A stretch of DNA of 64,000 bases from Planctomycetota bacterium (GTDB taxonomy: Bacteria > Planctomycetota > UBA1135 > UBA2386), in contig JAHBXX010000008.1 in assembly GCA_019636245.1 (NCBI GenBank), forward strand, positions 1-64,000, given 5' to 3'. Under the pieces are notes generated by a model, which worked only from the letters and a program-made list of their open reading frames with translations, was not told the DNA's origin and searched no databases. A program made the position numbers and the translations under genes. This document shows, piece by piece, positions 1 through 64,000 of this stretch; the first letter of the stretch is position 1; every line of letters starts with the position of its first letter.

Positions 1-1
1 A

Positions 2-670
2 ACCGGCACCTCGTCCTCCTCCTCCCACCGCGGCACCACCCGCGCCCGCAGCCCAGCCGCCGGCCACGGCGACCTGCCGGTGATGGCAAGGCTGCTCGCC
101 GCCGGCGCCCCGCAGGCCCACGCCGACCACGCGCTGCTGCGCGCCGCCGGACTCGACGACGCCGCGGCCGCGACGAAGGTCGTGCGCGCGATGCTCGCCG
201 CCGGCGCCAACGCCTCCGCGCCCGTGCTGTTCCAGTCGGCGCTCGGCGCCGCCTGCAAGAAGGGGCATCGCGCGCTCGCCGAGCTGCTGTTCGCGTCGAG
301 CGACGCGGCGACGCGCAACCTCGCCGTGAGCGAAGTCGCCGACGACGGCCCGATCGACGAGCTGGCCGCGCAGCTCGATCCGCTTCGCCTGCTGCGGCGC
401 GGTGTGTGGGCCGGCAAGGAGCCGCCCGACGACGCGCTGATGCGCAAGGTGTTCACGCAGACGAAGAAGTTCGGCGCCTTCTACCTGTTCGCCGACCCGA
501 AGGGCTCGTGGTCGATCCGCTTCGGCGCCCAGTTCGACGCGACCGACGTGCCCGAGCGCCCGGCCAAGGACGACCCCGGCGTGGCGACGCTCCGCGGCCT
601 GATCGAGTTCGTCAACGTGGTCGGCGAGGAGATGGACCGGAAGCTCAACGGCGAGCGCGACCTGCGTTAG
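2..670 (+). CDS. Ankyrin-repeat protein, 5' end cut by window edge
   Basis: The frame is open from the first complete codon, so the gene begins outside the window. Residues read from about base 62 onward (HGDLPVMARLLAAGA, then VRAMLAAGANASAPVLF and ACKKGHRALAELLF) follow the helix-turn-helix spacing of ankyrin repeats, so an internal GTG at 80 is unlikely to be the true start because it would cut a repeat in half. The last 90 residues are acidic/mixed and match nothing I recognise. Ankyrin proteins bind other proteins; the partner cannot be told. The stop at 668-670 is followed by a 397-base gap before the kinase gene. Confidence 0.75.
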   Translation, partial: TGTSSSSSHRGTTRARSPAAGHGDLPVMARLLAAGAPQAHADHALLRAAGLDDAAAATKVVRAMLAAGANASAPVLFQSALGAACKKGHRALAELLFASSDAATRNLAVSEVADDGPIDELAAQLDPLRLLRRGVWAGKEPPDDALMRKVFTQTKKFGAFYLFADPKGSWSIRFGAQFDATDVPERPAKDDPGVATLRGLIEFVNVVGEEMDRKLNGERDLR

Positions 671-1067
671 GCGCCTGCGGCGCGGCCGGGGACGCGCCGC
701 GTCGCCGGCGCCGCGGCGCGACGGGACTGCCGTGCGCATATCCGCTGCCGTGTCCGGCCGTCGGCCGCGGCAGCCCAGGCGTTGGCGTGTCGGGCCCGGG
801 ATGCGCGATGCCGGGTGCCTCGGGGCGGTGGACCAGCGCGTCGAGCCCGAAGTCGTCGCGCGGCGAGACGGGTCGCGTCGGCTGCGACGACCCTCGCGTA
901 CCGGCGACCGGCAGCCCACCGCGGGCACGAGCTGCGGCGCGCGGTCCCTGCCCCGCGGTCGATGCGCGCCGACGGCGGGCCGCCGGCGAAGTCACAGGCT
1001 TCTGCGGTTAACGCTCGCCAAGGCCGTCCGCACGGCTTCCATTCGGACGCCACCGCCGCGCCTCGTG
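671..1067. other. Intergenic stretch before the TPR kinase gene
   Basis: No convincing gene: the open frames here are Arg/Pro/Gly-rich and look like GC-driven noise, and the kinase frame itself is open through this stretch only in low-complexity Arg-rich sequence. It should contain the kinase promoter, but no clear -35/-10 pair or strong Shine-Dalgarno is visible. Confidence 0.4.
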
Positions 1068-4000
1068 ATGAACCACTCGAAACCCGACGACGTCGACCCG
1101 GATTCCAAGGACCACATCGACCAGGGACTGCGCGACAACGGGAACGCCGACAGCATCGGCGACCTGATCGAACGGCTCGGTGGCAAGCTGCCGACGGTCG
1201 ACCTGCGCGCCCACGCGGCGAACGACGAACCGGCCCCGATCGAGACCCACCCCGACGCCGGCATCACGCCGCGCCGCGGCAACTTCCACGTGCTCGGCGA
1301 GCTCGCGCGCGGCGGCATGGGCGTGGTGCTGCGTGGCCACGAGATCGACCTGCGCCGCGACGTCGCCATCAAGGTGCTGCAGAAGCGGTTCGCTGCGAAT
1401 CCCGAGGTGCTCGCGCGGTTCATCGAGGAAGCGCAGATCGGCGGCCAGTTGCAGCATCCCGGCATCGTGCCCGTCTACGAGATCGGGGTCATGGCCGACC
1501 AGCGGCCGTACTTCACGATGAAGCTGGTGAAGGGCCAGACGCTCGCCGCCCGTCTCACCGAGCGCGCCAACACGGTCGCGGACTTCCGGCAGCTGCTGGA
1601 CGTGTTCCAGGCGGTCTGCTTGACGATGGCCTACGCCCACAGCCGCAGGGTCATCCACCGCGACCTGAAGCCGGCCAACGTGATGGTCGGCGCATTCGGC
1701 GAAGTGCAGGTGGTCGACTGGGGCCTGGCCAAGGTGCTGAGCAGCGGCGGCGGCGCCGACGAGGCCCGCGCCTCGCAGCGCCTCGGCACGCAGGTGTCGA
1801 TCATCGAGACGCTGCGCAGCGAACCGGGTTCGGCGGGCGCGTCGATGGCCGGTTCGGTGCTCGGCACGCCGGCGTACATGCCGCCCGAGCAGGCGCGCGG
1901 CGCCATCGACCAGCTCGACGAGCGCAGCGACGTGTTCTCGCTCGGCGCGATGCTGTGCGAGCTGCTGACCGGGGCGCCGCCGTACGGCCCCGACTTCCGC
2001 GAGGCGCTGACCCAGGCAGCGACCGGCGACCTGACGGCGGCGATGCAGCGCCTCGACCAGTGCGGCGCCGACGCGCCGCTCGTCGCGCTGTGCAAGCAGT
2101 GCCTCGCGCCGGCGCCGGCGGCGCGGCCAGCCGATGCCGGCGTGCTGGCGAAGGCGCTGCAGGCCTACCTGGCGTCGGTCGAACAGCGGGCGCTCGACGC
2201 GCGCCTGGCGGCCGTCGCGGCGACGACCCGCGCGGAGGCCGCGCGCCGCACCCGCAACCTCACCGTCGCGCTGGCCCTCACGGGCGTCCTGGCGGTGGGC
2301 CTTGGTGGCGCCGGCTACGCGTGGCTGCGCGCCGAGCGGGATCAGCGCCTGCTGGCCGCCGTCGAGCGCGCCAACGCGGCGATGGCCGAAGCAGCGCTGC
2401 TGCGCGGCCAGCAGCGTTGGCCGGAGGCCGCGGCGGCGGCGCGGCGGTCGGCCGAGCTGTTGCCCGACGACGCGCCGGTCGCGTTGGTCGCGGCCGCGCG
2501 CAAGGAGCAGGCGGAGCTCGAGACGCTGGCCCGCGCCGACCGCGAGGCGGCAGCGCTCGCCGCCGACAACGCGCGCCTGCTCGGCGAGCTGCGCTCCATC
2601 GCCGAACCCGACGGCGGGCAGTATGCGCCCACCGACTGGACGCGCGTCGACGGCCAGTTCGCGGCGGTGTTCCGCGCGCACGGCCTCGCCGTCGACGATG
2701 CGTCGCCCGCGGCGGCCGAGGCGCTGGCCGCGCGCGGCATCCGCGTGCCGTTGGCTGAGAGCCTCGGCGAATGGGCGGCGGTCCGGCGAGCCAAGCGCGA
2801 CCGCGACGGGGCCGAACGCCTGCTGCGCGCCGCGATGCGTCTCGATCCGGACCCCGATCGCGTGGCGCTGCGCAACGCGGTGCTGGCGGGCAACGCGGAG
2901 GCCGTCGTCGCGCTGGCGAAGGCGCCGACGGCCCTCGCGATGCCCTCGGCGACCCTGGTCGAGATGGTCCGCGCGCTGCGCGCGGTGGGCCGTTCCAGCG
3001 ACGCGATCGACGCGCAGGTCGCCGCCTGCCTGCGCCATCCCGAGGACCCGCTGCTGGCGTTCGAGGTCGCCGCGGCGCTGCGACAGGTGGGCCGTGGCCA
3101 GGAATCCGTGCGCCTGCTGCACGCCGCCCTGGCGGCGCAGCCCGCGAGCCTGCCGGTCCGCCGATCGCTCGCTTGCGTCCTCGAGGTCGACCTCCAGGAG
3201 TACCGGGCCGCGGAGCAGTTCGTGCGCGAGTCGCTGCGCGTGTTCCCCGACGACGCCTACCTGCATCTGCGCCTGGGCCAGTGCCTGCTCGCCCAGGAGC
3301 GCTACGACCCGCTGGGCCTGCCGATCTCGCGGCAACCGGAGACCCCGCAGAAGGCCGCCGCCCTCGCCGAGCTCCGCACCGCGATCCGCCTCGGGCCGCA
3401 CGCCGACTACCACCAGGTGCTCGGCAGCACGCTGCTCGGGCTCGGCCGCTTCGCCGACGCCGCCGCGGCGGCGCGGGAAGGGCTCGCGATGGCAGAACGC
3501 AGCCAGTCCGGCGCGACCACGCGGTCTGCCCTGCACTACGTGCTCAGCATCGCCTGCGAGCGCATGGGCGACGACCAGGAGGCGGAGAAGGCCATGCGCA
3601 GCGCCGCGACCTTGCTGCCCGACGACGCGCTGGCCGTGTGCGGCTACGCCAGGCTGCAGGCCAAGACGGATGTCGCCCTCGCGCTGCGCACGGTGCAGGA
3701 GTTCCTCGCCAAGAAGCCGCAGGATGCCGCCGCGCTCTCGGCGTTGGCGACCCTGTTGGCGAAGGACGGGCAGGCGCCGGCGGCCCTGGCCGCGGCACGG
3801 CGCGCTGCCGAGAGCGACCCGCGCGACGTCGCCTATTGGGTCGCGCTGGCGATGCTGACGATCGAACATGGGCAGGTCGCCGAGGCGCTGACGGCGTGCG
3901 AGCAGGGGCTCGAACTGCACCCCCGCAGCTGGGAGCTCTGGGACCTGCTGGGCATGCAACTGCGCGCGGCGGGCCGCGATGCCGAACTGCGCGAACGGTT

Positions 4001-5207
4001 CCAGGCGCTGGCGCGTCGCGACCCGAGCAATCCGGTGGCGCCCGCCCGACTCGGCGAGCAGCACATGAAGGAGGGCGAACCGGCGCTGGCGGTCCCGCTG
4101 CTGCGCCAGTCCGTGCGACTCGGCCTGCGTTCCCCCGGCGCGTACACCAACCTCGCCGACGCGCTGCTGGCCAGCGAAGGGCCGGCGGCGGCGTTGCCCG
4201 TGCGCGACGAAGCGATCGCGAGCTGGCCCGAGATGGCGGCGCTCTACGTCCATCGCGCCAGGGACTACGCGCAGCTCCGACGCCTCGCCGAGGCCTTGGC
4301 CGACGCCGAGACGGCGGTGCGCCTGGCCCCTGGCCGCGCGTTCCCGCTCGAAGCGCTGGCGGCGATCCAGTTCGAGGACGGCGCCTACGCGGCAGCTGCT
4401 GCCACGGCGCGCGCGGCGCTGCGCGCTGCGACCGCGCCGCCGCTGGAGCTGGAGCTGCCGGGCGATCGCAGCTTCGCGTTCGCCTTCGGCACCGAGCTGA
4501 TCCCCGTGCGGCCGGCGGACGCGGCCGAACTGCTGCGCGTCGCCACCGAACGCGCGCCCGGCCTCGCCGAGGCGTGGTGCAATCTCGGCCATGCCCTGGC
4601 GGGCGCGGGTCGCCACGCCGATGCCCTGGCGGCGCTCGCGAAGGGGCACGCGCTGGGCGCAGCGTCGCCGCGATGGGAGTACCCGTCGGCGGAATGGGTC
4701 GAACGGGCGCGCTTCTTCGCGGAGGCCGAAGCGCGCTGGCTCGCCTGGCTCGCGGAAGGCAAGCAGCCGGACGAGACCCAGGAGCGGCTGGGCATGATGA
4801 AGTGGGCGCTGGCCCGCGGCGAGGCAGCGGCGGCGCTGCGGCTCGGCGACACGCTGCTGGCGCCGGAGGGCCTCGTGCCAGCCGAAACCGGCATCCACGC
4901 CGATGCCAGCAAGGCCGCGATGCTGCTGGCGAACGCGGCGACGGACGCCGCCGCCCGGGCCACGCTGCACCGCCGGGCGCGCGCCGAACTCGGCCAGCAT
5001 GTCGAGGGGATGCGCAGCCTCGCGGCGCAGGATCCGTCGGCAGGGCCGCCCTTGGCGATGAACCTGCGGGGGATCCTGGCCGACGAGGCGTACGCCCCGG
5101 TGCGCGAGCCAGGCGGCGTCGACCAGCTGCCGGCGGCGGACGCCGCGGCGTGGCGGCAGCAATGGGCCGCGCTGCAGCAACTCGCCGCCGCGCTGGCGGC
5201 GCAGTGA
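1068..5207 (+). CDS. PknB-type Ser/Thr kinase with TM segment and TPR array
   Basis: A 1379-residue membrane kinase. ATG at 1068 is chosen because the sequence becomes protein-like there (MNHSKPDDVD). The kinase domain spans about residues 73-370: glycine loop RGGMGVV (81-87), VAIK lysine 102, catalytic HRDLKPAN with Asp199, DWG in place of DFG (217-219), then GTPAYMPPEQ. A membrane segment follows at about 398-420 (LTVALALTGVLAVGLGGAG), then some 900 residues of alanine-rich helical pairs typical of TPRs, presumably outside the membrane as a protein-binding scaffold. All catalytic residues are present, so activity is expected. Kinases of this architecture, including DWG, are common in Planctomycetota. 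Target and signal cannot be told from context. Confidence 0.9.
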   Translation: MNHSKPDDVDPDSKDHIDQGLRDNGNADSIGDLIERLGGKLPTVDLRAHAANDEPAPIETHPDAGITPRRGNFHVLGELARGGMGVVLRGHEIDLRRDVAIKVLQKRFAANPEVLARFIEEAQIGGQLQHPGIVPVYEIGVMADQRPYFTMKLVKGQTLAARLTERANTVADFRQLLDVFQAVCLTMAYAHSRRVIHRDLKPANVMVGAFGEVQVVDWGLAKVLSSGGGADEARASQRLGTQVSIIETLRSEPGSAGASMAGSVLGTPAYMPPEQARGAIDQLDERSDVFSLGAMLCELLTGAPPYGPDFREALTQAATGDLTAAMQRLDQCGADAPLVALCKQCLAPAPAARPADAGVLAKALQAYLASVEQRALDARLAAVAATTRAEAARRTRNLTVALALTGVLAVGLGGAGYAWLRAERDQRLLAAVERANAAMAEAALLRGQQRWPEAAAAARRSAELLPDDAPVALVAAARKEQAELETLARADREAAALAADNARLLGELRSIAEPDGGQYAPTDWTRVDGQFAAVFRAHGLAVDDASPAAAEALAARGIRVPLAESLGEWAAVRRAKRDRDGAERLLRAAMRLDPDPDRVALRNAVLAGNAEAVVALAKAPTALAMPSATLVEMVRALRAVGRSSDAIDAQVAACLRHPEDPLLAFEVAAALRQVGRGQESVRLLHAALAAQPASLPVRRSLACVLEVDLQEYRAAEQFVRESLRVFPDDAYLHLRLGQCLLAQERYDPLGLPISRQPETPQKAAALAELRTAIRLGPHADYHQVLGSTLLGLGRFADAAAAAREGLAMAERSQSGATTRSALHYVLSIACERMGDDQEAEKAMRSAATLLPDDALAVCGYARLQAKTDVALALRTVQEFLAKKPQDAAALSALATLLAKDGQAPAALAAARRAAESDPRDVAYWVALAMLTIEHGQVAEALTACEQGLELHPRSWELWDLLGMQLRAAGRDAELRERFQALARRDPSNPVAPARLGEQHMKEGEPALAVPLLRQSVRLGLRSPGAYTNLADALLASEGPAAALPVRDEAIASWPEMAALYVHRARDYAQLRRLAEALADAETAVRLAPGRAFPLEALAAIQFEDGAYAAAAATARAALRAATAPPLELELPGDRSFAFAFGTELIPVRPADAAELLRVATERAPGLAEAWCNLGHALAGAGRHADALAALAKGHALGAASPRWEYPSAEWVERARFFAEAEARWLAWLAEGKQPDETQERLGMMKWALARGEAAAALRLGDTLLAPEGLVPAETGIHADASKAAMLLANAATDAAARATLHRRARAELGQHVEGMRSLAAQDPSAGPPLAMNLRGILADEAYAPVREPGGVDQLPAADAAAWRQQWAALQQLAAALAAQ

Positions 5208-5403
5208 CCGCCCCGGCCGACGGGTCGCGCGACCACGAACAAGGGCGACTTCACCGCCGCTCGGCGCGCTCGCGCGCGATCAGGCTGTCGGCCGGCGACG
5301 GCCCGAATGGCGCGAGCCAGCGGCCCACATCGCGGCCATGCGGCCCGACCGCCGCGACGACGCGTCCAGCCGCGGCGGCCAGGCCTCGACGCGCGCGGTC
5401 AGG

Positions 5404-5530
5404 TCACTGGTTGCCGAACACGCCGTGGCCGGCGTTGCTGGCGACGAAGCCGAACGCGTTGGCCATCGGATCGAACACGAAGGCTTGGTTGTAGAAGCTC
5501 TGGCCGAGCACGTAGATGTTGCGTGCGCGA
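5404..5530 (-). pseudogene. C-terminal remnant of a secreted protein
   Basis: The last ~40 codons before the stop at 5404-5406 read NIYVLGQSFYNQAFVFDP and then end SNAGHGVFGNQ. This resembles the tail domain found at the C-terminus of many secreted proteins in planctomycete-like genomes (recalled pattern: F-Y-x-Q-A, then D-P-x-A-N, then SNA-G). No matching upstream part exists: within about 10 bases of 5520-5531 the reading switches to a transposase in another frame. It is best read as the 3' stump of a gene destroyed by the neighbouring insertion. Confidence 0.5.
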
Positions 5531-6098
5531 TCACACCGTCGAGCCACAGCACGTGGAAGTGCACGTTCAGCCGCAGGCCCGAGTCGAACCGCTGCACGAA
5601 CGCCACCGCCCCCGTGCGCGATCGCGGCAGGCCCTGCCGCCGCGCGCGCCCTTCGTACCAGCCCGACACCGTGCGCAGCAGCACCCGCCGCACCAGCGCG
5701 CACGCGTCCGGGTCGTACGCGCACAGCACCCGCAGCCGATGCGGCAGCGACAGCACCCACTGCCGCACCGGCGCTTCGTCGGGGATCACCCGGTCCACCA
5801 ACCACAGAGCCGTGTCCGCCATGCGCCGCGCCCCGCACGACGGGCAGAAGCCGCGCCCCTTGCACGAGAACGCCACCACGTCGTCCTTGCCGCACCCGGA
5901 GCACCACACCCGCGCTACGCCGTGCGCGAGGATCCCGCAGCGCAGGAACGACTCCACCTCCCGCGCGCAGAACCGCGGCAGCGGCCGCTCCCGCAGAGCC
6001 AGCCCGGCCCGCACCCCAGCCCATGCGCCCTGCACGACCCGGTAGAGCACCGACGCCTCCGGCCGGCGGCGCCGCCATGTTCCGCCACCCGCGACCAC
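5531..6098 (-). mobile_element. Truncated IS91-family transposase
   Basis: From a GTG at 6098 the frame reads an N-terminal zinc-binding region (CSGCGKDDVVAFSCKGRGF, then CPSCGARR), the family's conserved QWVLSLPHRLR, and the HUH element NVHFHVLWLDGV. Immediately after this, near 5531, similarity stops, so the catalytic tyrosine region and the rest of the ~350-400 residue protein are missing. IS91 enzymes are single-strand rolling-circle transposases; this copy cannot be active. No matching end or terminal repeat could be seen. It sits between the kinase gene and the ABC-F gene, the only clear sign of mobile DNA in the window. Confidence 0.8.
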
Positions 6099-6221
6099 GT
6101 CCGGTCAGGTGCACCGGCGCGCCAGGCGGTGGCACCTGCAGCACACATTCGCGGCGGGGCCGACCCGCCATGGCAACGGGGTCGGCAGCCGGCGCCGCAG
6201 TCGCTATCCTGCTCGCCCCCG

Positions 6222-7853
<1,632 letters not shown>

Positions 7854-8292
7854 GCGCGGAGCCGAATCGGTGACGGTCGGCGCCGGCACGCGTCCGTGCG
7901 CAACTCGATGTCGGACTCGTGGGCGGCGAGGCACGTGCGCGCCGGCCGGCGACCCGCTGATCGCCGCGGTCTACCTCGACGTCGCGCCGGTCAGCGCCGG
8001 CGTGCCGCTGCCGACGCCGCTGTTCGGAGAGGCGTGCAGGCTCCACGTCGGCCTCAGCGCCGCGGCCTGGTCGGTGACGGTCGCACCGACGAGCCTGAGC
8101 GCGGGCCGCGGCACCGTCAGCCGCCGACGCGCAGCAGCACCAGCGTGCACCGCGCATGCCAGTTCGACCCGCTTCCGGAAGAGCCGCACCTCGAAAGCCA
8201 CCTGCGGTCCGGTTCGCCGCGCCGAGATCCTCGACCTCCTCCGGTCCGCAGCAGGACGTGATCTGGCAGCGGCTGCCCGTCGTCCCCGCCGT
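7854..8292. other. Gap with possible decayed secreted-protein fragment
   Basis: No intact gene. On the plus strand from about 7957 to 8120 one frame reads DPLIAAVYLDVAPVSAG followed by PLPTPLFGEACRLHVGLSAA, which is more protein-like than the surrounding Arg-rich frames and resembles secreted-protein tail sequence, but it has no start and dissolves into noise after about 8125. It may be a gene relic related to the stump at 5404. The rest shows nothing I can name. Confidence 0.25.
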
Positions 8293-9645
8293 CTACTCGA
8301 GCCCGAAGCCGAGCCGCCGCAGCTCCTCGCGCAGGGTTCGCCGCGCCGCCGCGTAGCTGCTGTCGGCGCCCCACGCCGCGGCCATGCGCTCGGTCCAGCC
8401 CTTGCCCTCGCTGACCGGCCGGCCGTTGTAGCCGCCCTGCTCGAGGTTGGCGCGGCGGGCCCAGGTGCGCATCACCTCGTCGGCGCCGTCGAGCACCGCG
8501 CCGACGTCCGCGTCGTAGCGATCCCAGTGCAGCACGCCAGCGAGCGGCATGCGGCCACGCGGCACCGGGTCGTCGGCCGGCACGCCGACCGTCATGCCGA
8601 ACACGACGTAGACGTGCGGTGGCAGGCCGAGCCGGGCTGCGAGTTCGATCGGATGGTTGCGCGCCGCGCCGATCATGCAGGCCCCCAGCCCCTCGGCCTC
8701 GGCCGCGAGCTGCAGGTTCTGGCCGAGCAGCGCCGCATCGACCGTCGCCTGCAGGAACAACTCGAGGCTCTGCGCCTGCAGCGTGGTGCCGTGGCGGCCG
8801 CAGGCGGCCGCGAGCTTGTGCAGATCGGCGCAGACCGCGAAGAACACCGGCGCCTCGACGATGTGCCGCTGGCCGCCACACAGCCGCGCGCATTCGGCCC
8901 TGGCCGCGGCGTCGCGGACGGCGATCACCGCATAGGCCTGGATGTAGCTCGACGTCGATGCGTGCCGTGCCGCGTCGACCAGCCGTTCGATCTGCACCGC
9001 CGGCACGGGATCGGGTCGGTAGGAACGGTGGCTGCGGTGCCGGAACATCTGCGCCACCGTGCTCCAGGGTTCGCCGTGCAGGGCGCAGACCGCCGCGCGC
9101 AGGTCCTCGGGCCGGTCGAGGTCGGCGGCGACCCACGGGTTGGCGGTCGGCACCACCTGCACCCGCGCCGGCTCGCGGCGTACGACGTCGCGCAGGGTGG
9201 CGCCGTCGGCCTCGATCTCGGCGAAGGCCGCGCGCGTGAACAGCGCCGGATGCCCGGGTCGGCCGCGGAACAGCGGCAACGCCACGGCGCAACCCGGGCG
9301 CCGCAGCAGCGCCGTGAGCGCCAGCACGGTGTCGGCCTCGACGAGCGCATGGTCGACCGGGAACACCAGGGCCGCGTCGACGTCGGCGGGCAGCACGCGG
9401 TGCGCCGCGCGCAGGCTGGCCGCCATGTCGCCGCCGCCGGCCACCTCGACCGCCTGCACGCCGGCCGACGACGGCAGCGGCGCCGCGCCGGCGCGCCGTA
9501 CGGCGACCACCCGGTCGATCGACGCCGCGCGGCATGTGGCGGCGACGCGCTCGATCGCCGTGCGGCCGCCGAGGTCGAGCAGCGCCTTGTCGGCGCCCAT
9601 GCGTTCGCCGAGGCCGGCCGCCGGCACGATCGCGACCGGGCGCAT
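8293..9645 (-). CDS. MobA-like nucleotidyltransferase fused to NfsA-like nitroreductase
   Basis: A 450-residue two-domain protein. Residues 1-185 form an NTP-transferase: VPAAGLGERMGADKALL (7-23) is the nucleotide-binding signature and FPVDHA (95-100) supplies the metal-binding Asp, as in MocA/MobA-type cytidylyl- or guanylyltransferases. From about 195 (MFRHRSHRSYRPDPVP) to the end it is a flavin nitroreductase of the NfsA group: SSYIQAYAVIAV, then GLPPHVYVVFGMTVGVPADD and a PRLPLA-like PRGRMPLAGVLHWDRYD. The ATG at 9645 lies 2 bases after the pyrE stop, so the two are co-translated. What the fused enzyme does is unknown; the transferase may act on a cofactor precursor and the reductase on a flavin- or quinone-type substrate, but that is inference. 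Confidence 0.8.
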   Translation of the reverse strand: MRPVAIVPAAGLGERMGADKALLDLGGRTAIERVAATCRAASIDRVVAVRRAGAAPLPSSAGVQAVEVAGGGDMAASLRAAHRVLPADVDAALVFPVDHALVEADTVLALTALLRRPGCAVALPLFRGRPGHPALFTRAAFAEIEADGATLRDVVRREPARVQVVPTANPWVAADLDRPEDLRAAVCALHGEPWSTVAQMFRHRSHRSYRPDPVPAVQIERLVDAARHASTSSYIQAYAVIAVRDAAARAECARLCGGQRHIVEAPVFFAVCADLHKLAAACGRHGTTLQAQSLELFLQATVDAALLGQNLQLAAEAEGLGACMIGAARNHPIELAARLGLPPHVYVVFGMTVGVPADDPVPRGRMPLAGVLHWDRYDADVGAVLDGADEVMRTWARRANLEQGGYNGRPVSEGKGWTERMAAAWGADSSYAAARRTLREELRRLGFGLE

Positions 9646-9647
9646 CG

Positions 9648-10214
9648 TCAGCCGCCGCGGATCTCGCGCAGCGTCAGCAGGCACTCGACGCGGTGTTCGC
9701 GTCGGAACGCGTCGGCGTCCGGATCCTCGCGGTCGGCGATCGCCATCACGACGACCGGCTCGGCGCCGGCCTCGCGCACCGCCTCGATCGCCTTCTTCGC
9801 CGAGCCGCCGGTCGTGACCGTGTCTTCGAGGATCGCCACCTTCTCGCCGTGCTCGAGGTCGCCCTCGATCCGCGAACCGGTGCCGTGCGCCTTCGCCTCC
9901 TTGCGCACCAGGAAGGCCTTCAGGTTCTGGCCGGTCTCGAACGACAGCGCCGCCACGGCGCTGGCCAGCGGATCGGCGCCGATCGTGAGCCCGCCGACGG
10001 CGGTGACCTCCGGGTGCGACCGCAGCCGGTCGAGCAGCAGCTTCGCGATCAGCCACAGCCCCTCGGGGTGCAGCGAGACCTTCTTGCCGTTGATGTAGAA
10101 GGTCGACCGCTTGCCCGAGGCGAGCACGATGTCGAGGCCATCGCGGTAGGCGCGTTCGCGGACGAGCTGCAGCAAGCGCGCCTTCGCGCGCACGGGGTCG
10201 AACGAAGTCGTCAC
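9648..10214 (-). CDS. pyrE: Orotate phosphoribosyltransferase
   Basis: A 188-residue cytosolic enzyme that joins orotate to PRPP to give OMP in pyrimidine synthesis. RSTFYINGKKVSLHPEG is the substrate-side signature, FLVRKEAKAHGTG carries the catalytic lysines, and VAILEDTVTTGGS is the PRPP-binding loop. The start is taken as GTG 10214 (VTTSFDPVRAK) because the frame upstream is Arg-rich noise and the domain begins right after. It heads a two-gene operon with the nucleotidyltransferase-nitroreductase gene. The partner enzyme PyrF is encoded far away at 59913-60794. Confidence 0.92.
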   Translation of the reverse strand: MTTSFDPVRAKARLLQLVRERAYRDGLDIVLASGKRSTFYINGKKVSLHPEGLWLIAKLLLDRLRSHPEVTAVGGLTIGADPLASAVAALSFETGQNLKAFLVRKEAKAHGTGSRIEGDLEHGEKVAILEDTVTTGGSAKKAIEAVREAGAEPVVVMAIADREDPDADAFRREHRVECLLTLREIRGG

Positions 10215-10546
10215 GGCGCCATGGATAGCGCGGCGGCATGGGCGTGTCCAAAACCACGGCCCCCGTGGCGTCGCAGCCACTTCCCGCCGTCGCGCCGAGG
10301 CGCGATGGCACGGGTCGGTTGCCGTGGCCGATCGACCGGACCTGCACGCCCTCCCGCGCCCGGGCCGCGAAGATCCTGTGCGCCCCCACGGGGCGATGGC
10401 TACGCTGCCGGTCGCGGCGCGCCGACCGGCCGACGCGAGGTCCCCGGACCCGAACCTGTGCGAACCCTGGACCACCTGCGGCAAGCGATGCAACGCCGGA
10501 CCGGCGGCCCCAGAGCCACCGCCGGGGTGAGCGCTGCGCGCCGGCA
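10215..10546. other. Divergent intergenic region, pyrE / GT2
   Basis: This region must hold promoters for pyrE (leftward) and the glycosyltransferase (rightward). The GT2 reading frame is open leftward to about 10238 but its translation there is rich in Arg, Pro and Ser with no domain character, so I treat it as non-coding. No clear promoter motif or terminator hairpin stands out. Confidence 0.4.
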
Positions 10547-11509
10547 ATGGTGCGAATCGTGAGCGGTCCGGCGCCGCAACCGCAGCGCGCACCCACAGCG
10601 GTCGGGCCGCGGCCGCAGACCGCGCCGCTGGTGGTCGTGCCCGACTTCGCCGCGGCCGAGGTCCAGATCCGGGCCGGAGTCGACAGCGCGCGGCTCGTGG
10701 TGCTCGACGGCCAGGACGAACTCGCGGCGCTGGCCGCCGCCGAGCTGGGAACCGCCGCGGGCCGCGGGCCGCTGCCGGTGCGGCCTCACCGCGCACCGTG
10801 GCGCACGCTGGTCGTGATCCCGACCTACAACGAGAAGGACAACCTCGAGGCGATCGTCGCCGCGGTCCACGCCTACCTCGACGTCGACGTGCTGGTCGTC
10901 GACGACGGCTCGCCGGACGGCACCGGCGCGATCGCCGACCGCCTGGCCGCCGCCGATCCGCGCCTCCACGTGCTGCACCGGCAGGGCAAGCAGGGGCTCG
11001 GCACCGCCTACCTCGCCGGCTTCCGCTTCGCCATCGACCACGGCTACGAGCGCGTCTGCGAGATGGACGCCGACTTCAGCCATGCACCCTGGGACCTGCC
11101 CCGCCTCGTGCATGCCAGCCGGGACGCCGACCTGGTGATCGGCAGTCGCTACGTGCGCGGCGGCAACACGGTCGGCTGGGACTTCAAGCGGCGGCTCCTG
11201 TCGCGCGGCGCCAACGTGTATGCCCGCTGCGTGCTCTGGTCGGGCATCCGCGACAACACCGCCGGCTTCCGCTGCTTCCGCACCGACGTGCTGCGCGAAC
11301 TCGACCTCGCCGCGGTCGCGGCGCAGGGCTACGCGTTCCAGATCGAGATGGCGTTCCGCGTGGTGCGAGCCGGCCGCACGGTGCGGGAGATCCCGATCCA
11401 CTTCGTCGACCGCCGCGTCGGCAAGTCGAAGATGGACGGCAAGGTGGCGCGCGAGGCGCTGCTGCTGGTGCCGCGGCTGCGCTTCCGCGTGCGGCGGACT
11501 CGCGGCTGA
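10547..11509 (+). CDS. Polyprenol/dolichol-phosphate mannosyltransferase-like GT2
   Basis: A 320-residue protein with a GT-A glycosyltransferase family 2 domain from about residue 86: VVIPTYNEKDNLEAI, VVDDGSPDGTG (118-127), DADFSHAP with metal-binding DAD (174-176), QIEMAFR and the terminal VGKSKMDGKV typical of DPM1-type enzymes. Such enzymes move mannose or a related sugar from a nucleotide donor to a polyprenyl phosphate at the inner membrane face. There are no C-terminal membrane segments, so it is the soluble DPM1 type. The 80 residues before the domain (LVVVPDFAAAEVQIRAG) are extra and unassigned. ATG 10547 is the best start; it is uncertain. Its stop lies 7 bases from the end of convergent purF. 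Confidence 0.85.
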   Translation: MVRIVSGPAPQPQRAPTAVGPRPQTAPLVVVPDFAAAEVQIRAGVDSARLVVLDGQDELAALAAAELGTAAGRGPLPVRPHRAPWRTLVVIPTYNEKDNLEAIVAAVHAYLDVDVLVVDDGSPDGTGAIADRLAAADPRLHVLHRQGKQGLGTAYLAGFRFAIDHGYERVCEMDADFSHAPWDLPRLVHASRDADLVIGSRYVRGGNTVGWDFKRRLLSRGANVYARCVLWSGIRDNTAGFRCFRTDVLRELDLAAVAAQGYAFQIEMAFRVVRAGRTVREIPIHFVDRRVGKSKMDGKVAREALLLVPRLRFRVRRTRG

Positions 11510-11516
11510 GTCGGCC

Positions 11517-12971
11517 TCAGCACTTCGTCGCCGCCATGCGGTCCTGCTCGATGTCGGCGACCATCTGCTCGGTGATGTCCCCGGTCGGATACTCGCCGGC
11601 GAAGCAGGCCTTGCAGAACTCGAGCTTGCCGTTGCCCGCGGTGCGCACCGCGTCGACCATCTCCTCGATCGTCTGGTAGAGCACGAAGTCGGCGCCGAGT
11701 TCGCGCGCGATCTCGGCGTGGTCGCGGCCGCGGGCGATGAACTCGCGCTTGGTCGACATGTCGATGCCGTAGAGGCACGGATAGAGCAGCGGCGGCGAAT
11801 AGGACGCGAGATAGACCTTCTCGGCGCCCATCTGGCGCGCGATCTTCACCATCTGCCGGCTGGTGTTGCCCCGCACGATCGAGTCGTCGAGCACGATCAC
11901 CTTCTTGCCCTCGAACTCGGCGCGGATCGGGTTCAGCTTGGCGCGGATCGAGTCCCGGCGCGCCTTGTCGTTCGGCATGATGAAGGTGCGGCCGACGTAG
12001 CGGTTCTTGACGAAGCCCTCGCGACAGGGCAGGCCGAGCACCTCGGCCATCGTCTGCGCCGCCGTGCGCGCCGACTCCGGCACCGGGATCACCACGTCGG
12101 CCTGCAGGCCGGTCCGTTGGAAGGCGCGCCCGAGCCGGCGGCCGAGTTCCATGCGCGCCTCGTAGACCGAGGTCCGGTCGAGGAAGGTGTCGGGCCGCGC
12201 GAAGTAGATGTACTCGAAGATGCACGGCCGGTGCGGCTTGTCGCCCACCTGGACGAAGTGCGGCACCCGGTCGGGACCGATCCACAGCATCTCGCCGGCC
12301 TGCAGGTCGCGCACGACCTCGTAGCCGGCGACATCGAGCACGACCGATTCGCTGGCGACCGCGTACCAGGTGCCCTCCGGCGTCGTCTTCCGGCCGAAGA
12401 TGATCGGCTTGATGCCATACGGGTCGCGGAAGGCATACATGCCCTCGCCGGTGATGCCGACCACCGAGTAGGCGCCCTTCACGCGGTCGAACACCTCCTT
12501 GACCGCGACCCTGACGTCGTCGACCTCGACGGGGTGGCCGCCGCGGCGCATCAGCGCGTCGGCGAACACGTAGAGCACCACCTCGAGATCGCAGTTGCTG
12601 CCCAGGTGGATCTTGCGCTGGCCGAAGTAGGTGCGCCGCAGATCGTGGAAGTTGGTGACGTTGCCGTTGTGCGCCATCGCCACGCCGACCGGGTAGTCGA
12701 GCCAGAACGGCTGCACGTCGGTGTCCTCGCCGAGGCCCACCGTCGGGTAGCGCACGTGGCCGACCGCGAGGTGCCCGCGCAGGCGCTGCATGTGCTTCTC
12801 CTGGAACACCTCGCGCACCAGCCCGAGGCCCTTCTTGGCCTGGAACCGGTCGCCGAACGTGACCACGCCGGCGGCGTCCTGGCCGCGGTGCTGGATCGCC
12901 AGCAGGCCGGTCAGGACGTCGTGGATCGCGTTGGACTCGGCCGGGCCGAAGATGGAGATGAAGCCGCACAT
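11517..12971 (-). CDS. purF: Amidophosphoribosyltransferase
   Basis: A 484-residue enzyme for the first committed step of purine synthesis: PRPP plus glutamine to phosphoribosylamine. MCGFISIFG places the nucleophile Cys at position 2 with no propeptide, so only Met removal is needed. The glutaminase domain carries HRGQDAAG and AHNGNVTNF; the C-terminal phosphoribosyltransferase domain has the PRPP loop VIVLDDSIVRGNTSRQ. Cysteines in PCIFEYIYFARPD, YPCLYGIDM and EFCKACF match the four ligands of the [4Fe-4S] cluster in the Bacillus-type enzyme, so this is expected to be the iron-sulfur form. It is divergent, 32 bases away, from the aminotransferase gene, so the two promoters must overlap. Confidence 0.96.
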   Translation of the reverse strand: MCGFISIFGPAESNAIHDVLTGLLAIQHRGQDAAGVVTFGDRFQAKKGLGLVREVFQEKHMQRLRGHLAVGHVRYPTVGLGEDTDVQPFWLDYPVGVAMAHNGNVTNFHDLRRTYFGQRKIHLGSNCDLEVVLYVFADALMRRGGHPVEVDDVRVAVKEVFDRVKGAYSVVGITGEGMYAFRDPYGIKPIIFGRKTTPEGTWYAVASESVVLDVAGYEVVRDLQAGEMLWIGPDRVPHFVQVGDKPHRPCIFEYIYFARPDTFLDRTSVYEARMELGRRLGRAFQRTGLQADVVIPVPESARTAAQTMAEVLGLPCREGFVKNRYVGRTFIMPNDKARRDSIRAKLNPIRAEFEGKKVIVLDDSIVRGNTSRQMVKIARQMGAEKVYLASYSPPLLYPCLYGIDMSTKREFIARGRDHAEIARELGADFVLYQTIEEMVDAVRTAGNGKLEFCKACFAGEYPTGDITEQMVADIEQDRMAATKC

Positions 12972-13003
12972 GGGAAGGGCGCGAGCTTACCATCCGCGCC
13001 CCG

Positions 13004-13906
13004 ATGGCGAATCTCTGCAACGTCGACGGCCTCGTCGTGCCCGAGGCGGAAGCGCGCATCCCCGTGCTCGACCGGGGGTTCCTGTTCGGCGACTCGATCT
13101 ACGAGGTGGTGCGCACCCACGGCGAGGTGCCGTTCGGCTGGGCCGAGCACTGGCGGCGCCTGCAGCACTCCGCGGCGGCGCTGCGGCTGCGGCTCGACCT
13201 CGACGAGCGGACCGTCGCCCGCCGCGTCGCCGCCACCCTGGCCGCCGCGGCGCATGGCGACAGCTACGTGCGGCTGGTCGTCACCCGCGGCGTCGGCTCC
13301 GCCCCGAACATCGACCTGGCCTACGCACCGGGACCGCCGCGCTGGCTGGTGTTCGTGCGGGCGCTCCAGGACCGGGCCGGCGCGCCGGTGCGGCTGGCGT
13401 TCGTCGACCGCCTGCGCGTCGACCGCCGCGCGCTCGATCCGGCGACCAAGAGCGGCAACTACCTGAACAACGTGCTGGCGCTCGCCGAGGCGAAGGACCG
13501 CGGCGCCGACGATTGCCTGATGTGCAATGGCGACGGCTTCGTCACCGAGGCGTCGACGTCGAACGTGTTCGCGCGCCTGGACGGCGTCTGGTGCACGCCG
13601 CCGCTGTCGGCCGGCATCCTGGCGGGCGTGACACGCGCGCTGCTGCTCGACTTCCTGCCGTCGATCGGCGAACGCGCGGAGCCGCGCGATCTGCGCCCCG
13701 ACGACCTGCGCCGCGCCGACGCGATCTTCCTGTCGAGCACGCTGCGCGACATCGCGCCGGTGACGCAGCTCGACGGTCGGGCCCTGCCCGAACCGGCCGG
13801 CGGACCCTGGCTGCCGCGGCTCCTGCCGCCGTTCCGCGAGTTCCTGGCACGGCGCCGCCGCGACCAGGACGAGCCCGCCTGGCGGCGCCTCACGGCCGGC
13901 GGCTGA
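13004..13906 (+). CDS. Class IV PLP-dependent aminotransferase / aminodeoxychorismate lyase-like
   Basis: A 300-residue fold-type IV PLP enzyme. Motifs in order: DRGFLFGDSIYEVVR near the N-terminus, the lysine in ATKSGNYLNNVLALAEAK that binds PLP, and EASTSNVFARLDGVW with the glutamate that holds the cofactor nitrogen, then TPPLSAGILAGVTR. This family includes branched-chain and D-amino-acid aminotransferases and aminodeoxychorismate lyase; length and motifs do not decide between them. The gene shares a short divergent intergenic region with purF and ends 6 bases from the convergent AT-hook gene. Confidence 0.85.
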   Translation: MANLCNVDGLVVPEAEARIPVLDRGFLFGDSIYEVVRTHGEVPFGWAEHWRRLQHSAAALRLRLDLDERTVARRVAATLAAAAHGDSYVRLVVTRGVGSAPNIDLAYAPGPPRWLVFVRALQDRAGAPVRLAFVDRLRVDRRALDPATKSGNYLNNVLALAEAKDRGADDCLMCNGDGFVTEASTSNVFARLDGVWCTPPLSAGILAGVTRALLLDFLPSIGERAEPRDLRPDDLRRADAIFLSSTLRDIAPVTQLDGRALPEPAGGPWLPRLLPPFREFLARRRRDQDEPAWRRLTAGG

Positions 13907-13912
13907 CGGCGG

Positions 13913-14308
13913 TCACTCCAGCGCTGCGGCGAGGATCGACTGGATCTTCTCGAGCGCCGAACGGTAGCGCGTCTTGGCCTGCTCGCTCGACTTGACGGCC
14001 ATCACGATGCCCTCGAGCGACCCCTCGAAGCCGGACGGTGCCGCCGCCTTGCGCGGCCGGCCCGGGCCGCGGCCCTTCGGTGCCTTCGGTGCCTTCGGCG
14101 CCTGCTTGGCCCGCGCCGCCTTGCCCTGCCCGCGCGGCGCCGACTTGACGATGCCGAGCAGCGCCTGGGCGCGTCCGAACATGATGGGATAGATCTTCAG
14201 CCGCTTCTTCGCCGCCGCTGCGGCAATGTCGCTGTATTGCGCACCGCGGTCGCTCTTGAGGCTGTCGAGGATGAAGTCCATCGCCGGATTGGTTTTCTTG
14301 GCGGCCAT
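13913..14308 (-). CDS. Small basic AT-hook protein
   Basis: A 131-residue protein in three parts: an N-terminal helical part (AMDFILDSLKSDRGAQYSDI), a Lys/Ala/Pro linker with the repeat KAPKAPKGRGPGRPRKA whose GRPRK (83-87) is a classic AT-hook for minor-groove binding, and a C-terminal helix (QAKTRYRSALEKIQSILAAALE). This suggests a nucleoid-associated or regulatory DNA-binding role. The DNA under the linker carries a short in-frame repeat (GGTGCCTTC-type units near 14080-14100). I start it at ATG 14308 (MAAKKTNP); an upstream ATG at 14341 is possible. The function is an inference from the hook alone. Confidence 0.65.
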   Translation of the reverse strand: MAAKKTNPAMDFILDSLKSDRGAQYSDIAAAAAKKRLKIYPIMFGRAQALLGIVKSAPRGQGKAARAKQAPKAPKAPKGRGPGRPRKAAAPSGFEGSLEGIVMAVKSSEQAKTRYRSALEKIQSILAAALE

Positions 14309-14410
14309 GTGTCGTGTCTCTGGTTCTCGTTGCATTGGCACGCAATCCGCGTGCAGCGCGGCAGTTTGCAGCGAAGGAGGACGATTGGCAAGCTTCGCGA
14401 CGCCAATCCT

Positions 14411-16225
14411 TCACCGGCCGACGGCGCGCACGTCCCAGGATTCGCCCGGGGCCAGCAGCAGGGAGGGCAGCGGCTGCAGGAAGCGCTGCAGGGCATGCAG
14501 GTCGCGCAATCGCATGCGCGGCAGGTCCGGGCGCGACTGACAGACGAACGCGTCGTCGATGGCGATCACCGCGGGCCGCGCCCGCGCTGCAATCGCCGGT
14601 GCCTCCGGATTGCGCGGCGACAGGACCAGCAGGTCGACGCGTTCGACGTCGACCTCGTCGGCGCGCAGGTCGGGCCCCGCCAGCAGCACCGACGGCCCGT
14701 TGGGGAAGGTCAGCACGTAGCTGCACGACCGCGTGACGGTGCCGTCGGGCTGCGGCGACCCCAGCGACCGCACCTGCGTCTGCCCAGGCCGGCCGATCGA
14801 CTGGCCCGGCGCGAGCAGGGGCATCGCGTCCATGGCCACGACCGGCAGGTGGAACACCAGGTGCGTGACGACGGTGCGCGGCGGCTCGGCGCCGAGCATG
14901 CGGACCAGCAGCTGGTCGTTGCGCCTGGTCAGGTCGAGCGGTTGCGTCAGCACGCAGCTGCCGGCCCCGCCCCACAGCCACTCGGCGAGGTCGGCGCCGG
15001 CGGCATCGACCAGGATGCCCGACGATGGCGTGCGCAGCAGCCAGCCGCCCATTGGCAAGCGGAACAGCCGCACCGATCCCGCGGGCACCGGATCCTCGGC
15101 CGCCCGCGACACCGCCTGCAGCCGTTCGCGCCACCAGCTCGGCAGGCCGCGCGCCTGCACGCCGGCGACCTCCCGGACCATGCGCCGGTGGATGCGGTGG
15201 TGCAATTCGACGAAATCGACGCGCGGGAACCGGGCGCAATGGTCGTCGATCTCGTCGAGCAGCAGGAAGCGCGACAGCCCCCCCGCTTCCTCGGGCGCGC
15301 GGCGGCCATCGTGCACGACCGGCGGCAGGCGAAGCAGCCGGCCGGTGAGGTCGTGCCAGTACTCCGCCGGCGGCGCCGCCGGCGCGCGCGGCGACGGCTT
15401 CGGCGGGAACTCCGGCATGCGGCCCTGCAGCGGCGCGGCATCCGCCACCAGCATCACGCTGCCGAGCAGCCCCGGGTCGATCGCCGGCCCGCAGCCGAAC
15501 GTCCAGCCGATGCGCGTCTGCGGCATCGGATCGGTGGTCTCGTCGAAGTCGTTGACGACCACCTGCAGGTCGAACACCAATCCCGCCCGTGCCACCCGGC
15601 GCGGCGGCAGGATCTCGTGCCAGGGGATCATCGCCTCGTAGGTGGTGATGCCCGCCTCCTTGTCGTGCAGCACCACGACCCGCGCGCTGTCGTCGGCCAG
15701 CACGCGCGCAGCGCCGCGCAGCCGATCCCAGTGCACGACCTGGCGGCCGGCTTCGTCGGCCAGCCAGAACTCCCGGTCCTCGCGCCGGCCGGGATCGGGT
15801 CCGAGTCCGCGCGTGTCGCGGTCGGGATCGAACGTCAGCACCACCGAGTCGGCGGCGGGGATCTCGCTCTGCTGCAGGCTGTCGGCGGCCAACGGCCGGT
15901 GCCACTCGTCGCGCACGGCGACGGCGACGTACAGCGCCTGCGGATCCCAGAGCAGGAACGCCACGGCGCCGAGGTCGTTGGGCCCGCGCCAGGCGTTGGC
16001 GGCCGTGCCGGACAGCTGGCGCTGGTCGTCGAGCTGCAGCGCCGGCAGCTCCGGCCAGTCGGTCAACGTGCCGTCGATGGTGATCTCGCGCTCGCCGCGC
16101 GGCAGCACCGCCGCCTGCGGCAGCAGCATCGGCGCTCGCGTCGGGTCGGCGTTCGGCGGCTGTTGCGCGCCCAGCCAGGGCGCGAGGAGCAGCGGGAGCG
16201 GCAGCAGCTTGGACGAGCGGGTCAT
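14411..16225 (-). CDS. Secreted CBM9-like domain protein
   Basis: A 604-residue exported protein. Residues 1-20 (MTRSSKLLPLPLLLAPWLGA) form a signal peptide. Residues 45-220 read as a CBM9/DOMON-like beta-sandwich: ITIDGTLTDWPELP, LYVAVAVRDEWH, ADSVVLTFDPDRDTRG and YEAMIPWHEILPP. The C-terminal half, with SSGILVDAAGADLAEWLWGG and TVVTHLVFHLPVVAMDA, could be a degenerate metallo-hydrolase-like fold, but no HxHxDH motif is present. It lies 79 bases downstream of the signal peptidase gene on the same strand and may be co-transcribed; a small GC hairpin sits at 16237-16251 between them. Confidence 0.65.
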   Translation of the reverse strand: MTRSSKLLPLPLLLAPWLGAQQPPNADPTRAPMLLPQAAVLPRGEREITIDGTLTDWPELPALQLDDQRQLSGTAANAWRGPNDLGAVAFLLWDPQALYVAVAVRDEWHRPLAADSLQQSEIPAADSVVLTFDPDRDTRGLGPDPGRREDREFWLADEAGRQVVHWDRLRGAARVLADDSARVVVLHDKEAGITTYEAMIPWHEILPPRRVARAGLVFDLQVVVNDFDETTDPMPQTRIGWTFGCGPAIDPGLLGSVMLVADAAPLQGRMPEFPPKPSPRAPAAPPAEYWHDLTGRLLRLPPVVHDGRRAPEEAGGLSRFLLLDEIDDHCARFPRVDFVELHHRIHRRMVREVAGVQARGLPSWWRERLQAVSRAAEDPVPAGSVRLFRLPMGGWLLRTPSSGILVDAAGADLAEWLWGGAGSCVLTQPLDLTRRNDQLLVRMLGAEPPRTVVTHLVFHLPVVAMDAMPLLAPGQSIGRPGQTQVRSLGSPQPDGTVTRSCSYVLTFPNGPSVLLAGPDLRADEVDVERVDLLVLSPRNPEAPAIAARARPAVIAIDDAFVCQSRPDLPRMRLRDLHALQRFLQPLPSLLLAPGESWDVRAVGR

Positions 16226-16304
16226 CGGCGGTCGGAGCCGCCCTGGGCGGCGGCAGGGTGGTATGCAAGCAGCCGGCGGCCGCAACCGCACGCACCGGGG
16301 CCGT

Positions 16305-17573
16305 TCACGCCGGCAACCAGCGCAGCCGCGGCCAGGGTCCGAGCACGAACCACGGCACGCCCAGGAAGCTCGACATCGGCACCGCATCGAAGTGGCGGCT
16401 GTCGCGGCTGTCGAAGGTGTTGTCGCCGAGCAGGAACCAGGTGCCGGCCGGCAGGCAGCGCGGCCACTGGCCGCGGTCGCCCGGGAAGCCGGCGATGCGC
16501 TCGCGCCAGTAGAACACGTCGCGGAACACGACCAGGCGGCCGAGCCGCAGCTCCCAGGCGCCGGTGCAGGCGACGTGCACGTGCGTGCGCGGCTCGGATG
16601 GCGCGTCGCCGCGCCGCGACGACGGCCAGTCCGCCTGCCGCGGCCAGACCGCGAGCGCATCGCGGCGGCCGTCGACGAGGAAGAACACCTGATCGTCCAG
16701 CAGGCCGAACTCGATCCGCTGGCGGCCGGTCGGCCGGTGCGGCAACTGGGCGCCGGCCACCAGCTCGCCGTCGCTCCACAGTTCGACCGTGCCGCTGGCC
16801 GCGCGCCAGCACACCGTCAGCGCCTGGTCGCGCGCGTCGATCGTGCCCAGGAACTCGTCGACCGGTTGCAGGAGGTCGAGTTCCAGGCCGCAATCGGCCA
16901 CACCGACGTCCTCGCCGGTGCGGCTGCGCACGCCGTTGGCATCGACGAAGGTGGCGTCCACGGCCCGCGCCGTGCCGGCGAACCCCTGCGGCAGCACGCC
17001 TCCGGCCAGCGCATTGCGGCGTTCCTGCCGCACCGGCGCCGCGAACAGGCCGCGCACCGTACCGGCGCCGTCGCGCAGCGGCGGCAGCACCAGGGCGCTG
17101 CCGGCGGCGACGGTCGCCGAGAGGTCGAGCCCGCCGGCCAGCGCCGCCGCCTCCGCCGGCCATGCCGCCCACCGCACGCGCAGCGCCCGCGCCGCCAGCG
17201 GATCCTTGCGTTCCCTCTGCAGACGCTGGGCGTCGGGCCCGAGCCACAGGTCGCCGCCGCGGATGTCGATGCAGCACGCGTCGACGTCGTCGCCGCGCGC
17301 GGCGAGGCGCTTCACCATCTGCTGCCCCGGCTGCTCCGGATGCCGGACGACGACCAGATCGTGGCGCTGGCGCCGCCGGGCAGCGGCGAGCTTGTCGACG
17401 AACACCACGTCACCGTGCACCGGATCGCCGTGCAGCACCGGCTGCATGCTGCCCGAAGGCACCCGGTAGCGATCGCCGGCGTGCCGGCGCAGCGCCTGCA
17501 CGGTCAGCACCGCGACGGCGGCGACGCACAGCGCGTCGCGCAGCACCGGTGCGAACCGACGGTGGCCGGTCAT
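16305..17573 (-). CDS. lepB: Signal peptidase I with large central insertion
   Basis: A 422-residue membrane protease that removes signal peptides. One membrane segment lies at about 12-28. The catalytic serine is in VPSGSMQP (Ser42) and the general-base lysine in MVKRLAARGDD (Lys88); the conserved box GDNTFDSRDSRHF sits close to the C-terminus, starting near 383. Between about 115 and 350 lies an extra region with lectin-like beta strands (TVELWSDGELVAGAQ, QVFFLVDGRRDALAVW), far longer than the normal spacing in family members of 200-320 residues. Both catalytic residues are present, so it should be active. ATG 17573 is chosen over an upstream start 16 codons earlier because MTGHRRFAP leads directly into the membrane anchor. 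Confidence 0.85.
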   Translation of the reverse strand: MTGHRRFAPVLRDALCVAAVAVLTVQALRRHAGDRYRVPSGSMQPVLHGDPVHGDVVFVDKLAAARRRQRHDLVVVRHPEQPGQQMVKRLAARGDDVDACCIDIRGGDLWLGPDAQRLQRERKDPLAARALRVRWAAWPAEAAALAGGLDLSATVAAGSALVLPPLRDGAGTVRGLFAAPVRQERRNALAGGVLPQGFAGTARAVDATFVDANGVRSRTGEDVGVADCGLELDLLQPVDEFLGTIDARDQALTVCWRAASGTVELWSDGELVAGAQLPHRPTGRQRIEFGLLDDQVFFLVDGRRDALAVWPRQADWPSSRRGDAPSEPRTHVHVACTGAWELRLGRLVVFRDVFYWRERIAGFPGDRGQWPRCLPAGTWFLLGDNTFDSRDSRHFDAVPMSSFLGVPWFVLGPWPRLRWLPA

Positions 17574-17713
17574 CCGCCGCTCCTTTGCGCCCGGCCGCGC
17601 CGTCGGTGCCCGTGGATGCATCGCACCGCCGGGATCATGCAGCGGCCGCCACGGAAGAGAAGGCGGCGTTCGCGGTCTTCGTCCCCGGGGCGCCGGGGCA
17701 TAATGGTCGCCCC

Positions 17714-18934
17714 ATGACGCGCATCGCGGACCTGATCCACGACTGGAACCGTTCGGCGGCCACCTTCCGCCCGGCCCGCCCGCTGCAGTTCGACGACGAG
17801 ACGCTGCGCGACGGCCTGCAGTCGCCGGCGGTCAGCGATCCGCCGCTCGCGGCCAAGATCGACCTGCTCGAGCGCATGGACCGGCTCGGCATCCACACCG
17901 CGAACCTCGGCCTGCCCGGCGCCGGCGGCCGGCCGCGCGAGGACATCCTGCGGCTGGCCCGCCACATCGCCGACCGCCGGTTGCGCATCGGTGCGAACGT
18001 CGCCTGCCGCACCGTCGTCGGCGACATCGAACCGGTCGTCGAGATGACGCAGCAGGCCGGCATCCCGATCGAGGTCTGTGCGTTCATCGGCAGCAGCTAC
18101 ATCCGCCAGTACGCCGAGGACTGGACCCTCGAGCGCATGCTGCAGAACACGCGTGAGGCGCTGACGTTCGCCCGGCGGCACCAGCTGCCGGTCATGTACG
18201 TGACCGAGGACACCACGCGGGCACGGCCGGAGACGCTGCGTGCGCTCTACAGCACGGCGATCGAGCTGGGCGCCCGCCGGCTGTGCGTCTGCGACACCGT
18301 CGGCCACGCGACGCCGCAGGGCGCCGCGGCCGTGGTGCGCTTCGTGCGCGAACTCGCCGACCAGCACGACAAGACCCTCGGCGTCGACTGGCACGGCCAC
18401 CGCGACCGCGACCTCGGCATCGCCAACTGCATGGCGGCGATCGAGGCCGGCGCCGACCGCATCCACGGCACCGCGCTCGGGGTCGGCGAACGGGCCGGCA
18501 ACGCGCCGATGGACCTGCTGCTGGTCAACTGCCGCCTGCAGGGCTGGATCGACAACGACCTCACGACGCTGCCGGACTACGCGGCGGCGGCGGCGAAGGC
18601 GCTCGCGGTCGAGATCCCGCACAACTACCCGGTGCTCGGCACCGACGCGTTCGAGACCGGCACCGGTGTGCACGCGGCGGCGGTGATCAAGGCCTTCCGC
18701 AAGGGCGACGTCGACCTCGCCGACTCGGTCTACTCCGGCGTGCCGGCGCACATGGTCGGGCTGGAGCAGCGCATCGCCGTCGGGCCGATGGCAGGCAAGT
18801 CCAACGCCGCGTTCGTGCTCGAACGTCTCGGAATCGAACCGACCGAGGAACGGGTGCAACGCGTCCTTGCCGCCGGCAAGTCGAGCAAGCGCCTGCTCAC
18901 CGACGGCGAAGTGCGCGCCGCCGCCGGCGCCTGA
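17714..18934 (+). CDS. 2-isopropylmalate/homocitrate synthase family (DRE-TIM)
   Basis: A 406-residue TIM-barrel acyltransferase that condenses acetyl-CoA with a 2-oxo acid. DDETLRDGLQSP (about 29-40) contains the catalytic and metal residues, and WHGHRDRDLGIAN carries the metal histidines; TGTGVHAAAVIKA and VGPMAGKSNAAFVLE are the helical accessory part. The regulatory LeuA dimer domain of full-length (over 500 residue) isopropylmalate synthases is absent, so feedback control by leucine is not expected. Substrate could be 2-oxoisovalerate, pyruvate or 2-oxoglutarate; the sequence alone does not decide. No leucine genes are adjacent. The Hpt gene follows 61 bases downstream. Confidence 0.8.
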   Translation: MTRIADLIHDWNRSAATFRPARPLQFDDETLRDGLQSPAVSDPPLAAKIDLLERMDRLGIHTANLGLPGAGGRPREDILRLARHIADRRLRIGANVACRTVVGDIEPVVEMTQQAGIPIEVCAFIGSSYIRQYAEDWTLERMLQNTREALTFARRHQLPVMYVTEDTTRARPETLRALYSTAIELGARRLCVCDTVGHATPQGAAAVVRFVRELADQHDKTLGVDWHGHRDRDLGIANCMAAIEAGADRIHGTALGVGERAGNAPMDLLLVNCRLQGWIDNDLTTLPDYAAAAAKALAVEIPHNYPVLGTDAFETGTGVHAAAVIKAFRKGDVDLADSVYSGVPAHMVGLEQRIAVGPMAGKSNAAFVLERLGIEPTEERVQRVLAAGKSSKRLLTDGEVRAAAGA

Positions 18935-18995
18935 GGCCGCGGCCGCCATCAAGAAGCGGCGGGGAAAACCCGATGGCCTGCGCCGACGGAGGTGC

Positions 18996-19358
18996 ATGGA
19001 CCAGGTCTTGGACATGAGTGTGGTGGAGGAGCTGCTGTCGCTCTCCGACGACGGCGATCCGGAGCTGCTGCTCGACCTGATCCAGATGTTCCTCGACGAC
19101 GGCCCGGCCAAGGTGCAGGCCGTGCACGAGGGCCTCGCCACCGGCGACTTCGACAAGGTCGAACGGGCGGCGCATTCGCTGAAGGGCTCGTCGGGCAACC
19201 TCGGCGCCCGACTGGTGCAGGACACCTGCGAACGCATCCAACTCTCGTCCCGCGCCAGGCGGTTCGACGAGTCGCGCGACCTGGCCGGTCGGCTGCGCGA
19301 CCAGTTCGCCGCCGCCGAGACGGCGCTGCGGCACCTGCACGACGCCTACAAGTCCTAG
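18996..19358 (+). CDS. Histidine phosphotransfer (Hpt) protein
   Basis: A 120-residue four-helix phosphorelay protein. The phospho-accepting histidine is His60 in ERAAHSLKGSSGNLGA, the standard Hpt signature. It is a stand-alone Hpt with no kinase or receiver domain and no two-component partner within the window, so it must serve a hybrid kinase encoded elsewhere. A GGAGGT ribosome binding site ends 3 bases before the ATG at 18996, rather tight; ATG 19014 (MSVVEELL) is an alternative with more normal spacing. Confidence 0.85.
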   Translation: MDQVLDMSVVEELLSLSDDGDPELLLDLIQMFLDDGPAKVQAVHEGLATGDFDKVERAAHSLKGSSGNLGARLVQDTCERIQLSSRARRFDESRDLAGRLRDQFAAAETALRHLHDAYKS

Positions 19359-19384
19359 CCTGCCGGCGCCTTGGGCGTGGCGGC

Positions 19385-19669
19385 TCAGGCTCGGCGCGCC
19401 GCCGGCTTGGCGGCACGGCGGCCGGGCTTCGCCGGCGCGGCCGGTACCTCGACGACCTTGACGCCGGCCTGCGCCGGCTCCTCGGCCGCATGCACGTTGA
19501 TCATCGCCACCGGCGCCTCCGCGGGCTCCCAGTTGGCGGCCTGGCCGCGGTAGATGCAGCGGTGGCACTTGTGGAAGAAGGTGCGCTGCCTGGCCATGCA
19601 GACCTCGACGCCGATGCGGTGGGTGATCAGCGGCGACGCGGAACCTTCGACGGACGGGCAGATGCGCAT
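19385..19669 (-). CDS. Small cysteine-containing hypothetical protein
   Basis: A 94-residue protein with Cys4, Cys24, Cys35 and Cys38; the last two form CHRC followed by IYRG, which hints at a small zinc- or redox-type knuckle. The C-terminal third is Ala/Pro/Lys/Arg-rich (PAAPAKPGRRAAKPAARRA) and probably disordered and nucleic-acid friendly. I do not recognise the family. It converges with the Hpt gene (26-base gap) and follows the 19730-20563 gene on the same strand after 60 bases. Confidence 0.55.
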   Translation of the reverse strand: MRICPSVEGSASPLITHRIGVEVCMARQRTFFHKCHRCIYRGQAANWEPAEAPVAMINVHAAEEPAQAGVKVVEVPAAPAKPGRRAAKPAARRA

Positions 19670-19729
19670 GGCGTTGGTCTCGGCGGAAGGCGGGTCCAGC
19701 GCGACAGAGTAGGCGCCGCCGGGGTCCGG

Positions 19730-20563
19730 TCAACGGCAGGCGCCGCCGAGGGCGTGGTCCCAGACCGCCCGGCAAGCGGCGACCGCGGCCGGCGCCTGGT
19801 GGCTCGAGCGCGACAGCTCGAAGCACACCGTCCCGCCGTAACCTGAATCTCGAAGGCTCGTTAGGACGCCGTCGAAGTCGACGTCACCGGTCCCGGGCAG
19901 GCGATGTTCGTGCTCGCCACGGCGCATGTCCTCGAGGTGGACTTGCCGCAGCCAGGGTGCCGCCTGCCGGCAGAGGGTGGCCGGGTCGCCTTCCCACACA
20001 GCGTAAAGGTGGCCGACGTCGAGCGTCAGCGCCGGGGCCTCGTCGCCCAGCGCCGCCTGCACCCGCTGCCACGCGGCGAAGGTCTCGACCGCCATGCCCG
20101 GTTCGGGTTCCAGCGCCGGTTCCAGGCCCTCGGCGCGGATCGCCGCGGCGGCCAGGCGCACGCCCTCCAGCAGCCACGGTTCGCTGTCCGGCCCCGGCGC
20201 CCGGTCGATGCCGCTCCAGAACGACACCACGCGCGCCCCGAGCCGCCGCCCCATCGCCGCCACCCGCCGGTAGAAGGCCACCCGGCGGTCGCGTGCGCCC
20301 CGATCGCGGCTCATCAGCGTCGGCTCGTGCTTGTGGCGCGGGTCGAGCAGGAAGCGGGCGCCGGTCTCCATCACCGGCAGCAGGTCGAGGTCGCGCAGCT
20401 TCTGGGCGACCTCGTCGAGCTGGCGGTCGTCCGTCCGGTCCGGGTCGAGGTGGCAGGTGTCGGGCGTGATCGCCACCGCCCGGTAGCCGTGCTCCGCCAG
20501 CAACTCCAGGGCATCGGGCAGCCGGTGGTTCTGCAGGCTGTTGGTGTGGTAGCCGAGCCGCAT
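19730..20563 (-). CDS. Sugar phosphate isomerase/epimerase-like TIM barrel
   Basis: A 277-residue protein of the xylose-isomerase-like / AP endonuclease 2 TIM-barrel superfamily: MRLGYHTNSLQNHRL at the N-terminus, AVAITPDTCHLDP, VVSFWSGIDRA, LEPALEPEPGMAVET and LTLDVGHLYAVWEGD (metal-binding Glu, Asp, His), then VHLEDMRRGEHEHRLPG and GTVCFELSRSSHQAP. This metal-site pattern fits hydroxypyruvate isomerase or inosose-type enzymes, but the substrate is open. Its ATG lies 4 bases after the stop of the preceding gene, so it is the last gene of the fmt-rsmB operon. Confidence 0.75.
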   Translation of the reverse strand: MRLGYHTNSLQNHRLPDALELLAEHGYRAVAITPDTCHLDPDRTDDRQLDEVAQKLRDLDLLPVMETGARFLLDPRHKHEPTLMSRDRGARDRRVAFYRRVAAMGRRLGARVVSFWSGIDRAPGPDSEPWLLEGVRLAAAAIRAEGLEPALEPEPGMAVETFAAWQRVQAALGDEAPALTLDVGHLYAVWEGDPATLCRQAAPWLRQVHLEDMRRGEHEHRLPGTGDVDFDGVLTSLRDSGYGGTVCFELSRSSHQAPAAVAACRAVWDHALGGACR

Positions 20564-20567
20564 GCCC

Positions 20568-21164
20568 TCAGGTGCCGCCGCTCTTGCGCACGCGGTTCTC
20601 CAGCGTGCTGATCTGGCCGTAGAGCTTCTCCAGCGCGCCGTATTCGGCCGGCATCGCCCAGCCACCCAGGTCGGCCTCCTCCTGCCAGGTGAGCGGCGCC
20701 GCGATCAGCTGCTTGATCGCGTCGATCTTGTCCTTGGCGAGCGACTGGCGCTCCCGTGCCAGCCGGTTGTCGCCGGCCGTGCGCGCCTGCACGCCGTCGT
20801 TGCACAGGGTCTTCGCCTCCTCGAGCATGCGGGCGGCCTGGTTCAGCGTGTCGGCGGTCAGCGGCGGGGCCGGGCGCTCCGGCGTCTTGCCGGCCTTGGC
20901 GGTGCCCGTCGGCGCGGTGGCGAGGGGCTTGGCGGCCGACGGGGTCGCCGGCGCATTGGCCGCCGCAGGGGTCGTCGGCGTCCCGTCGGCGGCGGACCCG
21001 CCGCCGGAGTTCCACAGCACCAGCACCACGACCACGACCACGGCGCCGATGCCGACGAGCACCAACGGCATCGGGTTGGAACGCGGTGCGGCGGCCGGCC
21101 GGCGCCGGGCGCTGGCGGGGGTCGGCGCGGTCGGACGGGAGCGGGGAGCGGGGCGGCTGGCCAT
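20568..21164 (-). CDS. Single-pass membrane protein of unknown function
   Basis: A 198-residue protein. A basic Arg/Pro/Ala N-terminus (1-30) is followed by one hydrophobic segment (PLVLVGIGAVVVVVVLVLW, about 33-51), then an Ala/Thr/Pro-rich linker, then a charged helical domain (NQAARMLEEAKTLCNDGVQA, ARERQSLAKDKIDAIKQLI) that may form a coiled coil. The positive N-terminus predicts the C-terminal domain outside. No family is recognised. It lies 48 bases after rsmB and 4 bases before the TIM-barrel gene on the same strand. Confidence 0.7.
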   Translation of the reverse strand: MASRPAPRSRPTAPTPASARRRPAAAPRSNPMPLVLVGIGAVVVVVVLVLWNSGGGSAADGTPTTPAAANAPATPSAAKPLATAPTGTAKAGKTPERPAPPLTADTLNQAARMLEEAKTLCNDGVQARTAGDNRLARERQSLAKDKIDAIKQLIAAPLTWQEEADLGGWAMPAEYGALEKLYGQISTLENRVRKSGGT

Positions 21165-21212
21165 CGGCGTGCCTTGGAAGAGGGGGGCCCCGGCAGGGAC
21201 GGGCGTCGCGTT

Positions 21213-22547
21213 CTACCCGTCCCCGGGGGGGGCGGGAAGGCCCCGCGCCAGCACCGCGAAGAACCCGCCATCGCACGCTCCGGCCTGCGGCAGGGTGAGC
21301 TGGCGATGCACGAGGCGGCAGGCCGGCAAGTCGGGCAGCGACAGGACGGCGTCGACCACGGCGTCGTTCTCGGCCGGCTCGATCGAGCACGTCGAGTAGA
21401 CGACGGCGCCGCCGGGGCGGACCAGCCGGATCGCCTGCACCAGCAGCCCCCGCTGCAGACCGGCCAGGCCGGTCGCGGTGTCGGGCTGCAGCCGGCGGCG
21501 TACCTCGACCCGGCGGCCGAGCACGCCGGTGTTCGAGCACGGCACGTCGGCGAGCACCGCGTCGGCGGTCGGCAGGGCGCTCGGCGCCTCGACGACCTGC
21601 ACGCGATCGGCGAAGCCGCAGCGGGCGACGTTCTCGACGATGCGCCGCCGGCGCACCGGATCGACGTCGAACGCCACCACCCGCCCGCCCGGCCCGACGC
21701 GCTCCGCGAGCCCCAGCGTCTTGGTGCCGGGCGCCGCGCACAGGTCGACGACGGTCTGGCCCGGCCCGCACGGCACCGCCTCGACCACCGCGAACGCGGT
21801 CGGGTCCTGGACCACGCAGGCGCCGCGCCGGAACACGTCGGTGGCGAACGGCGATTCGCCCCCGGCCCAGCGCAGCAGCCGTGGGTGCGCCGCCGGCGCG
21901 CAGACGACGCCGGCCGCCGCCAGTTCCGCCTGCAGGCCCTCGACCGCGAGCGGCGCCACCGGCCGCAGGAACACGCCCGGCACCGCGCTCGCCGCCGCGG
22001 CGATCTGCCGCAGGCCCGCGAGCCCGTGCGCCTCGGCCCAGGCCCGGGCGGCGAAGTCGGGCAGCGAGTGCACGATCGCCAGGCGCTGCACCTCGTCGGC
22101 CGGCAGCGGGGTCGGCAGCAGGAGGGTGCGCTCGGGCCCCAGCGGCAGTTCGGTCGTCGCCGCCGCGGGCGCCGCCGGCCGGGCCTCGATGCGGCCGGCG
22201 AGCGCGCGCAGCAGGGCGTTGGCGAACCCGCCGTTGCGACGCAGCAGCGCCACCGTCTCGTGCACCGCCGCGCGCGCCGGCATGCCGGCGACGAACAGCA
22301 GCTGGTAGGCGCCCAGGCGCAGCGCCGCCCGCAGCAGCGGATCGCGCGGCAGGCCACGGTGGGCCAGCCCGAGCAGCACGAAGTCCAGCAGGCGTTCGCG
22401 CCGCAGCACGCCGTGCGCCAGTTCGTAGGCGAACGCCTGTTCGCGCCCCTGCAGGCGGGCGGCGTCGAGCCCCTCGCGGATGCGGTCGCAGCGGCCGCGG
22501 TCGAGCGCCGTCAACGCACGCAGCGCCGCCGCCCGGGCCGAGACCAT
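21213..22547 (-). CDS. rsmB: 16S rRNA (cytosine-C5)-methyltransferase RsmB
   Basis: A 444-residue SAM-dependent methyltransferase that makes m5C967 in 16S rRNA. The first 140 residues are the NusB-like RNA-binding domain (ALRALTALDRG, LLRAALRLGAYQLLF). The catalytic domain holds the SAM motif VVDLCAAPGTKTLGLAE, VLADVPCSNTGVLGRR with the assisting cysteine, and VYSTCSIEPAENDAV with the catalytic cysteine. Both cysteines are present, so it should be active. It starts 7 bases after fmt, the usual fmt-rsmB arrangement. Confidence 0.93.
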   Translation of the reverse strand: MVSARAAALRALTALDRGRCDRIREGLDAARLQGREQAFAYELAHGVLRRERLLDFVLLGLAHRGLPRDPLLRAALRLGAYQLLFVAGMPARAAVHETVALLRRNGGFANALLRALAGRIEARPAAPAAATTELPLGPERTLLLPTPLPADEVQRLAIVHSLPDFAARAWAEAHGLAGLRQIAAAASAVPGVFLRPVAPLAVEGLQAELAAAGVVCAPAAHPRLLRWAGGESPFATDVFRRGACVVQDPTAFAVVEAVPCGPGQTVVDLCAAPGTKTLGLAERVGPGGRVVAFDVDPVRRRRIVENVARCGFADRVQVVEAPSALPTADAVLADVPCSNTGVLGRRVEVRRRLQPDTATGLAGLQRGLLVQAIRLVRPGGAVVYSTCSIEPAENDAVVDAVLSLPDLPACRLVHRQLTLPQAGACDGGFFAVLARGLPAPPGDG

Positions 22548-22554
22548 CCGGCGC

Positions 22555-23487
22555 TCAGCCGAACCGGGCGTCCGGCGCGATGTGGTGGCCGCGCACGAAC
22601 TCGCCGGCGGTCATGTTGCGGCCGTTGTCGGGCTTGATGCGCGTGATGCGGTAGAGGTCCTTGCCGGTGCAGACCCGGATGCCCTCTTCGCCCGACGACT
22701 GCAGCCCGCCCGGGATGCCCATGCCGTAGAGGTCCTGCTCCACGGTGCCCTCCATGACGATGAAGCGCTTGTTGCCGAGCCGCGTCTGGGCGCCGGGCTT
22801 GGGCGTCATCGCCCGCACCAGCCGATCGACCTCGACCGCCGGCAGCTTCCAGTCGATGACGCCGTGCTCCTTCTCGACCTTCGGCGCGTAGGTCGCCTTG
22901 GCGTGGTCCTGCGGCGTGTACTTCGCCGTGCCGGCCTGGATGCGCTGCAGGGCCTCGATCAGCGCCACGCCGGACAGTTCGGCCAGCCGTTCGCGCAGCG
23001 CGCCGCTGTTCTCGCGCGGGTCGATCGGCGTCGGTTTGGCCAGCAGGATGTCGCCGGCGTCGAGCTGCTCGACGATGCGCATGATCGTGACGCCGGTCTC
23101 GGCGTCGCCAGCGCGGATCGCGCGCTGGATCGGCGCCGCGCCGCGCAGCCGCGGCAGCAGCGAGGCGTGCGCGTTGATCATGCCGTGCTTCGGCAGGCCG
23201 AGCAGCGCCGGCTGCAGGATCACCCCGTAGCTGACGACGACGCCGAGGTCGGGCTGCAGGGCCGACAGCTGCTGCAGGAACGCGGGATCGTGCGGATCCT
23301 GCGGCTGCGCGAACGGCAGGCCGAGTTCCTGCGCCGCCAGCTTGACCTCGCTGTCGTAGATCTTGCGGCCGCGGCCGCGCGGCGCGTCGGGCTTGGTGAC
23401 CACGAGCGTGGGCCGGAACCCCCCTTCCGTCAGGGCCTTCAGCGAGGGGATCGCGAAGTCGCTGCTGCCGAAGAAGACGATGCGCAA
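22555..23487 (-). CDS. fmt: Methionyl-tRNA formyltransferase, TTG start
   Basis: A 310-residue enzyme that formylates initiator Met-tRNA. VVFFGSSDFAIPSL-type N-terminus (RIVFFGSSDF), NAHASLLPRLRGAAPIQRAI with catalytic Asn105 and His107, and Asp143 in QLDAGDILLA are all present, followed by the C-terminal OB-like tRNA-binding domain. There is no ATG or GTG at the right place; TTG at 23487 encodes the first residue and is preceded by AAGGA six bases upstream, which decides the start. First gene of the fmt-rsmB operon. Confidence 0.93.
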   Translation of the reverse strand: MRIVFFGSSDFAIPSLKALTEGGFRPTLVVTKPDAPRGRGRKIYDSEVKLAAQELGLPFAQPQDPHDPAFLQQLSALQPDLGVVVSYGVILQPALLGLPKHGMINAHASLLPRLRGAAPIQRAIRAGDAETGVTIMRIVEQLDAGDILLAKPTPIDPRENSGALRERLAELSGVALIEALQRIQAGTAKYTPQDHAKATYAPKVEKEHGVIDWKLPAVEVDRLVRAMTPKPGAQTRLGNKRFIVMEGTVEQDLYGMGIPGGLQSSGEEGIRVCTGKDLYRITRIKPDNGRNMTAGEFVRGHHIAPDARFG

Positions 23488-24022
23488 CGGGAGTCCTTCG
23501 AAGGGCGGGGGGTGGCTGCCGCAGCGGCCGGGGGCCGATGCGGGCAGGCACGGTAGCAACCGTTCGTGGCACGGGCAAAGGTCTGGACGTCCGGCCGGCG
23601 ACCGGGCGTCGGCGACGCTGCCGCCGCGGCTCCCGTGGCTTCCGAGGCGAGGTGGCGCGGTGCCGCGACGATGCCAACGGCTGCCGGTCGGGGTTGCGGC
23701 CGTGGCGCCGGCGGCTGGAACGGTACGCACCGGTCGGGGGCGGCACTCGCTGCCGGGGGCGCCGACCCGGCGCGCACCAACCTGCACCCGGCCCGCGGAA
23801 CCACGGGCCGCGACGGGCTGGATTCCTGGACCACAGAGGGTCCCCAACGGGCCGCAGACTACCCATTGGGTGTCAACATGCCAGGCGCTGCCACAGCCAC
23901 GTCGAGCGGGCCCGCAGCAGCCCGAGCATCGAACGACGCAAAGCCCGGCCTGCCACGCTTCCATCCCGTTCGGCCCAACCCGACCCTGCTGTAGCCTGCG
24001 CCACCGCACCAACGGCTGCACC
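23488..24022. other. Divergent intergenic region, fmt / HIT-like gene
   Basis: A 535-base gap between two divergent genes. Open frames on both strands give Arg/Gly/Ala-rich low-complexity translations with no domain features, and no start is supported by a ribosome binding site. A short palindrome ACCCATTGGGT lies near 23862-23872 next to a TTGACA read leftward, possibly part of the fmt promoter region. Nothing else stands out. Confidence 0.4.
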
Positions 24023-24814
24023 ATGGATCTCCCGCCCGCCGGACCCGACGCACGCCTGCCACCGTTCGCCGCCACGGCGCGGCGCACGCTGGTCGTCCAC
24101 GGCGCGCCGGTGGAACTGGTGTTCGTGCCCGAGCGCCAGCGGCGCGAAGGGCGCGCGACCCGCGACCGGCCGGCCCTCCGCCGCAGCCGCGCGGCGGCGA
24201 TCGTCGCCGACGAAGCGCTGTGGGTCGACGAGCGGCACGTCGTGACGCCCAACCGCTACCCGTTCGCGCCGGAGCAGCGGATCCTGTGGCCGCGCGCCGT
24301 CCAGCGCGAAGCCGACCCGGGGATGTGGCGATTGGCCGGCGCCTGGGTCGATGCCGTGAACGGCACCGCGCTGCTGAACACGATCGGTGCGGCGGCGACG
24401 ATCGCCCGCGCCCACGTGCACCTGCTGCCCGAACGCCTGCCCTTCCTGCCGGCGCTGCGCACGCGCCCGTTGCGCGATCCGCCGATCGACCCGCCGCCGG
24501 GCGCGGAACTGGTCGCCGCCGAGGTGCCGTTCTGCCTGCTGGGCGTTCGGGGCCCCGCCGACGCCCGCGCGGAAGCCCTGCTGCGGCTCGGCGAGGCTCG
24601 CCTGACGGCGGCAGCCAACGTCGTCGTGCAGCAGCACACCGCCTGGCTCTACCCGCGGCGGCTGGAGACGCCGGCGCCGCACTTCCCGTTCGCGCTCGGC
24701 GCCGCCGAGGTCTGGGGGCGCTGGTGCTACAGCGAACGCGCACCCTTCGACGCCGCCACCGCCGCCGATCTCGAACGCGCGCTCGTCCTGGCGGGCATGG
24801 AGCCGCTGCCGTGA
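24023..24814 (+). CDS. HIT/GalT-like nucleotidyl transferase or phosphorylase
   Basis: A 263-residue protein. TPNRYPFAPEQRILWP followed further on by ARAHVHLLPERLPFLP resembles the GalT / nucleoside diphosphate-sugar phosphorylase branch of the HIT superfamily, in which a His-x-His pair carries the nucleotide on the second histidine; here HVH is present but the third position is not His or Gln. The rest (AANVVVQQHTAWLYPRR) fits the second half of that fold. The exact substrate is unknown. The stop overlaps the start of the acyltransferase gene by 4 bases (GTGA), so the two are translationally coupled. Confidence 0.6.
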   Translation: MDLPPAGPDARLPPFAATARRTLVVHGAPVELVFVPERQRREGRATRDRPALRRSRAAAIVADEALWVDERHVVTPNRYPFAPEQRILWPRAVQREADPGMWRLAGAWVDAVNGTALLNTIGAAATIARAHVHLLPERLPFLPALRTRPLRDPPIDPPPGAELVAAEVPFCLLGVRGPADARAEALLRLGEARLTAAANVVVQQHTAWLYPRRLETPAPHFPFALGAAEVWGRWCYSERAPFDAATAADLERALVLAGMEPLP

Positions 24815-25611
24815 CGGCGGTGCAGGAGTCGGTCGCCGCGCCGGGCCGCTCGCAGCTGCTGCCGCGCGCGCTGCGCACGCTGGCGATCGTGTTCAGCGTT
24901 GCCTGCTACACGATCAACGCGCCGTTCGGCTACCTGGGCTTCGCGTTCCTGTGCTGGTGGTGGCGCCGGGACCCGGTCAGGCGCGCGCTGCGGCTGCAGC
25001 GCTGCATGGGGCTCGGCTACCGCATCCTGCACGACTGGCTGCGCTGGTTCCGGATCGCCGACTTCGACCACCGCGAGGCGCTGCCGGGCCTGCCGCCCGG
25101 TCCTTGCGTGCTGGTCGCCAACCACCCGACGCAGATCGACGTCACCGCGATCGGGGCCACGCTCGGCGGCGCCTGCACGATCGTCAAGCCCAGCGTCTGG
25201 CGCCGGCGCATGGTGCGGCCGCTGCTGCAGGGTGCGGGCCTGCTCGAGGGGCCGGGCTCGGATCCGATCTCGATCGGCCGGGTCGTCGACGACGGCGTCG
25301 AGCGGTTGCGCCAGGGCATGCGCATCTTCGTGTTCCCCGAGGGATCGCGTTCGCCGGCCGGCCAGCTACGGCCGTTCGGCCGCGTCGCGTTCGAGATCGC
25401 CTGCCGCGCCGGCGTGCCGCTGGTCTCCGTCGGCATCCGCTGCACGCCGCCGTGGCTGTCGCCGGAGGTGCCGATCTACCGGCCGCCGCACCCGATCCCG
25501 CGGCTCCGGCTCACGCTGCTGGCGGTCGACGATGCGGCCGCCGAGGGCGGCGACAGCAAGCGGCTCCGCGAACGCGTCGAGCAGCGGTTCCGCGGCTGGC
25601 TGGCGAGGTGA
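24811..25611 (+). CDS. PlsC-type 1-acyl-glycerol-3-phosphate acyltransferase family
   Basis: A 266-residue membrane-associated acyltransferase. A hydrophobic segment at about 28-50 (VFSVACYTINAPFGYLGFA) anchors it; motif I is ANHPTQIDVTAIG (His-x4-Asp), and motif III is FVFPEGSRSPAG. The family moves acyl chains onto lysophospholipids or other hydroxyl acceptors. GTG 24811 overlaps the preceding stop and is the only start consistent with the upstream gene. The pairing with a HIT-like enzyme suggests a dedicated lipid step, not the housekeeping PlsC, but this is inference. Confidence 0.82.
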   Translation: MTAVQESVAAPGRSQLLPRALRTLAIVFSVACYTINAPFGYLGFAFLCWWWRRDPVRRALRLQRCMGLGYRILHDWLRWFRIADFDHREALPGLPPGPCVLVANHPTQIDVTAIGATLGGACTIVKPSVWRRRMVRPLLQGAGLLEGPGSDPISIGRVVDDGVERLRQGMRIFVFPEGSRSPAGQLRPFGRVAFEIACRAGVPLVSVGIRCTPPWLSPEVPIYRPPHPIPRLRLTLLAVDDAAAEGGDSKRLRERVEQRFRGWLAR

Positions 25612-25710
25612 GCCGGACGGCCTCTTGGCAGCTCAATCGACCGTGGTTGGCACGGGCTGGCGGCGCGGCGGTCGGCTCGCGTGAGGACCGAGCCAACCTC
25701 GACCCACGCC

Positions 25711-26535
25711 TCATCCCGAAGCTCCGCCCTCCGCCGGCATCGGGAACAGACCCGCAAGCCATTGCCGCCAGCCGTCCTGATCGGCCACCGCCGCAGCCGC
25801 GCCGGCGCCGTAGTAGTAGGCCTGCAGCGTCGCCATCTGCATGCCCATGCAGTCCATCGCGCTCGCCAGCACGATGCCGGGCGCCGGCGCCTCGACGTGC
25901 AGCATGCAGCCGATGCCCTGCGGCACGTGGTCGATGGCCTGCACGGTGCCGCTCAACGCCCGGAGCCCAGCCGGCGCCAGGCGCAGGCGCTGGCCCACGC
26001 GCAGTTCGTCGACCCCAAAAGCGTCGAGCAGCCGGCGCCACGTGGCCGCAGCCGACTGCGCCGATGGCGCCATGCCGACGAACGACGTCGACGGCTCGCC
26101 GGCGTGGTGTTCGAGGTAGAACCGCAGCACGCGGAAGTAGCCCGGCCAGCCGTGCTCGGTGCCCTCCAGCTGACCGTCCCAATCGTCGGTGCTGGCGAAC
26201 AGGCTGTGCACGACGCGCACGATGCAGGTGCCGCCGGCCTTCGCCTCGACCGACCACTCCGTCGCGACCGGCGGTCCACCCGCGAGCCAGGTCTTGTCCT
26301 CGGCCACGAACCGCCGCGGCGGCTGCCACTCGGTGATCTCCGCCGACGACACCATGCCGCCGCCGAAGTCGAGCGACAGCTTGCCGCCGACCTTGCCCTC
26401 GATCTGGGTCGGCACGAACCAGGCCGAGATGCCGGGTCCGCTGGCGATCGCCTGCCAGACCTGTTCGGGGGTGCCGGGGACTTCGACTTCGACCTGGACG
26501 CGGCGGCGGCCAGACGGATCCTTCTGCACGCTCAT
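25711..26535 (-). CDS. AHSA1-like SRPBCC domain protein
   Basis: A 274-residue protein. Residues 8-140 form an SRPBCC/AHSA1 ligand-binding fold (VEVEVPGTPEQVWQAIASG, PPRRFVAEDKTW, CIVRVVHSLFAST). The remaining 130 residues (LRVGQRLRLAPAGLRAL, GCMLHVEAPAPGIVLAS) look like a second, partly degenerate copy of the same type of fold. Such proteins bind hydrophobic ligands and are often encoded with ArsR-type repressors, as here: its ATG overlaps the stop of the HTH gene by 4 bases. The ligand is unknown. Confidence 0.82.
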   Translation of the reverse strand: MSVQKDPSGRRRVQVEVEVPGTPEQVWQAIASGPGISAWFVPTQIEGKVGGKLSLDFGGGMVSSAEITEWQPPRRFVAEDKTWLAGGPPVATEWSVEAKAGGTCIVRVVHSLFASTDDWDGQLEGTEHGWPGYFRVLRFYLEHHAGEPSTSFVGMAPSAQSAAATWRRLLDAFGVDELRVGQRLRLAPAGLRALSGTVQAIDHVPQGIGCMLHVEAPAPGIVLASAMDCMGMQMATLQAYYYGAGAAAAVADQDGWRQWLAGLFPMPAEGGASG

Positions 26536-27158
26536 GACGACGACTCCGTCGGGTTGGGGGGACTCGGCGCTTCGCCGAGGGGACTGGGAAGGGGATGCGC
26601 CAGCACCACGACGCGGTGCGAACGCCCGCCGGGCGCCTGCTCGTCGTGGTAGCGCGCCGCGAGGTCGGCGATGGCGGCGGTGAGTTCGGTGCTGAACGCG
26701 GCGCGTTCGGCGGCGCTGCGGAATCGGATCTCGGTGTCGATCGACAACGTCGCCAACCGCTGCTCGCGGGCCAGCGCCCGGCGCATCAGCGCGCCGACCT
26801 CGCGCACCGCGCGCGCCGCCAGCGCGACCAGGTAGCTCGCCGACAGCCGATCGACCGTTCGTTCCGGCGTGACCTCGACCGGACCGAGGGTCGCCGGCGA
26901 GACCACGTAGGCACTCGCCGTGGCCACCAGCCGCCGCTCGGTCAGACCGCCCCACTTGCGCGTGCCGACCTCGCGCACGAGGTCGTGCGCCAGCAGGGCG
27001 CGCAGGTGGTAGTTCACCTTCTGGCGCGGCACCCCCAGCCGTGCCGCCAGCGCGGCGGCACTGGCCGGTTCCGCCAGTTCGGCGAGCAGCCGGCTGCGCA
27101 TCGGGTCGAGCGCAACCGTGGCTGCAACAGGGTCTTCGATCACCTCGACGGCGAGCAT
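26532..27158 (-). CDS. ArsR-like winged-helix transcriptional regulator
   Basis: A 208-residue regulator. Residues 12-85 are a winged helix (LDPMRSRLLAELAEPASAAA, LAARLGVPRQKVNYHLRALL, LVREVGTRKWGGLTERRL). The C-terminal 120 residues are helical (LSASYLVALAARAVREVGAL, FSTELTAAIADLAARYH) and probably dimerise or sense a ligand. It overlaps the AHSA1-like gene by 4 bases and is preceded by a perfect 24-bp palindrome at 27174-27197, so autorepression is very likely. ATG 27158 is preferred; ATG 27176 lies inside the palindrome and would place the operator over its own start. Confidence 0.85.
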   Translation of the reverse strand: MLAVEVIEDPVAATVALDPMRSRLLAELAEPASAAALAARLGVPRQKVNYHLRALLAHDLVREVGTRKWGGLTERRLVATASAYVVSPATLGPVEVTPERTVDRLSASYLVALAARAVREVGALMRRALAREQRLATLSIDTEIRFRSAAERAAFSTELTAAIADLAARYHDEQAPGGRSHRVVVLAHPLPSPLGEAPSPPNPTESSS

Positions 27159-27173
27159 CGGGGGCGAGGTTAA

Positions 27174-27197
27174 CATTGACAACAATTGTTGTCAATG
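27174..27197. promoter_or_regulatory. Perfect 24-bp palindromic operator of the regulator-AHSA1 operon
   Basis: The half site CATTGACAACAA is followed directly by its exact reverse complement TTGTTGTCAATG, with no mismatch over 24 bases, in DNA that is otherwise about 70% GC. Read leftward it contains TTGACA at 27195-27190; a weak TAACCT lies 17 bases on at 27172-27167, which would start transcription at about 27160, at or next to the ATG 27158, giving a leaderless message. A dimeric repressor bound here would cover the -35 box and spacer. Confidence 0.85.
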
Positions 27198-27261
27198 GGG
27201 CGACGTCGCGGCCGGGAACTCATCCTGATCGCGGGCCTGGCATGGCCAGGGCCGAGCGGCC

Positions 27262-28848
27262 TCAGCCGCCGGCGCCGTCGGCCGGCAGGCCGAAGTCTCG
27301 CACCTCGGCCGCGCGGCCGGCGGCCGCGAACCGCACGGTGCCCGCGCCGAGCCGCAGCAGCATGCGTTCGCCGTCGGGCACGTAGTGCATCGGCCCCTGC
27401 GGCACGCCGTGGCTGACCTCGAGCCAGCCCGCGTCCATCGCCGCCAGCAGCACGTCGAAGGGCTCGGTGCCGGGCACCCACTTCTCCGCCATCAGCAGTC
27501 CGTGGCCGGGCAGGATCGTGAACACCACCGTGCGCGGATCGCCCGGGTTGCGCAGCGCCTGCGACCGGGCGAAGGCCGCGGTGACGCCGTGCGCCTGCGC
27601 CTCGGTGGAGCACGACACCAGGTAGTGGAAGTACGGCACGTCGAGCGGCACGTACTCGACGCGCCGTGGGTCGTAGGCGACGACGCCGCGATGGCCGTGC
27701 AGCTTGCTGCGCACCACCGGCACCGCGCCCGCGACGCCGAAGGCGGGCGGCAGTTCGACATGCGGCAGCACCCGATCGATCGACTCGAACTCGACGGCCT
27801 CCGACGACGGCGGGTCGTTGCGCAGGCCCTCGACCGCGCGCACGCGCACGCCGCTGCCGTCGTCGAGCAGCCCGGTGATCACCGCCAGGTCGTCCTCGAC
27901 GAGGCTGGCCTTCGCCACGGGATGCTGGCTGCCGGTGACGGTGACGACCTGCGCCCGCAGCACCGGGTCCCAGGTGCCGAAGCAGCCCTCGCTGTACTGC
28001 TGCGCCACCGCGCCGGTCAGCGCCGGGACGTCGACCAGGTCGGCGATGCGCACCATGCGGGTGAAGAACGCCCGCCCGCCGAGTTCGCGCGAGGCGCGCA
28101 GCACGGCGCGGCGCGCCGGCGCCTGCCGCCATTGCGCGCGCGGCACCGGTTCGCCCTCGGTGCGGTGGCCGGCGACCTCGCGCGTGCTCAGGTGCGTGGC
28201 GATGCGCAGCGCGAGGTCGCCGCACAGGCCCTGGTCGCAGTTCGCGTCGATGCGCGGGTAGGCGCCGGCGAGGTCGAACAGGTAGGCCGCCTCGACGGCC
28301 GTGTCGCCGACCACCATGACCACGCGCAGGCTCTTGCTCTGCGCCTGCAGCAGCCGGGCCACGCACATCATCGCGCCGCCGCGCCGGCCCTGGTCGTGCA
28401 GCACCTGCCAGGCGTTGGTCGACAGACCGGGCAGCGCGAAATCCGCCGGGTCGGGCTGCGCCTTGGCCAGCGCGGCGTCGAACCGCTGCAGCAGCTCGCG
28501 CAGCTGCGCCGGCGTGACCTGCACGAAGGTGTAGGTCGCCGGCTTGGCCTGCAGGCCATAGCGCTTGCGGCCGGTGAACAGCGGCGACTGTCGCCACGCC
28601 ACCGGCTCGTGCAGGCGCGCCGTGGTCACGAACGCGTCGGTCGCGTCGTCCGGTTCGCGCGTCCACGCATGGCCGCGGGCGCGAAGGGCCTGTTCGAACG
28701 CGGCCAGCACCGCGTCGAGCAGCGGCGTCGACGGCCCGGCGATGGCGGCGAGGCGCACCGGTCGCCAGAAGGCGTGGGCGACCGCGGGACACGACGCCGG
28801 GACGGCCGGGTCGCCCGTCGGCACGCCGATCGCGTCGGTGGAGGACAC
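27262..28848 (-). CDS. Conserved-looking protein of unknown function, 528 aa
   Basis: A 528-residue soluble protein with no signal peptide or membrane segment. The sequence is well balanced and clearly protein-like (SLRVVMVVGDTAVEAAYLFD, ANCDQGLCGDLALRIATHL, GTWDPVLRAQVVTVTGSQHP, PYFHYLVSCSTEAQAHGVTA, LPGHGLLMAEKWVPGTEPFD), and codon use matches its neighbours. I do not recognise the family and see no catalytic signature. It is flanked by the operator region of the HTH gene downstream and by the stem-loop at 28878-28906 upstream, so it probably forms its own transcript. Confidence 0.75.
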   Translation of the reverse strand: MSSTDAIGVPTGDPAVPASCPAVAHAFWRPVRLAAIAGPSTPLLDAVLAAFEQALRARGHAWTREPDDATDAFVTTARLHEPVAWRQSPLFTGRKRYGLQAKPATYTFVQVTPAQLRELLQRFDAALAKAQPDPADFALPGLSTNAWQVLHDQGRRGGAMMCVARLLQAQSKSLRVVMVVGDTAVEAAYLFDLAGAYPRIDANCDQGLCGDLALRIATHLSTREVAGHRTEGEPVPRAQWRQAPARRAVLRASRELGGRAFFTRMVRIADLVDVPALTGAVAQQYSEGCFGTWDPVLRAQVVTVTGSQHPVAKASLVEDDLAVITGLLDDGSGVRVRAVEGLRNDPPSSEAVEFESIDRVLPHVELPPAFGVAGAVPVVRSKLHGHRGVVAYDPRRVEYVPLDVPYFHYLVSCSTEAQAHGVTAAFARSQALRNPGDPRTVVFTILPGHGLLMAEKWVPGTEPFDVLLAAMDAGWLEVSHGVPQGPMHYVPDGERMLLRLGAGTVRFAAAGRAAEVRDFGLPADGAGG

Positions 28849-28877
28849 GAGCGCAGGGTAAGGGCCGCAGGGGCCGG

Positions 28878-28906
28878 CGGGGAAGCGCCGATCGGGCGCT
28901 TCCCCG
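28878..28906 (-). terminator. Stem-loop after the propeller gene
   Basis: Arms CGGGGAAGCGCC (28878-28889) and GGCGCTTCCCCG (28895-28906) pair perfectly over 12 bp around a 5-base loop. It lies 20 bases past the stop of the 28927-30387 gene and before the start of the next gene on the same strand. There is no U-tract, so it may end transcription with Rho or mainly protect the 3' end. Confidence 0.6.
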
Positions 28907-28926
28907 GCCTTCCCGCCCCTACCGGG

Positions 28927-30387
28927 TCACGGCGTGACGGTCAGCAGGTCGCCGTTCGACAGGAACAGGCGGTAGAAGTCGCCCGACAGCGCCGTGCAGC
29001 CGTAGCTGCCGATCAGCGACGGGTCGTTGTTGAAGTTCAGCGGCGACACGAAGTAGCCGGCCGCGTCGGCGAGGCCGGTGCCGAAGATGATCAGGCTGAG
29101 TGGATCGATCTCGAGCGTGCCGTAGGGCGGCAGCGAGATCGGCGGGATCAGGCCCAGCGACGCGCCGGTCACGGTGATGTCGAACGGCTTGACCGCGCGC
29201 ACGACGAAGTTCGTCGAGCCGCCGATCACGATCGTCGAAGGCGACATCTCGAGCATCGGCGCGCGGTAGACCGCCATCGCGCGGATGTCCAACGTCGGCA
29301 CGCCGGCGAGGTTCTTGTCGAACACCACCGCGGCTTCGCCGGGGCCGTTGAAGTTGCCATCGAAGTCGAGGTCGCGCAGGCGCGTGATGTTGTCGGCGCT
29401 GCCGTTGCCGAGCAGGAACGAGCCGTCGTCGACGCGCAGCATGTCCCACCAGGTGGCCGAGGCCGCGACCGGCTGCGCATAGGCCAGCTGCTGCTCGCCA
29501 GCATCGATGACGCCGCTGGCGTCCACGTCGAGCGCGCGCCAGATCTCCTTGACGACCGATGCGCCGCCGCCGTGGTTGGCCACGTAGAGGTGGCCGCTGA
29601 AGTCGAAGGCGAAGCCCCACCAGGCCGGAGACGTGCCGACGTACGGCGGCACCCACCACAGGGACCACTCGTTCGGATCGGATGTGTCGATGAGGCCGCT
29701 GGAGTCGGCGTCGAAAGCGCGGTAGATGCCCTTGGTGACGCTGCTGCCGGCGTCGGCCAGATAGAACGCGCCGTCGAAGCCGATCGCGAACTCGCTTGGG
29801 TTCGAGAAGCCGAGCGAGCCGCCGGAGCCGGGCACCTGCAGGAAGTAGACGGCCTCGCCGAGGTCGTTGGCGTCGCCATCGCCGTTGAGATCCTCGAGCT
29901 TGACGATGCCGTCGACACCCTGGATCGGCGAACTCTGGTTGGCGGTCAGGACCCAGACGCGGCCCATCTGGTCGGCCGCGATGCCGAACGCGGCGCCGAG
30001 CATCACGCCGCTGGCGTTGTTGGCCGAATCGAAGAAGACCACCGCCTCGCCGGGGCTGTTGCAGTCGCCGTCGTAGTTGATGTCGCGCAGCGCCAGCACG
30101 ATGTCGGTGGAGCTGTCGACGACGTAGGCGGTGCCGTCCGGTGCGCAGGCGATGCCCGTCGGGTTCGACAGGCCAGCGCCGCTGTAGAACAGCAGCACTT
30201 CGCCGGGGTCGTTGTAGTCGCCGTCCTGGTTGAAGTCGGACAGGCGATGGACCACGTCGTTGGTTGTGTCGGCGACCAACAGGTCGAACGTGCGCGTGTA
30301 GGGCAGCGACGGGGCCGGGATCTGTGCCGCCGCGTGGGCGGCAAGCCCGAGGGCGGCAGCCACGGAGAGAATCTGCTTCGGGTTCAT
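28927..30387 (-). CDS. Secreted beta-propeller-like protein with calcium-loop repeats
   Basis: A 486-residue exported protein. Signal peptide: MNPKQILSVAAALGLAAHAAA with cleavage before QIPAP. Six acidic loops occur at about 51 (DFNQDGDYNDPGE), 102 (DINYDGDCNSPGE), 166 (DLNGDGDANDLGE), 226 (DADSSGLID), 287 (DVDASGVIDAGE) and 339 (DLDFDGNFNGPGE), spaced 51-64 residues; each looks like an EF-hand/dockerin-type calcium loop set between propeller-like strands (FGIAADQMGRVWVL, FAIGFDGAFYLAD, FAFDFSGHLYVAN). The last 100 residues form a separate beta-rich domain ending DFYRLFLSNGDLLTVTP. Role unknown, probably extracellular. The gene is followed by the stem-loop at 28878-28906. Confidence 0.85.
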   Translation of the reverse strand: MNPKQILSVAAALGLAAHAAAQIPAPSLPYTRTFDLLVADTTNDVVHRLSDFNQDGDYNDPGEVLLFYSGAGLSNPTGIACAPDGTAYVVDSSTDIVLALRDINYDGDCNSPGEAVVFFDSANNASGVMLGAAFGIAADQMGRVWVLTANQSSPIQGVDGIVKLEDLNGDGDANDLGEAVYFLQVPGSGGSLGFSNPSEFAIGFDGAFYLADAGSSVTKGIYRAFDADSSGLIDTSDPNEWSLWWVPPYVGTSPAWWGFAFDFSGHLYVANHGGGASVVKEIWRALDVDASGVIDAGEQQLAYAQPVAASATWWDMLRVDDGSFLLGNGSADNITRLRDLDFDGNFNGPGEAAVVFDKNLAGVPTLDIRAMAVYRAPMLEMSPSTIVIGGSTNFVVRAVKPFDITVTGASLGLIPPISLPPYGTLEIDPLSLIIFGTGLADAAGYFVSPLNFNNDPSLIGSYGCTALSGDFYRLFLSNGDLLTVTP

Positions 30388-30512
30388 GTGCTTGGGACCT
30401 GGGTTGGTGACGGGGTCGGACACTCTAGCAGCGGTTCCCGCCGCGTGGACCCCTCGCAATCTTGGCAGGTCCGCCGTCGATCGCGTTCCGGTCCGACGAT
30501 GACGGCGCACCG

Positions 30513-31304
30513 TCAACGCGATCGGGCCTCGCCATCGAGCCGCAGCACGCGCACGAGCCAGTCGCCGAGTCGCGGCGACAGCGTGTCGGCCCACAGCAGC
30601 AGGCGGCAGGGCCACGGAACCACCACTTCGGCGCGCCGCCGCCGCAGCGCCCCCAGCACCGCGCGCGCGACCCGCTCCGGCGCGACCTTGCGCGAGATCC
30701 ACGGCACCATGAGCCCGTCCACCATCGGCGTGTCGACGCGGCCGGGGAACACGGTGCAGACGTGCACGCCGTGCGGCCGGAGATCCTGCCGCAGGGCCGC
30801 GGCATAGCACGCGAGCGCAGCCTTGGCGGCCGCGTAGGCGCCGTCGTGCGGCAGCGTCTTGCGGGCGTCGAACGAGGCCATCAGCACCAGGTGCCCGGCC
30901 TGGCGCGCCAGCAGGTGCGGCAGGGCCGCACGCACCAGGTGGAACGCGCCCCAGAAGTTGGTCGCCAGCGCCGCCTCGACGTCGGCCGTGCCGATCGACG
31001 TGGCCGGCGACCGCGCGTAGACCCCGGCGTTGGCGACGACCACGTCGAGCCGGCCGTAGCGCGCCACCGCCGCCCGCACCAGGTCCTCGACGGCCCCGGC
31101 GTCGCGCACGTCGCAGGTCGCGGCGAGCACCTCGGCGCCTTGCGCACGCAGGCCGTCGGCAACCACGTCGAGCCGGTCCCGGCCCCGTGCCGCGAGCACC
31201 ACCGCGTAGCCGGCCGCGGCCAGCGCCGCGGCGATCGCGCGACCGATGCCGCTCGACGCCCCGGTGACCAGGGCGGTGGGGCGTTGCGGCGGGGCATGGC
31301 TCAC
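30513..31304 (-). CDS. Short-chain dehydrogenase/reductase
   Basis: A 263-residue NAD(P)-dependent oxidoreductase with the classical SDR motifs: TGASSGIG (14-21), NAG (92-94), catalytic Ser144 in LMASFDARK, and Tyr157/Lys161 in AYAAAKAAL. The C-terminus (RRAEVVVPWPCRLLLWADTL) is hydrophobic, as in membrane-associated 3-ketosphinganine-reductase-like or retinol-type SDRs, so a lipid substrate is plausible. The start is GTG 31304; the lipid kinase gene on the other strand begins about 14-30 bases away, so their promoters overlap. Confidence 0.87.
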   Translation of the reverse strand: MSHAPPQRPTALVTGASSGIGRAIAAALAAAGYAVVLAARGRDRLDVVADGLRAQGAEVLAATCDVRDAGAVEDLVRAAVARYGRLDVVVANAGVYARSPATSIGTADVEAALATNFWGAFHLVRAALPHLLARQAGHLVLMASFDARKTLPHDGAYAAAKAALACYAAALRQDLRPHGVHVCTVFPGRVDTPMVDGLMVPWISRKVAPERVARAVLGALRRRRAEVVVPWPCRLLLWADTLSPRLGDWLVRVLRLDGEARSR

Positions 31305-31333
31305 GGGCGGGGCCCAGTATGCTGCGCCGCGCG

Positions 31334-32266
31334 ATGCCGTGCGACCCAGGGCCTGTGAATGCGCAGCCGCTGTGGGTGATCGCCAACCCGCGGGCGGGGC
31401 GCGGCCGCGGCGCCCGCCGCGGCGAACGGCTAGCCGCCGCCCTCCGGGCGGCCAGGATGCCGTTCGAGCTGCGGCGCACCGACGGACCCGGCCATGCCCA
31501 AGCGCTCGCCTCGGCCGCCCCGGGCGGCGTCGTCGCCGTCGGCGGCGACGGCACGGTGCACGAAGTCCTGAACGGCCTGCGCCCCCACGGCGACCGGCTC
31601 GGCCCGTTGTCGGTGCTGGCGGCCGGCAGCGGCAACGACTTCGCCCGCAATGCCGGCTTCCCGCGCGCGGCATCGGCGCTGGTGGCGCGGCTCGGCGCCG
31701 GCACGACGCGCACCATCGACGTCGGCGTTGCGACCTACGACGACGGCCGCGCCACGCACCGGCGCCGCTTCGCCAACGACGCCGGCATCGGCTTCGAGGC
31801 CGATGTGCTCGCCGCCGCGGCCGGACTGCGCTGGCCGCGCGGCCGGCTGCTCTACGTGCTGGCGACCCTGCGCGCGCTGCGCCGCCAGCGACCGGTCGAC
31901 TGCCGGGTCGACGCCGCGGCCGACGGACCGCCGCCGGCCGCCGGTCCGCTGCTGTTCGCCTCCGCGTGCAACGGCCCGCGCGTCGGCGGCGGCCTGCCGT
32001 TCGCGCCCGCGGCGCGGCTCGACGACGGCCTGCTCGATCTGCTCTGCGTGCGGTCGACCACCCCCTGGGCGACGTTCGGCCTGCTGCTGCGGCTGCTCGC
32101 CAACCGGCACCTCGCCGATGCCCGGGCGCGCATCCTGCGCTGCCCACGGGCCGTGCTGACGCCGGCAGATCCGCTGCCCCTGGCGATGGACGGCGAACGC
32201 ATCGCCGACGCGGTCACCCGCCTGGAGGTCGGCATCGCGCCCGAGCGCCTGCTGCTGGCGATCTGA
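31334..32266 (+). CDS. Diacylglycerol kinase-family lipid kinase
   Basis: A protein of about 310 residues of the bacterial DAGK/YegS/sphingosine-kinase-like family, which phosphorylates lipid hydroxyls with ATP. VIANPRAGRGRGARRGERL is the N-terminal strand and glycine-rich loop, AVGGDGTVHEVLNGL holds the GGDGT nucleotide site, LAAGSGNDFARNAG follows, and NDAGIGFEADVL begins the beta domain. Starts at ATG 31319, ATG 31334 and GTG 31355 are all in frame; I use 31334 because 31319 lies only 14 bases from the divergent SDR start. It precedes kdsD by 49 bases and may lead the kds-lpt operon. Confidence 0.85.
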   Translation: MPCDPGPVNAQPLWVIANPRAGRGRGARRGERLAAALRAARMPFELRRTDGPGHAQALASAAPGGVVAVGGDGTVHEVLNGLRPHGDRLGPLSVLAAGSGNDFARNAGFPRAASALVARLGAGTTRTIDVGVATYDDGRATHRRRFANDAGIGFEADVLAAAAGLRWPRGRLLYVLATLRALRRQRPVDCRVDAAADGPPPAAGPLLFASACNGPRVGGGLPFAPAARLDDGLLDLLCVRSTTPWATFGLLLRLLANRHLADARARILRCPRAVLTPADPLPLAMDGERIADAVTRLEVGIAPERLLLAI

Positions 32267-32315
32267 GCCCGCGCCGGCGTCGCCGTGCGGCGGCTGTGCT
32301 ACTGTGTCGGCCCTG

Positions 32316-33287
32316 ATGGACCAGCGGATCGAACGCGCTCGCGACATCGTCGAACGCGAGGCCGCGGCCGTGCGGCAGGTGGCGGAGCGCATCGGCGCGG
32401 ACTTCGTGCGCGTGCTCGACCAGATCCTCGGCCTGCGCGGCCGGGTGGTCACCGCCGGCATGGGCAAGGCCGGCTTCATCGCCCAGAAGGTGTCGGCGAC
32501 GCTGGCGTCGACCGGCACGCCGTCGATCTTCCTGCACCCGGCCGAAGCGATCCACGGCGACCTCGGCCGCGTCGAACCCGGCGACCTGCTGCTGGCGTTC
32601 TCGAAGTCGGGCGAGACCCAGGAACTGCTGGTGATGCTGCCGCACGTCAAGGCGGTCGGCGTGCCGCTGGTCGCGGTCACGCAGTCCGCTGACTCCACGC
32701 TCGGCCGCCACAGCGACATCGTGCTCGAGCTGGGCCGCATCGACGAGGCCGGGCCGTTCGGCCTGGCACCGAGCGCGTCGACGACGGCGATGCTGGCGCT
32801 CGGCGACGCGCTGGCGCTGGTCGTGCAGGATGGGCGCCGCTTCGGCCCCGACGAGTTCGCGCGGTTCCATCCCGGCGGCGACCTCGGCCGGCGGCTGATG
32901 AAGGTCGGCGAGCTGATGCGCACCGGCGACCGCAACCCGCAGGTGCGCAGCGGCGCCACCGTGCTCGAGGCGATCGAGGTGATGACCCGCACGCCAGGAC
33001 GACCCGGAGCGACCAGCGTCGTCGACGACCAGGGCCGTCTGCTGGGCTTCTTCACCGACGGCGACCTGCGGCGGCTGATCGAACGCGGCCTCGAGAACCC
33101 GCGCCAGACCCGCATCGACGCGGCGATGACGCGGAACCCGCGCTCGATCGTGCCCGACACCTTCGCGCTGGAGGCGCTGGCGCTGCTGCACCAGTTCCGC
33201 GTCGACCAGTTGCCCGTGGTCGACGGCCACGGTCGCCTGCTGGGCCTGCTCGACGTGCAGGACCTGCTCGACCTGAAGATCGCATGA
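32316..33287 (+). CDS. kdsD: Arabinose-5-phosphate isomerase
   Basis: A 323-residue enzyme that converts ribulose-5-phosphate to arabinose-5-phosphate for Kdo synthesis. It has an SIS sugar-isomerase domain at about 30-190 (VVTAGMGKAGFIAQKVSATL, FLHPAEAIHGDLGRV, FSKSGETQELL) and two CBS domains after that (MRTGDRNPQVRSGATVLEAI, AAMTRNPRSIVPDTFALEAL). Length and order match KdsD. Its stop overlaps the kdsC start (ATGA). ATG 32316 is chosen over GTG 32304. Confidence 0.93.
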   Translation: MDQRIERARDIVEREAAAVRQVAERIGADFVRVLDQILGLRGRVVTAGMGKAGFIAQKVSATLASTGTPSIFLHPAEAIHGDLGRVEPGDLLLAFSKSGETQELLVMLPHVKAVGVPLVAVTQSADSTLGRHSDIVLELGRIDEAGPFGLAPSASTTAMLALGDALALVVQDGRRFGPDEFARFHPGGDLGRRLMKVGELMRTGDRNPQVRSGATVLEAIEVMTRTPGRPGATSVVDDQGRLLGFFTDGDLRRLIERGLENPRQTRIDAAMTRNPRSIVPDTFALEALALLHQFRVDQLPVVDGHGRLLGLLDVQDLLDLKIA

Positions 33288-33841
33288 CACTGCCCCCGCC
33301 AGCGCCCGGCCGCACCTGCCCCGACCGCAGCGTGCTGGCGGCGATCGAGTTCCTGCTGCTCGACGTCGACGGCGTGCTGACCGATGGCCGGGTGCACTTC
33401 CACCCGGACGGCCGCGAGCACAAGGCGTTCCACGTGCACGACGCCGCCGGCCTGGTCTACTGGCACCGGCGCGGCGGCCGGTCGGGCTTCCTGTCCGGCC
33501 GCGGCGGCGACGTCGTCGAGCGGCGCGCACGCGAGCTGGGCGTGCACGAGGTGATGCTGCGCCGCGTCGACAAGGGCACTGCGTTCGCCGAACTGCTGCA
33601 GCGGCAGGGTCTCGACCCGGCCAGGGTCGCCTACGTCGGCGACGACCTGCTCGACCTGCCGGTGCTGCGCGCGGTCGGCTTCGCGGCGACGGTGCCGGAG
33701 GCCAGGCCCGAGGTGGCGGCGGCGGCGCACTTCGTCGCCCGGCGACCGGCCGGCTTCGGCGCCGTGCGCGACGTGATCGAGGCGCTGCTGCAGGCGCGCG
33801 GCGTCTGGGACGAGATCGTGCGCGCGGAGGGTCGTGCGTGA
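33284..33841 (+). CDS. kdsC: Kdo-8-phosphate phosphatase
   Basis: A 185-residue HAD-family phosphatase without a cap domain. LLDVDGVLTDGRV carries the nucleophile Asp27 and Asp29; AFHVHDAAGLVYW is the family's FNVxDG-like loop; GVHEVMLRRVDKGTAF supplies the lysine and VAYVGDDLLDLPVL the last acidic pair. It removes phosphate from Kdo-8-phosphate to give Kdo. It overlaps kdsD upstream and the LptC/A-like gene downstream, each by 4 bases. Confidence 0.9.
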   Translation: MTLPPPAPGRTCPDRSVLAAIEFLLLDVDGVLTDGRVHFHPDGREHKAFHVHDAAGLVYWHRRGGRSGFLSGRGGDVVERRARELGVHEVMLRRVDKGTAFAELLQRQGLDPARVAYVGDDLLDLPVLRAVGFAATVPEARPEVAAAAHFVARRPAGFGAVRDVIEALLQARGVWDEIVRAEGRA

Positions 33842-36804
33842 AGCGCGTGCTCCTGTTCCTGCTGCTGCTGGCGATCGGCGCCGGCGGGCTGTGGCTGGCC
33901 ATCGGCGGCGAGAGCCCGCTCGGCCGGCGCGCCGAGTCGTCGGCGCCGCCGGCACCGCGCCCGCGCGGCGCCGGCGGCCTGCCGCTGCAGCAGGGCAAGA
34001 TCGGCGTGTCGGTGTCGCAGACCGGTCCGCTGTCGTTCCCGCAGTACCGCACCGTGCCGCTGCCCGACGGCACCGCGCGCCACGAGCGCGTGTTCCTGCT
34101 CGAAGCCGAGGACAGCGCGCCGCTCGACGAGTCGCGGCAGCAACTCGACCGGGTCACGGTGCTGCTCTACGAGCAGGACCGCCCGACGGGGCGATTGACC
34201 GCGCAGCGCGCCTTCCTCGAACTGAACCGCGATGCCGCCGGCCGGCCGTCGCTGCGCGAGGACAAGGACATCGACCTGCGCGAGGCGGTGTTCGAGACGC
34301 TGCCCGGCGCGCAGCTCGAGGGGCTGCGGCTCGAACTCGGCGAAGCGCGCATCCGGATCGGCGAGGACGAACTGCTCCTGCGCACGCCCAACGACGACGA
34401 CCCGGTGCGGCTCGTGCTGACCGGCGAACGCAGCGGCACGCTGCGCGGTCGGGGACTCGAGGCCCGGCTGCCGCGCAACCGCGCCAGCGCCCGCCGCCTG
34501 GCCGAGGTCGCGATCCTGCACGCGCCGGTGCTGGAGACCGAGGGCGTCGTCGTCCGGGCCGACGGCCGCCTCGACTACCGCGAGGAGCTCGACCGCGGCG
34601 AGGCCACCGTCACGCTCGCCCATGGCGTGCAGCTCGACCTCACGCGCGGCGCGCGGTTCCAGGGACTCGGCGCCGCCCCGCCGCGGGACGGTGACGGGGC
34701 GACGGCACGCATCCGCGGCGAGCACTTCACCGGCTGGATGCAACGACGAGGCAGCAGCCGCAACCCCGGCGAGAAGAAGGACGACGGCGCGCGGCAGGAA
34801 TCCGGCTGGCAGCGGCTCCTGCTGACCGGCGCGCCGGCTTCGGTCGAGTTCGACGACGGCCGCCTGCTGGCGCCGCGAGTGCGCGTCGAGCCCGGCTCCC
34901 TCGGCGATCCCTGGCTGCTCACGGCCCATGGTGGCGAATCGCGGCTCGAACAGACGCACATCCGCCCCGGCAGCAGACAGACCGACCGCGTGACCGGCGG
35001 TTCCCCCGATCGCATCCACCTGGTACACGTCGGCGGCGGCACGGGTGCCATGCACCGCGCGCTCGGCTTCCCGCAGTGGACGCTGCGGCCGCTCACCGAC
35101 CTGCGCGTGGTCGTGTTCGAGGGCGATTCCCGCCTCGAGAGCGGCGCCCGCACGCTGCACGCGAGCCGTGGCCTGCACGTCTTCCACCGCGACCGTTCGC
35201 CGACGGTGATCGCCCGCGGCTTCGGCCAGGTGCACATCGAGCAGCGGGCGACGACGCCGGGCGAACAGGACCTGGTCGCCATCGGCGACGACGGTTTCGA
35301 GCTGCGGGCCACCGAGACCGCGCAGCAGCTGCGCCTCGGCCCGGCCGCGGCGGCGGACGCCGCCGATCCCGAGGCGCCGTGGCGACGCCACCGCTACCAG
35401 TTGCAGCACGGCGCCACCACCGTGAACGGCCTTGGCAGCTGCCAGCTGGAACGCGACGGCCAGCGCACGCAGCTCTGGCTGCTCGCGCCCGGCGCCGAGA
35501 TCGCCGGCCGCCTCGCCGACCAGCGCCTCGAACTCGACCAGGTGCACCGCCTCGAGGCGGTGCTCGAGGGCGAGGAACTGCGGGCGCTGACCGCCGACGG
35601 CCTGCCGGCGCGCCTGCGCCGCGACGGCCGCGGCGACACGCTGGCGGCGGCGGCGCCGCGGCTGCTGCAGATCGGGCCGCGCTCGCTGCAGCTGCAGCGG
35701 GTCCCGGCCGACGGCGGTGACGGCGCCTGGGCCGTGCTCGCCGAGGTCGACTCGCTGCCGGTGCTGCGGCGCACGCAGACGGCCGCCGGCCGGGCGACGA
35801 CGACGATCCTGCGCGGACCCCGCATCGACGTGCACCATCTCGGCGGCCGCGACGTGCTCGTCGACGCCGCCGCCGAGCACGATCTGCTGCCGGTGCTCGA
35901 AGCCGAGCTGGCGACGCCGACCGGCGGCGAACCGACCCGGGCCCACGCCCTGGCCCGGCGGGTGCGCCTGCTGCCGTTCGCGATCTCGCGCGAGGCGCAG
36001 CAGCTGCACGCCGGTGGATCGGCCGGCGTCCTGGCGACGGTTGCGTTCGCAGCCGCCGGCGCGCCGTGGCTGATCGTCGACGACGTGCGCCAGTTCCACC
36101 TGGACGATCCGCGGCACGGCGTGGTCGAGGGCACCGGCGCCCGGCTCTACCTGTCGCAGGGGGCGCAGGCGGGGTTGTTCGTCGGCGACCCGGACCTTGG
36201 CGCGCCCGCCGAGGTCCGCCACCGGCACGGCGCCCGCGACCTGGTCGCCACCGGCGCCCGCGTGCGGCTCGTCCGGGAGAAGGACAAGGAGCTGCGGTTG
36301 CAGGCGCTGCGCACGTTCGCCGACCGGCCGGTCTTCCTGCTGCCGACCGTCACGTTGCACCAGACCGGGTCGACGGCTCTGCTGTCGCACGTGCGCGCAC
36401 TGAGCTCGGGCAACATCGACGTGCTGCCGGACAAGGTCCTGTTCGGCGGCCCCGTCACCGCCCAGGGACTGCGGCCCGACGGCGATCTCGATCCCGAGGG
36501 CATCCACCTCGACGCCCGCGAACTGCGGCTGCTGCGCGACGTGCGCACCGGCGAGGTCGTGCAGGCCAACGGCAAGGACGTGCGCATCGACTGGACCCGC
36601 CTGCAGGCGCAGGGCGCCGAGGTCGACTTCGACGTGCGCCGCAACCGCTGCGTCGTGCGCGATCCCGCCGACGCCATCGTCGACCTGCCCGGCGGTCGCC
36701 GGGTCACCGCCCCGCGCATCGACCTGAACTACGAGACGATGGCCGTCAGCTACCGCAACGGCCGCATGGTGCAGACCGCGAACGCCGGGGCCGACCGGCG
36801 GTGA
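33838..36804 (+). CDS. Very large LptC/LptA (OstA)-like periplasmic protein
   Basis: A 988-residue protein anchored by one N-terminal membrane segment (VLLFLLLLAIGAGGLWLAI, about 4-22), with the rest in the periplasm. The body is made of repeated short beta-strand pairs of the OstA/LptA jelly-roll type, e.g. EVDFDVRRNRCVVRDPAD, TAPRIDLNYETMAVSYRNG near the C-terminus and GVVVRADGRLDYREELDRG earlier. LptC and LptA are normally about 190 residues each; this single chain is five times longer and could form the whole bridge. GTG 33838 overlaps the kdsC stop and its own stop overlaps lptD (GTGA). The role in LPS transport is inferred from fold, context and size. Confidence 0.75.
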   Translation: MKRVLLFLLLLAIGAGGLWLAIGGESPLGRRAESSAPPAPRPRGAGGLPLQQGKIGVSVSQTGPLSFPQYRTVPLPDGTARHERVFLLEAEDSAPLDESRQQLDRVTVLLYEQDRPTGRLTAQRAFLELNRDAAGRPSLREDKDIDLREAVFETLPGAQLEGLRLELGEARIRIGEDELLLRTPNDDDPVRLVLTGERSGTLRGRGLEARLPRNRASARRLAEVAILHAPVLETEGVVVRADGRLDYREELDRGEATVTLAHGVQLDLTRGARFQGLGAAPPRDGDGATARIRGEHFTGWMQRRGSSRNPGEKKDDGARQESGWQRLLLTGAPASVEFDDGRLLAPRVRVEPGSLGDPWLLTAHGGESRLEQTHIRPGSRQTDRVTGGSPDRIHLVHVGGGTGAMHRALGFPQWTLRPLTDLRVVVFEGDSRLESGARTLHASRGLHVFHRDRSPTVIARGFGQVHIEQRATTPGEQDLVAIGDDGFELRATETAQQLRLGPAAAADAADPEAPWRRHRYQLQHGATTVNGLGSCQLERDGQRTQLWLLAPGAEIAGRLADQRLELDQVHRLEAVLEGEELRALTADGLPARLRRDGRGDTLAAAAPRLLQIGPRSLQLQRVPADGGDGAWAVLAEVDSLPVLRRTQTAAGRATTTILRGPRIDVHHLGGRDVLVDAAAEHDLLPVLEAELATPTGGEPTRAHALARRVRLLPFAISREAQQLHAGGSAGVLATVAFAAAGAPWLIVDDVRQFHLDDPRHGVVEGTGARLYLSQGAQAGLFVGDPDLGAPAEVRHRHGARDLVATGARVRLVREKDKELRLQALRTFADRPVFLLPTVTLHQTGSTALLSHVRALSSGNIDVLPDKVLFGGPVTAQGLRPDGDLDPEGIHLDARELRLLRDVRTGEVVQANGKDVRIDWTRLQAQGAEVDFDVRRNRCVVRDPADAIVDLPGGRRVTAPRIDLNYETMAVSYRNGRMVQTANAGADRR

Positions 36805-39329
36805 GAGGCGGCGCGCCGAGCCTGGGAGCGCGCCACGCCAGGAGCCGCGGCGGGCTGCAACTCGCGGCCGCCCTGTTGGCGGCCACCGGCGCCGCGGCGC
36901 AGGAGCCAGGGCCAGGGCCAGGGCCGGGGATCCAGGGCGCGAGCGACGGCAGCTACACCTTCGACGCGGCCTACAGCGACTCGCGGGAGCAGGACGACCA
37001 GCGCGAGATCCGCCTGACCGGCGGCTTCCGCTTCCTGGCGCCGGCGCTGCGGCTCGACGTGCGCGGCGCCAGCGCCGTGCTGCTGGCCGACCGCGAGGGC
37101 GCCCGCGCGCTGCTGCAATCCGGCTCGCGCGGCCTGCCGCGGCGCGGCATCGACCAGCCGCCGCCGCGCCGGCAGCTGTCGCCCGAGCTGGTGCGGGAGC
37201 GGCTCGATCGCACGCTGCGCAGCGTGGGCCGGGCGCCGCAGGCGATGCCGGCGGCCGCCGACGAGCGCCAGGTCGACCTGCTGCGCTTCCTCTACTTCGA
37301 GGGCGGCGTCACCGTCGTGCGCGACGGCATCGAGGTGCTGCGCTGCGATCGCATGTGGGTGTCGCCGCTCGACGACCGCATCGTGGTCGAGAACGCCGAG
37401 CTGCGCTACCTCACCCCGGGCAAGGAACGCAGCCTGCTGGTCGTGCGCGGCCAACGCCTCGTCAAGCAGGGACCGCGCTGGACGGGCCGCGATCTCGCGC
37501 TCACCACCTGCACCGCGGCCGAGCCGCACTTCGCGCTCGCCGTCGGCGAAGCGGAGATCATCGAACGCGAGGGCGAGTTCGAGGTCGTCGTGCGCGACCA
37601 GCGGCTGCAGGTCGGCGGCGCCAGCGTGCTGCCGCTGCCCGACACGCGCATCCTCACCGGCAGCCAGAGCGAGTTCCCGATCAAGCGGCTGGGCGCCGGT
37701 TACTCGCAGCGGCTCGGCGAGCAGGCCGACGTCGTGTTCGGCCTGCCCTACAACCGCACGGGCGGCGCCGTGCACCAGTGGCTCACCGGCCGCCCGGCCG
37801 AGGAGTTCCGCGGCGAATGGGAACTCGGCGTCGGCTGGATCGGCGAACGCGGCGCGCCGCTCGAGGGCGGCCTCACCTACCGGGCCGAAGGCGTCTACGA
37901 GGGCCGTGTGCGCGGCTTCTGGCTCGACGACAGCGGCGACGACATCCGCGAGATCCGGACCAACTTCGACGGCAGCCCGATCGACGCCGCGAGCCGCGGC
38001 CTGGTGACGACCGAGAACCGCATCCATCTCGGGCCGTCGACGCACCTCGACCTGGTCGGGTTCGCGGCCAGCGATCCGGCCGTCTACTCGGAGTTCTTCC
38101 AGGGGCAGTACCGGTCGGCCGAGGTGCCGGAGACGAGCGCCTACCTGCACCATGCCGACGGCAATCGACTGCTGACCGTCGGCGGCCGCTGGAACCTCGA
38201 CGCGTTCTCCTACGCCGACAACCGGGCGCTGGCGCCCAGGTTCATCGAGGAGCTGCCGGTCCTGACCTACCAGCTGCTGGCGCAGCCGATCGGCGAGACG
38301 CCGTGGCGCACGCCGATCGTCGTCGACCTGCAGACCGAGATCGGCCAGCGGCGCAGCGACTACGACGACCTCGCCGGCGTGCGCACGGCCGATCGCACGC
38401 TGCGCCTCGACCAGACCGCCGAGCTGTCGCTGCCCTTCCACGTCGGCGCCGTGAACGTGCGCCCGTTCGCCTCCGGTCGCGGCACCTGGTATGACAACGC
38501 CGTCGACGGCGACAGCGAAGGCCGGATCGCGTTCGAGGGCGGCGTGCAGCTCGGCACGCGGCTGTCGCGCACGTGGTCCTGGCTCGACGAGAACGGCAGC
38601 CAGTCGGTGCGCCACGTGATCGCGCCGAAGGTCTCCTACCGCAACCGGTTCCACGTCGACGACGACCCGAGCCGGTTCTTCGCCTTCGACGGCGTCGACC
38701 AGCTCACCGAGCGCGAGCTGGTGCGCGTCGAGCTGCGCAACCTGGTGCAACGGTCGGCGGCGGAGGGCGACACGACGACGCGCGACTTCGTGTTCCTCGA
38801 CCTGGCGCAGGACTTCTGGCCCAACTCCGACCGCGACAACGGCGGGCAGACCCTGGGTCTGCTCTACTACGACCTGCTGATCCGGCCGAACTTCCGCTGG
38901 CTGCCGCTGCGCACGTTCGCCTTCGCGCTCTACGGCGACTACGACTGGCGCAACGGCATGCGCACCCTCGACACCGAGGTGCGGTTCGGCCCGATCGCCG
39001 GCATCACCTGGACGGCCGACTACCGCGAGGATCAGGTCGCCGAGGGCGCCCTGGGGCTGACGGCGCGCAGCCGCCTGCTCGACCGCTGGAACCTGGTCGC
39101 CGGCTGCCAGCGCGATCTGCAGCGCGACGAGTGGCTCAACTACACCTTCGGACTGCAGCGCGACGACCACGACTGGTCGATCGCGCTGTCGGCGGTCTAC
39201 AACCCGTTCTCCGAGGAGACCACGTTCCGGCTCGAGTTCCTGCCGCGCTTCGGCGGCTTCAACCGCGGGCGCTTCGAGCGTTTCGGCGCCGAGCCGCTGC
39301 AGCCCGAGAGCCTGGCGACGTCGTTCTGA
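36801..39329 (+). CDS. lptD: LPS-assembly outer membrane protein LptD
   Basis: An 842-residue outer membrane protein that inserts LPS into the outer leaflet. GTG 36801 is the only start consistent with overlap of the previous stop. Signal peptide LQLAAALLAATGAAA ends near residue 33 before a GPGPGPG linker. An OstA-like N-terminal domain follows (RFLYFEGGVTVVRDGIEV, RCDRMWVSPLDDRIVVENAE), then a beta-barrel with the family's entry LPDTRILTGSQSEFPIKRLG and many aromatic strands, ending in RFGAEPLQPESLATSF. No cysteine pattern like the E. coli disulfides is evident. Last gene of the kds-lpt operon; converges with the DUF481 gene. Confidence 0.85.
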   Translation: MRGGAPSLGARHARSRGGLQLAAALLAATGAAAQEPGPGPGPGIQGASDGSYTFDAAYSDSREQDDQREIRLTGGFRFLAPALRLDVRGASAVLLADREGARALLQSGSRGLPRRGIDQPPPRRQLSPELVRERLDRTLRSVGRAPQAMPAAADERQVDLLRFLYFEGGVTVVRDGIEVLRCDRMWVSPLDDRIVVENAELRYLTPGKERSLLVVRGQRLVKQGPRWTGRDLALTTCTAAEPHFALAVGEAEIIEREGEFEVVVRDQRLQVGGASVLPLPDTRILTGSQSEFPIKRLGAGYSQRLGEQADVVFGLPYNRTGGAVHQWLTGRPAEEFRGEWELGVGWIGERGAPLEGGLTYRAEGVYEGRVRGFWLDDSGDDIREIRTNFDGSPIDAASRGLVTTENRIHLGPSTHLDLVGFAASDPAVYSEFFQGQYRSAEVPETSAYLHHADGNRLLTVGGRWNLDAFSYADNRALAPRFIEELPVLTYQLLAQPIGETPWRTPIVVDLQTEIGQRRSDYDDLAGVRTADRTLRLDQTAELSLPFHVGAVNVRPFASGRGTWYDNAVDGDSEGRIAFEGGVQLGTRLSRTWSWLDENGSQSVRHVIAPKVSYRNRFHVDDDPSRFFAFDGVDQLTERELVRVELRNLVQRSAAEGDTTTRDFVFLDLAQDFWPNSDRDNGGQTLGLLYYDLLIRPNFRWLPLRTFAFALYGDYDWRNGMRTLDTEVRFGPIAGITWTADYREDQVAEGALGLTARSRLLDRWNLVAGCQRDLQRDEWLNYTFGLQRDDHDWSIALSAVYNPFSEETTFRLEFLPRFGGFNRGRFERFGAEPLQPESLATSF

Positions 39330-39365
39330 TCCGGCCCCCGACCGGCGATCCGGGACCGGCGGACT

Positions 39366-40394
39366 TCAGAAGGTCCAGCCGACGCCGACCAGGACGCGGT
39401 TGTCGGCGCGCTCACGGCCGGGTGCCGGCGTGTTGTCGTAGTCGAGGATCCACGACACCGAGGCCACCATGCTCTCGGTCAGCGATGTCGCCAGTTCGGT
39501 CACCGCCTGCAGGTAGATGTCGTCCGAGCGCTCGAGCGACGGGTAGGCCTCGACGCGATGCACGAGCTTGGTGTCGCTGGTGAACTGGTGCTCGAGCCGG
39601 TAGGCGACGCGTGCCGACAGGTAGTCGACCGAAGGGGCCGCCGAGCGGTAGTTCTCGTTCAGGTAGGCGAGGCCGACTTCGAGCAGGAACAGCGTCGTCT
39701 CGTCGTCGATCACCGTGTAGCCGAGGCCGAGGCCGCTGGTGAACCGCAGCTGCAGGTCGGCGAGCGTGTCGCCGAGCGCCCGGGCGTTCGCGGTCACGTA
39801 CCAGCGTTCGCCGAGGTAGTAGTCGTACTTGATGCCGCCGCCGACACGCCGCTGGTTGAGGCGCCAGTCGCGGAAGGTCGCCGAGGTCGGGTCGCCGTCC
39901 TTGTCCTCGCTGTAGTCCCAGGAGGCATCGATCGTGATGCGATCGATCTCGCTGCGGCGCGAGGCGTCGAACAGCAGGCCCGCGGCCCGGCGGTCGGTGT
40001 TGCCGTTGGCGAACACGCCGGTGATCCTCAGCGAGCCACCCCACTGCGGCTCCTGCTTCTCGGGCGGATTGATCATGCCGAGGTTGGCGACCGCCAGCGA
40101 CGTGGTGTCGCCCTCGAGCCGCAGGTTGCCGCCCTCGATGCCGAGGATGCGGCGGTTCAGCAGGTCGCCGCCGGCGGTCCGCAGGCGGACCATCGCCTGC
40201 GTCGTCATGTCGGCGACGTCGGCCATCGGTACGACGACGTCGCCGAGGACCGGGGAGTTGATCGTGACCTTGCCGTCGGCCATCGCCTTGATGGTGCCGG
40301 TCAGGACATCGCCGTTGGTCAGCGTCAGGCGGTCCTGGGCCATGGCTGCCGAGGCGGCAAAGGCCAGCGCCGCGACGAGTTGCAGTGTTCGCAT
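39366..40394 (-). CDS. DUF481 family outer membrane protein
   Basis: A 342-residue exported protein. Signal peptide MRTLQLVAALAFAASAAMA, then a small domain beginning LTNGDVLTGTIKAMADGKVT that resembles the Sm-like part often found before DUF481, then amphipathic beta strands from about 115 (GSLRITGVFANGNTDRRAAG, DRITIDASWDYSEDKDG, RWYVTANARALGDTLADLQL) ending in NRVLVGVGWTF with a C-terminal Phe typical of outer membrane barrels. Function of the family is not settled. It shares a 103-base divergent region with the FUN14-like gene. Confidence 0.87.
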   Translation of the reverse strand: MRTLQLVAALAFAASAAMAQDRLTLTNGDVLTGTIKAMADGKVTINSPVLGDVVVPMADVADMTTQAMVRLRTAGGDLLNRRILGIEGGNLRLEGDTTSLAVANLGMINPPEKQEPQWGGSLRITGVFANGNTDRRAAGLLFDASRRSEIDRITIDASWDYSEDKDGDPTSATFRDWRLNQRRVGGGIKYDYYLGERWYVTANARALGDTLADLQLRFTSGLGLGYTVIDDETTLFLLEVGLAYLNENYRSAAPSVDYLSARVAYRLEHQFTSDTKLVHRVEAYPSLERSDDIYLQAVTELATSLTESMVASVSWILDYDNTPAPGRERADNRVLVGVGWTF

Positions 40395-40497
40395 GGTGGG
40401 TTCGGGGAGTGAGACGGCGCGCAGTATGCGGAGCCCGGCCCCACGGGTGCCAGAGCAAAATGGGGCCATGGCGCCCGGCGGGCGCTAGCCTCGCGGC

Positions 40498-41055
40498 ATG
40501 GACGACGATGCCGTTGCCGTCCCGAGGACGGCGCCGCGGAGCTTCGGCGAGTGGTTGCGGGCGATGCCGCGCTGGAAGCAGGCGGCGCTCGCCGTCTCGG
40601 TGGCGATGGTCGCCGTCGGCGCCGTCTGGAGCCTGTCCCAGGGCGGCACACCCGGCCACGGAACCACCGCCGGCGGCCAGACCGGCCTCTCGGCGCAGCT
40701 GCAGCCCTCGGGCCCTGGCGGCGGCGTGCCGCCTGTCGAGCCGGCGCCGGAACCGGCGGCGAAGGGCGTGTTCCGGCTCGGCTTCAGCTTCCTCGCCGGG
40801 TTCTGCCTCGGCAGCTTCGTGCGCGCGGCGCTGCGCCTCGTCGCGATCGCCGTCGGCTTCTGGCTCGCCGCGACCGTGGTGCTCGCCTACTACGGTCTCG
40901 TCGTCGTCGATTGGCAGGCGATCGAAGGCGTCTGGGATCGCTTCGCCGGCAACGTCGAGCGCGAATGGGGCAACCTGCAGACCTTCCTGACCGGCAGCCT
41001 GCCGGCCGCCGGCCTCGCGGTCGCGGGCCTCGCCGTCGGGCTGAAGCGGCACTGA
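40498..41055 (+). CDS. FUN14-domain membrane protein
   Basis: A 185-residue protein. One membrane segment lies at about 29-46 (AALAVSVAMVAVGAVWSL), followed by a Gly/Pro-rich linker (50-82) and a FUN14-like region: GFSFLAGFCLGSFVRAALRL, VAIAVGFWLAATVVLAYYG, VVDWQAIEGVWDRF and AAGLAVAGLAVGLKRH. The glycine-spaced helices and the YG..VDW..(I)E element are the FUN14 signature known from mitochondrial FUNDC1 and from uncharacterised prokaryotic proteins. The bacterial role is unknown. The 45-residue membrane ORF follows after 10 bases. Confidence 0.75.
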   Translation: MDDDAVAVPRTAPRSFGEWLRAMPRWKQAALAVSVAMVAVGAVWSLSQGGTPGHGTTAGGQTGLSAQLQPSGPGGGVPPVEPAPEPAAKGVFRLGFSFLAGFCLGSFVRAALRLVAIAVGFWLAATVVLAYYGLVVVDWQAIEGVWDRFAGNVEREWGNLQTFLTGSLPAAGLAVAGLAVGLKRH

Positions 41056-41065
41056 CCAGAGGGCC

Positions 41066-41203
41066 ATGGCGCGCACACGGCTCTCGACCGAGGTCTGGGT
41101 GCTCGCCGGCACGGTGGCGGGCTACCTCCTCGCCGTCGCGCTCCTCCTCGCCGCGCTGTGGGCGTTCGCCGATTGGATTCCCTGGCCGGCCCCACCGGGC
41201 TGA
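41066..41203 (+). CDS. 45-residue single-pass membrane microprotein
   Basis: An ATG at 41066 preceded by AGAGG opens 45 codons to a TGA at 41201. The product starts with a basic MARTRLSTEV, has one hydrophobic helix (GYLLAVALLLAALWAFADW) and ends IPWPAPPG. It lies 10 bases after the FUN14-like gene and ends 12 bases before the convergent ettA stop, so it fits exactly in the space and is probably co-translated with FUN14. A role as a small partner of the FUN14 protein is inference. Confidence 0.65.
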   Translation: MARTRLSTEVWVLAGTVAGYLLAVALLLAALWAFADWIPWPAPPG

Positions 41204-41215
41204 AGGCCGGCCCCG

Positions 41216-42808
<1,593 letters not shown>

Positions 42809-42898
42809 GGGGGGCGAAGAGGGTAAGGACCCGGTCGCGCGGGGTCCAGTGCGCCAGCGCCATCGCCGGGGCAGGCCGTCGCGTATGCTGGGCAGCGC

Positions 42899-43276
42899 GT
42901 GCTCGCGTTCCTCCCCTCCCTGGGCTGGCAGGAGATGTTCCTGCTGCTCGTCATCGGGCTCCTGCTCTACGGCCGGAACCTGCCCGATGCCGGCCGGAAG
43001 CTCGGCCGCGTCGTGGCACAGTTGAAGCGCAGCTTCGACGAGTTCAAGCGCCAGATCGACGCCGACGCCGACTTGCGCGAGGTGAAGCAGACGGTGCGGG
43101 AGACCGCCGACGACCTGCGCCGCGCCGGCGAGGTGCCGCGTGCGATCGCGAACCCGGTGAGCGCCGCGAAGGCGCTGGCGCGTGAGGCGATGCTGGCGCC
43201 GCCGCCGGACGCCATCACGGCCGACGCCGCGCCGAGCGAACCGGCGTCGCAGCCGCCGGAGGAACCCCGTGGCTGA
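42899..43276 (+). CDS. TatA/TatB-like twin-arginine translocase subunit
   Basis: A 125-residue protein with the Tat A/B layout: one short N-terminal membrane helix (WQEMFLLLVIGLLLYG), then RNLPDAGRKLGRVVAQLKRSFDEFK as the amphipathic helix, then a charged tail. The helix motif with LPDAGRKLG and the length suit TatA or TatB; without TatC nearby I cannot say which. It forms part of the pore that exports folded, cofactor-bearing proteins. GTG start at 42899. Its stop lies inside the start of the DUF2007 gene (8-base overlap). Confidence 0.85.
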   Translation: MLAFLPSLGWQEMFLLLVIGLLLYGRNLPDAGRKLGRVVAQLKRSFDEFKRQIDADADLREVKQTVRETADDLRRAGEVPRAIANPVSAAKALAREAMLAPPPDAITADAAPSEPASQPPEEPRG

Positions 43277-43571
43277 GCCGCTGCTGGCGATCGTGCGCGT
43301 CGCCCGCACACCGGACCAGGCACAGATGTTCGCCGCGCTGCTGCGTGGTGCCGGCATCCCCGCCCACGTCGACTTCGAAGGGCTGGCCGACGAGTTCGTG
43401 ACGACCCAGCGACTGATGAACCTCAGTGGTGTGCGGGTGCTGGTGCCGACCGCCAGTCTCGAGCACGCGCGGGAGGTGCTCGGCGACGTCGACATCGACC
43501 CGGTGGAACTCGAACGGCAGGCCCTGGCAGCCGGGGATCCGGAACCCGCGCCGTCGGACGACGGCGATTAG
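43269..43571 (+). CDS. DUF2007-type putative signal-transducing protein
   Basis: A 100-residue protein: LLAIVRVARTPDQAQMFAAL, LRGAGIPAHVDFEGLADEF and VRVLVPTASLEHAREVLG are the beta-alpha-beta pattern of the DUF2007 family, whose members are small cytosolic proteins with ferredoxin-like folds and no settled function. The tail is acidic and probably unstructured. GTG 43269 overlaps the TatA/B-like gene, so the two are co-translated. Confidence 0.75.
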   Translation: MAEPLLAIVRVARTPDQAQMFAALLRGAGIPAHVDFEGLADEFVTTQRLMNLSGVRVLVPTASLEHAREVLGDVDIDPVELERQALAAGDPEPAPSDDGD

Positions 43572-43590
43572 CGCACGCTGCCGCCTCGCG

Positions 43591-44205
43591 TCACTTCTTC
43601 GGCGGCGACGGCGGCGCCTTCTTCTTCATCGTCTCCTGGATGGCCTGGTCGCCGGCATCGAAGATGCTCATCCAGTCGCCGCCCTTCTTGTCACCGCCCT
43701 GCGCGCGCTTCTTGGCGCCTTCTTCGCGGCGCAGCCGATCCTGCTCGACCCACTGCGGGTAGTCCTTGAACAGGTCCGTCAGCACCTTCTTGTTCTCGGA
43801 CACCAGCCCGACGTAGGGGAACACGTCGCACTTGTGGTCCTTCTGGATCCGCGCGATGTCGTCGAACGCCAGCATCACCGGCATCACGACGCAGACGATG
43901 TCGTCGAACACGTCGAGCGGCACCAGCGTGTGCTGGAACAGGACTTCCTTCGGCAAGCGTGACTTCGCGGCGTCGCTGATCTGGTAGTTGCCGGCCATCA
44001 GGAACGGCAGGCTGAAGTTCTCGGTGACGATCTTCGCCAGGTCCCATTCCGTGATGTGGCCGCCGCCGACCAGGACCTGCACGAACGGTTCGCCGTGCCG
44101 GTCCTGCGCGTACAGCGCATCGGTGATGACCTCGGACGCGACGGCCGCCCGCTCACTGAGGATCTCGGCGAGCCGGACCGAGGTGATCTTCTCGATGCCC
44201 TTCAC
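43591..44205 (-). CDS. Stand-alone GspE/PilB N-terminal (MshEN-type) domain protein
   Basis: A 204-residue protein beginning MKGIEKITSVRLAEILSERA, then VQVLVGGGHITEWDLAKIVT and FSLPFLMAGNYQISD. This is the N-terminal domain of type II secretion/type IV pilus ATPases (T2SSE_N/MshEN), and the second strand-loop (PLDVFDDIVCVVMPVMLAFD) completes it, but the ATPase domain is missing. The C-terminal 45 residues are Lys-rich and probably disordered. Some MshEN domains bind cyclic di-GMP through RLGxxL motifs; here the first reads RLAEIL, so binding is doubtful. GTG 44205 is preferred to ATG 44259, whose extra residues look odd. It follows the MlaFE-like gene on the same strand after 84 bases. Confidence 0.75.
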   Translation of the reverse strand: MKGIEKITSVRLAEILSERAAVASEVITDALYAQDRHGEPFVQVLVGGGHITEWDLAKIVTENFSLPFLMAGNYQISDAAKSRLPKEVLFQHTLVPLDVFDDIVCVVMPVMLAFDDIARIQKDHKCDVFPYVGLVSENKKVLTDLFKDYPQWVEQDRLRREEGAKKRAQGGDKKGGDWMSIFDAGDQAIQETMKKKAPPSPPKK

Positions 44206-44289
44206 GGTGGTCGTGCATCGGCAGCCGGCGGGTCCTGCCTTGAGCACGGAGCCGGCCATGCGGCGGCACGTTGCGGGCGTCGGGGCGGC

Positions 44290-45777
44290 TCAGGCGTAGG
44301 CGACGAAGGTCAGCACCGCGTGCACGGCCAGGACCATGACCATGCCGGCGACGATCGCCGTGTTGACCGCGGCGCCGACGTCGGCGCCGGAGCGCTTCGG
44401 GCCGGTGCCGAGGTGGTAGCAGGCCAGCGCCACCAGGTAGCCGGACAGCGAGGCCTTGGCCAGCACCACCAGCACGTCGCCGGCATCGACCGCCTCGAAC
44501 CACGACACCGCCCAGCCCACGGTCGAGAATCCCGCCACCAGCCGCGCAGCCAGGGCCGCGGCCAGGGAGGCCGCGACGACGCCTGCCAGCGTCACCAGCG
44601 GCATCGCCAGCACCATGCCCCAGACCAGCGGTGTCAACAGGTGGTCCGCGGGTCGCATGCCCATCGTGCGCAGGGCCGCGACCTGGCCGGTGCGCTGCAT
44701 CGTGCCGAGCCGAGCCGCGGCACCGGCCGCGATCCGGGCGGTGAAGAAGAAGCCGCTGAGCATCGGCACCAGCACCGCCGTCGCCACCTTGCCGGTGCCG
44801 GTGAGCAGCGCCGTCTCGAAGCCGCCCTGGATCGGGTTGTTGCGCAGCGCGAAGAACGTCGCCAGTCCGCCGACGACGGCGCCGGCGGCGGCGACGAACG
44901 GCGCCGGCTCGGTGGCGAAGCGCAGCGCGGTGCGGCCGACTTCGCCCAACTCGACCGGTGGCAGGCGGCGTACCGACTCGACCGCCGTCTCGGCGATCGC
45001 CGCGGCCTGCAGCGCCAGGTGGCGCAGACCGCTGATCGACTGGGCGGCGGTGGGCGGCGGGTGGCCGGCGCGCGCCCCGGACATCGCCGCGGCGGCACGA
45101 TCCCGGGCCGCCTCGAGCCGCAACGTCTTGGCCGCCGGATCGAGCACCAGGACGCCATCTGCCACGCCTTCGAACGCCGCGAGGTCGTGGGTGACGACCA
45201 GGGTCGTCCTTTCGGGGTCGAGGTCGTGCGCCTCGCGCAACAGGTGGGCGAGCGCGCGCGCCGCGGCGGCATCGAGTCCGGCGGTCGGCTCGTCGCACAG
45301 CAGCAGCCGTGGCCGCAGGGCGAGCGCCCGGGCAACCGCCAGGCGCTTGCGCATGCCGCCCGACAACTGCGCCGTACGGTCAGGCGGTGTGTCGAGGCCG
45401 GCCTGGGCCAGCAGCCCGGGTGCCAGCCGGCGGGAACGGCCCGCGGCCCGCAGGGCCAGCTCCACGTTCGCGCGCGGGCTGAGTTCGTCGAACAGACCCT
45501 CGTCCTGCAGGATCGCGACGACTCCTTCGGCACCGGTCTCCCGACGACGGCGCCATGGTTGGCCGAGCACCCGCAGGTCGCCGCGCACCACGGGCGCCCG
45601 TTCGCGGACTTCGACGAGACCCGCCAGCAGCCGCAACAGCGAGGACTTGCCGCCGCCGCTCGGGCCTATGAGCAGGTAGAAGCCGCGGGCGTCGACCTCG
45701 AGGTCGACGCCCGTCAGCAGGTCGCCGCCCTGCGGATGCGCGAGGCCGAAGGCGCGGAACTCGAGGGCGGCCGGCAT
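44290..45777 (-). CDS. Fused MlaF-MlaE-type lipid ABC transporter (ATPase + permease)
   Basis: A 495-residue protein joining two usually separate subunits. Residues 1-230 are an ATPase: GPSGGGKSSLLRLLAG, LSGGMRKRLAVARALAL and LLLCDEPTAGLD. A linker of about 45 residues leads to an MlaE-type permease with the family's helices: FFALRNNPIQGGFETALLTG, VLVPMLSGFFFTARIAAGAA, RLGTMQRTGQVAALRTMGM and TPLVWGMVLAMPLVTLAG. It should drive lipid movement between inner and outer membranes together with an MCE protein. Start ATG 45777 lies 7 bases after the MCE gene stop. Confidence 0.88.
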   Translation of the reverse strand: MPAALEFRAFGLAHPQGGDLLTGVDLEVDARGFYLLIGPSGGGKSSLLRLLAGLVEVRERAPVVRGDLRVLGQPWRRRRETGAEGVVAILQDEGLFDELSPRANVELALRAAGRSRRLAPGLLAQAGLDTPPDRTAQLSGGMRKRLAVARALALRPRLLLCDEPTAGLDAAAARALAHLLREAHDLDPERTTLVVTHDLAAFEGVADGVLVLDPAAKTLRLEAARDRAAAAMSGARAGHPPPTAAQSISGLRHLALQAAAIAETAVESVRRLPPVELGEVGRTALRFATEPAPFVAAAGAVVGGLATFFALRNNPIQGGFETALLTGTGKVATAVLVPMLSGFFFTARIAAGAAARLGTMQRTGQVAALRTMGMRPADHLLTPLVWGMVLAMPLVTLAGVVAASLAAALAARLVAGFSTVGWAVSWFEAVDAGDVLVVLAKASLSGYLVALACYHLGTGPKRSGADVGAAVNTAIVAGMVMVLAVHAVLTFVAYA

Positions 45778-45784
45778 CGAGGAC

Positions 45785-47260
45785 TCAGCGCGGCCGCAGG
45801 TCGGCCGGCAACCGCTGGAGCGGGACGATCGAGGCCACGTCCTCGAGCGCGCGCCGGCGACCGACGACGCCGATCACCTTGTCGCCGGCCACCGTGGCTC
45901 CGCCCAGACGGTCGCCCGTGGCCGCCGCTCCCTCCCACGCCGAAGGCGCCACCGGACCCCCATCGGCGCCCGCGCAGCGCACCGCCACCTCGGCCCCCGC
46001 GGACGGTGCGTCGTCGAAGCACAGGCGACCAGCCTCCGTGCCGCGCAGGTCGGGCGGCGCGTCCTCGAGCAGGAGCAGCGCGAGGTCCTGGCCTTCGCCG
46101 TCGACCCAGACCCGGCCGGCCCGCAGCACGGTGCCGTCGGGCAGCATCACCTTGGTCTGTTCGTCGGTCACCGTCGGCAGCGTGCCGAACAGGTCGCGTT
46201 CGGTGAACGCGCCGTCGACGAGGCTCCTGGCCGTGACGACCACGGCGCGCCCGGCGCGATCGACGAACAGCGTGCCGGTGCCCTGCCGGTGGATCGGATC
46301 GTCGGGGCTCCAGGTGTCGCGCTCGATCGCCGAGTAGGTGATGCGCACCAGCACCAGGCCGTCGCCCCCGGGCGCCGCCGCCGGGGCCGGGGCGGCCCGG
46401 CGCATCGCCTCGGCCGGCACGCCCGCGGCTTCCCGGGCCGGACGGCTCGGCTGGGCGGCGATGCGGTGGCCATCCTGGACGGGTACGCCGTCGCCTGGCT
46501 CGCCGTAGTAGGCGACGTACGGCGACAGCAAGGCGTTGGCGTCCGTCAGCGTGAAGCCGGAGAACAAGGCCCCCGACAGCTGCGGTCGCGCGACCCAGAA
46601 CTGGCAACGATCGGTGACCGTCTGGCGATGGCGGCGCGCGATGCGCAGCGCCACCTCGACGTGCGACCCATCGGCGGCCAGGACGACGCTGCGCACGTCG
46701 CCGACCTGCATGCCGCGGAACACCACCGGCGACCCCGGCCGCAGGCCGTGGTTCTCGGGCACCAGCACCACCATGCGCAGGTCGCCGGGTTCGAGTTCGT
46801 CCAGTGGCTCGCTTCCCGCCGGCGGCCGCTCGCGGCCAGCCACCTGGCTGCCCGCGGCGAGCCGCGAACCGCGCTCGGCCGGGGTCTCGAAGGCGACGTA
46901 GGCATCGCGCACCAGGGTGTCGAGCCCGGACGTGCTGCCGGTGAGCCCGCCGAAGCGCGGCGTGACGATCCAGAACGCGCTGCCGACGCAGGCCTGGGCG
47001 GCTCCCTCGACGTCCAGCAGCAGGCTCGCCGTCGCCTTCAGGCCGTCGGCCGTGACTGCCACCGAACGCACCGTGCCGACCCGCACCCCCCGGTAGCGAA
47101 CGTCGGCTCCGGCGCGCAGGCCGCGCGCATCGCGGAACTCGACCTGCAGCGGCAGTCCGGGCCGATCGTCGAGGTTGCGCAGCAGGTGCACGAACCAGGC
47201 GGCGCCGAGCACGGCGCCGGCGAGGACCAGGGTGCCCAGGAGGTAGCGCAAGCTGTGCAT
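45785..47260 (-). CDS. Tandem-MCE lipid transport protein with protease-like domain lacking a triad
   Basis: A 491-residue periplasmic protein anchored by an N-terminal helix (LLGTLVLAGAVLGAAWFVHL, 7-26). MCE domain 1 spans about 36-125 (VRYRGVRVGTVRSVAVTADG) and MCE domain 2 about 160-255 (VVFRGMQVGDVRSVVLAADG), the PqiB-like tandem form. After a Pro/Ala linker, 325-480 reads like a trypsin/DegP domain: GTGTLFVDRAGRAVVVTARS, VMLPDGTVLRAGRVWVDGEG, DLALLLLED and KVIGVVG. The His position is Arg/Ser (TARS) and the GNSGG serine site is replaced by GDRLGG, so it is not expected to cleave peptide. First gene of the MCE operon, 55 bases after gyrB. Confidence 0.85.
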   Translation of the reverse strand: MHSLRYLLGTLVLAGAVLGAAWFVHLLRNLDDRPGLPLQVEFRDARGLRAGADVRYRGVRVGTVRSVAVTADGLKATASLLLDVEGAAQACVGSAFWIVTPRFGGLTGSTSGLDTLVRDAYVAFETPAERGSRLAAGSQVAGRERPPAGSEPLDELEPGDLRMVVLVPENHGLRPGSPVVFRGMQVGDVRSVVLAADGSHVEVALRIARRHRQTVTDRCQFWVARPQLSGALFSGFTLTDANALLSPYVAYYGEPGDGVPVQDGHRIAAQPSRPAREAAGVPAEAMRRAAPAPAAAPGGDGLVLVRITYSAIERDTWSPDDPIHRQGTGTLFVDRAGRAVVVTARSLVDGAFTERDLFGTLPTVTDEQTKVMLPDGTVLRAGRVWVDGEGQDLALLLLEDAPPDLRGTEAGRLCFDDAPSAGAEVAVRCAGADGGPVAPSAWEGAAATGDRLGGATVAGDKVIGVVGRRRALEDVASIVPLQRLPADLRPR

Positions 47261-47273
47261 GCGGGCGATCGTG

Positions 47274-47313
47274 GCCGGAGCGGCAGGGTCTCCGTCGCGC
47301 CGCCGCCTCCGGC
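47274..47313 (-). terminator. Stem-loop directly after gyrB
   Basis: GCCGGAG (47274-47280) pairs with CTCCGGC (47307-47313); with one bulge the stem extends by four more pairs (CGGC/GCCG) around a 17-base loop. It starts 3 bases after the gyrB stop on the same strand and may end the dnaA-gyrB transcription unit; no U-tract is present. Confidence 0.5.
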
Positions 47314-47315
47314 GC

Positions 47316-50088
<2,773 letters not shown>

Positions 50089-50102
50089 GTCGGCGTCCGG
50101 GG

Positions 50103-51197
50103 TCAGGCGCCGCTGATCGGCATCACCACGTAGGTGAACGACTCGCCGAGGGTGAACTTCGCCGGCATCGAGTCGTCCGACATGTCGAGGCGCACGTGGT
50201 CGAGCTTGCAGACGCGCAACGCCTCGAGGATGAAGTCGGGATTGAAGTTGATGCTGCCGCCAGCTCCCTTGACCACGGCGTCGACGGTGACGTCGGCACG
50301 GCCGCGCGTCGAACTCTCGGCGGTCAGGCGCAGCTGGTTGTCGCCGACCTCGAAGCGCACCATGCGCATGTCGGCCGGGGCGAGGATCGCCGCCCGCCGC
50401 AGCGCTCCTTCGAGCACCGTTCGCGGCATCTCCACCGTGGTGTCGGCGGACTTCGGCAGCACCCCTTCGTAGTCCGGAAAGCGGGTCTCGAGCAGCTGGC
50501 TCTGCAGCTGGGTCGTGCCGATCGTGAAGACGATCTGCTTGTCGCCGCATTCGACCTGCAGGGGCTCCTTGCCGTTCTCCGGCAGGGCCCGTGCCAGCGT
50601 GTTCAGGGCGCGCAGCGGCACCACGGCCCGGAACTCGCTCTTGCCATCGATGTTCTCGTAGCTGATCGCGAGGCGGCGGCCGTCGGTGGCGACCAGGCGC
50701 AGACACCCGCCGGCGCAGTCGAGCAGCACGCCGTTGATGGCGTAGCGGGTCTCCTCGCGTGCCGCAGCGAAGATCGTCTCCTGGATCATGCGCTGCATCT
50801 GGCCGGCGGGGATCTCGATGCGCTTGCCGGCCTTGCCCTGCGACTCCTCGGGGTATTCCTCGGGGTTCTCGCCGAGCAGCACGAAGGAGCCGCCGCCGCT
50901 CTCGATGCGGCAACGCTGGTCGGCGCTCTCCAGGGTGACGGTGGGATCGCTGAGCTCGCGCAGCAGCGCCGCCGTCTCGCGTGCCGGCAGCAGCACGACC
51001 CCCTTCTTCGACACCTTCACGGCGTCGATCTGGACCCGTGCCGCCATCTCCAGGTCGGTCGCAAACAGGGTGATGCCGTCGCCCTCCGCTCGCAACAGCA
51101 CGTTGTTGAGGATCGGCTTCGTGGTCTTCGCCGGCACCACCGGCGAAACGACGTTGACCGCCTCCTGCAGCGCGTTCCGGTCACAGAGGATCTTCAT
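50103..51197 (-). CDS. dnaN: DNA polymerase III sliding clamp (beta subunit)
   Basis: A 364-residue ring-forming clamp with three similar domains: MKILCDRNALQEAVNVVSPV, GVLLDCAGGCLRLVATDGRR and a C-terminal FTYVVMPISGA, the classic ending of the clamp. PAKTTKPILNNVLLRAEGDG and LPENGKEPLQVECGDKQIVF are typical domain elements. ATG 51197 is the start; no clear ribosome binding site. The 605 bases upstream carry a nested inverted repeat that may be part of the regulatory region or origin. Confidence 0.96.
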   Translation of the reverse strand: MKILCDRNALQEAVNVVSPVVPAKTTKPILNNVLLRAEGDGITLFATDLEMAARVQIDAVKVSKKGVVLLPARETAALLRELSDPTVTLESADQRCRIESGGGSFVLLGENPEEYPEESQGKAGKRIEIPAGQMQRMIQETIFAAAREETRYAINGVLLDCAGGCLRLVATDGRRLAISYENIDGKSEFRAVVPLRALNTLARALPENGKEPLQVECGDKQIVFTIGTTQLQSQLLETRFPDYEGVLPKSADTTVEMPRTVLEGALRRAAILAPADMRMVRFEVGDNQLRLTAESSTRGRADVTVDAVVKGAGGSINFNPDFILEALRVCKLDHVRLDMSDDSMPAKFTLGESFTYVVMPISGA

Positions 51198-51242
51198 GGT
51201 GCGTGCACACGTGGCTTCGGTTCGGGCCTGCGTTCGGGGTGG

Positions 51243-51295
51243 CACGGACGAGTCTGTACTGGAGAGAAATTCTCTCTCTCTCGTCCTCGTCCGTG
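51243..51295. repeat. Nested inverted repeat upstream of dnaN
   Basis: Outer arms CACGGACGAG (51243-51252) and CTCGTCCGTG (51286-51295) are perfect 10-bp complements. Inside lies an odd palindrome GAGAGAAATTCTCTC (51262-51276) followed by more CT repeats. The structure starts 46 bases upstream of the dnaN ATG. In DNA it could extrude as a cruciform; if transcribed it would be a hairpin in the dnaN leader. Confidence 0.65.
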
Positions 51296-51671
51296 GCGTC
51301 ACGAGTGTGGAGAGGATAGCCACCTGCGAGCCTCGGAACGAGGCAGAAAGCGGCCTGCAGGGCCGAGCCGGCGACCTGGAGAAGTTCCGGCGTCGCCGCG
51401 GAGAGCGGCCCACTTGCGCGCACCGGGAAGCAAGCTCCGACGGCCCGCGGCAGAAGGCGCCGACAACTGCCCGCAGCCTTCCGCGGCGCCTCCAGGATCG
51501 CCCCCACGCCAGTGCACAGATCTCGCGACGACAGGTCCTCCTGCCGCTGCGGCCGGGCGACGAGCCGAGCACCAACGCGTCAAGAGATTCGCCGCCGCGC
51601 CGATGGCGGGGCAGGTGCGGTCGCCGGTCACGGTCGCCAGGATCGACCCACGCCGGCGGATGTTCCCCGTC

Positions 51672-51695
51672 GAGCGACGGAGCGACGGAGCGACG
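51672..51695. repeat. Three tandem GAGCGACG copies
   Basis: Three perfect head-to-tail copies of GAGCGACG lie within the dnaA-dnaN gap, 107 bases from the dnaA stop. They may be iteron-like sites or a simple slippage repeat; nothing links them to a known binding protein. Confidence 0.5.
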
Positions 51696-51802
51696 AACGC
51701 GGCCCGGCTGGCGAGGGCGGCTCGGCCACGGCCAGGCCGGAGGCGGCTGTGCCGTGCAAGGGCTCACGCCCGATCCGCCGGAACCGCGCGGCGGCGGCTG
51801 AG

Positions 51803-53305
51803 TCAGCCGCGGAAGCTGCGCGTCAGCAGCCGGTTGCTCAGCGTGTCGAGCTGTTCCTTGAACAGGCGGTCCTTCTGCGCCCGCTCGCGGATCTTGGTGA
51901 CCGCGTAGAGCACGGTGGTGTGGTCGCGGTTGCCGAAGATCCTGCCGACGTCCTCGAGCGAGCTCTCGGTGTGCTCGCGCAGCAGGAACATCGCCACCTG
52001 CCGCGGCAGGCTGACGGTCTGCGTGCGGCTCTTGCCGATCAGTTCCCGGGCGCTGATCGCGAACTCCGTGGTCACCAACGTCATCACGTCCTCGGCCGAG
52101 ACCTGGGCGTGGCGGATCGGCATGCCGCGCAGGCAGGACTCGGCGAGCGACAGCGTGACCGGCTGGCCGGTGATGCCGGCGAAGCCCACCACCTTGATGA
52201 CCGCGCCTTCCAGTTCGCGGATGTTCGTCGTGACCCGTTCGGCGAGCAGCCGTGCGACATCGTCCTGCAGCTCGATGCCGCGACCCATCGCCTTGCGACG
52301 CACGATCGCCACGCGGGTCTCGAAGCACGGTGCCTCGACCTCGGTCACCATGCCCCACTTGAAGCGCGAGACCAGCCGGCTCTCGACGGTTGGGATCTCC
52401 ACCGGGGGACGGTCCGACGACAGCACGATCTGCTTCTGCCCGTCGTAGAGCGCGTTGAAGGTGTGGAAGAACTCGTCCTGGGTCTTCTCCTTGTTGGCCA
52501 GGAACTGCACGTCGTCGATGACGAGCAGGTCGACGTTGCGGTAGTGGTCGCGGAACGCGTCGAGCTGGCCCTGCTGGATGGCCTGGATGAAGGTGTTGGT
52601 GAAGTCCTCGCAGCTCAGGTAGGCGACCCTGGCCTCCTGCTCCCGTCGCAGCACCGCATGGCAGATGGCCTGCAGCAGGTGCGACTTGCCGAGGCCGACG
52701 TTGCCGTGCACGAACAACGGGTTGAAGGCGCGGCCTGGGTTCTCGGCGCTGGCGAGGGCTGCGGCGTGCGCCAGCCGATTGCACGAACCGACGACGAACT
52801 TGTCGAAGGTGTAGTTCGGGTTCAACGGGTTCGAGCGCCGCGCGCCCGGCCGGGGGCCCGACGCGCCGAGGTTGCGCGCCAGTCCGGGGGAGCCGTCCAC
52901 GGCCCGCCCGGCCGGGGCCTGCCCGCTGGGCGGCGGCGCGAGCCGGTCGAGGACCTCACCGAGCGGCGAGGGATCGATCAGCCGCAGGTTGTCCCAACCG
53001 TCCTCCTCGCGCAGGGTCAGCGCGATCCGCCGCGGCTCCGGGCCGACGCTGGCCACCGCCTCCTGCAGGGCGCCCAGGAAGTTGCGCTGCAGCCAGTCGC
53101 GCACGAACTGGCTGGTGACCGAGAACTCCACCTCGCGGGCATCGGCGCGGCGCACGTCCAGGCTGCGGAACCAGGTCTCCATCTGCTCGCGCCGGACGCG
53201 GCCCGCCAAGGCCTGGAGCACGGCACGCAGCAGGCTGTGGTCCCGCGGCTCCCGATCCAGTTCACGCTCGACGAGGGACGGTTCCGGGACGTGGGCATCC
53301 GTCAT
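51803..53305 (-). CDS. dnaA: Chromosomal replication initiator DnaA
   Basis: A 500-residue initiator protein. Domain I (about 25-100) holds RREQMETWFRSLDVRR; a Pro/Gly/Ala linker forms domain II (about 110-160); the AAA+ domain III has FVHGNVGLGKSHLLQAI (Walker A 201-208) and LLVIDDVQFLANKEKTQ (Walker B); domain IV ends with SLPRQVAMFLLREH, SLEDVGRIFGNRDHTTVLYA, the DnaA box-binding signature. ATG 53305 starts it. It heads the minus-strand order dnaA, dnaN, dciA-like, gyrB. Confidence 0.97.
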   Translation of the reverse strand: MTDAHVPEPSLVERELDREPRDHSLLRAVLQALAGRVRREQMETWFRSLDVRRADAREVEFSVTSQFVRDWLQRNFLGALQEAVASVGPEPRRIALTLREEDGWDNLRLIDPSPLGEVLDRLAPPPSGQAPAGRAVDGSPGLARNLGASGPRPGARRSNPLNPNYTFDKFVVGSCNRLAHAAALASAENPGRAFNPLFVHGNVGLGKSHLLQAICHAVLRREQEARVAYLSCEDFTNTFIQAIQQGQLDAFRDHYRNVDLLVIDDVQFLANKEKTQDEFFHTFNALYDGQKQIVLSSDRPPVEIPTVESRLVSRFKWGMVTEVEAPCFETRVAIVRRKAMGRGIELQDDVARLLAERVTTNIRELEGAVIKVVGFAGITGQPVTLSLAESCLRGMPIRHAQVSAEDVMTLVTTEFAISARELIGKSRTQTVSLPRQVAMFLLREHTESSLEDVGRIFGNRDHTTVLYAVTKIRERAQKDRLFKEQLDTLSNRLLTRSFRG

Positions 53306-53696
53306 GGGGACTGTGGTGGTCAAGGTGTAGAGCTTGAGGGAAGGCAGGTACAGACCGGTGGCCGGAACGGCCCCGGGCGCAAGCCCAGGAGCCTCGGTGG
53401 TCTCCCGTGGTCGGTCTGGAACGGACGAGCTAGGTGGACTTCGAACGCAGCCGCCGAGCGTGGATGGACGCAAGGCCGCGCTGCGGCAGGCCGACGGTCG
53501 GCAGGCATCCGGCCGGCGGCTCCTCAACAGACGCGCCCGACTCTTAGCGACCGCCGATGCGGTTGGGAAGAGCGCACGGCGAAGTTTGCCGCGCGAAAAC
53601 TCAACAGCGACTCACCGCGCCTTCACAGCTTTGCACGCTCGGCCACGCATCGCAACGACTTGGGAACATCCCCCTGCGTCGCCCCCGACCGCGCGA
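53306..53696. other. Region upstream of dnaA
   Basis: A 391-base gap between the cysteine desulfurase stop and the dnaA start, both on the minus strand. No gene is seen. It should hold the dnaA promoter; read leftward, an AT-richer patch (AGTTTTCGCGCGGCAAACTT, about 53584-53603) is the only local drop in GC, with no canonical DnaA box in sight. Confidence 0.4.
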
Positions 53697-54830
53697 TCAG
53701 CGCGCAGATTTTTTTCCCAGCCGCGCGACGACCTGCGCGACCCGCGCCGCCGCCTCGCGCAGGCTCGCTGCAGCTTCCCCGCCGGCGAAGCTGAAGCGGA
53801 CGCACGCACGCGCCGCGTCGTCGGCGAGCCCGATCGCGGTGAGGATGCGGGGCGGCGTCGGCGCACCGCTCGAGCACGCCGAACCGTGGGAGGCGTGCAC
53901 GCCGGCGAGGTCGAGCGCCGGCAGCAGGCTCCGGCCGTCGATGCCCGGGAACTGCACCATCAACGTGTTGGGAAGGCTGTCCGCGAGCGGGGTGAGCACC
54001 ACGTGGTGGCAGCGTGCCGCGCCCAGGGCGTCGACGAAGGCGGCCCGCGCGGTCCCCATCGCCGCCGCCGTCTCGCGCTGAAGGGCCGTGGCTCGCTCGA
54101 TCGCCAGCGCGTTCGCCATCGCCAGGGCCGGCGACTGCGTGCCCGGTCGCAGTCCATGCTCCTGACCGCCGCCGTGCAGCAGCGGCCGCAGCCGCTGCGC
54201 GAGGTCCGGGCCGGCGAGCACGCCCAGGCCTCGCAGGCCACCCGCCTTGTGCGGCGAGAGCACGACGAAGGCCTGCGCCGCGAGCACGGGCTGCAGGTCG
54301 ACCCGACCGAGCGTCTGCGCGGCATCGACGAGCAACGGCACTGCCCGTTGGTAGGCCAGGGCGGCTGCCGCCGCGACGGGTTGTAGTGTGCCGAGTTCGC
54401 TCTGGGCGTGGGCCAGGGCGACGAGCCCGATCGGTTCGGTCGGCGGCTCGGGCCGGACGACCCCCCGCGCATCGACGCCCCACCATCGCACACCCCGCCG
54501 CTGCGCCGGCTCGTACACGGCCGGATGCTCGACCGCCGACAGCTGCACCGGCAGCGCGGGATCGCCGAGGCCGGCGACTGCCATGTTGGCGGCCTCGGTA
54601 CCGCCGCTCGGGAAGACGACGTCGTCCGCGCGCAGCCCCAGCACCCGGGCGATCCGGGCTCTCGCCTCCTCGAGCAGCGCCCGCGCCCGCCGGCCGGGCG
54701 CATGCACGCTGGCGGGGTTGGCCGGGCAGGTGCGCTGCACCTCGACGAAGCAGGCCAGCACGTCGGGATGCACCGGGCCGCCGGCATTGAAGTCGAGGCA
54801 CCAGCTCGGCGATTCCCCGGGCCGGGTCAC
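53697..54830 (-). CDS. NifS/IscS-like cysteine desulfurase
   Basis: A 377-residue PLP enzyme that releases sulfur from cysteine for Fe-S clusters and tRNA thiolation. FPSGGTEAANMAVAGL (substrate/PLP phosphate site), VEHPAVYEPAQRR, LLVDAAQTLGRVDLQP with the PLP Asp, LSPHKAGGLRGLGVL with the Schiff-base lysine, and ASHGSACSSGAPTPP with the persulfide cysteine are all present. GTG 54830 overlaps the bshA stop (GTGA), so it is co-translated with bshA. The frame stays open upstream across bshA but that translation is noise, not a fusion. Confidence 0.9.
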   Translation of the reverse strand: MTRPGESPSWCLDFNAGGPVHPDVLACFVEVQRTCPANPASVHAPGRRARALLEEARARIARVLGLRADDVVFPSGGTEAANMAVAGLGDPALPVQLSAVEHPAVYEPAQRRGVRWWGVDARGVVRPEPPTEPIGLVALAHAQSELGTLQPVAAAAALAYQRAVPLLVDAAQTLGRVDLQPVLAAQAFVVLSPHKAGGLRGLGVLAGPDLAQRLRPLLHGGGQEHGLRPGTQSPALAMANALAIERATALQRETAAAMGTARAAFVDALGAARCHHVVLTPLADSLPNTLMVQFPGIDGRSLLPALDLAGVHASHGSACSSGAPTPPRILTAIGLADDAARACVRFSFAGGEAAASLREAAARVAQVVARLGKKSAR

Positions 54831-55930
54831 GACAGTACGCGCTCGTACAGCTGCAGGTAGCGGGCCAGGATCCGCTCGGTCGTGAACTGCTCGACGGCGC
54901 GCGCCCTGGCCGCCAGGGCCCGCCGCGCGTGCAGGTCGCCGTCGACCAGGAGCCGCAGGGAGGCGTCGGCCAGGGCCAACGGGTCGCCAAACGGCGTCAG
55001 TTCGCCCGTGTCGCCCAGCACCTCCGCCACACCGCCCACCGCGGTGCTGACGCAGGGCACGCCGCAGCTCATCGCCTCGAGCATCGACAGGCCGAAGCTC
55101 TCGGTCTCGGACGCCGACAGGAACAGGTCGGCCTGCGGCAGGACGCCCTCGAGCTGGTCGTGCATGCCCAGGTGCTCGACCTTGTGCTGGCAGCCGAGGT
55201 CGCCGGCGACCGCCAGCGCGTGCTCGCGGTCGGGACCGTCGCCGACGAGCAACAGCCGCGCCGGCACGTGGCGGCGGATCTCGGCGAAGGCGCGGACCAC
55301 GTCGGCCACGCGCTTCACCGGCCGGAAGTTCGAAGCATGCACCAGGACGCGCTCGGGATCGGAGCGCTGGTACCAACGCGGCGAGCCGTCGGGGCGGAAG
55401 CGTTCGGTGTCGACGAAGTTCGGGATCACCTCGACCGCCTTGCGCACCCCGAACATCAGCTGGGTCTCGTCGGCGAGGTAGCGGCTGACGGCGGTGACCG
55501 CATCGGACTGTTCGAGCGCGAAGCGCGTCGGCCGCATGTAGGCCCGGTCGCTGCCGACGACGGTGATGTCGGTGCCGTGCAGGGTGGTGACGAAGCGGAA
55601 GCTGTTGCCGCTCATGCTGCGGGCCAGGAAGGCGCTGACCGCGTGCGGGATCGCGTAGTGGACGTGGAACAGGTCGACGCGCGCCTCCTCGCGCACCTCG
55701 AGCATGCGGGTCGCCAGCGCCAGGTCGTAGGGCGGGTAGCGGAACAGCGGGTAGGCGGACACCGCGACCTGGTGGAACCGCAGCCCGGGCACCGCGCGCC
55801 GCAGGCGGCTGGGCCGGTCGTAGCTGAGCAGGTGGACGTCGTGCCCCATGCCGGCCAGGGCCAGGGCCATCTCGGTGGCGATCACGCCGCTGCCGCCGAC
55901 GGTCGGGTAGCACACGATGCCGATGCGCAT
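54827..55930 (-). CDS. bshA: N-acetyl-alpha-D-glucosaminyl L-malate synthase BshA
   Basis: A 367-residue GT4 glycosyltransferase for the first step of bacillithiol synthesis (UDP-GlcNAc plus L-malate). The BshA-specific stretches are clear: GIVCYPTVGGSGVIATEMAL at the N-terminus, FRYPPYDLALATRMLEV, FHVHYAIPHAVSAFLARSM, TTLHGTDITVVGSDRAYM, EQSDAVTAVSRYLADE and VIPNFVDTERF, then the GT4 donor site SASETESFGLSMLEAMSCG. These distinguish it from general GT4 enzymes. It overlaps the cysteine desulfurase gene by 4 bases; bshB1 and bshC lie 1.7-4 kb upstream on the same strand. Confidence 0.92.
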   Translation of the reverse strand: MRIGIVCYPTVGGSGVIATEMALALAGMGHDVHLLSYDRPSRLRRAVPGLRFHQVAVSAYPLFRYPPYDLALATRMLEVREEARVDLFHVHYAIPHAVSAFLARSMSGNSFRFVTTLHGTDITVVGSDRAYMRPTRFALEQSDAVTAVSRYLADETQLMFGVRKAVEVIPNFVDTERFRPDGSPRWYQRSDPERVLVHASNFRPVKRVADVVRAFAEIRRHVPARLLLVGDGPDREHALAVAGDLGCQHKVEHLGMHDQLEGVLPQADLFLSASETESFGLSMLEAMSCGVPCVSTAVGGVAEVLGDTGELTPFGDPLALADASLRLLVDGDLHARRALAARARAVEQFTTERILARYLQLYERVLS

Positions 55931-55963
55931 CGCGGCATCCTACGCGAGGCCGCTCGGCGGGAC

Positions 55964-56563
55964 TCAGCGTTCGTCGAACGCGAGCGCCGCCGGCAGTTCG
56001 AGCGCCAGCAGCAGGGAGCCACAGGCCTCGGCGTGCACGCGGCAGTGGCCGTTCAGACCGGCGGTGAACTCGGCCAGGGTCTCGCAGCGCTCGGCCAGGT
56101 GGTCGTCGATCGGGCCGCCGCGGCGTTCGAGTTCGAACAGCAGGTGGCCGTCCTCGCGGCGCGTCGTCAGCACGAGTTCCGTGCCGGGCTCGGGTCGGCC
56201 GAAGCCGATCGCCAGGGCCCGCCGCACCGCGAAGGCGACGTCGGCGGGCGCGCCGGCGACCTTCGGCAGGTGCCGGTCGAGGCGTTGGCGCACCACGAGC
56301 GGCACACCGGCGGTCCCGAGCTGGTCCAGCAGCGCCCGCGCCACGATGGCGTTCAGGTCGGCGTGCTCGTCGATGGCGCAGACCAGCAGCGAGTCGACGA
56401 GGTCGTGCAGCGTCGCCGTCTCGTCCTCCATCGCCGCGAAGGTGCCGTGTTCGTCGGCCTGCCACGAGTCGTCCTGCAGTCGGAACGCCTGCTCCTCGAT
56501 GCGGCCGAGGCACTGGCCGAGCAGGCGCGTCAGGTGGTCGAGTTCGGGCTCGCGCGATGCCAT
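55964..56563 (-). CDS. Degenerate histidine-kinase ATPase-like protein
   Basis: A 199-residue soluble protein. The first 75 residues are helical (LDHLTRLLGQCLGRIEEQAF, MEDETATLHDLVDSLLVC) like a DHp dimerisation hairpin but without a phospho-His motif; the rest (DLNAIVARALLDQL, RQRLDRHLPKVAGAPADV, ELVLTTRREDGHLLFELERR) follows the HATPase fold but lacks the N, G1 and G2 boxes. So it probably descends from a sensor kinase and is unlikely to be active. An in-frame start at 56650 is possible. It lies between parA and bshA on the same strand. Confidence 0.6.
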   Translation of the reverse strand: MASREPELDHLTRLLGQCLGRIEEQAFRLQDDSWQADEHGTFAAMEDETATLHDLVDSLLVCAIDEHADLNAIVARALLDQLGTAGVPLVVRQRLDRHLPKVAGAPADVAFAVRRALAIGFGRPEPGTELVLTTRREDGHLLFELERRGGPIDDHLAERCETLAEFTAGLNGHCRVHAEACGSLLLALELPAALAFDER

Positions 56564-56667
56564 GACCGCGGTATCGGTCGTCCGGTGCGTCGACGTGAGC
56601 GGGCGGCGGCCGATCACCTCGTGCCGGCGCGCCGCAGGGCCCGCCGGCACCGCGCGATCGGGCGCAC

Positions 56668-57579
56668 TCAGGCCTCGGCGGCGATCTCGCGCGGCGGCGG
56701 CTCGTCGTCACGGGCCGGCGCGGCCGGCGGCTCGCCGGCCAACGGCTCGACCTCCGGGCTGTCGTCGGTCGGCGAAGGCACCTCGTCGTTGCCGACCGCC
56801 GCCGGCGCCCGGACGCCGATCATCGCCAGGAACTCGTCGGCGAACGCGGCGTAGTCGCGGGCGCCGTTGCTGTCCGGCGCGTGCTCGAAGATGGTGCGGC
56901 CGAAGCTCGGCGCCTCGGCGAGCTTCACGTTGTTGCGGATCCGCGTGCGCGTCAGCAGCGAGCCGAAGTGCGTGTCGATCTCCCGCAGCACCTCGGTGCT
57001 CAGGTTGGTGCGCGCGTCGACCATGCACGGCAGCACGCAGGCGATCTTCAGCTGCGGGTTCAGCCGCTTCTGCACCAGCTGGATCACCTCGAGCAGCTTG
57101 GCCATGCCCTGCAGCGACAGGTACTCGGCCTGCATCGGGATCACCACCCAGTCGGCGGCGACCAGCGCGTTCGCGCTCAAGACGCCGAGCGACGGCGGAC
57201 AATCGAAGAGCACGAAGTCGAAGCTGGTGCGACCGGCGAAGGTCTCCAGCGCCTCGCGCAGGATCGTCTCACGGCCGATGCGGTTGGCCAGCACCTGCTC
57301 GACGCCCGCCAGCGAGGTGTCGCTCGGCACCACGAACAGGTTCGGCAGGCCGGTCTCCTGCACCAGCGCGTCGAGCTTCTGGTCGTCGAGCAGGAGGCTC
57401 GTCAACGTGCTGCCCTCGAGGTCGGGTCGCTTGTCGACGTGCACCGTCAGGTTCGCCTGGGGGTCCATGTCGAGCAGCAGCACGCGAAGGCCCCGGTGCG
57501 CGAGGGCGGCGCCGAGGTTGACGGTCGTGGTGGTCTTGCCGACGCCGCCCTTCTGGTTGATGACCGCGATGCGTTGCAT
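56668..57579 (-). CDS. ParA/Soj-family partition ATPase
   Basis: A 303-residue Walker-type ATPase: NQKGGVGKTTTTVNLGAALA (deviant Walker A with both lysines), LLLDMDPQANLTVHV, FDFVLFDCPPSLGVLSANAL, and SFGRTIFEHAPDSNGARDYA. This is the chromosomal Soj-like type acting with ParB in segregation, but no parB is adjacent or elsewhere in the window. The last 45 residues (PTDDSPEVEPLAGEPP and so on) are an extra acidic Pro-rich tail. It sits between bshB1 and the degenerate kinase-like gene, near dnaA as partition genes often are. Confidence 0.9.
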   Translation of the reverse strand: MQRIAVINQKGGVGKTTTTVNLGAALAHRGLRVLLLDMDPQANLTVHVDKRPDLEGSTLTSLLLDDQKLDALVQETGLPNLFVVPSDTSLAGVEQVLANRIGRETILREALETFAGRTSFDFVLFDCPPSLGVLSANALVAADWVVIPMQAEYLSLQGMAKLLEVIQLVQKRLNPQLKIACVLPCMVDARTNLSTEVLREIDTHFGSLLTRTRIRNNVKLAEAPSFGRTIFEHAPDSNGARDYAAFADEFLAMIGVRAPAAVGNDEVPSPTDDSPEVEPLAGEPPAAPARDDEPPPREIAAEA

Positions 57580-57636
57580 GGTGCGCGACCTCCCGGGGCA
57601 TGGTGCGGCGCGGCGGGCCCGGGCGCGAGCGTTTTC

Positions 57637-58356
57637 TCAGTCGGGCAGCAGCGATGCCGCCCGGACGGGCAAGGGCCCGTCGTGCCAGAACGGCTCGGCG
57701 GCGGTGACGCCCAGCCGGGCGCCGTGGTAGCGGTCCCGGACCTCGGCGCGCTCCAGCACGTCCAGACCCTGCACGAGGTGGCGGCGATCGGGCGGCGCCA
57801 GCTGCGAGCGGTAGCAGCGCAGCACTTCCGCCTTGGCGGCGACCACGGCGCCGATGTCGACTGCCAGGGACGGTTCGACATGGCGGTTGCCCGGATACCG
57901 CAGGAACAGCGCCGGCCGATGCGGTGCGCCGAGTTCGGGGGCGAAGCGCGCCAGTCCGGCGAGGAAGAACGCGCGCTCCACCGCCGCGGCGGTGGCGACG
58001 TGGTCGGGGTGCACGTCGTGCGCGAGCGGCGCCAGCAGCAGGCGGGGTCGGGCGGCCCGCAGCGCGTGGACCAGGAGGCCGATGGTCGTCTCGTCGGCGG
58101 CCACGCGGGTGTCGGGCCGTTCCAGGTTGCGGCGTTCGCGCGCCCCGAGCCTGGCCGCCGCCGCCGCGGCCTCGGCGGTGCGTTCGGCGACCGTGCCGCG
58201 CGACCCCATCTCGCCGCGGGTGAGGTCGAGGATCGATACACCGCGGCCGGCGGCAGCCAGCAGCAGGAGGGTCCCGGCCGAGGCGATCTCGACGTCGTCC
58301 GGGTGGGCGCCGATGGCCAGCACGTCGCAGGGCTGCAGCGCGGGAGGGGTCGTCAT
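57637..58356 (-). CDS. bshB1: GlcNAc-malate deacetylase BshB1
   Basis: A 239-residue zinc hydrolase of the LmbE/PIG-L family that removes acetate from GlcNAc-malate in bacillithiol synthesis. VLAIGAHPDDVEIASAGTLL supplies the zinc His18 and Asp21; the BshB1-specific LDLTRGEMGSRGTVAERTAE follows; HDVHPDH (113-119) gives the third ligand. The C-terminal RYHGARLGVTAAEPFW matches BshB1 endings. It begins 3 bases after bshC, so the two are co-translated. Confidence 0.92.
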   Translation of the reverse strand: MTTPPALQPCDVLAIGAHPDDVEIASAGTLLLLAAAGRGVSILDLTRGEMGSRGTVAERTAEAAAAAARLGARERRNLERPDTRVAADETTIGLLVHALRAARPRLLLAPLAHDVHPDHVATAAAVERAFFLAGLARFAPELGAPHRPALFLRYPGNRHVEPSLAVDIGAVVAAKAEVLRCYRSQLAPPDRRHLVQGLDVLERAEVRDRYHGARLGVTAAEPFWHDGPLPVRAASLLPD

Positions 58357-58359
58357 GGG

Positions 58360-59916
58360 TCAGAGCTCGAGCACGCCGTGCTCGATGCGGAACGGATCGG
58401 CCGCGGCGATCACCGCGTCGGCCAGCGCCGGGCCGTGCGCGGCCAGGAACGCGAGCGGACCGAACACGCGCTCCTGCAGGCGGCTGCGTGGGCGCAGCGA
58501 ACTGCACAGGCGGCGCAGCTGGCGGATGCCGGTGCCCTCGCGGTTCTGGCGGGCGTTGCGGACCTTCTGCTGCAGCCGGTCGAGTTCCTCGAGCGATTTC
58601 GTGCGGGCGCGGTCGAGCGCGCCCAGCATCGACGGATCGAGCGCGCCGAGCCGGTTGCCGATGCCGTCGAGCTCGGTCCGCAGGCGGGCCCGCAGCTGGT
58701 CGAGCGCGTCCTCCACGTCGTCGCCGTCGTCGCCCTGCAGCAGGCGCTCGGCGAGCTTCTCCGGCGCCTGGTCGAGATCGGGCAGGTCGAGCGAGAACCT
58801 GGTGAGCAGGCGCTGCAGCGACGGTTCGACCAGCGTCATCGAGGCACGCGGCACGAACACCGGCTGCGGCACACCCAGCGCGCGGTAGAGCGGCGCCACC
58901 GAGCACAGGTAGGCGAGCTCACCCGGACCGACGACGAAGGCGATCGTCGGCAGGCAGGCGTCCTGCCACAGCGGCCGCAGCAGCACGCCGGGGCTGAGGT
59001 CCTGGGGCCGGCTGGCGACCTCGCCGTCGGCCAACGGTTCGCGCTGGCCGCCCGCCAGCTGGAACATCATCGTCGCCGACGGGTCGAGCGTGACGTCGAT
59101 GCCGACGTCGCCGAGTTCGTCGCAGGTCTGGCGCACGTGCTCGCGCACCTCGTTGGATTTCCCCCACCACCGCAACAGCGGCTCGAACGCCTCGCCCGGC
59201 AGGTCGCGCGGCTCGATCACCAGCAGGCCGTGGCGACCGAACACCTCGAACAGGATCCGCGCCTGCTGGTCGCCGAGCGTCTCGTCGGGATGGCGCGGTC
59301 GGCAGGCGGCGAGGGTCCAGTCGCGGAACTCCGACGACGGCAGCAGCGGCTCGATCTCGGCCAGCAGGCGATCGATTTCCCGTCCGACGCCGATCGTGCG
59401 CAGCGGCTCGTTGGTGCGCTCGAGGTCGAGCCGGAAGCGCTGCACCTCCTGCGCCTGGTTGACCAGGAACAGGCGGTTGGCCTCTTCGAGGTCGTGGTCG
59501 TCGCTGTGGTTCCAGAACAACGGCACGACGCGCGGACCGTCGCCGGCGGCGTTGATCTGCTGGCAGAGGCGGATCGCCGTCGCGACCTTGTGGAAGGTGA
59601 ACAGCGGTCCGCCCATCAGCCCTGGCTGCTGGCCGGTGACGACGACGTGCACGTTCGGATCGAGCAGCGCCTTGGCGTTGGCGAGCACCGCCTCGGGGGC
59701 GCCGTGGCGTTCGGCGTACGTGCGCAGCGCCGCGACCAGCTTCTCGCGCGACAGCAGGCGGCCGGCTCCGGTCGGCGCGCGGCGCAGCAGTTCGGCCACC
59801 GAACGCGCCCGCATGCCGAGGAACCGACCGAGGTCGCGATCGTCCTCGAGGAAACGCTGGTGCACCTCCGAGGTGCCGATGCGGCGGAAGGAGATGTGGC
59901 GGAGCGTCGACGTCAC
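58360..59916 (-). CDS. bshC: Putative cysteine ligase BshC
   Basis: A 518-residue enzyme thought to add cysteine to glucosaminyl-malate, the last step to bacillithiol. Recognisable BshC elements are VVVTGQQPGLMGGPLFTFHK, VPLFWNHSDDHDLEEANRLF, SATMMFQLAGGQREPLADGE, FVVGPGELAYLCSVAPLYRA and a C-terminal coiled-coil region. Length matches the family (about 530). GTG 59916 overlaps the pyrF stop by 4 bases and the stop lies 3 bases before bshB1. Confidence 0.92.
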   Translation of the reverse strand: MTSTLRHISFRRIGTSEVHQRFLEDDRDLGRFLGMRARSVAELLRRAPTGAGRLLSREKLVAALRTYAERHGAPEAVLANAKALLDPNVHVVVTGQQPGLMGGPLFTFHKVATAIRLCQQINAAGDGPRVVPLFWNHSDDHDLEEANRLFLVNQAQEVQRFRLDLERTNEPLRTIGVGREIDRLLAEIEPLLPSSEFRDWTLAACRPRHPDETLGDQQARILFEVFGRHGLLVIEPRDLPGEAFEPLLRWWGKSNEVREHVRQTCDELGDVGIDVTLDPSATMMFQLAGGQREPLADGEVASRPQDLSPGVLLRPLWQDACLPTIAFVVGPGELAYLCSVAPLYRALGVPQPVFVPRASMTLVEPSLQRLLTRFSLDLPDLDQAPEKLAERLLQGDDGDDVEDALDQLRARLRTELDGIGNRLGALDPSMLGALDRARTKSLEELDRLQQKVRNARQNREGTGIRQLRRLCSSLRPRSRLQERVFGPLAFLAAHGPALADAVIAAADPFRIEHGVLEL

Positions 59917-60794
59917 GTGCGGTTCTGGTGGGGCGCCCGGCGGGCGATGGCATTGCACTCGGCGGCGAAGGCCGCGGCGGCTCGGTCGATGCGCTCGAGC
60001 CAGTCGGCATCGCCGGGCGCGAAGCACTGCAGGATGCCGCGGCTCTGGTTGACGAGCGCGCCGAGGCCGCGGGCATCGAACGCCGGCGCGAGGTCCTCGA
60101 CCTTGCCGCCCTGGGCGCCGACGCCCGGCAGCAGGAGCCAGCTGTGCGGCAGCAGTGCGCGCAGCCGCGCCAGCTCGTGCGGCCAGGTGGCGCCGACGAC
60201 GGCCCCCACCGGCGAGTAGCCCTCGCTGCGCGGCAACTCGGCGCCCCAGCGCGATACCGCGCGGGCGACGACGTCGCACAGCGCCTCGTCGCCGACCCGC
60301 AGGTCCTGGAAGTCGCGCGCGCCGGGGTTGCTGGTGCGAACCAGCACGAACACGCCCCGGCCGCCGGCGTCCGGGCGGCAGGCGGCGAGGAACGGGGCCA
60401 CGGAGTCGGCGCCGAGGTACGGGTGCAGCGTCAGCGCGTCGGCGAGCGCGAAGTGGCCCGTTGCGTAGGCGGCCGCGGTGCTGCCGATGTCGCCGCGCTT
60501 GACGTCGCCTACGACCAAGAGCCCATGCTGGTGCGCCAGCGCGCACGTCTCTTCGTAGGCGCGGTAGCCGTCGGCGCCGAAGCACTCGAAGAAGGCGATG
60601 TTCGGCTTCACGCACGGCGCATGGCGCGCGAGCACCGGCATCGCCTGGCGGTGGAACTCGACGATGCGGCGCGCCGGAGGGGCGTCGGGCAGCAGGGTGG
60701 CCGGCAGCGCGTCGAGCCGCGGATCGAGGCCGACGACGATCGGCGCGTGGCCGTCCAGCACACGTTCGGCGAGCTGCGCGACGAAGGTCCGCAT
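59913..60794 (-). CDS. pyrF: Orotidine 5'-phosphate decarboxylase (type 2)
   Basis: A 293-residue TIM-barrel enzyme that converts OMP to UMP. VVGLDPRLDALPATLL, VKPNIAFFECFGADGY, and GDVKRGDIGSTAAAYA with the catalytic Asp-Lys-Asp set identify the longer, Mycobacterium-type PyrF; LLLPGVGAQGGKVEDL binds phosphate. It is the first gene of the minus-strand run and overlaps bshC by 4 bases. An 86-base divergent region separates it from pntA and must hold both promoters. Confidence 0.93.
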   Translation of the reverse strand: MRTFVAQLAERVLDGHAPIVVGLDPRLDALPATLLPDAPPARRIVEFHRQAMPVLARHAPCVKPNIAFFECFGADGYRAYEETCALAHQHGLLVVGDVKRGDIGSTAAAYATGHFALADALTLHPYLGADSVAPFLAACRPDAGGRGVFVLVRTSNPGARDFQDLRVGDEALCDVVARAVSRWGAELPRSEGYSPVGAVVGATWPHELARLRALLPHSWLLLPGVGAQGGKVEDLAPAFDARGLGALVNQSRGILQCFAPGDADWLERIDRAAAAFAAECNAIARRAPHQNRT

Positions 60795-60880
60795 CGGGGC
60801 GGCAAGACTAGCTCCCTTTCCCGGTGGCGCGAGGTCGGCCCGTCTGTTTCTCTTTCGCCTCCCCAAGCGAGGCAGACCCC

Positions 60881-62017
60881 ATGGTTGTGATCTTCGTGCC
60901 CAAGGAGACGGCCGCTGGCGAGACCCGGGTCGCCGCCGTCCCCGAGACCGTCAAAGGCATGCAGAAGCTCGGCCTGCACGTGCAGGTCGAACGCGAGTCC
61001 GGCGCCGCCGCCGGCTTCCTCGACGCGGACTACGCCGCTGCCGGCGCGACCCTCGTCGACGGCGACGCGCGCCATGGCGCCGACATCGTGTTCGGCATCC
61101 AGTGCCCGACGCCGGCGCAGGCCGCGGCGCAGAAGGCCGGCGGCCTGCTGATCTGCACGCTGACTCCGGCGACCCAGCTGCCGACGATCAAGGCGTTGCG
61201 CGACGCCAAGGTCACCGCGATGGCGCTCGAGTTCATGCCGCGCATCACGCGGGCGCAGAAGATGGACGTGCTCAGCTCGCAGGCGACCTGCGGCGGCTAC
61301 CAGGCGGTGCTGCTCGCGGCCGTGCACCTGCCGAAGATGTTCCCGCTGATGATGACCGCCGCCGGCACGCTGACGCCGGCGCGCGTCCTGGTGCTGGGTG
61401 CAGGCGTGGCGGGCCTGCAGGCGATCTCGACCGCGCGGCGCCTCGGCGCCGTCGTCGAGGCAAACGACATCCGGCCGGCGGTCCGCGAGCAGGTCGAGTC
61501 GCTCGGGGCGAAGTTCGTCGACACGGGCACGCCGCCGGACGCCGAGACCCACGGCGGCTACGCCAAGGAGACCTCGCACGAGTTCCTGCTGCGCCAGCGC
61601 GAGATCCTGACCGAGCACATCACCCAGGCCGACGTCCTCATCACGACCGCGCTCGTGCCCGGCAAGAAGGCGCCGGTGCTGGTGACGGCCGACATGCGCA
61701 AGGGCATGAAGCCGGGCTCGGTGATCGTCGACATGGCCGCCGGCCAGGGTGGCAACGTCGAGGGCACCGTCCCCGGCCAGCGCGTGGTCACGGCCGGCGT
61801 GACGATCCTCGGCGACACCAACCTGCCGGCGCAGTGCGCCGCCGACGCCTCGCGCATGTATGCGCGCAACGTGCAGGCCTACCTCGGCGAGTTCGTCAAG
61901 GACGGCAAGGTGAACATCGACCTGGACAACGAGATCCTCGGCGCCGTCACCGTCGTGCACGACGGGGTCGTGCGGCACGAACCGACGGCGCAGGCACTCG
62001 CCGCGCAGGGGCACTGA
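60881..62017 (+). CDS. pntA: NAD(P) transhydrogenase alpha subunit 1 (NAD-binding)
   Basis: A 378-residue cytosolic subunit that binds NADH in the proton-translocating transhydrogenase. FVPKETAAGETRVAAVPETV, the Rossmann motif VLGAGVAGLQAISTARRLGA, VEANDIRPAVREQVESLGAK and VIVDMAAGQGGNVEGTVPG match the alanine dehydrogenase/PntA family. It stops before any membrane helices, so this is the split type in which the alpha membrane part is a separate gene, here 1 base downstream. Confidence 0.93.
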   Translation: MVVIFVPKETAAGETRVAAVPETVKGMQKLGLHVQVERESGAAAGFLDADYAAAGATLVDGDARHGADIVFGIQCPTPAQAAAQKAGGLLICTLTPATQLPTIKALRDAKVTAMALEFMPRITRAQKMDVLSSQATCGGYQAVLLAAVHLPKMFPLMMTAAGTLTPARVLVLGAGVAGLQAISTARRLGAVVEANDIRPAVREQVESLGAKFVDTGTPPDAETHGGYAKETSHEFLLRQREILTEHITQADVLITTALVPGKKAPVLVTADMRKGMKPGSVIVDMAAGQGGNVEGTVPGQRVVTAGVTILGDTNLPAQCAADASRMYARNVQAYLGEFVKDGKVNIDLDNEILGAVTVVHDGVVRHEPTAQALAAQGH

Positions 62018-62018
62018 G

Positions 62019-62303
62019 ATGGCAGCCTACTTCGAGTACATCTTCATCTTCGCGATCGCGGCGCTGCTCGGCTTCGAGCTGATCACCAAGGTGCCGCCGA
62101 CGCTGCACACGCCGCTGATGTCCGGCAGCAACGCGATCTCCGGCATCACCATCGTCGGCGCGATCGCCTGCGCACGGCTCGGCGAGGGGTTCCTGTCGCA
62201 GGCGCTCGCCTTCCTGGCGATCGCCTTCGCCAGCATCAACGTGGTCGGCGGCTACCTGGTGACCGACCGCATGCTGGCCTCGTTCAAGAAGAAGGAGAAG
62301 TAG
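62019..62303 (+). CDS. NAD(P) transhydrogenase alpha subunit 2 (membrane)
   Basis: A 94-residue membrane protein with three hydrophobic helices: FEYIFIFAIAALLGFELI, SNAISGITIVGAIACARLG and ALAFLAIAFASINVVGGYLV, ending in a Lys-rich tail. This matches the small membrane alpha subunit (PntAB/PntA2) of three-gene transhydrogenases; it provides part of the proton channel. It starts 1 base after pntA and ends 1 base before pntB. Confidence 0.92.
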   Translation: MAAYFEYIFIFAIAALLGFELITKVPPTLHTPLMSGSNAISGITIVGAIACARLGEGFLSQALAFLAIAFASINVVGGYLVTDRMLASFKKKEK

Positions 62304-62304
62304 C

Positions 62305-63699
62305 GTGGTCTACCTCTACCTGCTCGCGACGCTGCTGTTCGTCTTCGGCATCAAGCGGCTGACCAGCGTCAAGACCTGCCGCCAGGGCAACCGCCTGTCG
62401 GAGCTGGGCATGTTCTGCGCGGTGGTCACGGTCGTGCTGATCGGCACCAACGTGAACTGGGCCGTGGTGGTGGCCGGCATCCTGGTGGGTGGCGCCGCAG
62501 GCCTGCTGATCGCCAAACGCACCCCGACGACGCAGATGCCGGAGATGGTCGCGGCGCTGAACGGCTTCGGCGGCGCGGCCTCGGCGCTGGTGGCGATGGC
62601 GACGCTGCTGATCGACGATCGCGTGCAGCAGACCGGCTTCGCGCTCGGCGACCTCGGCATCGTGCCGGCGATCGCGTTCCCGGCGACGATCGTCGTCGGC
62701 ATGGTGACCCTGACCGGCAGCTTCGTCGCCTACGGCAAGCTGTCGGGCAAGAAGCTGTCGCACCCGCTGCAGGGCGCGCAGCGCCACGCGCTGCACGCCG
62801 GCCTCGGCGCGGCCGCGATCGCGCTCGCCGTGTGGATGGCGCTGACCGGCAACCACGTGATGACCACGGTGGCGGTGGTCCTGCTGGCGGCCGCGGCCGC
62901 GGTGCTGGGCGTGTTCCTGGTGATGCCGATCGGCGGCGCCGACATGCCGGTCGTGGTGTCGCTGCTGAACAGCTACTCCGGCGTCGCCGCGGCGTTCGCC
63001 GGCTTCGTCACGCGGGAGCCGCTGCTGATCGTCACCGGCGCGCTGGTCGGTGCGTCGGGCCTGATCCTGACGCAGATCATGTGCAAGGCGATGAACCGTT
63101 CGCTCGGCAACGTGCTGCTCGGCGGCATGGGCGAGGAGGCGGTCGCCAAGGACGCGAAGGACTACAAGTCGATCAAGTCGACGACGCCGGAGGAGGTGGC
63201 GATGCTGCTCGACGCCGCATCCTCGGTGATCTTCGTGCCCGGTTACGGCCTCGCGGTGGCGCAGGCGCAGCACGTCGTGCGCGAGCTCGCCGACCTGCTG
63301 CAGAAGCGCGGCTGCAACGTGCGCTACGCGATCCACCCGGTCGCCGGTCGCATGCCGGGCCACATGAACGTGCTGCTCGCCGAGTCGGACGTGCCCTACG
63401 ACCAGCTGTGGGAGATGGACAGGATCAACGCCGACTTCAAGAACACCGACGTCGTCATCGTCGTCGGCGCCAACGACGTCGTGAACCCGGCGGCGCGCGA
63501 GCCGACCGGCCCGATCGCCGGCATGCCGATCCTCGACGTCGACCAGGCGCGTACGGTGATCGTGATCAAGCGCTCGCTGTCGCCCGGCTACGCCGGCATC
63601 AAGAACCCGCTGTTCGACCTCGACAACTGCCTGATGGTGTTCCTCGACGCCAAGGAAGCGCTCGAGGGCATGGTCAAGGAAGTGAAGGAACTGCGGTAG
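62305..63699 (+). CDS. pntB: NAD(P) transhydrogenase beta subunit
   Basis: A 464-residue subunit with eight or nine N-terminal membrane helices (e.g. ALVGASGLILTQIMCKAMN) and a C-terminal NADP-binding domain: VIFVPGYGLAVAQAQHVV, YAIHPVAGRMPGHMNVLLAE and VVIVVGANDVVNPAAREP, SLSPGYAGIKNPLF. With the two alpha genes it forms the complete enzyme that uses the proton gradient to make NADPH. GTG 62305 start. It converges with the edge gene. Confidence 0.94.
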   Translation: MVYLYLLATLLFVFGIKRLTSVKTCRQGNRLSELGMFCAVVTVVLIGTNVNWAVVVAGILVGGAAGLLIAKRTPTTQMPEMVAALNGFGGAASALVAMATLLIDDRVQQTGFALGDLGIVPAIAFPATIVVGMVTLTGSFVAYGKLSGKKLSHPLQGAQRHALHAGLGAAAIALAVWMALTGNHVMTTVAVVLLAAAAAVLGVFLVMPIGGADMPVVVSLLNSYSGVAAAFAGFVTREPLLIVTGALVGASGLILTQIMCKAMNRSLGNVLLGGMGEEAVAKDAKDYKSIKSTTPEEVAMLLDAASSVIFVPGYGLAVAQAQHVVRELADLLQKRGCNVRYAIHPVAGRMPGHMNVLLAESDVPYDQLWEMDRINADFKNTDVVIVVGANDVVNPAAREPTGPIAGMPILDVDQARTVIVIKRSLSPGYAGIKNPLFDLDNCLMVFLDAKEALEGMVKEVKELR

Positions 63700-63721
63700 G
63701 CGCGGCCGGGGGGACGAAGCC

Positions 63722-64000
63722 TCAGGGCGTGGCCGGACGCTTCGCCGGCAGTTCGTCGAGCGTGCGCAGCGCCGCGTCGACCAGGCGAGGCGACAGCTGG
63801 CCCAGGAACCAGCGCACCTGCGCCGCCCCCAGCGGCTGGCCGAGGTCGGCGTCCTCGGCGTCGGGGTAGAGCACGGGCTCCTCCGGCACGCCGAACGCGA
63901 GCGGCGGCAGGTCGTCGTCCGGCGTGAGTTGTTGCACCTTGGCGAGCAGCGCGTGCAGATCGACGCCGCGCAGCAGCAGCAGCTCCCACGGCTTCTCGTC
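63722..64000 (-). CDS. C-terminal part of an unknown protein, cut by window edge
   Basis: The frame is open to the right end of the window, so this is the last 92 residues of a longer protein: DEKPWELLLLRGVDLHALL at the edge, then LTPDDDLPPLAFGVPEEPVL and VRWFLGQLSPRLVDAALRTL. Acidic and proline-containing, no family recognised. Since there is no ribosome binding site at the internal GTG 63937, I take it as an internal codon. It converges with pntB after 22 bases. Confidence 0.6.
   Translation of the reverse strand, partial: DEKPWELLLLRGVDLHALLAKVQQLTPDDDLPPLAFGVPEEPVLYPDAEDADLGQPLGAAQVRWFLGQLSPRLVDAALRTLDELPAKRPATP

Follow-up and report, generated by a model that had tools for sequence, protein, structure and literature searches.

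A planctomycete signal peptidase with an enlarged, probably jelly-roll cap and a linked CBM9-like neighbour

Signal peptidases are commonly regarded as enzymes of general function, and one gene in the window (here the whole 64,000-nucleotide stretch analysed, positions 1 to 64,000 of contig JAHBXX010000008.1 in the Planctomycetota assembly GCA_019636245.1) raises the question what a domain of almost three hundred residues between the catalytic boxes of such an enzyme is, and what it might do. A preliminary description of positions 16305-17573, which gave no strand, had taken the insert to be lectin-like, far beyond known sizes and perhaps involved in recognizing substrates or cell wall. The ORF runs along the minus strand, from 17573 down to 16305, and all features of the window described below are on this strand unless indicated otherwise.

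The gene and its catalytic core

Judged by family models, Ser/Lys dyad, box E and membrane anchor, the gene encodes a type I signal peptidase (S26) with an enlarged cap, and orthologues agree with this assignment. The 422-aa protein (16305-17573) matched Pfam Peptidase_S26 (PF10502) with E 5.9e-17 (62.6 bits, cut-off 22.9) and NCBIfam sigpep_I_bact (TIGR02227) with a score of 61.8 (cut-off 47). The matches to these models fall in two blocks, of which the C-terminal one aligns with the E. coli signal peptidase in the PDB. Ser42, the predicted nucleophile, lies in the box B motif VPSGSM (17448-17450), and Lys88, the predicted general base, in the box D motif MVKR (17310-17312); both are invariant in a three-sequence alignment. 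Box E, aligned to the E. coli enzyme in the PDB, reads GDNTFDSRDSR (residues 383-393, 16395-16427) and contains Gly383-Asp384-Asn385, Asp391-Ser392 and the next Arg. The preliminary description had called the Ser42/Lys88 pair and the GDN box near residue 383 intact, and the translation has these residues exactly there. The box motifs are conserved among the orthologues listed in the family alignment. A single hydrophobic segment (residues 7-30, 17484-17555) is, by hydropathy and family knowledge, a probable membrane anchor; the hydropathy peak of the whole protein is formed by the 19-mers starting at residues 7-10.

The start codon at 17573 is directly preceded by AAAGGAG, and the G+C content of the three codon positions is 0.80/0.56/0.94 in the insert alone, matching the 0.79/0.53/0.93 of the gene, thus the insert is coding sequence. 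In relatives the protein, insert included, is conserved over almost its full length, with identities ranging from 70% to about 30%, which excludes an accident of assembly or reading frame; codon-position G+C, ribosome-binding site and conservation together rule out a chance or frame artefact. Two antisense ORFs on the plus strand (14237-18934 and 15642-17717, up to 1565 codons) overlie the gene. They were rejected as genes: the part lying over the peptidase has mirrored codon G+C, as expected of a by-product of the 73% G+C content.

Size, distribution and fold of the cap

In the window peptidase, Lys-Arg of box D and GDN of box E are separated by 293 residues (measured on the same gene, locus L003). 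The figure of about 230 inserted residues given earlier fits the part that ordinary enzymes lack. Residues about 98-372 (16458-17282) make up the whole insert, which is homologous to inserts found across the phylum and sits between boxes D and E, where signal peptidases have their variable cap (domain II). The E. coli enzyme LepB (S26, PF10502/TIGR02227) has the same plan, with a Ser/Lys dyad, boxes B, D and E, an N-terminal anchor and an extra domain between D and E; the difference is in the insert, which in the window protein has about 290 residues and is probably a jelly-roll, whereas in the E. coli-type chain the two matched stretches lie about 106 residues apart.

Three signal peptidases are encoded in the assembly (4.64 Mb in 89 contigs, 92% complete): contig C8 carries an ordinary one, contig C6 an insert-bearing one linked to lepA, and the third is the window copy. 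The second, ordinary lepB that the preliminary description had proposed to look for is therefore present, together with a further insert-bearing copy. The latter, a 560-aa protein encoded immediately next to lepA and an ABC transporter gene (neighbours named by eye from the translation), shares with the window copy homologous catalytic parts and an insert, with 291 residues between Lys-Arg and GDN. It differs in its neighbours, in its longer C-terminus and in lacking linkage to a CBM9-like gene, and the two copies are 28% identical over the matched stretch. The window copy is not beside lepA and sits between the CBM9-like gene and an HMGL-like gene (the latter named by eye). The same kind of insert and the long extra C-terminus were noted at the locus of the lepA-linked, presumably housekeeping copy (L006; genome G000, contig C6, 44772-45971).

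Of 41 genomes, 39 had a match to the window peptidase at E<=0.001, and in most of the family these included full-length orthologues. A profile made from 39 inserts of non-window copies was matched in 147 of the 149 Planctomycetota genomes sampled; as the profile extends at both ends into the peptidase flank, the weakest of these matches may be to the flank only, and for this reason we also give the number at E<=1e-20, which is 123 of 149 (counted by eye from the per-genome table). The gap between Lys-Arg and GDN was mostly 223-361 residues in insert-bearing copies and 56-155 in ordinary ones. Of 117 loci put through a motif search for these measurements, 44 yielded no copy, and most of these were duplicates or encoded ordinary enzymes. 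The measured phylum loci had been picked for showing the N-terminal half of the family model alone, therefore the frequency of the insert is taken from the 149-genome search. Of the other inserts, 39 of 44 were aligned (the second copy of L082, L095, the first copy of L104, L107 and L110 were left out because of doubtful borders), and of the window-type inserts 24 of 25 (in L016 the motif search had picked a wrong site). Two insert-bearing signal peptidase genes lie within a few kilobases of each other at L082, L086, L091, L097 and L112. No relatives were found in viral contigs.

These observations show that an insert-bearing signal peptidase is a habit of the phylum and not an oddity of the window gene. 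The length survey suggested by the preliminary description thus found the large insert widespread across Planctomycetota, and the claim that its size is far beyond that known does not hold: such a size is normal in this phylum. The signal peptidases of Chlamydiae and Bacteroidetes are long as well. Variation in the size of domain II among family members, without conserved motifs, is already on record in a paper on SipA (PMC4049620).

Evidence on the fold comes from profile comparisons. Window-type and other phylum inserts are homologous (hhalign 99.4%, 240 columns), and the phylum insert family aligned with PF06439 (3-keto-disaccharide hydrolase, DUF1080) over 161 columns spanning the whole domain (hhalign 96.4%, E 1.2e-9) and with a LamG profile at 70.2%; the controls gave 0.1% for CBM9 and at most 0.6% for 30 column-shuffled templates. 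For the templates, 30 loci per family supplied 26 LamG, 23 PF06439 and 19 CBM9 domains, the PF06439 domains coming from the same phylum as the inserts. In the PDB, profile matches of the phylum family were led by galectins (E 8e-4), followed by the LamG domain of sex-hormone-binding globulin. The window family's own insert profile reached only about 2% against each of LamG and PF06439, so the jelly-roll assignment depends on the phylum family as an intermediate. Consistent with this, a PDB profile search with the window insert family alone returned two meaningless matches only, a Pfam search with the window insert found no family at E<=1, and among the 24 window-type inserts four Pfam families appeared with one member each, none of them for the window insert. 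The 39 phylum relatives gave sub-threshold Pfam matches to Gal-bind_lectin (two members), Laminin_G_3 (one) and 3keto-disac_hyd (one, E 0.049), alongside 16 further families matched by a single member apiece and the S26 flank, matched by 17. Unlike PF06439 proper, the window insert has no direct match to this family above the Pfam cut-off, and none of its conserved motifs was seen in the insert when the alignment was judged by eye.

Structure prediction with AlphaFold from three sequences failed for the full-length protein (pLDDT 30) and for residues 200-372 gave an all-beta model of nine strands and no helix, at low confidence (pLDDT 42, pTM 0.40). This model had 1061 PDB matches at E<=10; the 50 listed were nearly all galectins, CBM66 or jelly-roll glucanases, and none of those listed reached E<=0.001. 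Taken with the profiles obtained via relatives, the last about 170 residues of the insert (residues about 200-372, 16458-16976) are likely, if not proven, to have a concanavalin A-like fold of the galectin/LamG/PF06439 kind. The lectin-like character proposed earlier is thus upheld at the level of profiles, by way of the phylum relatives, and the structural model agrees with it weakly.

The CBM9-like partner and the history of the paralogue

The gene downstream of the peptidase (14411-16225), which starts 79 bases after the peptidase stop, encodes a 604-aa secreted protein whose N-terminal domain is CBM9-like. The window copy of this partner matched CBM9_1 with E 1.7e-4, which is below Pfam's cut-off, and 22 of 23 members of its family matched at E<=0.1, so that the secreted CBM9-like neighbour noticed in the preliminary description is real. 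The only PDB profile match was to xylanase A (1i82, E 0.18), and the signal peptide looks ordinary by eye. About 300 residues are conserved in the C-terminal half, for which no Pfam or PDB match was found; the invariant His455 and Asp437 hint at a further domain there, perhaps derived from an enzyme.

Peptidase and partner are adjacent in all 22 loci of relatives inspected. The pair is part of a wider conserved block reaching from purF to a sugar isomerase. With so much of the neighbourhood retained together, two genes may be adjacent without being a functional pair. Co-occurrence was determined in 81 genomes of the order, with thresholds of E<1e-60 for the partner (29 genomes) and E<1e-20 for the window-type insert (28 genomes; these E-values include genomes whose rows built the model). 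Both genes were present in 28 genomes, the partner only in one (G026), the peptidase only in none, and neither in 52; as the 81 genomes are related, these counts do not represent independent events. The two genes stand side by side in all 28 genomes that have both, one of which (G224) has its peptidase matches split over two contigs and a single stop codon within one fragment. Some families that have the pair include genomes without it (G014; G029 and G225), which is consistent with joint loss. What is new here is that in this order the window paralogue is tied to a downstream secreted CBM9-like gene.

In a tree of 68 of the 69 copies (L016 left out), the 24 window-type copies are separated from the rest by a branch supported at 100/99. 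Two copies of family f8 (L110 and L114) sit beside this branch, and L228, which is the same gene as L114, has an HMGL-like gene nearby (by eye), as in the window. From this position the paralogue may be older than its CBM9-like partner. Nor is the partner general, because the probable second insert-bearing copies of f8 adjoin genes other than the CBM9-like one. A sigma-factor-like ORF was seen by eye directly downstream of the peptidase, on the same strand, at L231, L232 and L233 (f8), i.e. in three of six second-copy loci inspected (five of f8, one of f5).

Possible role of the cap

The reading that we prefer, and to which we would give about an even chance, is that the window copy serves as an accessory signal peptidase, with a jelly-roll cap that biases it towards certain clients, first among them the CBM9-like neighbour. 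One N-terminal helix would anchor the enzyme, and Ser42/Lys88 would cleave signal peptides outside the membrane. The cap, i.e. domain II between boxes D and E, would be enlarged by a concanavalin A-like jelly-roll common to the insert-bearing signal peptidases of the phylum; placed beside the cleavage cleft, it would touch part of the emerging mature protein, and certain clients would be favoured in this way. The paralogue and the secreted CBM9-like protein would form a two-gene unit with the latter as first client, and bulk processing would be left to the lepA-linked and the ordinary signal peptidases. A dedicated pair of this sort is SipW-TasA of Bacillus subtilis, in which SipW is termed archaeal-like (PMC10269814); the likeness is that an additional signal peptidase serves one particular secreted protein, a relation which for the window copy we infer.

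The main rival, somewhat less probable in our estimation, is that the cap has no client role: the elaborated domain II would be a phylum-wide inheritance that keeps the enzyme stable or tethers it to the membrane or translocon, and the paralogue would be a redundant general peptidase. This would account for an insert that almost all sampled genomes of the phylum have, regardless of the neighbours, and that is present also in the lepA-linked, presumably housekeeping copy, and it would suit a domain II that varies in size without conserved motifs (PMC4049620). It is at odds with the window-type copies forming a single branch, and redundancy poorly explains why peptidase and partner are jointly present or absent in 80 of 81 genomes. 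Rather improbable is the earlier proposal that the jelly-roll functions as a carbohydrate-binding module and would dock the enzyme on envelope polysaccharide or glycan. The profile matches, and those listed for the model, do include galectins, LamG and CBM66, and the neighbour has a CBM9-like domain, but no sugar-binding residues were identified in the insert, and the PF06439 motifs are apparently not retained in the alignment as judged by eye. Concanavalin A-like folds, furthermore, often do not bind sugar. The conserved pairing with a CBM9-like protein fits client recognition better than wall binding. That the protein is a catalytically idle or regulatory member of S26 is hardly credible, with Ser42, Lys88, GDN and the box E Ser/Asp all present and the box motifs conserved among the orthologues listed.

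Client selection by the cap, the reading that we prefer, can be extended to the whole phylum, although we regard the extension as unlikely: Planctomycetota would early have swapped a small cap for a jelly-roll recognition domain, and copies would have become dedicated peptidases, each tuned to an adjacent secreted client, amounting to an undescribed substrate-selecting system.

Type I signal peptidases and jelly-rolls are each known, and their combination as a phylum-wide cap is new. No description of a jelly-roll or large insert in planctomycete signal peptidases was found in open-licence full text, and one may exist elsewhere; such an insert was not found in the available parts of PMC2881027, PMC12758564 and PMC4049620, nor were related terms in PMC9360617, PMC12984324 and PMC2259416. 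For the biology of these bacteria the findings mean that long signal peptidases of planctomycetes are normal, neither fusions nor errors, and that the window gene is ordinary within its phylum, nearly every sampled genome having such an enzyme. A jelly-roll cap found throughout a phylum, together with one copy tied to a partner, would allow testing whether the cap selects substrates.
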